Shown here in pieces: positions 1-64,000 of a stretch of 64,000 bases of DNA. Both the position numbers and the translations under genes were made by a program. Every line of letters starts with the position of its first letter. Position 1 is the first letter of the stretch. The stretch is from positions 1 through 64,000 of the forward strand of contig JAJZTH010000009.1 of the NCBI GenBank assembly GCA_021849075.1. The letters are read 5' to 3'. The notes below the pieces were generated by a model that saw nothing but the letters and a program-made list of their open reading frames with translations, ran no database searches and had not been told where the DNA came from. This DNA is from Pseudomonadota bacterium (GTDB lineage Bacteria; Pseudomonadota; Alphaproteobacteria; Sphingomonadales; Sphingomonadaceae).

Positions 1-108
1 GAGCGATCCCATGAGGCAACATGGCGCCGCATCGGAACACTCCTCGATGCCTTCACCCCCAGCGAATGCCAAAACTATCTTCGCAACGCCGGGTATGGCG
101 CAACCTAA
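1..108 (+). pseudogene. C-terminal end of an IS630-family-like transposase (truncated by window start)
   Basis: Frame 1 reads ERSHEATWRRIGTLLDAFTPSECQNYLRNAGYGAT*, matching the typical IS630 transposase C-terminus (W..IG.LLD.FTP.EC.NY...AGY). Confidence 0.7.
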
Positions 109-121
109 TGTCATCCCGATC

Positions 122-330
122 TAGAGCATTTTGAAGTCATCTGGAACAGATGACGGCTCGCAAATACGGAAAACAAAGGACTCTTAGAGTGTGATGCGGT
201 TCAATCCAATCGCATCACACTCTAGAGCATCGTGCGCAAAAGTGGGAACCGGTTTTGCGTTTAAAACGATGCGAAAACAAAAAATTAGAGCGCGCGACCT
301 GCGTCTGACTTAACGTAGCGCGCTCTAGAG
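122..330. repeat. Cluster of four intergenic palindromes joined by CTCTAGAGC-type junctions
   Basis: Hairpins at 136-154 (GTCATCTG/CAGATGAC), 185-224 (14-bp arms TAGAGTGTGATGCG), 227-272 (GCATCGT/ACGATGC with inner CGCAAAA/TTTTGCG) and 286-327 (TAGAGCGCGC/GCGCGCTCTA). Confidence 0.75.
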
Positions 331-740
331 CCGGCAAATCGGCATCATCGCCAAGATGCCGCCAGCAGGCGGATGCCAGTCATTTTGCCCAATCGAAATC
401 CCATCGGCTTAGCGGGTAGATCGCCCGTCGAGCGGATTGCTGCGATCAGGCGCGCGTCCAGCATCTGATCGATCGCATCCCATTCGATCCGGCGATAATT
501 GCGCCTTCTGCGGTTTGACAGGGTCCGACACACCTGGACAAGTCACGCCGGCGGCGGCCAGACCGCGCCAGTCAAAGCAGCGGCCTTCCAAATAACCGGT
601 CCTTTCTGCGCGGCCGGGATGTTCCCTTGCTCACACTATCCTGCAGCGTTGGCGACAATAGACGACTTGACAGAATAAGCGTCGAAGTTCAAATAATAAG
701 ACCAAAGTGCGAATATACGTACAACACTGGGAGAGAGACG

Positions 741-3587
741 ATGAAAGTGCGCCCGATTCTGTGTGCCGCCACTTCTGTGATGGCTATTGCCGGATGGTTC
801 AGCCTGGCCCATGCGCAGGAGGCTCCATCAACACCATCGCCGGCCGGCCAACAGCTTCCGGCTGACCAGCCGCCGGAACAGGCGCCGGCAAACGCAGCCG
901 ATCAAAGACTGATCGCGGACATTGTCGTCACCGGGTCGCGTATTGCCCGCAATGGTTATTCGGCGCCCACGCCGTTGACGATGATGTCGGATGCAGAGTT
1001 GAAACAGACGACGTCGCCCACGATCGCGACAGCGCTGATCCAGTCAGTCCCCGCGCTTCAGGCATCCACCACCACCAACAATTCGGGCAACACCACGCTT
1101 ACGGGCGGCCAGAATTATCTGAACCTGCGCAATTTGCAGCCACAGCGCACCCTGGTGCTGCTGGACGGCCGCCGGGTCGCCCCGACAGCGGTAAACGGCG
1201 CCACGGATATCAACCTTCTGTCGACCGGACTGGTGTCGCGGGTCGATGTCGTTACTGGCGGCGCATCGGCCGCTTATGGGTCGGACGCTGTTGCAGGCGT
1301 CGTCAATTTCGTGCTCGACACGAAATTCTCTGGCATCAAGGGTGAATTGACCGGTGGCACATCCCAGCGCGCCGACGACAGGCGTTGGGGTTTGACCCTG
1401 TCCGCCGGCACCGGCTTCGCTCAGGATCGCGGCCATATCATCGTCAGCATGGAATATTTCGACAGCAAGGGCGTGCTGGGCAAGATCGACCCGCAAGGCA
1501 AACGGTCGTGGCAGGATGATACCTGGTCACGGTTCAACAATCCTGGCGCCACGCCAAATTATGTCATCGGCGGCGGCGCCCGGTTGGCGACTGGTACGGA
1601 AGGCGGCCTTATAACCTCCGGGCCGCTTGCCGGCATTGAATTTGGCGCGAACGGCGTGCCGCAGCAATTTGTCTTTGGTCAATATCGCGGCGGCGGCAAT
1701 CAATATACCCAGGGCGGCAGTGGCGAGAACACGGCGCCGCTCATCCCGCTCAACGCGCCGCTGGAACGGCTGACGGCCTTCACCCATATCCGCTACGATC
1801 TGACCGATGATCTCACCGTCTATGCGGAAGGATCCTATGGTCATTCCGATACCAGCTATCCCAGCACACAGCTGAACATGATCGGGTCGAATGCGGTTCA
1901 GATCCAGCGCGACAACGCCTTTCTGCCCACCTCGATCCGCGATCAGATGACGGCACTCAACCTGAGCAATATCACCATTGGCAAATTCGCACCGCGCCAA
2001 CTCGGCATCCTGACGCCGGCGTTCGAAAATGAGACTTTCCGCGGCGTGATCGGCTTTGATGGCAAGCTGGGCGGCAACTGGACCTATGGCGCCTATTATC
2101 AACATGGTGAAACGCAGTTCGACCAGAGCAGCAAGAACAACATCATACTCGCCAATTTCCTGAATGCGATCGATGCGGTGGTGAACCCCGCCACCGGTAC
2201 GATCACGTGCCGCAGCACCCTGACGAACCCGGGCAATGGCTGCATCCCGCTCAACATCATGGGAACCAATGTCGCCTCTCCGCAGGCCGTGGACTATGTG
2301 CTGGGCAGCGTTCATGCCGTGCTCAACACGAAACAGGATGTGTTCAGCGCGCATATCGGCGGGGATTTGCCCTTCTCCACCTGGGCCGGTCCGATATCTG
2401 TGGCGGGTGGCTTCGACTATCGCCGGGAATGGGCGCGGCGTGTTTCCGATCCTATTTCGACCAGTCCCAATCCACGCACCGGCGCGCCGGGCGGTTTCCT
2501 GTTCACAAACCCTCAACCGCTCCGGGGCAGCTATAACGTCAAGGAAGTCTATGCCGAAGTGGCCGTGCCGCTGGCCAAGGACAGCCGCTTTGCCCATTCG
2601 CTCGATCTGAACGGCGCCGTTCGCTACACCGATTACAGCACCAGCGGCGGTGTCGTTACCTGGAAAATCGGCGCGACCTATGAGCCTTTTGCGGATCTGC
2701 GTTTGCGCGCCACCCGCTCGCGCGACATTCGCGCCGCCAATATCAACGAGCTTTACACCTCCTCGCTTGGCTTCACCGGCATCACCGATCCGGAAAATGG
2801 CATGACCTACACCGTCAGCCCGCGGCTGATCGGCAACCCGGATCTCGACCCGGAAAAGGCCGACACGACGACGATCGGCGCAATCTATCGCCCGTCCTTC
2901 CTCCCTGGCTTCGGCGTGTCGGTCGATTATTACACGATCAACATAAAGGGCGCGATCACCACGTTGAATCTTCAGAACCAGATCAACGAATGTTTCGCAG
3001 GCAATGCGGCCCTATGTGCGCTGCAGACCCGCGGTGGACCGAACAATCTGATCACGTCGATCATTCAGCCGTTTCTCAACCTTCAGTCGCTCAAGACCAA
3101 TGGCCTGGACATCGACGTCAATTATCGCCTGCAATGGGGCGAAGATAATTCGCTGATGCTGCGCGCTATCGCCAGTCGGGTGGGCAAGTTGCAAACCACC
3201 ACATTGGGGTCTGCCCCCCTTGACGTCGCGGGTGTTGTCGGGACGGGGCGTAACGGCATACCGCATTGGACCGGCAACGCCACGCTTCGTTATGATGGCG
3301 GCGGCAACAGCGTCATTTTGCGCGAACGCTTCGTGGGCGGCGGCGCGTTCGATCCGCTACTGGCGCCGGGCTATCGCATCCCGTCTGTTTTCTACACGGA
3401 CCTCACGGTCCAGCGTAAATTTGCGGTTTCCGGCGGTGAGTTCGAAGCTTTCGCCACAGTCACCAATTTGTTCGATCGCAATCCGCCCTTCAATCCGGGC
3501 ACAAGCACGTCGAGCGCCAGCGTCAACCTGACGCTACATGACGGGGTCGGCCGGTCCTTCGCCGCTGGATTGCGGTTCAAATTCTAG
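741..3587 (+). CDS. TonB-dependent receptor
   Basis: Signal peptide MKVRPILCAATSVMAIAGWFSLAHAQ; plug motif VVTGSRIARNGYSAPTPLT and VLLDGRRV; C-terminal FAAGLRFKF beta strand; ATG at 741 preceded by GAGAGAGACG. Confidence 0.93.
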   Translation: MKVRPILCAATSVMAIAGWFSLAHAQEAPSTPSPAGQQLPADQPPEQAPANAADQRLIADIVVTGSRIARNGYSAPTPLTMMSDAELKQTTSPTIATALIQSVPALQASTTTNNSGNTTLTGGQNYLNLRNLQPQRTLVLLDGRRVAPTAVNGATDINLLSTGLVSRVDVVTGGASAAYGSDAVAGVVNFVLDTKFSGIKGELTGGTSQRADDRRWGLTLSAGTGFAQDRGHIIVSMEYFDSKGVLGKIDPQGKRSWQDDTWSRFNNPGATPNYVIGGGARLATGTEGGLITSGPLAGIEFGANGVPQQFVFGQYRGGGNQYTQGGSGENTAPLIPLNAPLERLTAFTHIRYDLTDDLTVYAEGSYGHSDTSYPSTQLNMIGSNAVQIQRDNAFLPTSIRDQMTALNLSNITIGKFAPRQLGILTPAFENETFRGVIGFDGKLGGNWTYGAYYQHGETQFDQSSKNNIILANFLNAIDAVVNPATGTITCRSTLTNPGNGCIPLNIMGTNVASPQAVDYVLGSVHAVLNTKQDVFSAHIGGDLPFSTWAGPISVAGGFDYRREWARRVSDPISTSPNPRTGAPGGFLFTNPQPLRGSYNVKEVYAEVAVPLAKDSRFAHSLDLNGAVRYTDYSTSGGVVTWKIGATYEPFADLRLRATRSRDIRAANINELYTSSLGFTGITDPENGMTYTVSPRLIGNPDLDPEKADTTTIGAIYRPSFLPGFGVSVDYYTINIKGAITTLNLQNQINECFAGNAALCALQTRGGPNNLITSIIQPFLNLQSLKTNGLDIDVNYRLQWGEDNSLMLRAIASRVGKLQTTTLGSAPLDVAGVVGTGRNGIPHWTGNATLRYDGGGNSVILRERFVGGGAFDPLLAPGYRIPSVFYTDLTVQRKFAVSGGEFEAFATVTNLFDRNPPFNPGTSTSSASVNLTLHDGVGRSFAAGLRFKF

Positions 3588-3595
3588 ACCCGACC

Positions 3596-3638
3596 GCAAA
3601 TGGGCGATTGAAGGCGCAGTCCTTCATCGCCCATTTGC
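3596..3638. terminator. Long perfect hairpin downstream of the TonB receptor
   Basis: GCAAATGGGCGAT / ATCGCCCATTTGC 13-bp arms plus inner GAAGG/CCTTC. Confidence 0.6.
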
Positions 3639-3660
3639 ATCAATTTGGGCCAGACAGATT

Positions 3661-3714
3661 ATGGCGCAGGATCGGATCATCAAGGATCGGATCCTGCGCC
3701 ATCTTTTGTTTTCC
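3661..3714 (+). terminator. Intrinsic terminator-like hairpin
   Basis: ATGGCGCAGGATC (3661-3673) / GATCCTGCGCCAT (3690-3702) followed by CTTTTGTTTTCC. Confidence 0.65.
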
Positions 3715-3750
3715 TATGCTAGACTATGACGACTTGGCTTTGATCCACGC

Positions 3751-3841
3751 CGTCATTGCGAGCGCAGCGGGCCGAAGGCGGGCGAAGCCCAGCCAATCCA
3801 CTGGCGCACCTATGGATTGCTTCGCTGCGCTCGCAATGACG
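3751..3841. repeat. Dispersed palindromic repeat, family A (CGTCATTGCGAGCGCAGCG...)
   Basis: Terminal CGTCATTGCGAGCGCAGCG matched by the inverted CGCTGCGCTCGCAATGACG; second copy at 21721-21790. Confidence 0.85.
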
Positions 3842-3864
3842 ATTCAATAAGAACGCATCCCGCT

Positions 3865-5031
3865 CTAAGCGGCTTCGCTCCAGATACTGATGCGGTCCTT
3901 GCCGTCCTTCTTGGCGGCGTAAAGGGCCGCATCGGCGCGGGCGACCATGTCTTCCAGTTGCTGGTCGGTTGCGATCAGATCAGCCACGCCGAAACTGGCG
4001 CGCAATTCGGCAATGGGGGCGGCCGGCAATGCCAGATGCCCCAGTTCCACGCGCACCCGCTCCATCACTTCGGCGGCGGCGGTGGCGGCGCTGTCCATCA
4101 GCAACAGACCGAATTCATCGCCCCCCATGCGGCCCACCACATCGCCCCGGCGCACCGCATTCACCAACAGCTGCGCAAAGCCGCGCAAAGCCTGATCGCC
4201 GGCAATATGACCATGGCCGTCATTCAGCGCCTTGAACCCGTCCAGATCGCACACCACCAGCGCCAGCCGTCGTTTGTGCCGGCGCGCCTGGGCGATCGCC
4301 TGCGCCGCAGCTTCGTCCAGTCCCCGGCGGTTGAGCACCTGCGTCAGCGGGTCATGGCGGATTTGCCGGCGCAGTTGCTGCGCCAGATCTCCGGCCACCA
4401 CCAGCACGGCGGTAACGGCGGTGGCGACATAGATGGTCGGCATGAAGATGCTGAAGATCAGACGATACAGATCCTTGCCCAGTTCCGGCCCTCGGATCAG
4501 CGTCGCTGACCCGGCAAGCGCAAGCTGAACAACGACAAAGGCCGAAAGAGCAATGAAGAACGCCAGTTCAGGCGGCGTGAACCGGCGTTCTTTTGGCCAC
4601 AGCGAAACCGCACTGACCGCCAGCAGCACGCCGACATAGGCCGGTATGATGAACCCCTGCATGATCTGGCTGGCCAATGGCCCGATCGCCACCGCCATGC
4701 CCAGCGTGGCGATTGCGGCGGGCACGGCGAAAGCCACCAGACGCAGCGGTTTGCCTGAGCGCTGTCGCACGCCGATCGCCAGCAATGATCCGCTGGCGAT
4801 CAGCCCTACGCCGGTAATGATGAACCAGCCGGGGCTTTTCAGGAAGAAGCCGCCAGCATTCGCCATCCATTGCAGCATGCCGACCGCATAGGATGCGGTC
4901 CAGGTCAGCACATGCCGCTGTCGCCCGAAATGCAGCCAGGCCACGGTCAATGCGATCGTCATGACAGTGGCGGTGCCAAAAAGCAGGGACAGGAGAATGG
5001 CTGGCGCGTTCATGGGCCAGCCATTTACCAA
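3865..5031 (-). CDS. Membrane-anchored GGDEF diguanylate cyclase
   Basis: Multiple N-terminal TM segments; HDPLTQVLNRRGLDEA and GRMGGDEFGLLL; RRGD inhibitory-site-like motif 5 aa upstream of GGDEF. Confidence 0.92.
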   Translation of the reverse strand: MVNGWPMNAPAILLSLLFGTATVMTIALTVAWLHFGRQRHVLTWTASYAVGMLQWMANAGGFFLKSPGWFIITGVGLIASGSLLAIGVRQRSGKPLRLVAFAVPAAIATLGMAVAIGPLASQIMQGFIIPAYVGVLLAVSAVSLWPKERRFTPPELAFFIALSAFVVVQLALAGSATLIRGPELGKDLYRLIFSIFMPTIYVATAVTAVLVVAGDLAQQLRRQIRHDPLTQVLNRRGLDEAAAQAIAQARRHKRRLALVVCDLDGFKALNDGHGHIAGDQALRGFAQLLVNAVRRGDVVGRMGGDEFGLLLMDSAATAAAEVMERVRVELGHLALPAAPIAELRASFGVADLIATDQQLEDMVARADAALYAAKKDGKDRISIWSEAA

Positions 5032-5044
5032 GATTTACTCTGAC

Positions 5045-6865
5045 TTACCAGCCACAGGACTTGCCTTTATTCTGCGCAATCAACCACTTCTGCAATGGCG
5101 CGAAATAATTCACCAGCGCCTTGCCAGACATTTCACGACTGCCGGTGAAGGCTTGCAACGCATCGGGCCAGGGCTTTGACGCGCCCATTTCCAGCATGGC
5201 GTTAAGTTTGGCCCCTACTTCCTTGTTTCCATAGAAGGAACAGCGGTGCAGCGGCCCCTTCCAACCGGCCTGCTTGCACGCGGCTTCATAGAATTGGAAC
5301 TGAAGAACGCGCGCCAGGAAGTAACGGGTGTAGGGCGTATTGCCCGGAATATGATATTTGCCGCCGGCGTCGAATTTCGTCTCGTCGCGGGACACGGGCG
5401 GAATGATGCCCTGATATTTCAGGCGCAGGTCGGTCCAGCTTTTTTCATACTGGCTCTGCGGAATCGATCCGTCGAACACGCCCCAGCGCCATTTGTCGAT
5501 CAGCAGGCCGAACGGCAGGAACGCGACCTTGTCCATCGCCTGCCGCAGCAACAGGCCCAGATCCTTGTCCGCGCCCGGCACCTTGGCGGGATCGAGCAGA
5601 CCGATCTTCACCAGATAGTCGGGCGTGATCGACAGGGCGACGAAATCGCCGATCGCCTCATGGAAACCGTCATTCGCGCCGTCCAGATAAAGCGGCTTCT
5701 GCACCTGATAGGCGCGCTGATAATAATTATGGCCCAACTCATGATGGATGGTCACGAAGTCGTCGCCATTGACCTTCGTGCACATCTTGATGCGGATGTC
5801 GTTCTTGTTGTCCAGATCCCAGGCCGACGCATGGCACACCACTTCCCGATCGCGCGGCTTGGTGATTTGCGATCGGTCCCAGAATGTCTGCGGCAGCGCG
5901 TCGAAACCCAGCGAGCTATAGAAGCCCTCGCCCGCCTTCACCATCTTGACCGGGTCATAGCCCTTTGCCGTCAGAAGGTCGGTCGTATCATAACCCAGAT
6001 CGCCAACACCCTGCGGCGCGACGATCTTGTAGATATTGCCCCATTCCTGCGCCCACATATTGCCCAGCAGGTCGGCGCGGATCGGTCCCGTCTTCGCCTG
6101 CACCGCATCGCCATATTGCTCGTTCAGCTTGGTGCGGGTGTAGCAATGCAGCTCGTCATAGAGCGGCTTCACCTCCGCCCAGATCTTGTCGGTCAGCTTG
6201 GCGAAATCGTCGGCCGGCATGTCATATTTGGACCGCCACATCGCGCCCGTATCAGCAAAGCCCAGTTCCTTCGCCCCGGCATTGGCGATGCTGACCAGCT
6301 TGGCATAATCCTGCCGCATTGGCGCGCCGACATTGTCGTGCCAGCTGACCCACATTTCCTTCAGTTCCTCGGGGTTGCGATTTTCCCCCATCTGTTCTTC
6401 GATATCGCTGCCGTTGATCGGCTGCCCCTTCAGCGTCCCCTTGCCCTTGCCATAGGCGGACTGGAGCCGGGTCGCGAGGTCGTTCAGCTCTTCGGCCGCG
6501 CCCGGCGTTGTCGGCGCGGGCAGGGTCAGCGCCGTGCGCAACAGCGTCAGCCGGCGCTTCGTCTCTTCGCTCAGCCCCGGCGCGGTCGCATATTTCGCCG
6601 CCTCCAGCGCATAATCGACTCGCTGCTTGGTGTCGATCGCGCCGAAATAGGATGCCATCGCATCGGTATCGTCGGTGATATAGGTGGCGTTGATCCACGC
6701 CGCCCGGCCGCTGACGATCGACTGGTCGAACAGGCTCTTTTCCGCCTTCGCCAGGAAGTCTTCGGCCTCGGCAGCGGTCGGAGCGGAAGCCGGCGCCTGC
6801 TGCGCCATCACTGGCGAAGCAACGATGGCGGCCGCAAGCGCGGCCAGCGAAATAGCGATTTTCAT
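5045..6865 (-). CDS. M2-family peptidyl-dipeptidase (ACE-like)
   Basis: HELGHNYYQ zinc motif (HExxH), signal peptide, EAIGDFVALSITP downstream Glu region. Confidence 0.92.
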   Translation of the reverse strand: MKIAISLAALAAAIVASPVMAQQAPASAPTAAEAEDFLAKAEKSLFDQSIVSGRAAWINATYITDDTDAMASYFGAIDTKQRVDYALEAAKYATAPGLSEETKRRLTLLRTALTLPAPTTPGAAEELNDLATRLQSAYGKGKGTLKGQPINGSDIEEQMGENRNPEELKEMWVSWHDNVGAPMRQDYAKLVSIANAGAKELGFADTGAMWRSKYDMPADDFAKLTDKIWAEVKPLYDELHCYTRTKLNEQYGDAVQAKTGPIRADLLGNMWAQEWGNIYKIVAPQGVGDLGYDTTDLLTAKGYDPVKMVKAGEGFYSSLGFDALPQTFWDRSQITKPRDREVVCHASAWDLDNKNDIRIKMCTKVNGDDFVTIHHELGHNYYQRAYQVQKPLYLDGANDGFHEAIGDFVALSITPDYLVKIGLLDPAKVPGADKDLGLLLRQAMDKVAFLPFGLLIDKWRWGVFDGSIPQSQYEKSWTDLRLKYQGIIPPVSRDETKFDAGGKYHIPGNTPYTRYFLARVLQFQFYEAACKQAGWKGPLHRCSFYGNKEVGAKLNAMLEMGASKPWPDALQAFTGSREMSGKALVNYFAPLQKWLIAQNKGKSCGW

Positions 6866-6917
6866 GATGGTCCCCTATTAGCTTATAGGGGAAGGGTGAC
6901 TTGGTCCGGCGATACAG

Positions 6918-7691
6918 TCAAGCGGTCAGGAAATCGACCATCGCCTGCCCCAATTCCTTGCGCGTGACCGCATTCATATGATTGCCCGGCACCTCGACAT
7001 AGCGACCGTTCGGCAATGTTTCGACCAGTTCCTGCGCAATGCCATTATCCTGATCGTCCACGCCGCAAATCACTTCGGTCGGCTGCTGGAAGCCGGCAAT
7101 CACCTCTTCAGGCGTATCGACGAAGGTGTTCAGGATATTGAGCATCGCCACCGGATCGCCCTTGGTGGTCTTCAGAAACGCTTCGGTCATCCATTCGGAC
7201 GTCCCCCGCTCGAACGTGCCCAGGTTGGTGAGCACATTCTTGTAATAGCCGCCCTTGTCCAGCGTCTTGGTCAACCCCCGCAGCCCCATGCCGGCCAGGA
7301 TCACGCGCCGCGGCGTCGCCCCGCGCGCCAGCATCCGCACCGTCGTCCGCGCGCCCAGCGAATAGCCGCCCAGATCATAATCGGTCAGCCCCATCTGTTC
7401 GACCAGCGCCAGATTGTCGTCAGTCAGCGCGTCGGGCGGATAGGCGGCGGCGTCATGCGGCTTGGCGCTTTCGCCATGACCGCGCAGGTCCGGCAGGATC
7501 AGGCGAAAACCGGCCGCCACCAGCTTTTCCGCATGGCCATAGCGAATCCAGTTGGTCCAGGCGTTCGAAAAATAGCCGTGGATCAGCACCAGATCACGAG
7601 TTTCATCGGTCTTGGCGCCCACCACATGCACCGCGATCGGCAAGCCATCCCGCCCCTTGATGTCATGGCGTTCGATGTTTAGGTCGGTCAT
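6918..7691 (-). CDS. Alpha/beta-fold hydrolase
   Basis: LIHGYFSNAWTNW, LPDLRGHGES, GGYSLGARTTVR nucleophile elbow, GNHMNAV. Confidence 0.88.
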   Translation of the reverse strand: MTDLNIERHDIKGRDGLPIAVHVVGAKTDETRDLVLIHGYFSNAWTNWIRYGHAEKLVAAGFRLILPDLRGHGESAKPHDAAAYPPDALTDDNLALVEQMGLTDYDLGGYSLGARTTVRMLARGATPRRVILAGMGLRGLTKTLDKGGYYKNVLTNLGTFERGTSEWMTEAFLKTTKGDPVAMLNILNTFVDTPEEVIAGFQQPTEVICGVDDQDNGIAQELVETLPNGRYVEVPGNHMNAVTRKELGQAMVDFLTA

Positions 7692-7761
7692 CGGGGCAAT
7701 TCCTTGTCGCACGGGGATTGCCCGCCGATATGGCGTCAGCCCCCGCGGTGCAAGTAGATGG

Positions 7762-8199
7762 TCATTCCCGCCAATCGTTCCGATCCGTCAAACCGACAAT
7801 CCACTGCGCATAGGGCGTGCCGCCACATCGGTTCAACAGCCGCTTGTCAGCCGACACCAGGACCGTTTCCAGCATTTCCGCGCTTGCCAGGAAGAAGCAG
7901 TCATAGGCCGGATGATCGAGATCAAAGCTGATATCCATCGCCCGACGGGCAAGCTCAGCAATCGGGATCAGATCGATGATCTCGGGGAGTATGGCGATGG
8001 CCTCGCGGGCCTGTTTGGCCCCTATTTCCCGCGCGCGGACCTTCTTCCACATGACATTGGCAAATTCCGCCGCCAGCAGATCAGGCGCAACGAGACGGCG
8101 GGACAAAAGGGTGAGCGCGATCGCGCTTTCGTTCGACAGAACAGGATCATCCGTTCCGATGACCCAACGGGCGGCAACGCTCGTATCGACAACCAGCAT
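7762..8199 (-). CDS. PIN-domain toxin, VapC-like
   Basis: MLVVDTSVAARWV...YDCFFLASAEMLETVLVSADKRLLNR: PIN acidic residues; partner antitoxin directly upstream. Confidence 0.88.
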   Translation of the reverse strand: MLVVDTSVAARWVIGTDDPVLSNESAIALTLLSRRLVAPDLLAAEFANVMWKKVRAREIGAKQAREAIAILPEIIDLIPIAELARRAMDISFDLDHPAYDCFFLASAEMLETVLVSADKRLLNRCGGTPYAQWIVGLTDRNDWRE

Positions 8200-8441
8200 C
8201 AGCGGCGGTCATCGTCCCGAAGCAGTTCTTCGGCCGGCGTTTGCCGTGCACCTTGCGGTGTCATGGCGCGTATACCCTCCAACCGCATGAGAAGGCCGTT
8301 CAGCCGCTCGCCGGTCATGGGTATTGCGCGCGTAAGCGCTTCCCGCAACTCAGCCTCCAGCGAACGCCGGTTGCGCATCGCCGCATCGCGATAAGCGGCG
8401 AGGACGGCGTCATTGAGATTGCGGATCAGAACCTGGCCCAT
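8199..8441 (-). CDS. FitA/VapB-like (Arc/MetJ-type) antitoxin
   Basis: MGQVLIRNLNDAVLAAYRDAAMRNRRSLEAELREAL ribbon-helix-helix style; stop overlaps the toxin ATG (TGATG). Confidence 0.85.
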   Translation of the reverse strand: MGQVLIRNLNDAVLAAYRDAAMRNRRSLEAELREALTRAIPMTGERLNGLLMRLEGIRAMTPQGARQTPAEELLRDDDRR

Positions 8442-8442
8442 A

Positions 8443-8473
8443 TGGCGATGCTATCATGGTGATAGCATCGCCA
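8443..8473. promoter_or_regulatory. Perfect palindrome, probable toxin-antitoxin operator
   Basis: TGGCGATGCTATCA (8443-8456) / TGATAGCATCGCCA (8460-8473), 3-nt centre, ends 1 bp from the antitoxin ATG. Confidence 0.7.
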
Positions 8474-8486
8474 CAAGGCTGGGAAA

Positions 8487-9512
<1,026 letters not shown>

Positions 9513-9624
9513 GACTAAAGTCTCCACTTCAACGCTTCATTGCGGAGTGGGCGCCATAGCGATGTGGCGGCATTTGTCCAGAAAGAAGGGCTTTGCCACC
9601 ACAAAGCCCTCCGTTAACGCAATT

Positions 9625-11862
9625 TTATTTCGATTTTTCGCTTTCCAATGCTGGACCGCCCGCTTCCTTTTCCAGGAAATGCTCGATCGTCTGCCACAGA
9701 TGGACGCTGATGCCCGGCCCGCCGACGCGGTGGGTCTGGCCCGGATAGACCATCAGCTGGAACGGCACTGCCGCGCCCTGCGCCTTAGCCATGAAGGCGG
9801 TGCTGTTGTCGAACACCACATTATCGTCCGACATGCCGTGGATCAGCAGCAGCGGATCCTTGATCTTCGTTGCGTCATTCACTGCACCCGACGCCGGGTA
9901 GGCGCTCGGCTTGTCCTGCGGCTGGCCCAGATAGCGTTCGGTATAATGGGTGTCGTACAGCTCCCACTTCGTCACCGGCGCACCCGAAACGGCGGCCGAA
10001 AATACGCCCGGCGCCTTTTCCAGCAGCTTCAACGACATATAGCCGCCATAGGACCAGCCATAGGTGGCGATCCGCTTGGGATCGACAAAGGGCTGCGCCT
10101 TCAGCCATTCCACGCCCTTCAACTGGTCGTCGACCTCCACCGTTCCCATGGCGTGGTAAATATGGTCCTCAAACGCCTTGCCACGATCGGGCGTGCCGCG
10201 ATTGTCGATCGCAAAGACGATCCAGCCGCGATCGACCAGATACTGGTTCAGCGCGCCGCCCCATGTGTTCGTGACCTGCCGCCCGCCGCCCGGGCCGCCA
10301 TAATGGATCATGAATACAGGGTAGCGTTTCCCCGGCTCCATCTTCGGCGTCATGATCTTGGTATAAAGCGTCGTGCCGTCCGCCGCCTTCACCATGCCGA
10401 ATGTCGTCTTCACATGATCCGCGACATAGGGGGCATAGGGATGGTCGCCCGTCAGCGCATTTTGCGACAGCCACTGCAACTGCTTGCCGCCATTGTCGGC
10501 CAGATAGACCTGCTTTGGCTGATCCACATTCTGCCGCGTCACCACCACCCGGCTCGCCGCACCGTCCATCACGGCGTCGTTCCACCAGCCCTGCCGGGTC
10601 AGCGCAGTCGCCTTGCCCGGCTTGCCGATCGGCGCAACATAGAGCTGCTGCTCCAGCGGCGTTTCCCGGTTGCCGGTGAAATAGACCAGCCCCTTGGCCT
10701 CATCCACGCCCACCACGTCGCGCACCTCCCAGTCACCGCTGGTCAGCGCGGTCCACTGCGCACCCCTCACCCGATAGAGATGGCCATGACCGGTCCTTTC
10801 CGACCACCACAGGAAGCTGCCATCGTCCAGAGCATGGAAATTGTTCGACAGGTTGATCCAGCTTTTCGCCGTTTCGGTCAGGACGGTCTTCGCCTTGCCC
10901 GTCGCCGGATCGACCGCCAGCAGGTCGAGCCTCTTCTGATCGCGGCTCTCGCGCTGGACATAGAGCGTCCGCCCATCCTTCGACCAGTCGACCCGCGCCA
11001 GGTAGATATCCTTGTCCGCGCCCAGATCGACCTGCACCTGCCCAGATCCATCGGGCTTCATGACATAGAGGTCGACGATGGCGTTGGGCGTGCCGGCGGC
11101 GGGATAGCGCTGTTGATAGACTTTCGTGCCCTCCCCGCCGATCGCCGTGCGGGTGACGATGCCGACCGGGCTTTCATCGACGCGGGCGACCGCAATCCGC
11201 GCGTCGTCGGGCGACCACCAATAGCCGGTGCGCCGGTCCATTTCCTCCTGCGCGACAAATTCGGCCACGCCCCAGTTGATTGTGTCGCTGGCGCCCTGCG
11301 TTACCTGCCGTTCCTTGCCGCCCATCGGCTGCACGAACAGATTGCCGCCGCGCACGAAGGACACGAAGCCGCCCTTCGGGCTGACCACGCCGTTCAGTTC
11401 GCCATCGGGCGTATCGGTCAGCCGCGTAACCTTGCCATCCAGCCCGGCCAGATACAGGTCGCCGTCCACCGGCACCAATATGCTCTTGCCGTCGGGCGAC
11501 CAGTCATAGCTGGTGATGCCGGTGCTGCCCGCAACGGAGCGATCGCGCTCGCGCTGCATCTTTTCCGCTTCGCTCAGCTCCGCGCCGCTACCGGTCTTTT
11601 TCGAATCGACCAGCATCCGTTCTGCGCCGGTCTTGCTGTCGATCGCCCACAGGTCCAGCCGCTCCTTTTCGTCGGCGCGCGGCTTCAGCAGCGTCACCAG
11701 CGATCCGTCAGGCGACAATTTCAGCGCGCGCGGCTGCGGCCCGGCCAGATCGGGGCTGGCGAACACGCGCTCCAGCGTCAACTTTTCCTGCGCATGAACG
11801 GAAATGGCAGAGGTGAGCAACAGCGCGCCAAGGGCAGCGCCGGCTTTCAGATAGGGGGGCAT
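9625..11862 (-). CDS. S9 (prolyl oligopeptidase/DPP IV-like) peptidase
   Basis: Signal peptide; beta-propeller N-terminal region; GWSYGGYMSLKLL catalytic Ser; YPGQTHRVGG. Confidence 0.93.
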   Translation of the reverse strand: MPPYLKAGAALGALLLTSAISVHAQEKLTLERVFASPDLAGPQPRALKLSPDGSLVTLLKPRADEKERLDLWAIDSKTGAERMLVDSKKTGSGAELSEAEKMQRERDRSVAGSTGITSYDWSPDGKSILVPVDGDLYLAGLDGKVTRLTDTPDGELNGVVSPKGGFVSFVRGGNLFVQPMGGKERQVTQGASDTINWGVAEFVAQEEMDRRTGYWWSPDDARIAVARVDESPVGIVTRTAIGGEGTKVYQQRYPAAGTPNAIVDLYVMKPDGSGQVQVDLGADKDIYLARVDWSKDGRTLYVQRESRDQKRLDLLAVDPATGKAKTVLTETAKSWINLSNNFHALDDGSFLWWSERTGHGHLYRVRGAQWTALTSGDWEVRDVVGVDEAKGLVYFTGNRETPLEQQLYVAPIGKPGKATALTRQGWWNDAVMDGAASRVVVTRQNVDQPKQVYLADNGGKQLQWLSQNALTGDHPYAPYVADHVKTTFGMVKAADGTTLYTKIMTPKMEPGKRYPVFMIHYGGPGGGRQVTNTWGGALNQYLVDRGWIVFAIDNRGTPDRGKAFEDHIYHAMGTVEVDDQLKGVEWLKAQPFVDPKRIATYGWSYGGYMSLKLLEKAPGVFSAAVSGAPVTKWELYDTHYTERYLGQPQDKPSAYPASGAVNDATKIKDPLLLIHGMSDDNVVFDNSTAFMAKAQGAAVPFQLMVYPGQTHRVGGPGISVHLWQTIEHFLEKEAGGPALESEKSK

Positions 11863-11966
11863 CGTCGTCCTTTCAGGCCAGCGCGCGAACGCGCCGCTTC
11901 ATCGGCAGCAGGCTTAGCGCGTCGAACAAGAAAAGATCAATGGTGGGACATAATCTATCCCGCCTT

Positions 11967-12863
11967 TCACCCCTCCACCACCATCGCCTCATCCAGAAAG
12001 TCCAGAAACGCCCGGATGCGCGCCGCCGACCTGTCTTCCGCCGCATAAAGGGCGTGGATATCCTCGCCATCGCCCACATCATAATCGGCCAATATCTCCA
12101 CCAGCCGCCCGGCCTTTATGTCGCTCGCCACATGAAACCGGCCGTGGCGCGCAATGCCGCACCCCGCCACCGCCATCTGCCGCACCACCTCGCCCGAATT
12201 GCCGAAGAAGCGCCCCTCCACCGGACGCTGCACCCGCCGGCCATTGATGCGGAACGGCCAGCTGTCCACCGACCGGCGGAAACTGAAGCGCAGACAGTCA
12301 TGATCGTCCAGATCATCGGGCGTCTGCGGCACGCCCCGCCGCGCCAGATAATCGGGACTGGCCACCAGCATCATGCGGCTATGCCCCAGCTTCTTGGCGC
12401 GCAGCCTGGTGTCGCGCAGCGGGCCGATGCGGATGGCGATATCGGCCCGCTCCTCCACCAGATCCACGATCGCATCGGTCAGCGTCAGGTCGACTGTGAT
12501 CGCCGGATGCCGCTCGGCAAAGCGCGGCAGGATCGGGATCAGACATTCATTACCGAAGGAAGGCGAAGCGTTGATCCGCAACAGTCCGCGCGGCCCTTGC
12601 CCCGCTTCGTTCAGCCCCATTTCCAGTTCGATCATGTCGGTGACGATCACCGCCATGCGATCGCGATAGGTGATGCCCGCGCGTGTCAGCGCCAGCGACC
12701 GCGTCGTGCGCCGCACCAGCGCCACGCCCAGCCGTTCCTCCAACCGCGCGATCGACCGACTGACGGCCGATGGCGTCAGGCGCAATATCTTGGCCGCCGC
12801 GGCAAAGCTGCCTTCGCCCGCAACCGTCAGGAAAGTCTCTACGTCGCCGAACCGGTTATCCAT
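11967..12863 (-). CDS. LysR-family transcriptional regulator
   Basis: FLTVAGEGSFAAAAKILRLTPSAVSRSIARLEERLGVALVRRTTRSLALT HTH. Confidence 0.95.
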   Translation of the reverse strand: MDNRFGDVETFLTVAGEGSFAAAAKILRLTPSAVSRSIARLEERLGVALVRRTTRSLALTRAGITYRDRMAVIVTDMIELEMGLNEAGQGPRGLLRINASPSFGNECLIPILPRFAERHPAITVDLTLTDAIVDLVEERADIAIRIGPLRDTRLRAKKLGHSRMMLVASPDYLARRGVPQTPDDLDDHDCLRFSFRRSVDSWPFRINGRRVQRPVEGRFFGNSGEVVRQMAVAGCGIARHGRFHVASDIKAGRLVEILADYDVGDGEDIHALYAAEDRSAARIRAFLDFLDEAMVVEG

Positions 12864-12872
12864 GATTTCAAT

Positions 12873-12887
12873 TCACTTCTGAAGTGA
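12873..12887. promoter_or_regulatory. Palindrome in the divergent LysR/SDR promoter region
   Basis: TCACTTC-T-GAAGTGA located 10 bp upstream of the LysR start. Confidence 0.45.
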
Positions 12888-12969
12888 TGACGTTCCATCT
12901 AATCACCAATAGCAAAAAGTCTATCTATGTGTCGCATTCGCTGTCTCACTCTATGAAAGGACCGCCCCC

Positions 12970-13749
12970 ATGGACCTTAAACTCACCGGCAAAACCGCCA
13001 TCGTTACCGGATCGACCGCCGGCATCGGCCTCGCCATCGCAAAGCGCCTCGCGCAGGAAGGCGTAGCCGTCACCATCACTGGCCGAAGCCAGTCCAAGCT
13101 GGACGCCGCCGCCGCCGAAATCGGCCTGCCCGTCAACGCCGTCCTGGCCGATCCCGCCACGGCAGAAGGGGCCGCCGCCCTGATCGCCGCCGTTCCTGCG
13201 ACCGACATCCTGGTCAACAATCTCGGCATCTATGAGGCGAAGGACTTCGCCGACATCAGCGACGAAGACTGGCACCATCTCTTCGAAGTCAATGTCGTCA
13301 GCGGCGCCCGCCTCTCGCGACATTATTTTCCGAAGATGCTGGATCAGAATTGGGGCCGGGTAATCTTCATCGCCAGCGAAAGCGGCCTGCTGCCGCCCGC
13401 CGAGATGATCCATTATGGCATGACCAAATCGGCCCAGCTCTCCATCTCGCGCGGCCTTGCCGAACATACGCGCGGCACCGGCGTCACCGTTAACAGCGTG
13501 CTGCCCGGCCCGACCCGTTCGGAAGGGATCGTCGATTTCATCCGTTCGGTCGTGGACAACAAGGACGCGCCCGAAGCCGAACGCGAAGCCGAGTTTTTCA
13601 CGAAATTGCGCCCGCTCTCGCTCATCAAGCGCCTGATCGAGGCGGACGAAGTCGGCGCAATGGTCGCCTATCTCGCCAGCCCGCTGGCCGCCGCCACCAA
13701 TGGCGCGGCGCTCCGCGTCGAAGGCGGCATGGTCCCCACTATCGCCTGA
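12970..13749 (+). CDS. SDR-family oxidoreductase
   Basis: KTAIVTGSTAGIGLAIAKRLA, NNLG, Y-x3-K (YGMTK). Confidence 0.94.
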   Translation: MDLKLTGKTAIVTGSTAGIGLAIAKRLAQEGVAVTITGRSQSKLDAAAAEIGLPVNAVLADPATAEGAAALIAAVPATDILVNNLGIYEAKDFADISDEDWHHLFEVNVVSGARLSRHYFPKMLDQNWGRVIFIASESGLLPPAEMIHYGMTKSAQLSISRGLAEHTRGTGVTVNSVLPGPTRSEGIVDFIRSVVDNKDAPEAEREAEFFTKLRPLSLIKRLIEADEVGAMVAYLASPLAAATNGAALRVEGGMVPTIA

Positions 13750-13797
13750 AGCTCTTGCGGGAATGGGGGCTTGCTCCCATTCCCAAACGGATCGCCC

Positions 13798-15348
13798 CTA
13801 CTCCCCGTCCCGATCATAGACGTCGGGCAGGAATTGCACGCCTTGCGCGGTCGGCACGGCGGTCAGATAGGTCAGGTACACCGGCACCGCCTGCGGCAGG
13901 GGCACATGCTGCTCCGGCCTGTCGCCATCGGCCGCCAGCGCCTTGCCAAAGAACCAGCGCCCCAACCGCTGCGCATCCTCCAGCCGGACGCAACCATTGC
14001 TGTAGTGCCGATCCTCCTTGGCAAACAGATCGCGCTGCGGGGTATCATGCAGATAGATGCCCAGGTCGTTGGGGAACATGAACTTCACTTTCCCCATGGC
14101 GTTGCTGCCGCCGGGCAATTGCCGCACCCGCACCTCCTGCCGCCCTGCCGCCACCGCATCCCAGTCGATTGCGCTTTGCGCCAGCGGCGCGGGATTGGCG
14201 CTCCAGTCGGCCAGCGCCTCATAACGCAGCCCTTTCAGCGTCCCGCCGCCCAATATCCTGGGCGCGACCTTGCGCTCAACCAGATCGGGCGGAATGTTCC
14301 AATAGGGGTTCAACGTCGCATAGCGGATCATCCCCGCCATCAGCGGCGTCTGCGTCTCCTTCGCCCCGGCGACGACCTTCATCGTCCCGTCCAGCGATCC
14401 CTTGCTGTAATAAAAGAGCCGGGCCGAAGCGGCGTCCACCACCACATGCCGCGTCCATGGGCCGGGCAACAATCGCGCCCGCTCCAGATTGAGGGCCAGC
14501 AACCGGTCGTAACGCGCCGGCCCTTCATTCAGCGCCGCCACCGTCATCGCGCCGGCAACGCCATCAGGCTTCAGGCCATGGTCGGCCTGGAACGCCTTCA
14601 CCCGCGCGGCCAGCGCCTTGTCATAGCTCACCCCGTCGGGCAGCCCCAGCCGATGGCGCAGCATGACGATCGCCTCCCCCTTGCCGCCCGGCCGCATCTT
14701 CACGCCTTCGGGCACGGCAATCTCTGGCAACCCGCCCCATGTCTTCAAATAATTCGCCCGCGCATTGCGCAGACGCATATAGAGCTGGCTCATCCACCCC
14801 GCATTCTGGATATAGTCCGCCAGCGACGGCGCCAGCGCGGCGCTGCGCAAGATATCGGACGGATCGGCCTCGCGCGGCTCCACTTCCTTGTCCAGATAAC
14901 GGATATTCACGCCCTTCGCCGGTCGTCGCATATCCGCCGCCAGACTGGCCAATGCGCGCGACAGCGCCAGATCGGCGCGCGCCAGCGCTTTGGGATCGCC
15001 GCCGGCGTCGGCCTGCTCAATCAGCCTGCCGATATCGCGTGCGCCATAATCGCGGGGGTTCAGCCCATCGGCCTGACTATCCTCGATCAGGGCGATCAGC
15101 GCGTCGGCCTGCGACCCGATCCGGTCCTTGTCGACCCACAATGGCCAATAGCCGCGCTGACCATAGAAATCCTTATATTTGCCGCCGACCTGCGCCCGGA
15201 TTTCCGCCGCCACGCTGGAGCGCGCGGCTTGCGCAGCGTCAGGCTGCGCCGCCGCCGTCGTGGGCAGCGCCGTCGCAATCAACAGGCAGGGAAGGATGAG
15301 AACGCGCAGCGAAGGGGCGCGGCGGTTGCGCCGCGCCCGACAGGTCAA
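13798..15348 (-). CDS. L,D-transpeptidase family protein (YcbB-like)
   Basis: Peptidoglycan-binding segment (VKAFQADHGLKPDGVAGAMT) and YkuD motif HDTPQRDLF...HYSNGCVRLED. Confidence 0.93.
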   Translation of the reverse strand: MTCRARRNRRAPSLRVLILPCLLIATALPTTAAAQPDAAQAARSSVAAEIRAQVGGKYKDFYGQRGYWPLWVDKDRIGSQADALIALIEDSQADGLNPRDYGARDIGRLIEQADAGGDPKALARADLALSRALASLAADMRRPAKGVNIRYLDKEVEPREADPSDILRSAALAPSLADYIQNAGWMSQLYMRLRNARANYLKTWGGLPEIAVPEGVKMRPGGKGEAIVMLRHRLGLPDGVSYDKALAARVKAFQADHGLKPDGVAGAMTVAALNEGPARYDRLLALNLERARLLPGPWTRHVVVDAASARLFYYSKGSLDGTMKVVAGAKETQTPLMAGMIRYATLNPYWNIPPDLVERKVAPRILGGGTLKGLRYEALADWSANPAPLAQSAIDWDAVAAGRQEVRVRQLPGGSNAMGKVKFMFPNDLGIYLHDTPQRDLFAKEDRHYSNGCVRLEDAQRLGRWFFGKALAADGDRPEQHVPLPQAVPVYLTYLTAVPTAQGVQFLPDVYDRDGE

Positions 15349-15353
15349 CTGGT

Positions 15354-15608
15354 TCAGCCGCGTTCTCCTGCGCGCGGCGGAGGCGGCGGGGGCGGCGGCG
15401 GACAGGGCGGTCCCTGCACGGCATGATAAATGCCATCGGCGGTGTAATAGCCATCGACATAGCCATCGCCATCCCGATCCGCCGCAACGGTGCCGGCGAT
15501 CGCGCCGGGGCCAACCGGTGGCGCAGTCGTCACCGGCGCCTCATTCTTCGAGCAGGCGCTCAGCGCCAACAACCCACCGGCGGCCAAAGCCAGATATCTG
15601 CGTTGCAT
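15354..15608 (-). CDS. Small lipoprotein with polyproline C-terminus
   Basis: MQRRYLALAAGGLLALSACSKNE lipobox; ends CPPPPPPPPPRAGERG. Confidence 0.75.
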   Translation of the reverse strand: MQRRYLALAAGGLLALSACSKNEAPVTTAPPVGPGAIAGTVAADRDGDGYVDGYYTADGIYHAVQGPPCPPPPPPPPPRAGERG

Positions 15609-15762
15609 AAATTCTCCCTGTGCGTCCGCCAGCGCAAGCCGCCGCACGCCATTAGACCTCTCACCGCGACCCGTGCGGCTCGACGCTAACGATCCAGGAA
15701 GCGTAACGAATCCATTACCCAATCGAAATGACGACAAAGCGTGGCCGATCAGCGCCAGACCG

Positions 15763-16701
15763 TTATGCAGCAACCCATTGCGACGAGGAGATGCCCTGCG
15801 CATAGAGCAGCACCGACAGGTCGCCATGGACGATCTCGGCGGCGGCGGCCTCGCGGGTCTTGGGCTTGGCATGATAGGCGACGCCCAGCCCCGCCCCCTG
15901 GATCATCGGAATATCGTTGGCGCCGTCGCCCACCGCCATGGTCAGCGCCCGGTCGATCCCGCCCGCGATCGCCGCCTCCAGTTCGGTCCGCTTGCGCGCC
16001 GCATCCACGATCGGCCTGGTGACGGTGCCCAGCAGCGCGCCGTCGGCAATCTCCAGCACATTGGCGACGTTGGCATCAAAACCAATCTCTTCCGCCACCG
16101 GCCCGGTGAAGCGGGTGAAGCCGCCCGACACCAGCAATGTCGTCGCGCCCCGCGCCTTCATCGTACGGACCAGCGCCTTCGCCCCGCCCATGATGACGAC
16201 CCGCTCTTCCCGGCACTGATCTATGGCGCTGTCGGGCAGCCCCTTCAGCAGCGCGACGCGGCCATGCAGCGCCCCTTCGAAATCCAGTTCGCCGCGCATC
16301 GCCCGTTCGGTGATCTCGGCGATTTGCGGCTTGATCCCGGCATAGTCCGCCAGTTCATCGATGCACTCGACGGTGATCATGGTGGAGTCCATGTCCGCGA
16401 TCAGCAACTTCTTCTCGCGCCCGGCGACCGGCTGCACGATCACGTCCAAGAGCAGTTCACGGCCATTTCCGCCCCGCGCAATCGAAACGGCGATCTCCTT
16501 GATCGCCCGCGAGATTTCGAGGCAATCCGTTGCTTCGACACCATCCGTCGGCTCAAAGAAGATGTCCGCAGCGATGCCGTCGTCGATCATGGAGATGGAA
16601 CAACCAGCGCCCGCGGTACAATCACGATCGAATTGATACGCGATTTCGCTGAGCAGGCCGTGGTCCAACCCTTCCTTTGCCACTAAGGTCGCGACGAACA
16701 T
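15763..16701 (-). CDS. serB: Phosphoserine phosphatase
   Basis: [21 protein letters not shown] motif, [16 protein letters not shown] 6-7 nt before ATG. Confidence 0.95.
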
Positions 16702-17644
16702 GTCAAACTCCGAACCAGAAACAGGCGAATCCCGCCCACGGGTCGCGCTTATTGCCGGGCCGACCGCCAGCGGCAAGAGCGCGCTCGCCATTGCCCTCGC
16801 CAAAGCTGTCGGCGGTATCGTCATCAATGCGGACGCCAGCCAGGTCTATGCAGACCTTGCCATCCTCTCCGCCCGCCCTTCCCCGGAGGAAATGGGCGAC
16901 GTCCCCCACCGCCTCTTCGGCCATATCGACGGGGCACAAGCCTGCACCGCGCCGCGCTGGGCGGCGGAGGCAAAGACGGAGATCGCCGCCGCCCATACTG
17001 CGGGAAGGCTGCCCGTGCTGGTCGGGGGCACCGGCCTCTATATCCGCACTCTGCTGGACGGCATCGCCCCGGTGCCCGAAATCGACGCCGATATCCGCGC
17101 CGCCGTGCGCGCCATGCCGGTGGCGGACGCCCATGCGGCACTGACCAAAGAAGACCCGGAAGCCGCCGCCCGCCTTGCCCCCGCCGACACCACGCGCGTC
17201 GCCCGCGCGCTGGAAGTGGTGCGCTCTACCGGCAAGCCGCTCAAAGCATGGCAGGCGCATAAGGAAGGCGGCATCGCGGACCAGATCAGCCTCGCGCCCA
17301 TGATCCTGCGCCCGCCGCGCGACTGGCTGATCGAACGGTGCGACCGGCGTTTCATCCAGATGATGGCGGGCGGCGCGATCGAGGAAGTGGCGGCGCTCCT
17401 GCCCCGCAACCTCAATCCCGACCTGCCAGTGATGCGGGCGATCGGCGTGCCGGAAATCGCGGCCTTCCTGCGGGGAGACAGCGATTTGGACAGTTGCATC
17501 GCAAAGGGCAGCCTCGCCACCCGCCAATATGCCAAGCGGCAATATACCTGGTTCACCAACCAGCCGCCGCCCGGCTGGCCGCGCGAAGAACGCGCAATAG
17601 ATGATAAAATTATCGACGAATTAGCAATTAAATTACAACGATAG
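16700..17644 (+). CDS. miaA: tRNA dimethylallyltransferase
   Basis: [44 protein letters not shown]. Confidence 0.96.
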
Positions 17645-17646
17645 GG

Positions 17647-17675
17647 GTTGACCCGTCATTTTCTGTCCACTAGAG
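17647..17675 (+). promoter_or_regulatory. Possible sigma70-type promoter for ilvB
   Basis: TTGACC - 17 nt - TAGAGG between miaA and ilvB. Confidence 0.3.
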
Positions 17676-17757
17676 GCAGTCGCCTTGCCAAGGATAGTGG
17701 TTGGGCGCAAAGCACGCCTCCATATCTGCGGATTTGCATCAACGGAGGAGTATCATC

Positions 17758-19509
17758 GTGGCCGAAAAGAGCGGCGCGGACATATTGGTTCAATGCCTGG
17801 TCGATCTGGGCGTCGAAGTCGTGTTCGGCTATCCGGGTGGCGCGGTGCTACCCATTTATGACGCGCTCTATAATCACCCCACGATCCGCCACGTGCTCGT
17901 CCGCCATGAACAGGGCGCGACCCACATGGCGGAAGGTTATGCCCGCTCCACCGGCAAGCCCGGCGTCGTTCTGGTGACGTCCGGTCCCGGCGCGACCAAT
18001 GCCGTCACCGGCATCACCGATGCGCTGCTGGATTCGATCCCGATGATCGTCATCACCGGGCAGGTTCCAACGCAACTGATCGGCACCGACGCTTTCCAGG
18101 AAGCGGACACGGTCGGCATCACACGCCACTGCACCAAGCATAATTATCTGGTGAAGACCCCCGGCAAGCTGGCCGAGGTCATTCATGAGGCGTTCCATAT
18201 CGCCACCACCGGCCGCCCCGGGCCGGTCGTCGTCGACATTCCCAAAAATGTCCAGATCGCGACCGCGCCATATGCGAAGCCGGAACTGAAGGTTCACGCC
18301 AGCTATCATCCGCAGACCAAGGCGGATGCCGCGGCGATCGACGCGGCGGTCGAAATGCTGGCGGCGGCTGAACGGCCGATCCTCTACACCGGCGGCGGCG
18401 TCATCAACTCCGGCCCGCAGGCGTCTGCATTGCTGCGCGAACTGGCCGCGCTGACCGGCGCGCCCGTCACATCGACGCTGATGGGCCTGGGCGCCTTCCC
18501 GGCCTCGTCCGACCAGTGGGTCGGCATGCTGGGCATGCATGGCACCTATGAAGCCAATTGGGCGATGAACCAGGCCGACCTGATCCTGTGCGTCGGCGCG
18601 CGTTTTGACGATCGCGTGACCGGTCGCCTCGATGCCTTTGCGCCCAACAGCCGCAAGATCCACATCGATATCGATCGCAGCTCGATCAACAAGATCGTCG
18701 ATGTCGACGTTGCCGTGGTCGCCGATGTCGCCAGCGCGCTGGACGACATCATCGCCCTGTGGAAACAGCGCAATCACCAGAAGTCGGACCTGACCGAATG
18801 GTGGGCGCGGATCGCCGGCTGGCGCGCGAAAAAGTCGCTCGACTATGCCGAAAACGGCACGGAGATCATGCCCCAGCGCGCGATCGCCGATCTGTACAAG
18901 GCGTGCAACGCGACCGGCAAGGATGTGATCATCACCACCGAAGTCGGCCAGCATCAGATGTGGGCGGCGCAGCATTTCGGCTTCGAAGCGCCCAATAAGT
19001 GGCTGACGTCGGGCGGCCTTGGCACGATGGGCTATGGCTTCCCGGCCGCCATCGGCGCGCAGATGGGCAATCCCGACAGCACCACCATCTGCATCGCGGG
19101 CGACGCCTCCATTCAGATGAACATTCAGGAAATGGGCACCGCCAGCCAGTATCGGCTGCCGGTCAAGATCTTCATCCTGAACAATGAATATATGGGCATG
19201 GTCCGCCAGTGGCAGGAACTGACCTATGAAAGCCGCTATTCCAACAGCTATTCGGACAGCCTGCCCGATTTCGTGAAGCTGGGCGAAGCCTATGGCTGGA
19301 CCGGCATCCGCATCGAAGGACCGCAGGAACTGGAAGCGGGCATTCGCCAGATGCTGGAAACCGACGGCCCGGTGATCGTGGATTGCCGCGTCGCCAAGCT
19401 TTCCAACTGCTTCCCGATGATCCCGTCGGGCGCGGCGCATACGGACATGCTGCTTGATCCCAGCCAGGTGAAGGGCAGCATGACCGACGAGGCCAAGGCG
19501 TTGGTGTAA
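17758..19509 (+). CDS. ilvB: Acetolactate synthase large subunit
   Basis: GTG start after CGGAGGAG; VFGYPGGAVLPIYDAL, TSGPGATNAVTGI, GDASIQMNIQEM. Confidence 0.96.
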   Translation: MAEKSGADILVQCLVDLGVEVVFGYPGGAVLPIYDALYNHPTIRHVLVRHEQGATHMAEGYARSTGKPGVVLVTSGPGATNAVTGITDALLDSIPMIVITGQVPTQLIGTDAFQEADTVGITRHCTKHNYLVKTPGKLAEVIHEAFHIATTGRPGPVVVDIPKNVQIATAPYAKPELKVHASYHPQTKADAAAIDAAVEMLAAAERPILYTGGGVINSGPQASALLRELAALTGAPVTSTLMGLGAFPASSDQWVGMLGMHGTYEANWAMNQADLILCVGARFDDRVTGRLDAFAPNSRKIHIDIDRSSINKIVDVDVAVVADVASALDDIIALWKQRNHQKSDLTEWWARIAGWRAKKSLDYAENGTEIMPQRAIADLYKACNATGKDVIITTEVGQHQMWAAQHFGFEAPNKWLTSGGLGTMGYGFPAAIGAQMGNPDSTTICIAGDASIQMNIQEMGTASQYRLPVKIFILNNEYMGMVRQWQELTYESRYSNSYSDSLPDFVKLGEAYGWTGIRIEGPQELEAGIRQMLETDGPVIVDCRVAKLSNCFPMIPSGAAHTDMLLDPSQVKGSMTDEAKALV

Positions 19510-19520
19510 AGGGTGATCCG

Positions 19521-19888
19521 GTGACTGGGCATCTGAAGCTTCGCATTCATGTGACGGAGCCATGGGATTTCGAAAGGATCGCGGGCACGGCCGAACTCAC
19601 CGGCTGGACCATCGATCATGCCGACCCGGAAAATGAGGAATGGGAAGTGCATCTGGACGCGGGGTTCGACTTTAACGAGCGGCATATCGGCACATTGCTG
19701 ATCGGCCCTCGCTATGTCGGCGAACATCTGTCCCGCATGTTCGATGCTGTGGCGGGCTTTCCGGTCCGCCTCGCCCACCGCCAGGATGGCGGATGGCAGT
19801 TCGCCTTCGCCGCAATGATTTCGCAGCGCCACGACACGCCCCAACAGGATGGGGACGGGCGCGAAGACCAGGATAATGGGGCCATCTG

Positions 19889-19889
<1 letters not shown>
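19521..19889 (+). CDS. Conserved-looking hypothetical protein between ilvB and ilvN
   Basis: GTG-started 122-aa ORF; stop overlaps the ilvN ATG (TGATG). Confidence 0.7.
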
Positions 19890-21621
<1,732 letters not shown>

Positions 21622-21662
21622 TCCAGCCTCCCCTTCCCTGATACGGGAGGGGGACAGGACAG

Positions 21663-21700
21663 AAAAAGGGGCGCCCCGCAACCGCGAGGCGCCCCTTTTT
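21663..21700 (+). terminator. Intrinsic terminator after ilvC
   Basis: AAAAAGGGGCGCC / GGCGCCCCTTTTT 13-bp arms ending in a T run. Confidence 0.85.
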
Positions 21701-21720
21701 CATTACAACTTTGCATAAAT

Positions 21721-21790
21721 CGTCATTGCGAGCGCAGCGAAGCAATCCATAAGCGCGTCAGTGGATTGCTTCGCTGCGCTCGCAATGACG
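21721..21790. repeat. Dispersed palindromic repeat, family A, second copy
   Basis: CGTCATTGCGAGCGCAGCGAAGCAATCCA ... TGGATTGCTTCGCTGCGCTCGCAATGACG. Confidence 0.88.
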
Positions 21791-21825
21791 GGGTCAATCA
21801 ACGCGAAGTCATCTCAGTCTAACGC

Positions 21826-22539
21826 TCACGACCGACCGCTATCCTTCTGCGCCAGCCTCTGTCCCGTCACCAGGGTCTGAAGCACGAACAGGATGATCAG
21901 GATCGCGCCCGCCGTCCCGACGAAAATGTCGAAGCCGGAAAACGCACCGAACAGCCCCGGTCCCGCGCCCAGCACCATCATCATCACCGTCAGCGCGATC
22001 AGCACCAGCCGCAATTCGGTCGGCCCCGCCGACAGATAGGACAGCTTGAATTCGCCGATCACCCGCGCCGACAGATAGGCGTGGATCGACAACAGCAAAT
22101 AGCCCGCCAGCGTGATCAGCGCGACGTCCATCGTCACGAAGGGGCTGAGGCCAATGCCTGCCAGGATCAGCAGCGTGGCCAGCCCATCGCAGCTATGATC
22201 GATGAAATAGCCATAGGATGGCCGTTCGACATGGCGGAAGCGCGCAAGGCTGCCGTCCATCGAGTCCCCGAACCACTGGACCGCATAGCCGATGATCGAC
22301 AGCAACAGCCATGCCGGGCCGATATTGCTGGCGACATAGCCGGTGAAGATCATCAGCGCACCGACCATGCCGGTGCTGGTCAGCACATCGGGCGTGATCC
22401 AGCCGGGCATGCGCGCGCACAGCCAGTTCAGCAGGCGTCGTTCGCTGGCCGCCAGCCAATTTTGCTGGATGCGGTCTAGTTTTCCAGCTGCCGGCTGATT
22501 TGCGGCCGACTGGTTTGCGGACGGTCTTTGAAATGTCAT
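21826..22539 (-). CDS. CDP-alcohol phosphatidyltransferase family membrane protein
   Basis: GDSMDGSLARFRHVERPSYGYFIDHSCD matches DG...AR...G...D...D; multiple TM segments. Confidence 0.88.
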   Translation of the reverse strand: MTFQRPSANQSAANQPAAGKLDRIQQNWLAASERRLLNWLCARMPGWITPDVLTSTGMVGALMIFTGYVASNIGPAWLLLSIIGYAVQWFGDSMDGSLARFRHVERPSYGYFIDHSCDGLATLLILAGIGLSPFVTMDVALITLAGYLLLSIHAYLSARVIGEFKLSYLSAGPTELRLVLIALTVMMMVLGAGPGLFGAFSGFDIFVGTAGAILIILFVLQTLVTGQRLAQKDSGRS

Positions 22540-22762
22540 AATTTCCCATGGAGAAATGCGGCCGATCCGGCAAGCGATACCATCGGCAAAGCCCCTCTCA
22601 GGCTGACGGAATGCGGTGAAACGCCGGCTCGATCCGCAATCGGACAGGCCAAAACCGTTTCGCTCCAAGGAACGATCCGTTTCCGGTTACGCCTCTGGAA
22701 CAATCGTGGGACGTGGCATATTCTCTGCGCCGTTCCTTATATGCTTTTGGAGAGCGTTTCCC

Positions 22763-23380
22763 ATGCGCAAGTTTCTCATTCCCGCCGCCGCCCTGATCGC
22801 TGTCGCCGGCGGCACCGTCGTCATCGCCCAGGGCGCGGCAACGCCCGGCACGAAGGACGTCGCAAAGGTTACGGGCGGCGCCTACACCGTCGAACCGACC
22901 CACACCCAGATCGTTTTCGCTTATGACCATATGGGCTTCACCAACAATCTGGGCGTCATCACCCAGCCGACCGGCACGCTGACCCTGGACAAGGCGAACC
23001 TGTCCGCGTCGAAGGTGTCGATCGAACTGCCGATTGCGAACCTGACCACCGGCATCCCGGCGCTCAACGAGCATCTCGCCAAGCCCGAATTTTTCGACGC
23101 CGCCAAATTCCCGACCGCAACCTTCGTGTCGACCAGCGTGAAGCCCGAAGGTGCGACCGGTGCGACGATCACCGGCAACCTGACGATCAAGGGCATCACC
23201 AAGCCGGTGACGCTAGACGCCGAATTCTATGGCGCGGGCGCCAATCCGATGAACAAGAAGGAAAATATCGGCTTCATCGCCACCGCCACCGTCAAGCGCA
23301 GCGATTATGGCATGTCCATGGCCGTGCCGATGGTCGCCGACAATGTCGAGCTGAAGATCATCGCCGCTTTCCAGAAGTAA
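22763..23380 (+). CDS. YceI family periplasmic protein
   Basis: Signal peptide MRKFLIPAAALIAVAGGTVVIAQ; GAYTVEPTHTQIVFAYDHMGFT; FFDAAKFPTATF. Confidence 0.93.
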   Translation: MRKFLIPAAALIAVAGGTVVIAQGAATPGTKDVAKVTGGAYTVEPTHTQIVFAYDHMGFTNNLGVITQPTGTLTLDKANLSASKVSIELPIANLTTGIPALNEHLAKPEFFDAAKFPTATFVSTSVKPEGATGATITGNLTIKGITKPVTLDAEFYGAGANPMNKKENIGFIATATVKRSDYGMSMAVPMVADNVELKIIAAFQK

Positions 23381-23385
23381 CGCCC

Positions 23386-23988
23386 ATGCGCCGTCCGGCA
23401 CGCGCGATCCTGCTTCTGGGCATGATCCTGTGCGTGCCGGCAATGGCCGCGCCGGCTGAAGGCCCCGCGCTCTATGCGCCGGGCCGTTATCTGGTCGATA
23501 GCGGTGCGACCAAAGTCCATTTCCATGTGAAGGCGCTGCTGGGCAGCTATGACGGCGATTTCCTTGTGCCCGAAGGCGCCGTGACGATCGACGCCGCCCG
23601 GCCTGATCGCGCCGCCGTCGACATCGTCTTTCCGGTCGAAAAGCTCACTACCGGCGACGCATCGATCGATGCCATGCTAAAGGGCGGCAGTTTCTTCGAC
23701 GGCGAGCATTTTCCCACCGTTCACTTTGCTGCGGCCGATGCCCCGCTGGCCGACAGCCGGGCCGACACTGCCATCCCGGGCGAACTCACCATGCATGGGC
23801 AGACGCGCCCCGTCACCTTGTCGATCCGCCTGATCGGCGTGACGCCCGATGAAGCGCCCGGCCTGTCGGTGCTGCACTTCGCCGGCGCCCTGTCGGTCGA
23901 ACGCAGCCAGTTCGGCATGGGCTTTGCCCGCCCCTTCGTGTCCGACAAGGTCGATCTGACCATCGACGCAATTTTCCGTCGCCCCTGA
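23386..23988 (+). CDS. YceI family protein (second, divergent copy)
   Basis: RYLVDSGATKVHFHVKALLGSYDG, SFFDGEHFPTVHF; tandem with the previous YceI. Confidence 0.85.
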   Translation: MRRPARAILLLGMILCVPAMAAPAEGPALYAPGRYLVDSGATKVHFHVKALLGSYDGDFLVPEGAVTIDAARPDRAAVDIVFPVEKLTTGDASIDAMLKGGSFFDGEHFPTVHFAAADAPLADSRADTAIPGELTMHGQTRPVTLSIRLIGVTPDEAPGLSVLHFAGALSVERSQFGMGFARPFVSDKVDLTIDAIFRRP

Positions 23989-24046
23989 ACCCCGGCGCGA
24001 AAGAAACATCTTTACCCCTTCCCCCCAAAGAGGGTAAGGGCGGCTT

Positions 24047-24094
24047 ATGCAGAGCATCGCGCTTCTTACCCTGCTACGACTTACACGCCCTTAG
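24047..24094 (+). CDS. Putative leucine leader peptide of leuA (MQSIALLTLLRLTRP)
   Basis: 15-aa ORF with CTT CTT .. CTG CTA .. CTT, AAGGG SD, located 124 bp upstream of leuA. Confidence 0.75.
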   Translation: MQSIALLTLLRLTRP

Positions 24095-24148
24095 GCGTGG
24101 CTTTTGTGCTGCCTTCCGGCTAAGGGCAGCGTCGATCCGCCTAAGGGC
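24087..24148 (+). promoter_or_regulatory. Putative leuA leader with mutually exclusive pairings
   Basis: GCCCTTAGGCG (24087-24097, spans leader stop) pairs with CGCCTAAGGGC (24138-24148) or CTAAGGGC (24120-24127); internal GCTGCC/GGCAGC hairpin 24108-24130. Confidence 0.65.
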
Positions 24149-24217
24149 ATTCATCACAGTCAAGTCGTACACCGGGAGCGCCCGATTGCGCCCCGTTGCA
24201 GGAAGTAGTTTGATCCC

Positions 24218-25891
24218 ATGATGCTGACCGATCCTTCGCAGAAATATCGCGCCTTTCCTCAGGTCGATCTGCCCAACCGCCAATGGCCGTCCAACGTCAT
24301 CACCAAAGCGCCCCGCTGGCTGTCGACCGACATGCGCGATGGCAACCAGTCGCTGATCGACCCCATGAATGCGGAAAAGAAGCGCCGCTTCTTCGACCTG
24401 CTGCTCAAGGTGGGCGTGAAGGAAATCGAAGTCGGCTTCCCCAGCGCCGGCGCGACCGAATTTGATTTCATCTCCGGCCTGGTCAAGGAAGGCGCCATCC
24501 CCGACGACGTCATGCCCCAGGTGCTGACGCAGGCGCGCGCGGACCTCATCGCGACCACCTTCGAAAGCCTGCGCGGTGCGAAACAGGCGATCGTCCATGT
24601 CTATAACGCCGTGTCGCCCGCCTGGCGCGACATCGTGTTCCAGATGAGCCGCCCGGAAATCCGCGACATCGCGATCAACGCTGCCAAGCTGCTGCGCGAT
24701 CATGCCGCGGCCCAGCCCGACACTGACTGGCATTTCGAATATTCGCCCGAAACCTTCTCGACTGCCGAGCTGGATTTCAGCCTGGAATGCTGTGAAGCGG
24801 TGATGGAGATTTTGCAGCCGACGCCCGAGCGTCCGCTGATCCTGAACCTGCCCGCCACGGTCGAGTGCGCCACGCCCAACATCTATGCCGACCAGATCGA
24901 ATGGATTTGCCGCAACATCTCCAAACGCGACAGCGTGGTGATTTCGCTGCACACCCATAATGACCGTGGCACCGGCGTTGCGGCGGCCGAACTGGGCATC
25001 ATGGCCGGTGCCGACCGTGTCGAAGGCTGCCTGTTCGGCAATGGCGAACGCACCGGCAATTGCGACATCGTCACCGTGGCGCTGAACATGTACACGCAGG
25101 GCATCGACCCTGAACTGGACTTCAGCGATATCGACGAAGTCATCCAGACGGTCGAATATTGCAACCAGCTGCCCGTCCACCCGCGCCACCCCTATGCCGG
25201 CGAACTGGTGTTCACCGCCTTCTCCGGCAGCCATCAGGACGCGATCAAGAAGGGCTTTGCCGCGCAGGAAGCGCGCAACGACCTGATCTGGAACGTCCCC
25301 TATCTGCCGATCGATCCCAAGGATCTGGGCCGCGACTATGAAGCGGTGATCCGCGTCAATTCGCAGTCGGGCAAGGGCGGCGTCGCCTGGGTGCTGCAAC
25401 AGGACAAGGGCTATAAGCTGCCCAAGCGGATGCAGGCCGATTTTTCGAAGGTGGTTCAGGCGCTGGCCGACAGCTCCAGCCGCGAACTCAACGCCGCCGA
25501 CATTTCGGCCGCATTCGACAGCCATTATTGCGTGACCGGCGATCAGCCCTATGCCCTGATCGACTATCATGAAAGCGGCGCAGCGGGCGACCGCATCTTC
25601 ACCGGCAAGATCGCGCATGAAGGCGGCGAACGCAGCATTTCGGGCCGCGGCAACGGCCTGCTCTCCTCGGTGCTGGCCGCGCTGCGCGACGAACTGGGCG
25701 TCAGCCTGGAAATCGCCGACTATAGCGAACATGCGATCGGCGCGGGCAGCGACGTGAACGCCGCCGCCTATGTCGAATGCCGCACCGCCGACGGTCGCAC
25801 CGTCTTTGGCATCGGCACCGACAGCGACGTCGCGACTGCATCGGTCAAGGCCGTGCTCTCCGCCGCCAACAGGATTGCCGTGCGGGGTTAA
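24218..25891 (+). CDS. leuA: 2-isopropylmalate synthase
   Basis: [55 protein letters not shown]. Confidence 0.97.
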
Positions 25892-25910
25892 ATCCCGCTT
25901 TCCCCCTCCC

Positions 25911-25987
25911 CCGTTCGGTTCGAGCTTGTCGAGAACTGTTCTCGAAGGACGCTTCTCGACTTTGCTCGAAGCTGCTCGAACCGAACG
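25911..25987. repeat. Dispersed palindromic repeat, family B
   Basis: CCGTTCGGTTCGAGC...GCTCGAACCGAACGG inverted arms between convergent leuA and M20 genes. Confidence 0.8.
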
Positions 25988-26007
25988 GATGAGGGCAAGC
26001 TCGTGCC

Positions 26008-27375
26008 CTACTTCGCCAGCGCCCGGACCACCCGGTCCCACTGCTCCAGCGATTCCGCAATGCCCGCCACCGGCACCCGTTCATTCAGGCCATGGGCAAA
26101 ACCGTCCTCCGCCTTCATGAACAGGCTGGACACGCCATAGCTGGGTACGCCCAAAGCCCGGAAATAAAGGCTGTCGGTCGCCCCGGCCGACATGCCCGGC
26201 ATCACCGTCACGCCCGGCGCGCGCGCCGTCACGGCATCCTTCACCGTCTTCATGACATCCGCCCGCAGCGGTGAAGCGTCACTCGCCAGCGGATCGCCCA
26301 GCGTCGTCACCGTGGCGCTCGGATCATTCACCACCTTCACCAGTTGCGCCTTCACATCTTCGATCGTCACGCCCGGGAAAATGCGGCAATTGACGTCGAC
26401 CTTCGCGCTTTGCGGCAGAGCGTTCAACGCATGGCCCGCCTGCGCCATGGTCGCGACGCAGGTGGTGCGCACCTGCCCGATAAATTCCGGCCGGCTCGAC
26501 AGCAAATCCGCCGACGCCGCATCGCCTGTCTCCGCATAGCGGCGCATCGCCTGCCCCACTTCGCCGCCGATCCGGTCGGCCGACAGCGCCAGCGACGCCT
26601 TCGTCAGTTCATTGCGCATCGGCGGAAACTGATAGGCCGCAATCGCGTCAATCGCCTTCGCCATGCGATAGATTGGGTTGCCCGCCGTCGGCGCGCTCGA
26701 ATGGCCGCCCGCATCGGTGAAGGCAAATTCGAAGTCGGCATAGCTCTTCTCGCCCGCCTGCAACTGATAGAGGACCGGCTTGCCTTCCTCATTCAGCAGT
26801 CCGCCGCCGCCATCGCCGTTCAGCAGCAATTCCAGATCCTTATATTGCTGCGACAACGCCTTGGTCGTCACCATGTCGGTTTCCTCATCGCCCGACAGCA
26901 GCAAGATGGTGGTGCGGCGCGGCTTCCACCCTTCCTTCTTCAACTGCGCCATGGTCGCGACCATCATCGCGACGTCATATTTATTATCTTCCGACCCGCG
27001 CCCGAAAATATAGCCATTTTCTTCGACAGGCACGAAGGGATCGCGGGTCCAGTCCGCCCGGTTCGCCGCCACCACATCCATATGGCCGATCAGCGCCATG
27101 GGCTTGAGCTTCGGGTCGCTGCCCCGGATCGTCGCCGCCAGCGTCGCCGTTTCGCCCATCGGCGTAATCACGATATCCGCGTCGGCAAAGCCCGCCGCCT
27201 TCAACACCGATGCATAATAGGCCGCCAGCTTGGGCACGTTACCCTCGCCCTGCACCGTCTTCATCGCGATGGAGCGCATCAATATGTCCTTGGCCGCGCC
27301 CGCATCCGCCGCCGCAAAGGCCCCCTGCGGCACGGCCAGCAACGTAAGACCCAGAAACACGCCCCGCATCACCAT
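26008..27375 (-). CDS. M20/M25/M40 family metallo-hydrolase
   Basis: Signal peptide MVMRGVFLGLTLLAVPQGAFA; ALIGHMDVVAANRADW, GRGSEDNKYD, LLSGDEETD. Confidence 0.93.
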   Translation of the reverse strand: MVMRGVFLGLTLLAVPQGAFAAADAGAAKDILMRSIAMKTVQGEGNVPKLAAYYASVLKAAGFADADIVITPMGETATLAATIRGSDPKLKPMALIGHMDVVAANRADWTRDPFVPVEENGYIFGRGSEDNKYDVAMMVATMAQLKKEGWKPRRTTILLLSGDEETDMVTTKALSQQYKDLELLLNGDGGGGLLNEEGKPVLYQLQAGEKSYADFEFAFTDAGGHSSAPTAGNPIYRMAKAIDAIAAYQFPPMRNELTKASLALSADRIGGEVGQAMRRYAETGDAASADLLSSRPEFIGQVRTTCVATMAQAGHALNALPQSAKVDVNCRIFPGVTIEDVKAQLVKVVNDPSATVTTLGDPLASDASPLRADVMKTVKDAVTARAPGVTVMPGMSAGATDSLYFRALGVPSYGVSSLFMKAEDGFAHGLNERVPVAGIAESLEQWDRVVRALAK

Positions 27376-27575
27376 AAATTCGCACTCCCTGATGGACCGA
27401 TGCGGTATCTGTGGCATAGCGGATCGACGGGGCCAATGCGTTTGACCCATTGCGCGGAAAGAGGGCCACCTTATCCGCTCCCCTTACCCACATTGTACAC
27501 CCGTAAAGAATTGCTTGCGCGCAATTGGATGATCGCCATCCGATATAGGCGGCCGGTCGCTCACAGGAACATATC

Positions 27576-28877
27576 ATGGCCCTCCATTATCGCAGTTTCG
27601 GATTTCAGGTTTTGGTCGGCATGGCCGTGGGGCTAGCGCTGGGCCTTGCCGCGCGTCAGATCGGCGCAGGGCCGGATGGCGACCTCAACTGGCTGGCGAC
27701 CGCGCTCAAGACGACGGGGGCGATTTTCGTATCCCTGCTAAAAGCGATCGTGCCGCCGCTCGTTTTCGCCGCGATCGTCGCGTCGATCGCCAATCTGCGC
27801 GCGCTGGACAATGCCGCGCGCCTCGCCGGGCAGACCCTGCTCTGGTTCGCCATCACCGCCCTGATCGCGGTCGCCATCGGGATCAGCATCGGCGTCATCG
27901 TCCAGCCGGGCATCGGCCTCAGCAGCGCGGCGCTCGCGCCCACGCAGCCGGACTCGGTCGGCGGCTGGCTCGATTTCCTGAAAGGTCTGGTCCCCGGCAA
28001 CAGCCTGGCCCTGACCGCCGGCACCAAGATTACGGACGGATCGGCCACCACCACGCTCTCTTTCAACATCCTGCAATTGCTGGTCATTTCGATCGCTGTC
28101 GGCCTCGCCACGCTCAAGGTCGGGGACAAGGCGGACGCCTTCCTCGCCTTCGTCCGCTCGCTGCTCGCGGTCGTGCGCGCCATTTTGGGCTGGGTCATCC
28201 GCCTGACCCCGATTGGCTCGGCTGCGCTGATCGGCACCGCCGTCGCCACCTATGGCTGGAGCGCGCTGGCCCAGCTTGGCACCTTCACCGCCGCCATCTA
28301 TCTCGGCCTCGCGCTGGTGCTGCTGGTCGTCTACCCCACGTTGCTGATCGCCAATGGCCTGAAGCCCGGCCCCTTCTTCGCCAAGGCATGGCCGGCAATC
28401 CAGCTCGCCTTCGTCTCGCGCTCCTCGGTCGGCACCCTGCCCGTTACCGAAGCCGTGACCGAACGCCTCGGCGTGGACAAAGGCTATGCCGCCTTCGCCA
28501 TCCCGCTGGCTTCGACCACCAAGATGGACGGCTGCGCGTCCATCTATCCCGCGCTAGCGGCGATCTTCGTCGCGGGCTTCTATGGCATCCCGCTCCACTT
28601 CATCGACTATGCCCTGATCGTCTTCGTATCGGTCATCGGATCGGCCGCCACTGCGGGTCTGACCGGCGCGATCGTGATGCTGACCCTGACCCTGTCTACG
28701 CTCGGCCTCCCACTGGAAGGCGCCGGCCTGCTGCTGGCGATCGACCCCATCCTCGACATGGGCCGCACGGCGGTCAACGTAGCGGGACAGGTGCTGGTCG
28801 GCGTGATCGTCGCCAAGCGCGAGGGGATTTTGGACGAAGGCGCTTATTATGGCGAGGGGGAATTAGCGGCGGCTTAG
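27576..28877 (+). CDS. Dicarboxylate/amino acid:cation symporter (DAACS family)
   Basis: FVSRSSVGTLPVTEAV serine-rich hairpin, PLASTTKMDG, DPILDMGRTAVNVAG. Confidence 0.93.
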   Translation: MALHYRSFGFQVLVGMAVGLALGLAARQIGAGPDGDLNWLATALKTTGAIFVSLLKAIVPPLVFAAIVASIANLRALDNAARLAGQTLLWFAITALIAVAIGISIGVIVQPGIGLSSAALAPTQPDSVGGWLDFLKGLVPGNSLALTAGTKITDGSATTTLSFNILQLLVISIAVGLATLKVGDKADAFLAFVRSLLAVVRAILGWVIRLTPIGSAALIGTAVATYGWSALAQLGTFTAAIYLGLALVLLVVYPTLLIANGLKPGPFFAKAWPAIQLAFVSRSSVGTLPVTEAVTERLGVDKGYAAFAIPLASTTKMDGCASIYPALAAIFVAGFYGIPLHFIDYALIVFVSVIGSAATAGLTGAIVMLTLTLSTLGLPLEGAGLLLAIDPILDMGRTAVNVAGQVLVGVIVAKREGILDEGAYYGEGELAAA

Positions 28878-29093
28878 GAGCAGCTCGCTCTCCCGGAACC
28901 TATCCCCGCCGAAAAGGCGCGCAGCGTCCACAAGCCCTTGAAATACCCTGCCACTTCGGGCGACGATCGAACCCATAAGGTCTGACCGTCGCCCGATCCG
29001 CATTCATGCCTAACGACGTTGACCCGGAACGCCGTTACTTTCTACTGCGTTATGTGCATGTTTGGGGCGAAGAGGGGGTCGGCAAAGGGCATT

Positions 29094-30044
29094 ATGACGT
29101 CTTATTACCAAGAAGCGCGAAGCGCTCTGGATTTTCTGGAACATCATCGGCTCGATCCATCCGTCAAAAATTACGATGTTGCGCTTCGCTATGTGATGGA
29201 CCCCGCATCCAAACTGGCGCGCGACATTGATGATCTGACGTCCGGTGGGCTGCGATTGACGGTGAATGCGATGATGATGCTGATGCAGCGTCATGGCACC
29301 GAAGATGCGAGCTTTGCAATCGACCATCGGGAACGCACCGTAGCCCGCCAGGCCCAGGAATTGGGGTCATTAACGTCCGATGCGCATGATCTGACCGAAG
29401 CGCTCGGTCGCGACGTCGGCATGATCGTGAACCAGCCCGACCGCTCCCTGATCAATACGGACAATCTCGTCACACGCCTGTCTGCGGCGGAGCGTGAACT
29501 CGCCGAACTGCGCGACGAATTCGTGGCGTTGCGCAATGCCATCAACCTGCCCGGCCAGCCCCGCCCCGATCTCGGTCAGGACGAGCTGACCAAGGCGCTG
29601 AACCAGACGGGCGCCTGGCGCATCCTCGAACCCCTTTTGAAAGAGGGGCACAGCTATGTCCTGATCATGTTCATCATCGACGATCTGGTCAGCATCAATG
29701 CCAGATTTGGACGGGATGTGGGCGATAATGTGCTCAACGCCTTCGCCGCGACCTTGCGGCAGGAATTTCCCAAGGAAGATTTGATCCGCTGGAACGGGAA
29801 TGAATTTCTGATCGTCGTCACCGATATCTCGGCCATGGCGGCCCGTATACAGGCAGACGAAGCCTTGACCGCCTTTGCAGCGCGCCGCCTGCGACTGAGA
29901 GGGACCGGCGAATGGATCGGCACCGTCACCGCATCGGCGGGCATCGTGACGAGCCGGGGCGAAGAGCCGGAAGCCATATTGGAAATGGCCCGCTCCAGCG
30001 CACTTGCCGCGGCCGAACAAGGCGGCAACCGGACATTGGGATAG
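29094..30044 (+). CDS. Degenerate GGDEF-domain protein
   Basis: ELTKALNQTGAWRIL ... FGRDVGDNVLNAFAATLRQ ... RWNGNEFLIVV: GGDEF replaced by NGNEF. Confidence 0.8.
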   Translation: MTSYYQEARSALDFLEHHRLDPSVKNYDVALRYVMDPASKLARDIDDLTSGGLRLTVNAMMMLMQRHGTEDASFAIDHRERTVARQAQELGSLTSDAHDLTEALGRDVGMIVNQPDRSLINTDNLVTRLSAAERELAELRDEFVALRNAINLPGQPRPDLGQDELTKALNQTGAWRILEPLLKEGHSYVLIMFIIDDLVSINARFGRDVGDNVLNAFAATLRQEFPKEDLIRWNGNEFLIVVTDISAMAARIQADEALTAFAARRLRLRGTGEWIGTVTASAGIVTSRGEEPEAILEMARSSALAAAEQGGNRTLG

Positions 30045-30112
30045 TCGCCAAGCGCGAAGAGATTTGGGATGAGGGGGCTTACTGTGGGGATGGATCGTTG
30101 CCGACGACTTAG
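30044..30112 (+). pseudogene. 3'-terminal remnant of a DAACS transporter paralogue
   Basis: 69 nt aligning without gaps (51/69) to 28809-28877, same frame and same TAG stop: VAKREEIWDEGAYCGDGSLPTT* vs VAKREGILDEGAYYGEGELAAA*. Confidence 0.8.
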
Positions 30113-30205
30113 CGCCCTTCTCGGTCATTGGTAATGATATTACCGATCCCAAGTAGCGGCCATAAGTAGCCGTGCGATCACAATTTCCGCGCTTATCCCT
30201 CGCTA

Positions 30206-30925
30206 TTAAATGACGTAAGCGGTGAAAAAATGGTTGGCGATATCGCGCACCGACTTGCAAGCATCACGACAAAATCCGAGCGCATTAACACCGTGTCCAT
30301 CAATGATGAAGTTAACCCAAATTTCCATTGTTTCCGAAACGCCCGTAGTAGGGATAATTCGTTGTGTTCGAGGATCAATTGGCGCGCCTGCTACGAACAC
30401 GGTCCCGACCCCGCCTCCAAATGTAACTGCGCTCGGATCCCATGACACGGAGGTGCCGCCATTACTTACATTAATCCGGCGGCTCTCCGAGCGTTTCTGC
30501 GGCACAAGATCAATGTGCTTACTCTGAAATGCCAGCGTATTGATAATATCGAGCCATCGGTTGGCCTGGTTTGTATAGGGTTGAAGGCTACGGAGGTAAG
30601 CCTCAATGCTCGCATGCTGCGCGGCTACAGCCTTCCAACGCCATCTCCCCATCGTCGAACTGAAGCTGTGTTCATCAGAGACGACCGGGAAGTAGACATG
30701 TGCTCGTTTGCAATCTTCGTCCGATAGATCGCCTTTTACGTGTGTTTCCCAATACGCTCTTGCTAAACGATCGAGCACGCTGCGGAGACGTTCCGCCACT
30801 TCGTGCGTGTAATGTACAGCCCGAAGTGAAACCGACTTAGAACGCAACGAAGCATCATATTCACGTTTCAGGTCATTGAAAATCTCGTCTGCCCGGTCGA
30901 GAGACATAGCGATGTTCGGATTCAT
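30206..30925 (-). CDS. Hypothetical protein, probably horizontally acquired
   Basis: 239-aa ORF; visibly lower GC and different codon usage than neighbours; no recognised domain. Confidence 0.6.
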   Translation of the reverse strand: MNPNIAMSLDRADEIFNDLKREYDASLRSKSVSLRAVHYTHEVAERLRSVLDRLARAYWETHVKGDLSDEDCKRAHVYFPVVSDEHSFSSTMGRWRWKAVAAQHASIEAYLRSLQPYTNQANRWLDIINTLAFQSKHIDLVPQKRSESRRINVSNGGTSVSWDPSAVTFGGGVGTVFVAGAPIDPRTQRIIPTTGVSETMEIWVNFIIDGHGVNALGFCRDACKSVRDIANHFFTAYVI

Positions 30926-31280
30926 ATGAGTTGCCCCTTGCGCTTTGGTCAGAGCCTAGCTTGCAACGACATGTTAGCAAAGCGGATCGACAGCTATCTA
31001 CGCTTGCCGTCGGCAAGCCGACATTCCGCAATCGGCCATCCCGCCACGCCCCTACCACGCCACTTCGCAAAAATTCTCCTATTGCGAAGTCCTTCCTCTC
31101 CCACCCCACTCAAGCAAAAATGCGGCCTGCGACGTTGTGAACTTCGCAGCCTTCGCTTGAACGCCCCTGTCCTACCCGGCCCTGCTCCGCTATACGCATT
31201 GCATCCCGCACCAATATGTCCCACTGGCGACCGGAAATTCCCGGTTCGGCGGGGACAAATGCGAAATCAAGGCGAAGCGC

Positions 31281-32624
31281 GTGTCCAATCATCTGGTTCA
31301 TATCATCGGCGGCGGCATGGCGGGGACGGAGGCGGCCTGGCAACTGGCGCAGGCCGGCATCCGCGTTCGCCTGTCCGAAATGCGTGGAACCGGGGACATG
31401 ACGCCCGCCCACCAGACCGAAGGGCTTGCCGAACTGGTCTGCTCCAACAGTTTCCGTTCCGACGATGCCGACAAGAGCGCCGTGGGCCTGCTGCATCAGG
31501 AAATGCGGCGGTTGGGTTCGCTGCTGATGGCGCAGGCGGAACCGGCCAAGGTGCCGGCCGGCTCTGCGCTGGCGGTCGACCGCCATGTCTTTTCCGATGG
31601 CGTCACCCGCGCGCTGGCGGAACATCCCAATGTGGAGATCGTGCGCGAGCGGATCGACACGCTGCCGACCGAAGGCATGACCATCGTCGCCACCGGCCCG
31701 CTGACCGCACCCGCGCTGGCGCAGAGCATCGGTCAGGCGGCGGGGATGGAGCATCTCGCTTTCTTCGACGCGATCGCCCCAGTCATCCATCATGACAGCA
31801 TCGACATGGAGCAATGCTGGATGGCCAATCGCTGGGACAAGATCGATGCCGGCGTTGGCGAGGGCAAGGATTATATCAACTGCCCGATGGACAAGGACCA
31901 GTATCAGGCATTCGTTCAGGGGCTGCTCGACGGCGAAAAGACCGAGTTCAAGGAATGGGAAAGCAACACCCCCTATTTCGAGGGCTGCATGCCGATCGAG
32001 GTGATGGCGTCGCGCGGACCGGAAACGCTGCGCCACGGCCCGATGAAGCCGATGGGCCTCGACAATCCGCGCACTGGCCGCTGGCCCTATGCCGTGGTGC
32101 AATTGCGGCAGGATAATGCGTCGGGCACGCTCTGGAACATGGTCGGCTTCCAGACCAAGCTGAAGCATGGCGCGCAGGTGGAATTGTTCCGCACCATCCC
32201 GGGGCTGGAGAAGGCGGAATTTGCGCGGCTGGGCGGACTGCATCGCAACACCTTCATCCAAAGCCCCAAGCTGCTCGACCCGACGCTGCGCCTGAAGAGC
32301 GCCCCGCATATCCGCTTCGCCGGGCAGATGACGGGCTGTGAAGGCTATGTCGAAAGCGGCGCCATCGGCTTGCTCGCCGGGCGTTTCGCCGCGGCGGAAC
32401 TATTGGGCCATGATCTGGCGCCGCCGCCTGCCGACACGGCGCTTGGCGCGCTGCTCGGCCATGTGACGGGCAATGTCGCGACCGCCGACTATCAGCCGAT
32501 GAACGTCAATTTCGGCCTGTTCCCGACGCTGGACGATGTGAAGAAAAAAAGCCGCAAGGAAGCCTATACCGCCCGCGCGCGCGCCTCTCTGGGGCAATGG
32601 ATGGGCGCGATGGAAATCGCCTGA
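31281..32624 (+). CDS. trmFO: Methylenetetrahydrofolate--tRNA-(uracil-5-)-methyltransferase
   Basis: [52 protein letters not shown]. Confidence 0.96.
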
Positions 32625-32667
32625 CGCGCCACCCCGTTCGTCTCTATCGCCACGCTTTAAACATAAT

Positions 32668-32756
32668 CCGTTCGCCCTGAGCCTGTCGAAGGGCTGTACT
32701 CTTCTTCAGACCGTTTCTTTAGAAAAAGCGGGCTTCGACAAGCTCAGCCAGAACGG
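32668..32756. repeat. Dispersed palindromic repeat, family B
   Basis: CCGTTCGCCCTGAGCCTGTCGAAGGGC ... GGCTTCGACAAGCTCAGCCAGAACGG. Confidence 0.85.
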
Positions 32757-32789
32757 AGGCTGGGCGATCTCAATTTGACGCACGGCATT

Positions 32790-33254
32790 CTAGCATTTGC
32801 ACTTCGCCCTGACCGCCCTCTTGGGCGCGGTGGCCGCAAATTCCGCCGGGGTCAGCCTGCCGTCCTTGTCGGCGTCCGCCATGCCGAAACGGTCGGCGGT
32901 CGCGACCGCCCATTCCTCGAAGGACAAGAGGTTGTCGCCATCCTTGTCCAGCGCCTTGAACGCCTTGGTGCGGCTGCCCATCATCTCGACCCGGGTGATC
33001 AGGCCGTCGCGGTTCCGGTCGTAGCGGGCAAAGCGCCTTTCCTCGCGGCTTTGCGGGCTGGCCTCACCGGGCATGGGCGGCGCATCGCCCACCGCATCGG
33101 GATCACCCTCGGGCAGTTCCTCGACTTGTGGCGGAGGCGGCTGCGCGACGGCCAGTTGCGGCGCGGGCGCAATGTCGGCCCGGCCCTGCCACCAGAACAG
33201 CCCGCCCGCGACCAGCAGCAGCGCCGCCATACCCCCCGCCAGCATTCGCCCCAT
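32790..33254 (-). CDS. EF-hand domain protein with N-terminal membrane anchor
   Basis: YDRNRDGLITRVEM, LDKDGDNLLSFEEW, ADKDGRLTPAEF. Confidence 0.88.
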   Translation of the reverse strand: MGRMLAGGMAALLLVAGGLFWWQGRADIAPAPQLAVAQPPPPQVEELPEGDPDAVGDAPPMPGEASPQSREERRFARYDRNRDGLITRVEMMGSRTKAFKALDKDGDNLLSFEEWAVATADRFGMADADKDGRLTPAEFAATAPKRAVRAKCKC

Positions 33255-33300
33255 GCCTAACGCCCCCTTCAACCGCGTGAAGAGGAATTATGCCGATCCG

Positions 33301-33966
33301 TCAGCGCCCTACAAGCGCGATCCGCAGCAACCGCCACGCCAATGCCCGTGATATGCCCAGCGGCGCGCCCTGCCCCGCCAGCACATCCTGCCGCGCCAGG
33401 GTGAAAGCGATCCTCAGCGGTTTCCATCCACGCGGCCAGCGCGCCTGCTCCGCTGCCAGCAGCAAATCCCGCGCCATCGTCAACGCCGCATCCCGCAACG
33501 CCGGATCATCGACATGACCGATCAGATCCCACAATGCCCAGACCTGCCCTGCCCCCAACAGCCATTCGGGCGCATCCGCCACGTCCGCCAGCGCCCGGAA
33601 CAGCCCACCGCCGCGCCCGACCGCATAATCGCGCAGCCCCTGCGCATCGATTTCCGGCTCGACCACCAGCACTTCCCAGCCGTCGATCATCGCCACCAGC
33701 CCGGGCGCAGCCATCGCGCCGCAGTCCCGCATCGCGTCCACAACCGGTTCGCCCTGCCCCTTGCGCGCGTCCGCATCCTCGACAACGTCATTCCACCAGG
33801 CGAGGCGCATCTGCCCGATCGCCGCTTCGCTGGTGGTGCGCGCGACCTTGGCCAGCCGCGCGTCGAAGGCCCAGATCGCCCGATGCCGCTCCGCATCGCG
33901 TCCGGCATGCGCGCTCAGCAACAGCGCCAGCGGCGCGACTTCGCTCTCTGCGATCATGGCGCGCAC
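33301..33966 (-). CDS. Squalene/phytoene synthase family protein
   Basis: AIWAFDARLAKVARTTSEAAIGQMRLAWWNDVVED. Confidence 0.78.
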   Translation of the reverse strand: MRAMIAESEVAPLALLLSAHAGRDAERHRAIWAFDARLAKVARTTSEAAIGQMRLAWWNDVVEDADARKGQGEPVVDAMRDCGAMAAPGLVAMIDGWEVLVVEPEIDAQGLRDYAVGRGGGLFRALADVADAPEWLLGAGQVWALWDLIGHVDDPALRDAALTMARDLLLAAEQARWPRGWKPLRIAFTLARQDVLAGQGAPLGISRALAWRLLRIALVGR

Positions 33967-34091
33967 CGGCGCTTTTGGGCGGCGACGCGGATTATCGGGA
34001 ATTTAACCATCTTCCTCATACACATTCTAACGAGTGGAATTGCATAGCCGTTCGGCTGCCCAAATCAGATGCAGGGGGCGTCGGGCGCGAC

Positions 34092-36125
34092 ATGAGTGAT
34101 TGCGAGCAAATGGGCAAGACAAAGGATCGGCAATTGGGCTTTCTGGGGCGGCTGGCGAAGAATCAGGCGGGCAACACCATGGCGATCGTCGCTGCGGCGA
34201 TCATCCCGCTCGCCGCGCTGATCGGCGGCGGTCTGGACATGGGCCGCGCCTATATGGCCCGCGCCCGCTTGCAACAGGCATGCGACGCCGCAGCCCTAGC
34301 CGGTCGCCGCGCCATGACCGGCTCAACCATGTCTTCGTCCGATATTACCGAAGCAACGAAATTCTTCAATTTCAACTTCCCGCAGGGCACATTCCAGTCC
34401 GAGCCATTCACGCCCGTCATCCGAAGCAAGCCGGGCGAAACGACCACGGTGCAGGTGACCGCCGCGACCACCATGCCGACCACGGTCATGAAGATTTTCA
34501 AATACACCACTCTGCCGCTGGAGGTGACATGCGAGAGCCGGTTCGACATCGGCAACACCGACGTCATGCTGGTGCTCGACACCACGGGGTCGATGTCCTC
34601 CTCCATCTCGGATGGCAAAGGCGGCACGACGACGCGCCTCGCTGCGCTCAAGCAGGCCGTCAAGGACTTCTACGATACGCTGGGCGCGGGATCGGACATC
34701 ACCGGCCGCATCCGCTATGGCTTCATGCCCTATAGTTCGACGGTCAATGTCGGCTACCAATTGCCGTCGGCCATGCTGGTGGGTGGCAGAACCGGCGAAA
34801 CATGGAATTACCAGACCCGCCGCCGTTACATCAGCAGCTATAATGACAATACCGATTATGTCGGCTGGACCTACACATCTGGGAGCGTTTCAGACCCGGC
34901 ACCTTATAGCAGCAACAGCGTATCCAGCAGTTCCAATTGCAACGCTCCCGGCAACACAAAAAACACGACCACCAACAACCCGACTACGACAAGCAGCACT
35001 GATTCCAACGGGGTCATCACCAACACGACCTCTACCACGCGCGTCACCAATGGCAGCGCCTACAGCGCCAGTTTCTCGCAGGATCCCGGCTATTGGCAGG
35101 GTAGCGGATGGAACCGCCGCTGGGTGCAACCGACATCGGGCACCTGCACGATCACGCGGCAGGTGTGGACCAACTATCTCGAAACCAAGTCCGAGAAGAC
35201 CACGCGCACGCCGCAGTATAGCTGGGAATATGGGCAATATCCGCTAGATGTGTCCAGCTACATCACCGGCAACGCGGTCTCCAACCCGGCCTATCACAGC
35301 AGTTCGCCCAACGATGCCTATGGCAATGCCGTGCCGTCCAGCACAACTTGGTCTGGCTGTATCGAAGAGCGCAAAACCGACAATACGATCACCGCCAGCA
35401 CATCGACGGCGTCCATCCCTGACGACGCGCATGACCTTAACGTCGACGAACTGCCGGAAGACACCGACACCCGATGGCGGCCGCACTGGCCGGAGGTCGA
35501 ATTTACGCGCGACGGCTCTTACCTCAACAATGCCAACCGCATCAGCGGCGGATGGAACGCCTGCCCCAGCCAGTCGCGTCGCCTGACCAGCTATGCCAAC
35601 CGCACGACTGCGCCAACCGGACAGTCAAGCAGCTTTAACAGCTATGTCGACGGTCTGATCGCCGTAGGTGGCACCTACCATGATATCGGCATGATCTGGG
35701 GCGCGCGCTTCCTGTCACCCACCGGCATTTTCGCCGGCGACAATGCCGCCGCGCCCAATGGTTTCAACATCTCGCGCCACATCGTCTTCATGACGGATGG
35801 TGACATGAGTGCTTACCAAGGCGTCTATGGCGCCTATGGCTATCAGTTGCTGGACGGCCGCGTCGCCGCAACCAACAGCAGCGACACCAGCCTGACCGCC
35901 ATCCACAACAACCGACTGACGATGCTGTGCAACTCGATCAAGGGCATGGGCATCACCGTCTGGGTGATCGGCTTCCGCAACAAGTCGGAAGGCGATATTC
36001 AGGCTCCGTTACAGGGCTGCGCCACTTCCTCCAACCACTGGACCATGGCCTATACCGCCTCGGCGCTCAGCGAGAAGTTCAGGGATATCGCCAAAAATAT
36101 CGGCGGATTGCGGCTGTCGCAATGA
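34092..36125 (+). CDS. TadG-like pilus-assembly protein with vWA domain
   Basis: KNQAGNTMAIVAAAIIPLAALIGGGLDMGRAYMARARLQQACDAAALAGRR; DVMLVLDTTGSMSSS; HIVFMTDGDMSAY. Confidence 0.92.
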   Translation: MSDCEQMGKTKDRQLGFLGRLAKNQAGNTMAIVAAAIIPLAALIGGGLDMGRAYMARARLQQACDAAALAGRRAMTGSTMSSSDITEATKFFNFNFPQGTFQSEPFTPVIRSKPGETTTVQVTAATTMPTTVMKIFKYTTLPLEVTCESRFDIGNTDVMLVLDTTGSMSSSISDGKGGTTTRLAALKQAVKDFYDTLGAGSDITGRIRYGFMPYSSTVNVGYQLPSAMLVGGRTGETWNYQTRRRYISSYNDNTDYVGWTYTSGSVSDPAPYSSNSVSSSSNCNAPGNTKNTTTNNPTTTSSTDSNGVITNTTSTTRVTNGSAYSASFSQDPGYWQGSGWNRRWVQPTSGTCTITRQVWTNYLETKSEKTTRTPQYSWEYGQYPLDVSSYITGNAVSNPAYHSSSPNDAYGNAVPSSTTWSGCIEERKTDNTITASTSTASIPDDAHDLNVDELPEDTDTRWRPHWPEVEFTRDGSYLNNANRISGGWNACPSQSRRLTSYANRTTAPTGQSSSFNSYVDGLIAVGGTYHDIGMIWGARFLSPTGIFAGDNAAAPNGFNISRHIVFMTDGDMSAYQGVYGAYGYQLLDGRVAATNSSDTSLTAIHNNRLTMLCNSIKGMGITVWVIGFRNKSEGDIQAPLQGCATSSNHWTMAYTASALSEKFRDIAKNIGGLRLSQ

Positions 36126-36709
36126 TCCGGCGCTTTTTCACCCGGCTGCTCGGCAATGCGCGCGGTGCGACCTTGCTGGAATTCGGCCTGATCTCACCGA
36201 TGCTGATCCTCACCCTCATGGGGATTGGCGACCTGGCCTATCAATCCTATCTGCGCGCCGTAACGCGGGGCGTGCTGGAAAAGGCGGCGCGAGCCGCCTC
36301 GGTCGGCACCCTCAACACCACCCAGATCGACGCCTATATCGAAGCGCAGATGGCGGCCATCAACTCAAAGAACGGCACAACGTCGACCACCAAGAAAAGC
36401 TATTACAACTTCTCGCGCGTCGGCAAGCCGGAGAAGATCACGACCGACACCGCCCCGCTGGGCAGCTATAATGCCGGCGACTGTTATGAGGACGCCAATG
36501 GCAATGGCAGCTATGACACGAACAGCGGGTCCACCGGACTGGGCGGTGCGGACGACATCGTCTATTATGAAGTGACCGTATCGATGCCGCGCATGTTCCC
36601 CATGGCCAAGCTGCTGGGATGGAGCGCCACCCAGACCGCATCCGCCACCACCATGGTCCGCAACCAGCCCTGGTCCAACCAGAGCACACCGGCGATCCGC
36701 TGCTCATGA
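36122..36709 (+). CDS. TadE/TadG-family pilus-assembly protein
   Basis: RGATLLEFGLISPMLILTLMGIGDLAYQSYLRAV; ATGA overlap with the previous gene. Confidence 0.88.
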   Translation: MIRRFFTRLLGNARGATLLEFGLISPMLILTLMGIGDLAYQSYLRAVTRGVLEKAARAASVGTLNTTQIDAYIEAQMAAINSKNGTTSTTKKSYYNFSRVGKPEKITTDTAPLGSYNAGDCYEDANGNGSYDTNSGSTGLGGADDIVYYEVTVSMPRMFPMAKLLGWSATQTASATTMVRNQPWSNQSTPAIRCS

Positions 36710-37368
36710 TCACCTCCCATCGCCTTCGCCTGCTGCTTGGCCGCCTGCGCCGCGATGATCGCGGTCTGGCGCTGATCGAATTCGCCTTCTCGCTGCCGGT
36801 GCTGCTGATCCTGTGCATGGCGGGTCTGGAATGCGCCAATCTGGCTCTGGCTCATCTGCGCGTCAGTCAGGTCGCCATGTTGGTGGCCGACAATGCGGCG
36901 CGCGTGCGCACATCGATCGACGAAGCCGACGTCAACGAGATCATGACCGGCGCGGATCTTTCATCGGCATCGCTCAAGCTGAAGGATAATGGCCGCATCT
37001 TTCTGTCCGATCTGGAGCCGAACGGCCTGACCGGATCGAACGAAGGCCAATATATACGCTGGCAGCGTTGCTGGGGCAGCGGGCCTTTCATTTCCAGCTA
37101 TGGCGTCGCCAATGACGGCAAGACGAATTCCAGCATGCGCGACGGCATGGGTCCGGGCACCACCGCCACAACCAAGGTGAAGTCGGCCAGCGGCACCGCC
37201 GTCATGTTCGTGGAAGTCGCCTATACTTATCAGCCGCTGATCACCAATGCCCTCTTCGGCAACAAGATCATCCGTTACTCCAGCGCGTTCAACGTGCGCG
37301 AACGGACTGATCAGGCGATCAAGAATGCGGGCAATCTGGGCACATCTGCCACCGCTTCCTGTAGCTGA
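36706..37368 (+). CDS. TadE/TadG-family pilus-assembly protein
   Basis: DRGLALIEFAFSLPVLLILCMAGLECANLALA; ATGA overlap with the previous gene. Confidence 0.88.
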   Translation: MITSHRLRLLLGRLRRDDRGLALIEFAFSLPVLLILCMAGLECANLALAHLRVSQVAMLVADNAARVRTSIDEADVNEIMTGADLSSASLKLKDNGRIFLSDLEPNGLTGSNEGQYIRWQRCWGSGPFISSYGVANDGKTNSSMRDGMGPGTTATTKVKSASGTAVMFVEVAYTYQPLITNALFGNKIIRYSSAFNVRERTDQAIKNAGNLGTSATASCS

Positions 37369-37431
37369 AGCGGCTGGCGGCGTGCGATCAGCTTCGCTTC
37401 GTGCGAAGCCGACAGATTTGCCACTGATATG

Positions 37432-37465
37432 AAAAAGGGCGGCCCTTCCGAGCCGCCCTTTTCTG
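37432..37465. terminator. Bidirectional intrinsic terminator
   Basis: AAAAGGGCGGC / GCCGCCCTTTT between convergent tadE-like and pdhB. Confidence 0.85.
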
Positions 37466-37484
37466 TTTCGACCGTTGTCCAGCC

Positions 37485-38858
37485 TTATTTGTAGCAGACC
37501 TTCTTGGCCGCTTCGACCACGCGGGCCGCATCGATCAACGCCGCCTTTTCCAGGTTCGCGGCATAAGGCAGCGGCACATCTTCATTGGTGACGCGCAGGA
37601 CCGGGGCGTCGAGATCGTCGAAGCCCTTTTCCATGACCACGGCGGCAATTTCCGACGCGATCGAGCAGGTCGGCCAGCCTTCTTCCACCACCACCAGGCG
37701 GTTGGTCTTCTTCAGGCTTTCCAGCACCGTTGCGGTGTCGAGCGGGCGCAGCGTGCGCAGGTCGATCACTTCGGCGTCGATGCCCTCTGCCGCCAGCGTT
37801 TCCGCCGCGTCGAGCGCGAGGCCCACGCCGATCGAGTAGCTGACCAGCGTGACGTCCTTGCCCGGACGCATGATGCGCGCCTTGCCGATCGGCAGGACAT
37901 AATCGTCCACCTTGGGCACGTCGAAGCTGCGACCATAGAGAAGTTCATTCTCCAGGAACACGACCGGGTCGGTCGAGCGGATCGCAGCCTTCAACAGGCC
38001 CTTGGCATCGGCCGCGTCATAGGGCGCGATGACGATCAGGCCGGGGACGGCGGCATACCAGGGACCGTAATTCTGGCTGTGCTGCGCGCCGACGCGGCTG
38101 GCCGCACCGTTGGGACCACGGAACACGATCGGGCAGCGCATCTGGCCGCCGGACATATAGTTGGTCTTTGCCGCCGAGTTGATGATGTGGTCGATCGCCT
38201 GCATGGCGAAGTTGAACGTCATGAACTCGATGACCGGACGCAGGCCGCCCATGGCCGCACCCGCGCCGATGCCGGCAAAGCCATATTCGGTGATCGGCGT
38301 ATCGATGACACGCTTTGCGCCAAACTCGTCCAGCAGGCCCTGCGTAACCTTGTAGGCGCCCTGATATTCGGCGACTTCCTCGCCCATCACGAAGACGCGC
38401 TCATCCTTGCGCATTTCTTCGGCCATGGCGTCGCGCAGCGCTTCGCGGACGGTCGTCTTCACATATTCGGTGCCTTCGGGCAGCGCCGGGTCGGCGACGG
38501 TGGCCTTGGCTTCCGACGCCAGCTTGGACGTGCCGCTTTCGGCCTTCTTGGGCGCTTCATCGGTCTTTGGCGCTGCGGCGGCAGGCGCAGCAGTCGGAGC
38601 GGCAACCGCGTCGCCGCCTTCGCCCGCCATCGTCGCGATGACGGTGCCGACCTTCACGCCTTCGGTGCCTTCGGCGATCATGATCTGACCGATCTTGCCT
38701 TCATCGACGGCTTCGAATTCCATCGTCGCCTTGTCCGTCTCGATCTCGGCGAGAATGTCGCCGGACTTCACTTCGTCGCCTTCCTTCACCAGCCACTTGG
38801 CCAGCGTGCCCTCTTCCATCGTCGGCGAGAGCGCCGGCATCTTGATTTCGATACCCAT
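37485..38858 (-). CDS. pdhB: Pyruvate dehydrogenase E1 beta subunit with N-terminal lipoyl domain
   Basis: [30 protein letters not shown]...[11 protein letters not shown] lipoyl domain; [27 protein letters not shown]. Confidence 0.95.
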
Positions 38859-39937
38859 TAATATTGCTCCACCAGCACGTCGGTATAGAGTTCAGCCAGT
38901 TCCGGTTCGGGTGAGGTTTCGGCGAAGTCGGCGGCTTCGGCCACGACCTTGCGGATGTCCTGATCGATCACCTTGATTTCGTCTTCGCTGACGCCGGCTT
39001 CGATCAGATATTTCTTCACGCCCTCGATCGGGTCGGACTTGTCGCGCATCGCCTGCACTTCCTCGCGCGAGCGATATTTGGCGGGGTCGGACATGGAGTG
39101 ACCGCGATAGCGATAGGTCTTCATTTCCAGCAGGATCGGGCCATTGCCCTCCTGCACCCACTTGAGCGCTTCCTCAGTCGCGCCGCGCACGGCCAGAACG
39201 TCCATGCCGTCGACCTGAATGCCGGGAATACGGAAGCTTTCGCCGCGGCGATAGAGTTGATCTTCCGACGAAGCGCGGTTGACGCTGGTGCCCATGGCGT
39301 ACTGGTTGTTTTCGATCACGAAGATGATCGGCAGCTTCCACAGTTCGGCCATGTTGAACGATTCATAGACCTGGCCCTGGTTGGCCGCGCCATCGCCGAA
39401 ATAGGCGACGCACACGCCGCCATCATTATTGTACTTGTGCGCAAAGCCCAGGCCCGCGCCCAGCGACACCTGCGCGCCGACGATGCCATGGCCGCCGAAG
39501 AACTTATGTTCGACGCTGAACATGTGCATCGAACCGCCCTTGCCGCGCGAAATGCCCGCTTCACGGCCGGTCAGTTCGGCCATGATGACCTTGGGATCAA
39601 TGCCATAGGCCAGCATGTGGCCATGGTCGCGATAACCGGTGATAACGCTGTCTTTGCCGGGCTTCAAAGCCGACTGGATGCCAACGGCAACCGCTTCCTG
39701 ACCGATATAGAGGTGGCAGAAGCCGCCGATGAAACCCAGGCCGTACAACTGGCCGGCCTTTTCCTCGAAACGACGGATCAGGACCATCTGCCGATAAAAT
39801 TCCAGCAGCTCTTCCTTGCTGGCCTTATAATCGGTCGGCGTTTCCGGGCGCGGCCGGTTATGGTCCGCACCGGCAGCGGCGGGTGCAGCCGCCTTTGCCT
39901 TTGCGCTTGCTGCGCGCGGCGTGGTTGGTTTCGCCAA
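38858..39937 (-). CDS. pdhA: Pyruvate dehydrogenase E1 alpha subunit
   Basis: [51 protein letters not shown] start with AAGGA SD (start inferred). Confidence 0.93.
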
Positions 39938-40167
39938 GGCTATTATCCTTTTGCGTGGGGTAGGATGGAAGGAAGCCCGATATAGCGGCAGAGTTGCATA
40001 TATTGCAACTGCAGACCCCCGGAATCCGGCCAGAACCAATAGCTATTACCGAAAATTGATGGCTTTGAACGGCCTGTTCACGCACTAGCAAAACGCGCTC
40101 GCAGCAAAATTGCGAGGACGCGGTTTTCTGCGCAAAATCCTTTCGCGGACATCACGCTTCCGTAAGG

Positions 40168-40479
40168 TCAGTTGAGCGGCACGACCACTTCGTCATGATG
40201 AATCACGCCCAGTTGGCGGCGGATCAATTCGTCGCTCAGGTCCGGGTCGACGCGGCGCGGATTGAGCAGGTCGACGCGATTGCGCAATTCGGCCTGGGCA
40301 TGGCGGGTCTGCTTGAGTTCAGCCTGCGCAGCATGCAACTGACGCGAATAATCGCCCCACGCCAGCACCCCGTTCGAACCCAGCACGACATAGCCGGCGA
40401 AGAACAGCAGCAAAAGCAGCGCTATCGCCGGGCCAAGAGCCGAAAACAGAAGCAGACGAAGTTTAGCGATGTGCGCCAT
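40168..40479 (-). CDS. FtsB/DivIC-family septum formation initiator
   Basis: Single TM followed by coiled coil (YSRQLHAAQAELKQTRHAQAELRNRVDLLNP), adjacent to pdh and eno. Confidence 0.8.
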   Translation of the reverse strand: MAHIAKLRLLLFSALGPAIALLLLLFFAGYVVLGSNGVLAWGDYSRQLHAAQAELKQTRHAQAELRNRVDLLNPRRVDPDLSDELIRRQLGVIHHDEVVVPLN

Positions 40480-40503
40480 ATGCCAGATGAATCACAGGAA
40501 AAG

Positions 40504-40543
40504 GCCGGCCGCAAGCGAAAAATGATGCGCTTGCGGCCGGCCG
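40504..40543 (-). terminator. Intrinsic terminator of eno
   Basis: GGCCGGCCGCAAGCG / CGCTTGCGGCCGGCC 15-bp arms, followed on the minus strand by TTTTCC. Confidence 0.8.
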
Positions 40544-40556
40544 TGTTTTTCAGCAT

Positions 40557-41888
<1,332 letters not shown>

Positions 41889-42057
41889 TTAGCCAGCACC
41901 ATCCGGCTTGGCAATGCAGGGGGTTGCGCGATCGGAAAAAATGCCGATGCTCAAAATGTAACGGCAACGGAACTGTAGGCTGCCGCCAAGCATTTGGAGC
42001 ATGAATGGTTGCCGCGCGCAGCGGTCGACATGCTGCATCGAAGGGAGACTGAGGACG

Positions 42058-42699
42058 ATGGCTGACACCCCCGAAACCCCGCCCGTCAAGCGCGGCCGGA
42101 AGCCTGCCGCCGCCGGGGCGAAGCCGGCAAAGGCGAAACCCGCCAAGGCGTCCGCCACCTCCGCGCCGGCAAAGACGGCGGCAGTCAAGGCGGCTCCGGT
42201 CAAGAAGGCCGCAACGCGCAAGGCGCCCGCCGCGAAGAAGCCCGGCAACGGCGCCGCGTCGCATGGCTGGACCGCCCAGATCGCGCCGATCAAGGCGCAG
42301 GCGGAAAAAGCGGCGAAGGTTGCGACCGACAAGTTCAATTCGGTCGACTGGAAGGCGCATATCGATCCGATCAAGGAGCAGGCCGGCAAGACCGCCAAGT
42401 CCGCCGCTGGCGCAGCCAAGGACAAGACCGGCACCGCCATGCAGAGCCTGGCCAAGCTGATTTCGGACACCGCCGGTACGGTCGATGCCAAGCTTGGCCC
42501 GCAATATGGCGACTATGCGCGCCAGGCAGCCCAGCAAGTGGCTGGCGCCGCAGACACGCTGGAAAGCAAGGATGTCGATCAGTTGATGGACGAAGCGCGC
42601 GATTTCGTGCGCAAAAGCCCTGCGGTCGCGATCGGCGCGGCGGCGGTGGTCGGCTATGTTCTGATGCGCCTGGCCAAAGGGTCCGACGACAAGGCGTGA
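42058..42699 (+). CDS. Protein with Ala/Lys/Pro-rich H1-like N-terminus and ElaB/YqjD-like C-terminus
   Basis: KPAKAKPAKASATSAPAKTAAVKAAPVKKAATRKAPAAKK; C-terminal DFVRKSPAVAIGAAAVVGYVLMRL anchor. Confidence 0.7.
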   Translation: MADTPETPPVKRGRKPAAAGAKPAKAKPAKASATSAPAKTAAVKAAPVKKAATRKAPAAKKPGNGAASHGWTAQIAPIKAQAEKAAKVATDKFNSVDWKAHIDPIKEQAGKTAKSAAGAAKDKTGTAMQSLAKLISDTAGTVDAKLGPQYGDYARQAAQQVAGAADTLESKDVDQLMDEARDFVRKSPAVAIGAAAVVGYVLMRLAKGSDDKA

Positions 42700-42778
42700 A
42701 TGATCAGCCCCGGTAGCGGGGCCGAACCTGATTTCGGGCGGCGGGTCAGCCTGCCGCCCTTCCCACGCAATAGCCCGC

Positions 42779-43189
42779 ATGGCGGGGCGGAGGGCCATCT
42801 TGATTGAAGAGCCAGCGGAAACGGCGGTGACGCCGCACACCGACGGGCAGGATGAAGCCGCGCCCGACGAATCGGTGCGCGATAGCTTCTCGCGTCTTTA
42901 CGCCGATGCGCGCGCCTATGCCGGCGCCGAGGCGCAGAAGCAGAAATTGCGCGCCGGCATCGTTGCGACCGGCGTGCGCAATGCAGCGATATTGGCTGTC
43001 GTGGCGTTGATCCTGGCCTTTGCCAGCATCGTCGCGCTGCTGATCGGCCTCATCATCGCCCTTGCCCAGCATGTCGGCCCGCTATGGAGCACGCTGATCG
43101 TGGTCGGCGGCGCATTGCTGATCGCCGTGCTGCTGCTGCTGCTGGCAAAGGGGTGCGTCGGCCGGATGATGAAGGCGATCAAACCATGA
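42779..43189 (+). CDS. Phage-holin-3_6-like (DUF1469) membrane protein
   Basis: DSFSRLYADARAYAGAEAQKQKLRAGIV followed by two TM helices. Confidence 0.7.
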   Translation: MAGRRAILIEEPAETAVTPHTDGQDEAAPDESVRDSFSRLYADARAYAGAEAQKQKLRAGIVATGVRNAAILAVVALILAFASIVALLIGLIIALAQHVGPLWSTLIVVGGALLIAVLLLLLAKGCVGRMMKAIKP

Positions 43190-43509
43190 GCAAGGAAGCA
43201 GCCTATCGTGCAGCCTGCGTCCGCGCCGACGATACGCGCGCGCAACTGGCTGTCAGCGCGCAGGCGGCAAAGGCGCGGATCGCGCCGGCCCGCCTGAAGC
43301 AGGATGCCGTGACGAAGGTGAAGGCATCGGCGCTCGATGGCGTCGCCTATGCCGCGGCTAAGGCGCAGCAGCGTCCTGTCGCAATCGGCGCAGCAGCCGC
43401 CGCCTTTGGATTATTCCTGGCCCGTCGCCCATTGGCGGCACTTTTCGGACGCTTATATGTTCGTTTCAGGAAGCAAGACACCGATTTACCGGAGATTGAT
43501 GATGGCTGA
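43186..43509 (+). CDS. Small hypothetical protein in envelope cluster
   Basis: ATGA overlap with the upstream gene; RPVAIGAAAAAFGLFLARRPL hydrophobic segment. Confidence 0.65.
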   Translation: MSKEAAYRAACVRADDTRAQLAVSAQAAKARIAPARLKQDAVTKVKASALDGVAYAAAKAQQRPVAIGAAAAAFGLFLARRPLAALFGRLYVRFRKQDTDLPEIDDG

Positions 43510-44077
43510 TATCCGCGCTCAACTCACCCGCGTCCGCGAAGCGGCCAATGATGTCGCCGTAACCGCGACCGATCGTATCAAGGACACGACCGAAAAAGCG
43601 CGTGAGGGCGCCGGCGACCTGATCCAGACCGGCGTGGACAAGGCCAACGACGCCTATGTCGACGCCCGGGACAAGACCCAGCGTGCGGCCGCCCGCGCCA
43701 ATCAGATCGTGCAGGAACATCCGGTGATGGCTGTTGCCGGCGCGGTTGCCGCCGGCGCGCTGATCGCGTGGATGTTCCCCAAGAGCCGCCGCGCCATGCA
43801 GGCGCTGCCCGGCCTTGCCGCCTCTGCCGGCGCAAAGATGGTGGAGGCCGCCGTCGCGGCGCGCGCCGCTGCCGCCGAAAGCGCTGAAACGGTCAAGCAG
43901 GGCGCCACCAGCGCGATCAGTGCAGCAGGCGATGCGGCATCCAGTGCGAAGGACAGCGTGGTCGCCGCAGAACTGCCCGCAAAGGCATCCAAGCTGGCGG
44001 ATGACGTCGCTTCTCTGGTCGCCGCGCGCGTCGATGCGATCAGCAGCGCGATCAAGGCGCGATTGCCCAAAAGCTAA
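43502..44077 (+). CDS. DUF883/ElaB-YqjD-like membrane protein
   Basis: Amphipathic helix-rich; EHPVMAVAGAVAAGALIAWMF anchor. Confidence 0.7.
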   Translation: MADIRAQLTRVREAANDVAVTATDRIKDTTEKAREGAGDLIQTGVDKANDAYVDARDKTQRAAARANQIVQEHPVMAVAGAVAAGALIAWMFPKSRRAMQALPGLAASAGAKMVEAAVAARAAAAESAETVKQGATSAISAAGDAASSAKDSVVAAELPAKASKLADDVASLVAARVDAISSAIKARLPKS

Positions 44078-44180
44078 TCGCGATTGCGGGATATGCAATC
44101 GCAGGCCGGCCTGCCCACCTTGGCTGATCGTGGAGGCAATGCTAAAGCCCCGCTATCAGCCAAGGAGAAAATATAAAACC

Positions 44181-44402
44181 ATGAGCAAGATGCATCTGGT
44201 GATGGGTGGCCGCGTCACCAACCCGCAGACGCTGGAATTCAAGGACCTCAGCCAGGTCGATCTGGTCGGCGTGTTTCCTGATTATGCTTCTGCCGAAAAG
44301 GCATGGCGCGGCGCCGCGCAGCGCACGGTGGACGACGCCGAAATGCGCTATGTGATCGTGCATCTGCACCGCCTGCTGGAACCGGAACTGCCCAGCGCCT
44401 GA
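44181..44402 (+). CDS. DUF4170-like small protein
   Basis: MSKMHLVMGGRVTNPQTLEFKDLSQVDLVGVFPDYASAEKAWRGAAQRTVDDAEMRYVIVHLHRLLEP. Confidence 0.75.
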   Translation: MSKMHLVMGGRVTNPQTLEFKDLSQVDLVGVFPDYASAEKAWRGAAQRTVDDAEMRYVIVHLHRLLEPELPSA

Positions 44403-44498
44403 TCCGGCGACGATCGCGTCGGGCGAAATCATCGGACGGAGCAGATACTCCCCGATTTCGCCCGATGCGGCCGTAAACAGGATCGATAAAAAAGTGCG

Positions 44499-45158
44499 TT
44501 AATGCACCGCGCGCGGCTTCTTGCGGAACCGCCAGCGCAATAACGGGCGCGTCACCGCCAGCCCGGCCAGAAAGCCGCCAATATGCGCGGCGATCGCGAT
44601 CTGGCCCAGATCGCCAAATCCACCAGACGACGCCAGACCGATCATCAACTGGATCCCGATCCACGCCGCGGCCAGCCATAGCACCCGCACCAGATTGGCC
44701 GATAACGGCCCGATGCGACGCACCTGTTGCTGACTGTAAAGCAGCGAATAAGTCGCCAATATCGCCGAAATCGCCCCGCTCGCCCCGACCATCGGATTGG
44801 TCGACGCCGGGTCGACCAGCCATTGCGCCAGACAGGCGGCATAGGCGCCGACGCCGTAAAGAAACAGCGTCCCGCCCCACCCCAGCACATGTTCCACCTG
44901 CCGCCCGCAAAAAAGCAACATGAACATGTTGAAGCCGATGTGCAGCCAGCCGGCATGGATCAGCGTGCAACTGACCGGCGTCAGCCAGACCGGCACCGCC
45001 ATCATGCCCTGCAACAACGCCGGATCGCCCAGGCGCGCCGGAATGAAGCCGCCGATGATGGCGGCATCCGCCACCTTTCCGGCCAGATATAGCAGCAGGA
45101 ATGCGGCGACGCTGATCGCCGCGATCCCGTTGGTGGCGCGTCCGGCAGGCAGCTTCAC
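44499..45158 (-). CDS. Rhomboid family intramembrane serine protease
   Basis: HIGFNMFMLLFCGRQVEHVLG, GASGAISAIL, AHIGGFLAGL. Confidence 0.93.
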   Translation of the reverse strand: MKLPAGRATNGIAAISVAAFLLLYLAGKVADAAIIGGFIPARLGDPALLQGMMAVPVWLTPVSCTLIHAGWLHIGFNMFMLLFCGRQVEHVLGWGGTLFLYGVGAYAACLAQWLVDPASTNPMVGASGAISAILATYSLLYSQQQVRRIGPLSANLVRVLWLAAAWIGIQLMIGLASSGGFGDLGQIAIAAHIGGFLAGLAVTRPLLRWRFRKKPRAVH

Positions 45159-45163
45159 GACGC

Positions 45164-45640
45164 TCAGATGAACTGGATCTTGTCGACCAGGTAGAATTTG
45201 TCGCCCGACGGGACAGACACTTCCACCTCGTCACCAACCTCGCGGCCGATCAGCGCACGGCCCAACGGGCTGTTATAGCTGATCATGCCCGCCTTGGCGT
45301 CCGCCTCGGCCTGGCCCACGATCTGATATTTGACCGGCTTGTCGTCTTCATCCAGCAGCGTCACGGTCGCGCCGAAAATGATCTTGTTGCCCGACAGCGT
45401 GGTCGGATCGATGATCTGGGCGCGCGACAGCTTGTCTTCCAGATCGTTGATCGTCGCTTCGACCTGACCCTGACGCTCCTTGGCGGCATGATATTCGGCA
45501 TTTTCCGACAGGTCGCCATGCGCGCGCGCTTCCTCGATGGCGTCCACGATCAAAGGCCGCTCAGCCTTCAACTCGCGGAGCTGCGCATTGAGCTTGTCAT
45601 AGCCCTGTTGCAGCATCGGCATCTTCTCGACGGTCGCCAT
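45164..45640 (-). CDS. greA: Transcription elongation factor GreA
   Basis: [50 protein letters not shown]. Confidence 0.97.
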
Positions 45641-45672
45641 TCCCTAAAAATCCTTCGTCAAAACTTCCCTCT

Positions 45673-45695
45673 GGCGGCCCCCACTCGGGGCCGCC
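45673..45695 (-). terminator. Hairpin between carB and greA
   Basis: GGCGGCCCC-CACTC-GGGGCCGCC, followed by GTTTTGA on the minus strand. Confidence 0.5.
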
Positions 45696-45722
45696 CCGCA
45701 GCATCATTCCTTGGGCAGGGGT

Positions 45723-48700
45723 TCAGGCTTGCGACAGGGGATAATAGGACTGGAGCGAGCGCACTTCAAGGGCATGCCCGCGAAGCGCCTCGATCGCATC
45801 GGCCGCGGCGACGCTCGCCGTCGCGGTGGTGAAGCTCGCAATCTTCGCGCGCAGCGCCGATGTGCGGATCGCCTTGCTGTCCTTCAGCGACTGCCAGCCT
45901 TCGGTGGTGTTGAAGATCAGTTGCACATCGCCGTCGGTGATCCGGTCCACGATATGCGGACGCCCTTCAGCCACCTTGTTCACCGTCTCCACGGCGATGC
46001 CATGGTCGGCCAGATAGACGGCCGTGCCGCCGGTGGCGATGATGGTGAAGCCCATGGCCGCCAGCTTCTGCACCGCCGGCAGGATCACCGGCTTGTCGCT
46101 GTCCTTGACGGATACGAACACGGTGCCGTTGGTCGGCAGCACGGTTCCCGCCCCCAACTGCGCCTTGGCGAAGGCGGTCGCGAAATTGCTATCAATCCCC
46201 ATGACTTCGCCAGTGCTCTTCATTTCCGGCGACAGCACCGGATCGACCCCGGGGAAGCGATTGAACGGGAAGACCGCTTCCTTGACCGCCACATGGTCGA
46301 TCGCATTGCGATCGATCACCGGCAGGTCCTTCAGCTTTTCGCCCGCCATCACGCGCGACGCGATCTTGGCGATGGGCGTGCCGATCGCCTTGGCGACGAA
46401 GGGCACGGTGCGGCTGGCGCGCGGATTCACCTCGATCAGATAGACGACGCCATCCTTGACCGCGAACTGGATGTTCATCAGGCCGCGCACCGACAGCGCA
46501 CGGGCCAGCACTTCGGTCTGACGCTCAATCTCTGCGATGATCTCGGCCGACAGGCTGTAGGGCGGCAGCGAACAGGCGCTGTCGCCCGAATGGACGCCGG
46601 CCTCTTCGATATGCTGCAATACGCCGGCCACGACGACATCGTCGCCATCGCACAACGCATCGACGTCGACCTCGACCGCATCGCGCAGATACTGATCGAT
46701 CAGCACCGGGGAATCGCCCGACACCTGAACGGCGGTGGTGATATATTCCTCCAACTGTGCCTGACCGTCGACAATCTCCATCGCCCGGCCACCCAGCACA
46801 TAGCTGGGACGCATCAGCACCGGATAGCCGATGCGGTTGGCGACTGCGATCGCCTCTTCGCGGCTGCGGGCGATGCCGTTGGCCGGCTGCTTCAGCTTCA
46901 GCTTGTCGATCAGCGCCGCAAAACGCTCGCGATCTTCGGCCAGATCGATGGCGTCGGGCGATGTGCCGAGGATCGGCACGCCGGCATCCTCCAGCGCCTG
47001 CGCCAGCTTGAGCGGCGTCTGCCCGCCAAATTGCACCAGCACGCCCGCCAGCGTCCCCTGCGACATTTCGACATGCAGGATTTCCAGCACATCTTCCGCC
47101 GTCAGCGGCTCGAAATAGAGGCGGTCGGACGTATCATAGTCGGTCGACACGGTTTCCGGATTACAGTTGACCATGATCGTCTCATAACCGGCCTCGCTCA
47201 GCGCGAAACAGGCATGGACGCAGCAATAGTCGAACTCGATGCCCTGCCCGATCCGGTTGGGACCACCGCCCAATATGACGACCTTCTTGCGGTCACTGGG
47301 CTGCGCCTCATTCTCCGCCTCGCCGAACAGCGGCGCTTCATAGGTGGAGTACATGTAGGGCGTCTTCGCCTCGAACTCGGCGGCGCAGGTGTCGATGCGC
47401 TTGAAGACCGGGCGCACGCCCAGACGATGGCGCAACGCGCGCACTTCATCCTCGGTCACGCCGCCGGTCATCGCCTTGATCGCTTCATGGATCAGGCCCG
47501 AACCGCGCGCGATGCCGCGCTCATTGCCGCGCAGGTTCGCGGACTTGAGCGCCAGCCACGCCAGGCGCTTGTCGGAAAAGCCCATCGATTTCAGGCGGCG
47601 CATGCCGTCCGTATCCTGCGGCAGGCCATTGGCCAGCACCTCGGCTTCCGCGTCGACGATTTCCTTGATCCGCTCCAGGAACCAGGGGTCGAACTTGGCG
47701 ATATTATGGATTTCCTGAACGGTCAGCCCTTCACGCAGCGCCTGCGCCGCGACCAGCAACCGATCGGGCGTCGCCTGCGCCAGTGCGGCAATGATATCGT
47801 CCTTGGGCGCGCCGACCAAATGATCGACCTGATTGAAACCGCTAAGGCCCGTTTCCAGACCGCGGAGCGCCTTCTGCATCGATTCATGAATGTTGCGGCC
47901 GATCGCCATGACTTCGCCGACCGACTTCATCGCCGTGCCCAGCAGCGGCTCGGCGCCCTTGAACTTTTCGAAGGCGAAGCGCGGGATCTTGGTCACGACA
48001 TAGTCGATGGTCGGTTCGAACGATGCCGGCGTCGCGCCGGTAATGTCATTTTCGATCTCGTCCAGCGTATAGCCCACGGCCAGCTTCGCAGCGACCTTGG
48101 CGATCGGGAAGCCGGTCGCCTTCGACGCCAGCGCGGAAGAACGCGACACGCGCGGGTTCATCTCGATCACGATCAGCCGGCCATCCTTCGGATTGACCGC
48201 GAACTGCACGTTGGAACCACCCGTTTCCACGCCGATTTCACGCAATGTCGCGATGCTCGCGTTGCGCATGATCTGATATTCCTTGTCGGTCAGCGTCAGC
48301 GCCGGCGCGACAGTGATGCTATCGCCCGTATGGACGCCCATCGGATCGACATTTTCGATCGAACAGATGATGATGGCATTGTCGTTGCGATCGCGCACCA
48401 CTTCCATCTCATATTCTTTCCAGCCGATCAGCGATTCCTCGATCAGCACCTCGGTCGTCGGCGAAGCGTCCAGGCCACCGCGCACGATGTTGACGAACTC
48501 TTCGCGATTATAGGCGATGCCGCCGCCGGTACCGCCCATGGTGAAGCTGGGCCGGATGATCGAGGGAAGGCCGGTATATTCCAGCGCCTCCAGCGCCTCT
48601 TCCATTGTGTGGGCAATGCGCGAGCGGGCGCTTTCAAGGCCGATCTTGTCCATCGCGTCGCGGAACTTGATCCGGTCTTCGGCCTTGTCGATGGCTTCGG

Positions 48701-49058
48701 CATCCGCGCCGATCATGTGCACGCCGAACTTTTCCAGCGTGCCGTCATTATAGAGCGCCAGCGCGGTGTTCAGCGCCGTCTGTCCGCCCATCGTCGGCAG
48801 CACCGCGTCGGGCCGCTCCTTCTCGATGATCTTCGCAACGATTTCGGGCGTGATCGGCTCGACATAGGTGGCGTCGGCAAATTCCGGGTCGGTCATGATC
48901 GTGGCCGGGTTGGAATTGACCAGGATGATGCGATAGCCCTCTTCCTTGAGCGCCTTCACCGCCTGCGTGCCCGAATAATCGAACTCGCACGCCTGGCCGA
49001 TGATGATCGGACCAGCGCCGATGATGAGGATGGAGGAGATGTCGGTGCGTTTGGGCAT
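45723..49058 (-). CDS. carB: Carbamoyl-phosphate synthase large subunit
   Basis: [42 protein letters not shown]; internal duplication. Confidence 0.98.
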
Positions 49059-49384
49059 TAGTTCAGCCTGTTTTCGGTCAATGTGATGCCCGCTGGTGAA
49101 GCGGCCTTGATACAGTCGAGCGTCCGTGCATCGGACGAAGAAAGTCGAAATGTGAAACCAACGAAGCTATCCGAAGCATTCACCGGCCCATATTCCGACA
49201 CACCGCACTTTTTCAAAAGAGCGGGTAATCTTGTTGCGGCATCCGGGATAATCGTCCCTTCAGCATCTGATTGAACGCCCGCGCTCGCGAATGCCTCAAT
49301 CCTATATTCGGTCGGCTTCACGGCAGCGCTGCAACCAGAAGCAATAAAAGGCAAAGCCATAGCGAATGGAGTTGCCCGCCCCAT
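49058..49384 (-). CDS. Putative small lipoprotein
   Basis: [23 protein letters not shown] lipobox; stop overlaps carB ATG (TAATG). Confidence 0.65.
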
Positions 49385-49752
49385 CAATGCACGCCCCCCG
49401 CCTGCGCCTCGCATCCCCAGCCGTCATATTCGACGCCGCAGAGGATTTCGATCTGGAGGCACTTTTTGGTCAGCGCACGGATCGACGCTTCGTCGACCGG
49501 CTGCACGCATTCCAGGAACAGGAACAGGTCGCCATCCTCATCCTCTTCCCTGTCCAGTTCGACAAAGCCGAACTGGCTGGCGATGATCAGGACGCGCTCG
49601 AAATCCTGCTCGCTGCCCTTGAAGCTGACGTCCACGGGCCGCGCGATGCGCGCGACGTCGCCATTGCGCTTCAGGTTGGCGAGGACGGACTTGTCCGCCT
49701 CCCACTCTGCGGCAAGGCGCGCTTCGTCAACGGGGGGCAGGTTCTGGCTCAC
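49384..49752 (-). CDS. RraB-family (RNase E regulator-like) protein
   Basis: LAAEWEADKSVLANLKRNGDVARIARPVDVSFKGSEQDFERVLIIASQFGFVELD...DGWGCEAQ. Confidence 0.75.
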   Translation of the reverse strand: MSQNLPPVDEARLAAEWEADKSVLANLKRNGDVARIARPVDVSFKGSEQDFERVLIIASQFGFVELDREEDEDGDLFLFLECVQPVDEASIRALTKKCLQIEILCGVEYDGWGCEAQAGGVH

Positions 49753-50927
49753 GCGGCGACCGCGCCCTTCAGGCCATCTACGAACTTGCGGAACAGATAG
49801 AAGCTGTCCTGCGGACCCGGCGACGCTTCTGGGTGGTACTGCACCGAAAAGGCGCTCTTGTCGGTCAGTTCGATGCCGCAATTGCTGCCGTCGAACAGCG
49901 AGATGTGGGTCGAACGCGCATTGGCGGGCAGCGTGTCGACATCGACCGCAAAGCCATGGTTCATGCTGGTGATCTCGACCAGACCGTCCGACAGGCGCTT
50001 GACCGGATGGTTCGCGCCGCGATGGCCCTGATGCATCTTGATCGTCTTCGCGCCCACAGCGAGGCCCAGCAACTGGTGGCCAAGGCAGATACCGAACACC
50101 GGAATATCGGCCGCCAGCACGCTCTGGATCACCGGCACGGCATAGTCGCCCGTTGCCGCCGGATCGCCCGGACCGTTGGACAGGAAAACGCCGTCGGGCT
50201 TCTGCTCCATTACCTGTTCATAGCTGGCGGTGGCGGGCAGCACGGTGACGCGCGCGCCGGCCTGCACCAGATTGCGGAAGATATTGTTCTTCGCGCCATA
50301 ATCGATCGCAACGACATGGGGCCGCTCTTCGCCGGCTTCATTCAGGCCATAGCCATGGCCCAGCTTCCACACGCCGTCCTTCCACAGGCGGCTTTCCTTG
50401 CCCGTGACTTCGATGGCGAGGTCCATGCCCTCCAGCCCCGGCCATGCGGCGGCCTTGGCGGTGAGCGCGGCGATATCGAAATTGCCTTCGGGATCATGGG
50501 CGATCACGACATTGGGCGCGCCCTTGATGCGGATCAGGCGGGTCAGCGCGCGCGTATCTACCCCGGCAAGGCCAATGCGGCCATTTTCGCGCATCCACTG
50601 GTCGAAGGGTTCGACATTGCGGAAATTGCTGGGGCTGGTGACGTCCTGCCGCACGATGCAGCCCAGCGCATAGGGGCTGTTCGCCTCCACATCGTCCAGG
50701 TTGGTGCCGACATTGCCGATATGCGGGAAGGTGAAGTTGATGATCTGCCCGGCATAGCTGGGATCGGTCATGATCTCCTGATAGCCGGTGATCGACGTAT
50801 TGAAGCACAATTCGCCCACCGCGTCGCCGACCGCGCCGAAGCCACGGCCGAACACGGCGCTGCCATCGGCAAAAACCACGACCCCTGTCGCTCCTTTAGG
50901 CACAATGAGGGTCTTGGCGTCTGCCAT
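49749..50927 (-). CDS. carA: Carbamoyl-phosphate synthase small subunit
   Basis: SITGYQEIMTDPSYAGQIINFTFPHIGNVG; GICLGHQLLGLA; YHPEASPGPQDS. Confidence 0.97.
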   Translation of the reverse strand: MADAKTLIVPKGATGVVVFADGSAVFGRGFGAVGDAVGELCFNTSITGYQEIMTDPSYAGQIINFTFPHIGNVGTNLDDVEANSPYALGCIVRQDVTSPSNFRNVEPFDQWMRENGRIGLAGVDTRALTRLIRIKGAPNVVIAHDPEGNFDIAALTAKAAAWPGLEGMDLAIEVTGKESRLWKDGVWKLGHGYGLNEAGEERPHVVAIDYGAKNNIFRNLVQAGARVTVLPATASYEQVMEQKPDGVFLSNGPGDPAATGDYAVPVIQSVLAADIPVFGICLGHQLLGLAVGAKTIKMHQGHRGANHPVKRLSDGLVEITSMNHGFAVDVDTLPANARSTHISLFDGSNCGIELTDKSAFSVQYHPEASPGPQDSFYLFRKFVDGLKGAVAA

Positions 50928-51081
50928 GGTCTGCGGTCCTTTATGCTTTTGCGGGAACCCGTCTGCTGCGGGTTAAACGGCCGGTCAGGTAGGCGCGCAT
51001 CCCTCCAAGGTCAACGTCTGTTAAAAATCTCTTTTGCCGTTATATCTGCTCCTTTCCCGAAGAGACAGGATATATTCGCCG

Positions 51082-51534
51082 ATGATTCGCGAGCAGGTTA
51101 AGAGCGCCCAGATCGAGTCGATGAAGGCCGGCGACAAGGAAAGGCTGGCCGCCGTGCGCCTGATCCTGGCGAAGCTGAAGGACCGCGACATCGAACTGCG
51201 CACCGCCGCCACCGTGCCGGACGATGACGCCGTGGTCGTGGAAGTGCTCCAGAAGATGGTGAAGCAGCGCCGCGAATCGATCGACATGTTCAAAAATGGC
51301 GGCCGCGACGAACTGGCGGCCAAGGAACAGGCCGAACTGGACGTCATCGAAAGCTTCCTGCCCCAGCAACTGACCGAGGACGAAACGAAGGCCGCGATCG
51401 AAGGCATCAAGGCCGAAGTCGGCGCGTCCAGCGTGAAGGACATGGGCAAGGTGATGGCCGTGCTGAAGGAACGCCACGGTTCCGTCATCGACATGAGCAA
51501 GGCAAGCGGGCTGGTAAAGGCGGCTTTGGGCTGA
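51082..51534 (+). CDS. GatB/YqeY domain-containing protein
   Basis: MIREQVKSAQIESMKAGDKERLAAVRLILAKLKDRDIELRT. Confidence 0.93.
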   Translation: MIREQVKSAQIESMKAGDKERLAAVRLILAKLKDRDIELRTAATVPDDDAVVVEVLQKMVKQRRESIDMFKNGGRDELAAKEQAELDVIESFLPQQLTEDETKAAIEGIKAEVGASSVKDMGKVMAVLKERHGSVIDMSKASGLVKAALG

Positions 51535-51550
51535 CCTTTCGCTCATAATT

Positions 51551-51590
51551 CCCCTCCCGCTTGCGGGAGGGGTCAGGGGAGGGCATGTTC
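51551..51590. repeat. Left inverted repeat of the DUF559 element
   Basis: CCCCTCCCGCTTGCGGGAGGGGTCAGGGGAGGGCATGTTC; 37/40 identical to the reverse complement of 51933-51972. Confidence 0.92.
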
Positions 51591-51597
51591 AACCCTG

Positions 51598-51981
51598 ATG
51601 GACAAAGGCTACGCCCGCCCCACTGCAAAAGCCCGCGCACTGCGCAACAATGCCACGGAAGCCGAACGCGCTCTGTGGCACGCCATCAGCGCCCGTAAAG
51701 TTTCCAACCTCCGCTTCAACCGTCAGGTGCCGATCGGCCCTTTCATTTGCGATTTCGTGGCCCGCTCCATCAGTCTGGTGATCGAAGTTGACGGCGGACA
51801 GCATAATGACGCGGTCGATGCGGAACGGACGCGCTATATTGAAGCACAGGGCTTTCGTGTGATCCGCTTTTGGAACAATGATGTTCTGGGCAACATCGAG
51901 GGCGTGATTGAGGAAATCGAACGGGTGATTGCGAACATGCCCTCCCCCACCCCCTCCCGCAAGCGGGAGGGGAGTCTTTGA
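51598..51981 (+). CDS. DUF559 endonuclease-domain protein (PD-(D/E)XK/Vsr-like)
   Basis: LRFNRQVPIGPFICDFVARSISLVIEVDGGQHNDAVDAERTRYIEAQGFRVIRFWNNDVLGNIEGV. Confidence 0.92.
   Translation: MDKGYARPTAKARALRNNATEAERALWHAISARKVSNLRFNRQVPIGPFICDFVARSISLVIEVDGGQHNDAVDAERTRYIEAQGFRVIRFWNNDVLGNIEGVIEEIERVIANMPSPTPSRKREGSL
51933..51972. repeat. Right inverted repeat of the DUF559 element
   Basis: GAACATGCCCTCCCCCACCCCCTCCCGCAAGCGGGAGGGG; lies inside the 3' end of the DUF559 ORF and carries the dnaG SD. Confidence 0.92.
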
Positions 51982-53858
51982 CCCTCACACCCCAATGGCT
52001 GGACGAACTGCGCGCCCGCACGTCGCTGTCGACCCTCATCGGCAAGAGCGTGAAGGTCACAAAGGCCGGCCGCGAATATAAAGCCTGCTGCCCTTTCCAT
52101 AATGAGAAGACGCCCAGCTTCACGATCAACGATGAAAAGGGATTCTACCATTGCTTCGGCTGCGGCGCGCATGGCGATGCGATCCGCTGGATGACCGATC
52201 AGCGCGGCCTGCCCTTCATGGAAGCGGTGAAGGAACTGGCCGCCACCGCCGGCATGGACGCTCCCGCCGCCGACCCCCGCGCCGCCAAACGCGCCGAAGC
52301 GGCCAAGGGCCTGCACGACGCCATGGGCGCGGCGCAGAGCTTTTTTGAGGAACAACTGGGCGGCATCGATGGCGGAGATGCCCGCGCTTATATGCAAAAG
52401 CGCGGCATCACCGACGCCACCCGCCGCGCCTTCGGCTTTGGCTATTCGCCGGATTCGCGCGGTAAGCTGAAAACGGCCCTGCGCGATTTCGGCGATCCCA
52501 TGCTGGTAGAGGCCGGCCTGCTGATCAAACCCGACGGGGAACGCGACACCTATGATCGCTTCCGCGGCCGCCTCATGCTGCCGATCCGCGATATTCGCGG
52601 CCGGGTGATCGCGTTCGGCGGCCGCATCATCGGCGCTGGCGAACCCAAATATCTGAACTCGCCCGACACGCCGCTCTTCGACAAGGGCCGCACCCTCTAC
52701 AATATCGACAAGGCGTCCCCCGCCAGCCGGGCGACCGGCCGCGTCATCGTGGTCGAAGGCTATATGGACGTCATCGCGCTGGCGCAGGCGGGCTTTGGCG
52801 AAGCCGTCGCCCCGCTCGGCACGGCGCTGACCGAACATCAGATCGAGCGCCTCTGGAAAATGGTGGAGGTGCCCCTTCTCTGCTTCGATGGCGATTCGGC
52901 CGGGCAGAAGGCGGCGATCCGCGCTGCCACCCGCGCCCTCCCCCTGCTGCGCCCCGGCCACAGCCTCGCCTTCGCAACGCTCCCCAGCGGCCAGGACCCC
53001 GACGACCTGATCCGCGCCAGCGGCCGGCAGGCGATGGAAGCCGTACTGACCGATGCCGAACCGCTGATCGAGCGCCTCTGGAAACACGAAGTCTCGTCCG
53101 CACCCCTCGCCACGCCGGAGGAGAAGGCCGCGCTCAAGCAGCGGCTGCGCGCTATTTCGGACGCAATCGCCCACCCGGATGTGCGCGCCCATTACGCCCA
53201 TGAATTTCGCGAACGCTATGACGCGCTCTTCTTCGCCCGGCGCGAATCCGCGCCCGCCCAGCGACGCTTTGCCGGCGGCGGCAACGCAGGCGGCCGCTGG
53301 CAACGCGACAAACGCGGCAACTGGAAGCCGCCCATCGCCCCTGCCGGCGCGGAAGTGCGCGCGATCGGCGCCAGTGGCATGGAGCAGCGCCTGCTCCGCG
53401 CGATCCTCGCCGCGCTGCTGCGCCATCCCGACCAGATCGCCCCCCATCGCGAGATGCTGTCGGCCCTGCAAATCGGCGATCCCCTGCTCGCCCAACTGCT
53501 TGCCGCGATGATCTCTTTGTCCTTCCGAAAAGAAACAGTTGAAACACAGGCCCTCCTTACCATATTGGGGCAAGGTGAGTTGTATAATATGGCCAAGGGG
53601 ATGCTCCGGGCCGATGCGTTCACACTCACTTCCGACAGGATGAGCACCGATCCTGATCGCCTTTCGCGCGATCTGGAGGAGGCCGTTCGGGTGATGGCGC
53701 AGGGACCGGAGCTGGAAACGGCATTGGTGGAAGCCACAAGACGGTTCGAGAGCGACTTCAGCGAGGAAAATTTCGCTGAGCAGCAGCGCGTTCGCGCTCT
53801 GAAAGCCGATCATGATCGTCGACTGGCGGAACTGGCGCAGTCCGAAGACATTGTTTGA
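51978..53858 (+). CDS. dnaG: DNA primase
   Basis: LDELRARTSLSTLIGKSVKVTKAGREYKACCPFHNEKTPSFTIN zinc-finger domain; VVEGYMDVIALAQAGF TOPRIM; TTG start. Confidence 0.97.
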   Translation: MTLTPQWLDELRARTSLSTLIGKSVKVTKAGREYKACCPFHNEKTPSFTINDEKGFYHCFGCGAHGDAIRWMTDQRGLPFMEAVKELAATAGMDAPAADPRAAKRAEAAKGLHDAMGAAQSFFEEQLGGIDGGDARAYMQKRGITDATRRAFGFGYSPDSRGKLKTALRDFGDPMLVEAGLLIKPDGERDTYDRFRGRLMLPIRDIRGRVIAFGGRIIGAGEPKYLNSPDTPLFDKGRTLYNIDKASPASRATGRVIVVEGYMDVIALAQAGFGEAVAPLGTALTEHQIERLWKMVEVPLLCFDGDSAGQKAAIRAATRALPLLRPGHSLAFATLPSGQDPDDLIRASGRQAMEAVLTDAEPLIERLWKHEVSSAPLATPEEKAALKQRLRAISDAIAHPDVRAHYAHEFRERYDALFFARRESAPAQRRFAGGGNAGGRWQRDKRGNWKPPIAPAGAEVRAIGASGMEQRLLRAILAALLRHPDQIAPHREMLSALQIGDPLLAQLLAAMISLSFRKETVETQALLTILGQGELYNMAKGMLRADAFTLTSDRMSTDPDRLSRDLEEAVRVMAQGPELETALVEATRRFESDFSEENFAEQQRVRALKADHDRRLAELAQSEDIV

Positions 53859-53903
53859 TTGAAGTTAGCCCATTCCAAAGGGCGACGAGGTTAAGGCGAA
53901 TAG

Positions 53904-55952
53904 ATGGCGACCAAGGCAAACAGCAAGAATGGCGGTGCAGGCGATGGAGAGGATGGCGGCGACGCCCCCCTGCTCGACCTCAACGAAGCCTCCGTCAAGA
54001 AGCTGATTTCCCGTGCCAAGAAGCGCGGCTACATCACCTATGACGAACTGAACGATGCCCTGCCGCAGGACCAGATGTCCTCCGAGCAGATTGAGGACAT
54101 CATGGCGGCGCTCAACGAAATGGGCGTCAACATCGTCGAAAATGAAGAAGCCAGCGAAGACGGCGACGAACAGCGCGAGCGCGAAGACGCCGACGACGCC
54201 GATGATGATTCGGGCGACGATGACGGCTCGCCCAAGCTCGTCACCGAAAAGAAGAAGGAAACGGTCGATCGCACCGACGATCCCGTTCGCATGTATCTGC
54301 GCGAAATGGGCGCAGTCGAACTGCTCAGCCGCGAAGGCGAAATCGCCATCGCCAAGCGGATCGAGGCCGGTCGCGACACGATGATCCTGGGTCTGTGCGA
54401 AAGCCCGACCACCTTCAACGCGATCATCGAATGGTCGACCGCGCTCAACAACGGCGAAATGCAGCTGCGCGAGATTCTCGATCTCGACGCCATGCTGTCC
54501 AAGGATCCTGCTCCTGAAAATATGGAGGAAGGCGCCGAGGATGATGATGGCGAGATCAGCGAAAAGACCGCCGGTCCCAGCTTCAAGGAAGAAGAAGAGC
54601 CGGAGGAGGAATCCGCCGACGGCGACGAGGATGAGGACGGCGCACCCCGCGCCCGCCGCAATGAGGAAGAAGAGGAAGAGGACAACACCCTCTCCCTCGC
54701 CCAGATGGAAGAAACTCTCAAGCCGATGGCGCTTGAGAAGTTCGCGACCATCACCGAAATCTTCCGGGCTTTCTCCAAGGCGCAGGAATCGCGCATGATC
54801 GCCATGGCCAATGGCGAACTGCTCAGCCAGAAGGCCGAGGATGATTATCAGGAACTGCGCGAAAGCCTGACCGCAGAGGTCGAAAGCGTTCAGTTCCACC
54901 AGCAGAAGATCGAATATCTGGTCGATCAGCTCTATGCCTATAACCGGCGCCTGACCGCGCTGGGCGGCCAGATGCTGCGTCTGGCCGAACGGCACAAGGT
55001 CAGCCGCAAGGATTTCCTGGATCGCTATGTCGGCAATGAATTGGACGACGCCTGGCTGGAAAAGGTGCAGGGCCTCGACAAGAAATGGGCCGCCTTCGCC
55101 GCTGCCGAAGCGCGCGCGGTCGAGCGCATCCGCAACGAAGTGAGCGAAATCGCGCAGGCGACCGGCATGTCGCTTTCCGAATTCCGCCGCATCGTGAACA
55201 TGGTGCAAAAGGGCGAGCGTGAAGCGCGCATCGCCAAGAAGGAAATGGTGGAGGCCAATCTGCGCCTCGTCATCTCCATCGCCAAGAAGTACACGAACCG
55301 CGGCCTGCAATTCTTGGATCTCATTCAGGAAGGCAATATCGGCCTGATGAAGGCGGTCGATAAGTTCGAATATCGTCGCGGCTACAAGTTCAGCACCTAT
55401 GCGACCTGGTGGATCCGGCAGGCGATCACCCGTTCGATCGCGGATCAGGCGCGGACCATCCGCATCCCGGTCCACATGATCGAAACGATCAACAAGCTGG
55501 TCCGCACCAGCCGCCAGTTCCTGCATGAGCAGGGCCGTGAACCGACGCCGGAGGAAATGGCAGAACGCCTGTCCATGCCGCTGGAGAAGGTGCGCAAGGT
55601 GATGAAGATCGCCAAGGAGCCGATCTCCCTCGAAACGCCGATCGGCGACGAGGAAGACAGCCATCTGGGCGACTTCATCGAGGACAAGAACGCCATCATC
55701 CCGGTGGACGCGGCCATTCAGGCGAACCTGAAGGAAACCGTCACGCGGGTTCTGGCGTCGCTTACTCCGCGCGAAGAGCGTGTGCTGCGCATGCGCTTTG
55801 GCATCGGCATGAACACCGACCATACGCTTGAGGAAGTGGGTCAGCAGTTCAGCGTGACCCGCGAACGCATCCGTCAGATCGAGGCAAAGGCGCTGCGCAA
55901 GCTCAAGCACCCCTCGCGCTCGCGCAAGATGCGGTCCTTCCTCGATCAGTAA
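53904..55952 (+). CDS. rpoD: RNA polymerase primary sigma factor RpoD
   Basis: [79 protein letters not shown]. Confidence 0.98.
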
Positions 55953-55993
55953 ATTTTAATGGATCGGTAAAGAGTAATTAACCATCCTTGACG

Positions 55994-56025
55994 GAAAAGG
56001 GCGGCTTTCACGGCCGCCCTTTCTG
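55994..56025 (+). terminator. Intrinsic terminator after rpoD
   Basis: AAAGGGCGGC / GCCGCCCTTT then CTG. Confidence 0.75.
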
Positions 56026-56106
56026 ATTCCGTAAACCACACGTTTACTCCGCCCCCCTATGTCTTGGCCTTCACCCCGCGCGTGCGGGGCAGTACAGGGG
56101 TCAGGC

Positions 56107-56787
56107 ATGAGCGAAGCGGCACCGCGATATCAATTTGGCGATATATCCCGCGTCCTTGAAGCGTTGGTCGCCACGGACGGCACCATATCCCATGCCTATG
56201 CCAACCGCGCCAGTACCGGCGTCTCGCGCGCAACCTTGCTGTCGCTCGCCGATCTGGCCGATGCGGCCTATTATCTCTGCCTGCTCCATGGCCGCCACCC
56301 CGGCGTCGTGGATCATGCCGCCACCCGGTCGGCCGACAATGCCGCGCGCCACTGGCTGATCGAGGCGGCGGACGGCTTCGCGCGCGAACGCGCCTATCTC
56401 ACCCAGGTCACGGTCGCCGTTGGCCCTGCCCCCAGCACGGCGGGCCAAGCCGATTGCGAAACCGTCGTCAGCCAGCAACGCCATGCGCTCGACATGCTGG
56501 CCCAGTCCGACCGGCGCGGCTGCGCCATGGGCGCGGCCATGGCGCTGGTGCTCGACTGGCGCGCCGTGCGCCATGTCCTCGACATGGCGGCGATCCGCGC
56601 CGGCATCGAACCGCATGCCTGCGCCCTGCCCGACCGCGCCGCCACGCTGGCTGTCGCCCGTGAAATCGGTGGGGACGACGCCATCGACCGCGCCATCCAG
56701 TTCGGCGCGCGCCAGTTGCTCAACCAGCATCGCGGTCTGTGGGATCTGCTTGCCGCCCGCGCCGATGTGCGCACCCGCAACGGCTGA
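56107..56787 (+). CDS. Hypothetical protein
   Basis: 226-aa ORF with biased codon usage; no recognised domain. Confidence 0.65.
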   Translation: MSEAAPRYQFGDISRVLEALVATDGTISHAYANRASTGVSRATLLSLADLADAAYYLCLLHGRHPGVVDHAATRSADNAARHWLIEAADGFARERAYLTQVTVAVGPAPSTAGQADCETVVSQQRHALDMLAQSDRRGCAMGAAMALVLDWRAVRHVLDMAAIRAGIEPHACALPDRAATLAVAREIGGDDAIDRAIQFGARQLLNQHRGLWDLLAARADVRTRNG

Positions 56788-56860
56788 TCGCTTCACCCAT
56801 TACCGATTGCGCCGCGCCGCCGCTTTGCCTAGTCGATGATGCAGGCAGCGGAGAGACGAT

Positions 56861-57706
56861 ATGCGCTTTGAAGGCACGCAGGATTATGTCGCCACCGACG
56901 ATCTGAAGGTGGCGGTCAATGCCGCCGTGCTGCTGCGCCGCCCCTTGCTGGTGAAGGGAGAGCCGGGCACCGGCAAGACCGTCCTTGCGCAGGAAATCGC
57001 CCGGGCGCTGGACGCTCCGCTGATCGAATGGAACGTCAAATCCACGACAAAGGCGCATCAGGGCCTGTATGAATATGACGCCGTCGCCCGCCTGCGCGAC
57101 GGACAATTGGGCGATCCGCGCGTCCATGAGATTTCCAACTATATTCGCAAGGGCAAGCTGTGGGAGGCGTTCACTTCGCCCCGCCTGCCCGTGCTACTGA
57201 TCGACGAAATCGACAAGGCCGACATCGAATTTCCCAACGATCTGTTGCAGGAACTCGATCGCATGGCTTTCCACGTCTATGAAACCGGCGAGACGGTCGC
57301 CGCGGCCGAACGCCCGGTGGTGGTCATCACCTCCAACAATGAAAAGGAACTGCCCGACGCTTTTCTGCGCCGCTGTTTCTTCCACTATATCAAATTCCCC
57401 GACCGTGAGACGATGGAGCAGATCGTCGCCGTCCATTTCCCCGGCATCCAGAAAATCCTGGTCAGCCGCGCGATGGACATTTTCTACGACATTCGCGACG
57501 TGCCGGGCCTCAAGAAAAAGCCCAGCACCAGCGAATTGCTCGACTGGCTGAAACTGCTCCTGAACGAGGATATGCCCCTCGACGTCCTTCAGAATAGCGA
57601 CCCCACCAAAGCGATCCCGCCCCTCCATGGCGCGCTGCTCAAGAATGAGCAGGACATCATGATGTTCGAACGCCTCGCCTTCATGGCGCGCCGGCAAGGA
57701 CGGTAG
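56861..57706 (+). CDS. MoxR-type AAA+ ATPase
   Basis: LLVKGEPGTGKTVLAQEIA Walker A; VLLIDEIDKADIEFPNDLLQELD Walker B; LPDAFLRRCFFHYI. Confidence 0.93.
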   Translation: MRFEGTQDYVATDDLKVAVNAAVLLRRPLLVKGEPGTGKTVLAQEIARALDAPLIEWNVKSTTKAHQGLYEYDAVARLRDGQLGDPRVHEISNYIRKGKLWEAFTSPRLPVLLIDEIDKADIEFPNDLLQELDRMAFHVYETGETVAAAERPVVVITSNNEKELPDAFLRRCFFHYIKFPDRETMEQIVAVHFPGIQKILVSRAMDIFYDIRDVPGLKKKPSTSELLDWLKLLLNEDMPLDVLQNSDPTKAIPPLHGALLKNEQDIMMFERLAFMARRQGR

Positions 57707-57768
57707 GAACAACCATTCAACCTCCGTTCGCTTCGAATGACATTTTTTTGCCGAGGAAGCATTTTCCC

Positions 57769-58182
57769 ATGCCCCACACCGCTGGTTGCCTCTGCGGCGC
57801 CGTCCGCATCACGATCGACGCGGAGCCTCTCGCCGCCCGCATGTGCTGGTGCCGCCTGTGCCAATATCTGGGCGGCGGATCGGCCACGGTGAATGTCTGT
57901 TTCCCGGCCGAGCATGTGACGACCACTGGCGAGGTGCGCTGGCATGACAGTATCGCCGACAGCGGCAACGCCATGAAGCGCGGCTTCTGCCCAACCTGCG
58001 GCACGCCCCTGCTCAGCAAGGCCGAATCGCGCCCGCATTTGACCTTCATCCGCGCCGGCGCACTGGATAATCCGTCGCTCCTCGGGCCACAGGCGGTCAT
58101 CTGGACCAGTGCCGCCCCCGACTGGGCGCATCATGATCCCGATTTGCCCCATTATCCCGCCCAAATGCCGCCCGTCGCCTGA
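57769..58182 (+). CDS. GFA-family zinc-binding protein
   Basis: GCLCGAVR, CWCRLCQ, CPTCGTPLL cysteine pattern. Confidence 0.92.
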   Translation: MPHTAGCLCGAVRITIDAEPLAARMCWCRLCQYLGGGSATVNVCFPAEHVTTTGEVRWHDSIADSGNAMKRGFCPTCGTPLLSKAESRPHLTFIRAGALDNPSLLGPQAVIWTSAAPDWAHHDPDLPHYPAQMPPVA

Positions 58183-58275
58183 AAAATGGGATTGCGCCGC
58201 CGCGTTTAGTCTGTAGCCTCCCTGTCATAGTTCAAGGCCGCGCAAAGACGGTCTGGATCTGGAGAGGGATGCTGA

Positions 58276-59337
58276 ATGCCAAAGCGCGCCCAAATTGTCA
58301 TTTCCGCCCTTCTGGCGCCTATGAGCCTGTGCATGGCCATGCCCGTACACGCAGCCGATGTAGAATCCGCAACCGAAGCTTGGACGCCCACGCAAAGCGC
58401 GATCCGGGCCAATGCCGCCGGGATCAGCCTGCCCCAGACCGTCGCCGGTCTCTCGCTGGCCAAGAGCGGCGAAGCCTCCAGCGGCGGCCGCGCGGTCGAC
58501 AATTATGCGCAATATCTCTCTGAGGACGGCGCCATTCAGGCGACCCTCTATGTCTATATGCCGACCTATGCCGACGCTTCGCTCGCCGCCTATATGACGG
58601 ACAAGGCGATCATGGAGCGTTTCGGCAGCCAGACCCGCCGCACCGCCTATGCCAGCGCCCCTGCCGCTGGTCAGGCGGGTCGCGCCATCCGCGCCGTCTA
58701 TGATCATGCCGCTGACGGCGCGCTCGTGACGGCGGCGGGCTTTGTCCATGCCGGGCGCTGGATCGCCAAGATCCGCATCACCGGCCCCAGCGATCGCCGC
58801 GCCGAAGTGCTGGCCGGTCTGGACGGCATGCTGTCCGGCCTCGCCTTCGATGACGCCGCTTCCCTGCACGCCACCGCCCCGGCCGCCTTCAGCGCCTGCC
58901 CGGCGGCTGAAACAGGCGACGCCCGCCTCGAAAAAGCGGAACCGGCCACCCCGTCCGCCCCGCTCGATGTCCGCATCCCGCGGGAGGGCAAGGATGCGCT
59001 TTGCGTGCGCGGCGCCGTCACCACCGCCGATGGGCGCTACGACATGCTGCAACAGGCCGGCCGCAGCGACGGGCCGATCATCGTGCCGGTCGACGACAGC
59101 GGCACCGTCCTCGCCTTCGATCCATCAGCCGGTCAAGGCAATGACAGGGGCGGCTACAAGCTGTCGATCCATATGGTCGGCCAGACCGATCTTTATGGCA
59201 CCTATGACAAGGTGCCCAGCCCGCGCCAGATCGCCGCGATTATCGACGGTAAGGACGCCCAGACCGCACAGGCACAGAGCGTCGCCACCTATGCCGCCAA
59301 TGGCGATGTAACGATGGAGGCCGTGCAGGGGCATTAA
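58276..59337 (+). CDS. Exported hypothetical protein
   Basis: Signal peptide MPKRAQIVISALLAPMSLCMAMPVHA; intact 353-aa ORF. Confidence 0.7.
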   Translation: MPKRAQIVISALLAPMSLCMAMPVHAADVESATEAWTPTQSAIRANAAGISLPQTVAGLSLAKSGEASSGGRAVDNYAQYLSEDGAIQATLYVYMPTYADASLAAYMTDKAIMERFGSQTRRTAYASAPAAGQAGRAIRAVYDHAADGALVTAAGFVHAGRWIAKIRITGPSDRRAEVLAGLDGMLSGLAFDDAASLHATAPAAFSACPAAETGDARLEKAEPATPSAPLDVRIPREGKDALCVRGAVTTADGRYDMLQQAGRSDGPIIVPVDDSGTVLAFDPSAGQGNDRGGYKLSIHMVGQTDLYGTYDKVPSPRQIAAIIDGKDAQTAQAQSVATYAANGDVTMEAVQGH

Positions 59338-59345
59338 CACAAATT

Positions 59346-59417
59346 CCGTTCGGGCTGAGCTTGTCGAAGCCCTGCTCTTTTCTGGGCCGCCTGCCTACAG
59401 CGGGCGCTCGGGACGGA
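59346..59417. repeat. Dispersed palindromic repeat, family B (degenerate half copy)
   Basis: CCGTTCGGGCTGAGCTTGTCGAAGCCC with poorly preserved right arm. Confidence 0.6.
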
Positions 59418-59431
59418 ATCAAACAGCAATA

Positions 59432-60811
59432 TCAGATCAGATAGCCGACCTCATATAACCCCCAGCGCCGTCCCGCGAAGATCAGCGGCACGAATGCGCT
59501 GCGCAGCGCGCGGTAACGGCCTTCGCCCAGATCCTGCCGGTAGGTGAAGAGGAAAAAGTCCCCCTCTTCGTCCAGCGCACGCCGGGTCTGACTGTCCATG
59601 AAAATCTGCCGGTTGCGGGCATGTTCCATATTCCAGTCGCGCATGCCCGCTTGCTGCGGCTGGCTGCGCGCGCTGATATGAGTGGGCAGATATCCGTTCA
59701 TGTCGAGCAAACAACAGCCCACGATCGCGCTGTCCTGCGCGGTATGGCGATCCAGCATCGGGCGCAGCATCGCATCGGCAAAGCGGGTGAAGCCATTCAG
59801 ATATTGCACCGGGTCGGACCCGGCGATCGGGCGATAATCGGTGTCGAACAGGTCGGTCAGGCTCAATTGCCCATCCACCATCGCCTGCTCGATCATGGCC
59901 GCAACCTCCTGCGCGCCATCCTCGGCCAGCGCGATATAGGGGCTGTTGCGCGTCTTTTGCGGCCCATGGGCGGCGGTGTTGAGCATCGCATTGGCCATGC
60001 CCTCCAGCCCTTCCAGCTGCTCGCGCGCCACATCGACCCGCGCCGCGCTCTCACTCGATGAACGGCTGAACAGCCCCAGCCCCTGGCGCAGCGCCGTCAC
60101 ATCGCCATCGGCCGCGTCGGTACAAGTGACGATGGCCTCAGACCGGTCGCCAAATTGCGTCACCAGCGACGCGATTTCGGCCATGCTCAGGCGCAGCCGG
60201 TCGATATGGGTGCCAACGTCGCGCCCCCGCACGATGTTTGCCTCCACCCCGCCAATCAGCGCGCGAGCATCCCGGTCCAGCTGGCCCAGCTTGTCGCCCA
60301 CCGATGCGGCGGATTCGCCTGCCTGCCCCGCCAGCCGCCTAATCTCGTCCGCTACCACGGCAAAGCCTTGCGTCGCCGCGCCGCCACGCGCTGCCTCGAT
60401 CGCGGCGTTCACGCCCAGCAACCGCGTCTGTCGCGCGATCGCGCCCAGTTCTTCGGAAATGTCGCCGACCGCCTCGATCACCGTCAGGAACCGGCGCAGA
60501 TGGTCCTCCAGCCCGGTGACATGCTCGACCAGCCCCGCCACTTCGCCCAGCGACAGGCCGATCACCTCATGCCCGTCCGCGACGATCCGCCCCGCCCGTC
60601 GCGCCGTCAGGCTCAGTTCCTGCGCGGCGGCGACGCTCTCACCCTGGCTGGCGGCCAGCGTGTTCATATTCCGTTGCAGGTTCGCCAGCCGCGCCGAATC
60701 GCCCTGAATGCGCAAATTCAGTTCGCTCAGGAAACCGGCGGTTTCGCTGCACTGCAATGCGATGTCGCCTGACCTTTCCCCCAGGTCAGCCAACAAGTCC
60801 CTGTTTTCCAA
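59432..60811 (-). CDS. Soluble methyl-accepting-chemotaxis-type protein with N-terminal signalling domain
   Basis: LGVNAAIEAARGGAATQGFAVVADEIRRLAGQAGESAASVGDKL hairpin tip; no TM helix seen. Confidence 0.85.
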   Translation of the reverse strand: MENRDLLADLGERSGDIALQCSETAGFLSELNLRIQGDSARLANLQRNMNTLAASQGESVAAAQELSLTARRAGRIVADGHEVIGLSLGEVAGLVEHVTGLEDHLRRFLTVIEAVGDISEELGAIARQTRLLGVNAAIEAARGGAATQGFAVVADEIRRLAGQAGESAASVGDKLGQLDRDARALIGGVEANIVRGRDVGTHIDRLRLSMAEIASLVTQFGDRSEAIVTCTDAADGDVTALRQGLGLFSRSSSESAARVDVAREQLEGLEGMANAMLNTAAHGPQKTRNSPYIALAEDGAQEVAAMIEQAMVDGQLSLTDLFDTDYRPIAGSDPVQYLNGFTRFADAMLRPMLDRHTAQDSAIVGCCLLDMNGYLPTHISARSQPQQAGMRDWNMEHARNRQIFMDSQTRRALDEEGDFFLFTYRQDLGEGRYRALRSAFVPLIFAGRRWGLYEVGYLI

Positions 60812-60939
60812 GCGCGCCCCACAAATCGATCAGGTCTGGATAGTGACGGATTAACCATGCGCTGCAACACTTAATATTCGGACAACGGCGCGGTCGCACC
60901 GCGCTTGCATCGCCGCGCGCGCTGATCGACAAAGGGACC

Positions 60940-62115
60940 ATGCTGCTCAACTTCCTCGACGCGCTGCGCGCCGCCGGCATCAACGCCAGCATCAAGGAGC
61001 ATCTGCTGCTGCTCGAAGCGCTCGACCGGGACGTCATCGCCCGCACGCCGCAGGATTTCTATTATCTCGCCCGCGCGACCTATGTGAAGGATGAAGGGCT
61101 GCTCGACCGCTTCGATCAGGTCTTTGCCAAAATATTCAAGGGCGTGCTCGATCAGGACAGGGTCGAAGCGGACATACCCGAGGAATGGCTGCGCCTCGTC
61201 GCCGAAAAATATCTGAGCGCCGAAGAGATGGAGAAGATCAAGTCGATCGGCGACTGGGACGAGATCATGAAGACGTTGAAGGAGCGGCTGGAGGAACAGA
61301 AAGGGCGGCATCAGGGCGGCAATAAATGGATCGGCACCGGCGGCACCTCTCCCTTCGGCCATGGCGGCTATAATCCCGAAGGCGTCCGCATCGGCGGGGA
61401 AAGCCGCCACAAGCGCGCGATCAAAGTCTGGGAAAAGCGCGAATTCGCCAATCTCGACAACAGCAAGGAACTGGGCACCCGCAACATCAAGGTCGCGTTG
61501 CGCCGTCTGCGCCGCTTCGCGCGGGAGGGTGCGGCGGACGAACTGGACCTGGAAGCAACCATTCGCGGCACCGCGCGGCAGGGCTGGCTCGATATCCGCA
61601 TGCGGCCTGAACGCCATAATGCGGTGAAATTGCTGCTCTTCCTCGACGTCGGCGGATCGATGGACCCGTTCATTACCCTGTGCGAGGAACTCTTCTCCGC
61701 TGCGACCGGCGAATTCAAGAATCTGGAATTTTTCTACTTCCACAATTGCCTGTATGAAGGCGTGTGGAAGGATAATCGCCGCCGCTTTTCGGAGCGCACG
61801 CCAACCTGGGACATTCTCCACAAATATGGCCATGATTATAAGGTGATCTTCGTCGGCGACGCGGCGATGAGTCCCTATGAGATCAGCCATCCGGGCGGAT
61901 CGGTCGAACATATGAATGAGGAAGCCGGCGCCGTCTGGCTTCAGCGCGTCGTCCACACCTATCCCGCGGCCATCTGGCTTAACCCGGCCGCACAGGCGCA
62001 TTGGGGCTATAGCCAGTCGACCAGTATGATCCGCGACCTGATGAACGACCGCATGTACCCGCTCACCATCACAGGCATCGATGCCGCCATGCGGGAACTG
62101 ACGCGCAAACGATAA
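60940..62115 (+). CDS. CoxE-like VWA domain protein
   Basis: LLLFLDVGGSMDPFITLCEELFSAATGEFKNLEFFYFHNCLYEGVW. Confidence 0.88.
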   Translation: MLLNFLDALRAAGINASIKEHLLLLEALDRDVIARTPQDFYYLARATYVKDEGLLDRFDQVFAKIFKGVLDQDRVEADIPEEWLRLVAEKYLSAEEMEKIKSIGDWDEIMKTLKERLEEQKGRHQGGNKWIGTGGTSPFGHGGYNPEGVRIGGESRHKRAIKVWEKREFANLDNSKELGTRNIKVALRRLRRFAREGAADELDLEATIRGTARQGWLDIRMRPERHNAVKLLLFLDVGGSMDPFITLCEELFSAATGEFKNLEFFYFHNCLYEGVWKDNRRRFSERTPTWDILHKYGHDYKVIFVGDAAMSPYEISHPGGSVEHMNEEAGAVWLQRVVHTYPAAIWLNPAAQAHWGYSQSTSMIRDLMNDRMYPLTITGIDAAMRELTRKR

Positions 62116-62171
62116 GGCAAATATATCGGACGAGAAGGCAGCGCCAAATTCAGCGAAAACGGCACTTGCAC

Positions 62172-62248
62172 CCGTTCGCCCTGAGCGTGTCGAAGGGCCG
62201 TACGTCTTGAAGAACAAGACGGGGCTTCGACAGGCTCAGCCCGAACGG
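62172..62248. repeat. Dispersed palindromic repeat, family B
   Basis: CCGTTCGCCCTGAGCGTGTCGAAGGGC ... GCTTCGACAGGCTCAGCCCGAACGG. Confidence 0.87.
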
Positions 62249-62275
62249 TTCTCATTGAAGGCTCAATGCTCTGGT

Positions 62276-62299
62276 CCCCTCCCGTCTACGGAAGGGTCA
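62276..62299. repeat. Diverged solo CCCCTCCCG...CGG(G)AGGG palindrome related to the DUF559-element repeats
   Basis: CCCCTCCCGTCTACGGAAGGGTCA versus CCCCTCCCGCTTGCGGGAGGGGTCA in the left inverted repeat. Confidence 0.5.
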
Positions 62300-62478
62300 T
62301 GAAGCTTACGTGCGCAGCGCGTCAGTCGAAGGGGGGTGGGCCATTGCGACGTCCAGCCCCCGCCAGACAATCCATCCCCCTTACATCTTGCGACAAAATC
62401 GACCCGGCTCTGGCACAATCCTGCGACAGGCGACTTCTACTCCTTGGTCCATCGAAAGAGGAAGAAGGAGAAGTCGCC

Positions 62479-62811
62479 ATGAACCGGATCACCACCCTGA
62501 TCGCCGCTGCCGCCGCCACGCTGGCCCTCGCCACCCCCATGGCCGCCAGCGCCGCCCCCTGGCAGACCATCAACGCACGTCAGGCGCGCATCGACGCCCG
62601 CATCGATCAGGGCGTGCGCTCGGGCGCGCTCAATCGCAACGAAGCCTATCGCCTGCGCGCCGATTTCCGCGCCCTGTCGGCCCGCGAAGCCGATTATCGC
62701 CGCTCTGGCGGCCTCAGCTATCGGGAGCGCGCCGACCTCGACCGCCGCTTCGACGCCTTGAGCGCGCGGGTGAAGGTGCAAAAGCATGATCGCCAGCATC
62801 GCGGCTGGTAA
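62479..62811 (+). CDS. Small exported hypothetical protein
   Basis: Signal peptide MNRITTLIAAAAATLALATPMAASA; AAGGAGAA SD; Arg/Tyr-rich mature region. Confidence 0.75.
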   Translation: MNRITTLIAAAAATLALATPMAASAAPWQTINARQARIDARIDQGVRSGALNRNEAYRLRADFRALSAREADYRRSGGLSYRERADLDRRFDALSARVKVQKHDRQHRGW

Positions 62812-62819
62812 GGTAAAAG

Positions 62820-62848
62820 GGCGGCCCGCTATCCTATAGCGGGCCGCC
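62820..62848 (+). terminator. Strong hairpin downstream of the exported protein
   Basis: GGCGGCCCGCTAT-CCT-ATAGCGGGCCGCC 13-bp arms; weak T tract. Confidence 0.65.
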
Positions 62849-62931
62849 TTGCTATGATGCGCATGCCCCCTTTCCGATAGGATCAGGCCCGCGCAACAAA
62901 ATGTCTGATCCGGCGGGAAATATGCGAAGTT

Positions 62932-62990
62932 AAAGCATTTTGAAGTCCTCTGGCACAGAGGACAGCTCGCAAAATGCGGAAACCAAAAGG
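62932..62990. repeat. Dispersed hairpin repeat, family C (second copy of 122-182)
   Basis: AGCATTTTGAAGTCCTCTGGCACAGAGGACAGCTCGCAAAATGCGGAAACCAAA. Confidence 0.82.
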
Positions 62991-62992
62991 CG

Positions 62993-64000
62993 TTAAGCTT
63001 GGAACAATGCTCCGCCCGTCATCGCTTCGGGCACGCCGGTCGTGCCCGGAAAGCTGATCGGCAGTTCTTTCAGATGCCGCACCGCCATATAGGCGAAACC
63101 CTGCGCCTCCAGCGCATCGCCATCCCATCCCAAAGCGTCGACGCTCAACACTTCGGCCCCTGTCCGCTCCGCCAGCATCGCCATCAGCGTCGCGTTATGC
63201 CGCCCGCCGCCCGCGACATGGATTTGCGCCGGCCGCTCCGGCAAATGCTCCACGCCGCGCGCCACCGCCGCCGCGGTGAAGGCCGTCAGCGTCGCCGCGC
63301 CATCCTCCAGGCTCAGGCCCTGCGCCGCCGCTATGCTGAATTGTTCGCGATCGATGCTCTTGGGCGGCGGCGCTGCAAACCACGGATCGGCCATCATCGC
63401 CGCCAGCCGCGCTTCATCCACCTTGCCGCGCGCCGCACACGCCCCACCCGCATCATAGGCCGCGTCGCCATGGGTCTGCATCCAGTTGTCGATCAGCCCG
63501 CTCGCCATGCCGGTGTCGAACGCGATCAGCGTGCCGTCCGACCCGATAAAGGTGATGTTCGCCACCCCGCCCAGGTTCAGCACCCCCGCCGGCTTTACCA
63601 GCCCATCGGCCAGCGCCCGGTGATAGACAGGCATCAGCGGCGCGCCCTGCCCGCCAGCGGCCACATCCGCGCTGCGCAGGTCTGCGACGACATCGATGCC
63701 GAACGCCCCGGCCAGTCCCGCGCCATCGCCAATCTGCCAGGTCCATCCCCATTCGGGCCGGTGCGCCACGGTATGGCCGTGAAAGCCGATCACGCCCACA
63801 TCCTGCGCAATATGCCCGCTGCGCCCCAGCAGGTCGGCCACCGCCTGCACATGCCGTTCGGTCAGTTCCGCCTCGACCGACGCGATCAGCGGTTCAAAAC
63901 CGGGCTTCTCCATCCCCATCGCCCGCTGGCACGCTTCGGCCAACCGCAGGCGGAAACCGTCATCATATGCCATGGCATGGAAAGCGACCGGCGTCACCAC
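62993..64000 (-). CDS. anmK: Anhydro-N-acetylmuramic acid kinase (N-terminus beyond window)
   Basis: GFHGHTVAHRPEWGWTWQIGDGAGLAGAFGIDVVADLRSADVAAGGQGAPLMPVYH; GVLNLGGVANITFIG. Confidence 0.95.
   Translation of the reverse strand: MVTPVAFHAMAYDDGFRLRLAEACQRAMGMEKPGFEPLIASVEAELTERHVQAVADLLGRSGHIAQDVGVIGFHGHTVAHRPEWGWTWQIGDGAGLAGAFGIDVVADLRSADVAAGGQGAPLMPVYHRALADGLVKPAGVLNLGGVANITFIGSDGTLIAFDTGMASGLIDNWMQTHGDAAYDAGGACAARGKVDEARLAAMMADPWFAAPPPKSIDREQFSIAAAQGLSLEDGAATLTAFTAAAVARGVEHLPERPAQIHVAGGGRHNATLMAMLAERTGAEVLSVDALGWDGDALEAQGFAYMAVRHLKELPISFPGTTGVPEAMTGGALFQA

Follow-up and report, generated by a model that had tools for sequence, protein, structure and literature searches.

The described systems closest to the locus reported here are the RAYT transposases with their REP, BIME and REPIN palindromes. 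In both, a single small gene for DNA processing stands between inverted palindromes, solitary palindromes and inverted doublets without a gene are dispersed through the genome, target-site duplications are absent, and the gene is inherited mostly vertically. RAYTs move rarely and descend mostly by vertical inheritance. The two systems differ in their enzymes and in their palindromes: DUF559, the domain studied here, has a Vsr-like PD-(D/E)XK fold with no Y1/HUH motif and no match to PF01797, and its palindrome lacks a GTAG head and bears a third, inward G-rich strand. Since the defining Y1 enzyme is absent, the DUF559 system would work like RAYT/REPIN but is no RAYT.

The DUF559 protein shares its fold with the Vsr endonuclease, which serves the host in very-short-patch repair, nicks T:G mismatches and goes together with a cytosine methyltransferase; the DUF559 cassette has inverted arms and no methyltransferase gene next to it. 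Vsr-like catalytic folds in selfish genes have a precedent in the homing endonuclease I-Bth0305I, which resides in phage recA genes, has no palindromic arms and uses a separate DNA-binding region. The only studied relative, Caulobacter VsrA (CCNA_02930), also carries a DUF559 domain; it has a proposed role in mismatch repair and, in the absence of a methyltransferase, causes DNA damage signalling (PMC12907096), suggesting that DUF559-type proteins cut DNA in vivo.

Box C, also named PIT element or intrastrand triplex motif (TM), has the consensus CCCTCNCCCN3-6GGGNGAGGGN3GGGNGAGGG (PMC4666352). Holder et al. (2015) reported it in >260 genomes and never found mobility functions around it; they demonstrated its triplex folding in vitro and connected it with genome instability (PMC4666352). 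It has been published as an intergenic orphan repeat, whereas here we find it as the terminal repeat of DUF559 cassettes.

The cassette between yqeY and dnaG

The window, i.e. the whole stretch of 64,000 nucleotides analysed, belongs to a genome of 3.67 Mb whose named matches in the same genus are Sphingobium species. Two 41-nt inverted repeats, 93% complementary and 342 nt apart, bracket a single gene in it. The left arm (51550-51590, forward strand) starts with the hairpin CCCCTCCCGCTTGCGGGAGGGG (51551-51572), followed by the inward G-rich third box TCAGGGGAGGGCATGTTC; as a single strand it is predicted to fold into a hairpin at -11.3 kcal/mol (z -2.66). The right arm (51933-51973, reverse strand) is its reverse complement, with the hairpin at 51951-51972. 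Both 22-bp palindromes are exact and stand at the start of their arms; for the palindrome core, the window gives 3 matches where 0.13 are expected. Inward of the hairpin, both arms bear the extra G-rich box GGGGAGGG, so that the single strand reads C-rich, G-rich, G-rich.

The enclosed ORF (51598-51981, forward strand) encodes a 127-aa Vsr/PD-(D/E)XK-like nuclease of the DUF559 family (PF04480, E 5.7e-36; 123.2 bits vs a gathering score of 20.6). It is the sole gene between the arms, with no DDE, HUH, serine or tyrosine recombinase inside. Its last 14 aa, the tail PSPTPSRKREGSL, are encoded by the right arm, which falls within the 3' end of this ORF. On the left stands yqeY, an ORF with a GatB/YqeY domain (51082-51534, forward strand), and on the right the dnaG primase ORF (51978-53858, forward strand; homologues in 60 genomes), the start of which, at 51978, overlaps the stop of the DUF559 ORF. 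With these two neighbours, no methyltransferase gene is adjacent, and PADLOC gives no anti-phage defence match for the window DUF559 system.

Three relatives of the palindrome stand alone in the window, all on the forward strand. The first, at 20410-20480, consists by sequence of a hairpin CCCTCTCCC..GGGAGAGGG, a second mini-hairpin and an inward G box, its palindrome (20410-20432) reading CCCTCTCCCTTCGGGGGAGAGGG. The second is a decayed hairpin with 1 mismatch (21631-21652), just upstream of an ordinary terminator-like hairpin, and the third, partly decayed (62276-62341), has a hairpin with 2 mismatches (62276-62297) followed by an insert and a GGGGGGTGGG box. The first-pass annotation had already described the inverted repeats, their palindromes, the DUF559 assignment and these solo copies, and all of this held up. 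The third box was new to our analysis, and so was the identity of the repeat. Going by its sequence, the arm is the repeat published as Box C, PIT element or intrastrand triplex motif: its hairpin precedes a third G-rich strand that could pair with the purine strand, and the DUF559 arms share with that motif the CCCTCnCCC-n-GGGnGAGGG-n3-GGGnGAGGG architecture and the occurrence in inverted pairs. The arms in the window represent the variant CCCCTCCC.

The AlphaFold2 model of the protein (mean pLDDT 86.9) is predicted to have a Vsr-like fold with a conserved acidic/His active site (D52, E63, D65, H69); these four residues and G66 are invariant in the DUF559 family alignment. The closest solved structure in a Foldseek search was 3HRL (E 1e-6, 36% identity), the putative endonuclease NGO0050 of Neisseria gonorrhoeae, followed by the catalytic domain of I-Bth0305I (3r3p, E 1.3e-4); Vsr itself (1vsr/1cw0) was returned with probability 1.0 but an E value of only ~0.02. 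A gonococcal locus homologous to NGO0050 (L290) is also flanked by triplex-motif copies, which are there direct, not inverted, and have a common outer sequence.

Bracketing across phyla and the unity of gene and arms

Bracketing was scored as the best local alignment between the left flank of a gene and the reverse complement of its right flank, with shifted windows as controls. In this genome, each of the four DUF559 genes is bracketed, the three beyond the window's own being absent from the first-pass annotation. Every one has a different arm variant (CCCCTCCCGC.., CCCCTCCCCTTCAGGGG.., CCCCTCCCTGAAAGGG..), and all arms bear an inward GGGGGTGGG-type box. Within the genus, 32/33 DUF559 loci score 34-83 vs 13-25 in shifted windows, and in a larger locus set 59/60 distinct elements are bracketed. 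We then considered a wide sample of 80 loci from GTDB genomes, chosen by protein motif and not by their flanks, in which 62-63 of the 76-77 evaluable loci are bracketed vs 2/292 control windows. They come from alpha-, beta-, gamma- and deltaproteobacteria, Omnitrophota, Binatia, Rokubacteria, Marinimicrobia and Dehalococcoidia, to which a bracketed gene from Deinococcus was added later. An exhaustive sample, taking all near-full-length DUF559 matches with retrievable flanks in 120 Pseudomonadota genomes, gave 37/51 bracketed loci vs 1/102 controls, in 19/22 genomes (Fisher p 1e-22, only indicative because loci of the same genome are not fully independent). About one quarter of DUF559 genes have no arms, for instance in Legionella, Serratia and Rhizobium metallidurans. 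Among 242 arms, the G-rich box is found only inside the hairpin in 183 and only outside in 11. The location of DUF559 genes between inverted copies of one G/C-rich hairpin repeat is hence real and general, and extends over many phyla.

At five loci, several sets of hairpins, nested or in tandem, surround a single DUF559 gene.

In genomes with several copies, we compared each left arm with its own right arm and with the right arms of the other DUF559 elements of the same genome. The own right arm was the best match in 29/31 cases (mean score 70 vs 37 for the others). Arm similarity in the genus rises with protein identity, from 0.33 (<55%) to 0.61 (55-70%) and 0.86 (>70%), and the correlation between arms and proteins (Mantel rho 0.27) was reached in 0/1000 permutations; it is weak across phyla (rho 0.10, 31/1000 permutations). 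Arm type tracks protein clade in the genus, and the arms and the DUF559 gene form one unit.

Gain, loss and gene-less copies

The first-pass annotation had read the locus as a candidate selfish or REP-associated nuclease element, and had named two observations that would speak against it: DUF559 genes mostly lacking such repeats, and a gene fixed between yqeY and dnaG throughout the clade. Both were looked for. Most DUF559 genes are bracketed, as described above, and fixation is contradicted by the junction itself: among 60 species, at least nine show a hairpin-free spacer of 11-86 bp there, and in roughly half DUF559 is present together with its arms, over about 426-513 bp. The proposal is therefore supported. 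One species (L075, genome G055) has an internally deleted cassette of 164 bp, made of an arm, the start of the gene and an arm, showing how gene-less doublets can arise. In other species the junction holds a GIY-YIG cassette, several times beside or between the same hairpins. The DUF559 proteins found at this site belong to at least three separate clades, with different arm types (CCCCCTCCCGCCTGCGGGAGGGGGCCGGGGGGTGGGC; CCCCTCCCGCTTGCGGGAGGGGTCAGGGGAGGGCATGTTC; AAGCCCCTCCCTTCCAAGGGAGGGGTTGGGGTGGGTGAT); starred branches of their tree force four label changes, and a single origin is present in no bootstrap tree. Separate clades with different arms at one site indicate that whole cassettes arrived or were exchanged there more than once, while the conserved position within each clade suggests that movement is rare and inheritance mostly vertical. 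Near-identical DUF559 paralogues within one genome were not found in the genus. Empty sites showed no clean joints to filled sites, and no target-site duplication that would prove insertion. Such duplications had been reported absent from the window, and among 102 elements we found none beyond chance (mean best direct repeat 2.66 vs 2.54 ± 0.16 in shuffled sequences), i.e. the duplication of classical IS and MITE elements is lacking.

Hairpins of this kind are frequent. Pattern searches, which went beyond the first-pass annotation, returned 88 CCCCTCCCn2-8GGGAGGGG hairpins in this genome vs 0 for the reversed control pattern. Most of those listed form pairs ~95-143 bp long, with the third box pointing inward on either side and without an intervening gene, a pattern like that of REPINs, which are inverted gene-less doublets. 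Hairpin number is linked to DUF559. In counts covering two hairpin patterns over 61 genus genomes, the five genomes without DUF559 hold 0, 6, 6, 6 and 12 hairpins vs a median of 30 in the others (p 5.5e-4, without phylogenetic correction), and hairpin number correlates with DUF559 copy number (Spearman 0.64; 0.55 without zeros; again with no phylogenetic correction).

About half of the 22 distinct doublet copies that we read have common outer flanks, GGTTTCCTGCCAT on one side and GGACAT on the other; in nine doublets with differing core types these flanks (GGTTTCCTGCCAT and GGACAT/ATGTCC) extend over ~15-20 bp. They may mark a favoured target sequence, or else the boundary of some larger unit. 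The pattern of an empty target, GGTTTCCTGCCAT | ATGTCCGC, was not found in the 61 genomes, which leaves the flanks as part of the unit, or as a target whose intact form was missed.

Escherichia coli K-12 has 23 Box C copies. Copy no. 9 (TM9) adjoins ycjD, an annotated DUF559 gene (167 bits with PF04480) whose stop codon is overlapped by another hairpin of Box C type. All these copies are on the 3' side, and without a 5' arm ycjD in K-12 is a one-sided relic at best. Strains lacking ycjD have the eefRABCD operon between fabI and sapF (PMC12817139), so that this is not a simple empty site, and we discarded ycjD as an insertion polymorphism. The tested Box C doublets are polymorphic among 5,426 E. 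coli genomes, with full, single-hairpin or missing alleles; at hrpB-mrcB, fepB-entC and alx-sstT we found alleles without the doublet or with a single hairpin. Clean insertion joints at these three sites were rejected, as further differences accompany the joints. Box C also seemed to occur twice on plasmids, but both copies proved to lie in chromosomal segments borne by those plasmids. In the hrpB-mrcB (three loci) and alx-sstT (two loci) spacers, some strains have a doublet and others a single composite hairpin, as if two inverted hairpins collapsed to one.

The small GIY-YIG genes of the genus (PF01541) constitute a second nuclease fold with the architecture of the DUF559 cassette. In this set, 27/29 loci are bracketed by inverted palindromes vs 2/116 controls. 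Their palindromes belong to two families different from the DUF559 repeat: CCGTTCGCCCTGAGCGAAGTCGAAGGGC, with the variant CCGTTCGTTTCGAGCGAAGTCGAGAAACG, and CGTCATTCCCGCGAAGGCGGGAATCCA, which is similar to the neisserial dRS3. In one genome (G035), copies of the GIY-YIG cassette on four contigs share an identical 438-bp stretch, GCGGCCATTCC...ATCCGCCA, and lie beside different sequence near contig ends, which is evidence of recent multiplication of the cassette in G035. The flanks of these copies are alike, as if a preferred target existed.

A probable mobile cassette and the competing explanations

We consider that the window probably holds an autonomous palindrome-nuclease cassette, following a RAYT/REPIN-like logic with an unrelated Vsr-fold nuclease. 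Our data establish the architecture, its presence in many phyla, the unity of gene and arms, the link of hairpin number to DUF559, the repeated occupation of one site and the modelled fold; that DUF559 recognises, cleaves and mobilises its arms is what we infer. The deleted cassette L075, the inward G boxes of the doublets, a fold near those of a homing endonuclease and Vsr, copy TM9 beside ycjD and the polymorphic E. coli doublets likewise favour this reading. Against it speak the mostly vertical inheritance, the lack of near-identical paralogues, clean joints and target-site duplications, the one-sided ycjD, the direct gonococcal repeats, the genes without arms, the weak trend across phyla and the mismatch-repair role proposed for VsrA. 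Most likely, the nuclease would recognise the folded arm, or the arm junction, once it becomes single-stranded, and would nick or cut it; host repair or replication would then copy the arm-bounded unit to another intergenic site without target-site duplication. The cassette would move rarely and otherwise be inherited vertically, and gene-less doublets and single hairpins would be its abundant non-autonomous products. For the enzyme behind the spread or maintenance of Box C repeats, the DUF559 nuclease is the best candidate, given its bracketing by this repeat.

It is unlikely that the arms are instead the terminal repeats of an element moved by some other enzyme, with DUF559 hitchhiking. The absence of any other gene between the arms argues against this, as does the recurrence across phyla of a lone DUF559 gene with the same arm architecture, even if DUF559 alone is no known transposase and many MITE-like elements carry passengers. 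The candidate mover, moreover, is missing: the Y1/RAYT family (PF01797) has no member in this genome and is lacking in 44/61 genus genomes, and its presence has no effect on hairpin number (median 30 vs 21, p 0.43, without phylogenetic correction), which rules out a RAYT as mover in this genome.

It is about as unlikely that DUF559 is a Vsr-like repair or guardian nuclease acting on mismatches or on hairpin/triplex obstacles, with palindromes serving as autoregulatory or terminator sites and not as ends of a mobile unit. The Vsr fold, the biology of Caulobacter VsrA (PMC12907096) and the mostly vertical inheritance in the genus all speak for such a role. A repair gene would yet be hard to reconcile with an arm pair that is inverted, present on both sides of the gene and specific to each element, with whole cassettes that come and go at one site, and with gene-less doublets dispersed through the genome. 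Finally, that small orphan genes land in or between pre-existing intergenic palindromes, a reading favoured by how common hairpins are in these genomes and by the bracketing of GIY-YIG genes too, is very improbable given that only 1-2% of shifted control windows are bracketed, that an element's own arms match far better than those of other elements, and that DUF559 and GIY-YIG genes use different palindrome families.

The reading as an autonomous cassette can be extended, and here the chances seem to us about even: DUF559 proteins, as PD-(D/E)XK nucleases of Vsr fold, may serve an unrecognised class of mobile palindrome systems, reading a hairpin/triplex structure as terminal repeat, and may have created the Box C / PIT / triplex motifs, a parallel GIY-YIG class doing likewise for the CCGTTCG...CGAA and ATTCCC...GGGAAT palindromes. 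The open-access literature, i.e. outside subscription journals and preprints, contained no paper linking DUF559 or GIY-YIG genes with flanking palindromes. Our results suggest that REP-like palindromes are not exclusive to RAYTs, and that at least two further nuclease folds may run such systems. The idea is directly testable in E. coli K-12, with ycjD and the Box C copies, and in sphingomonads.
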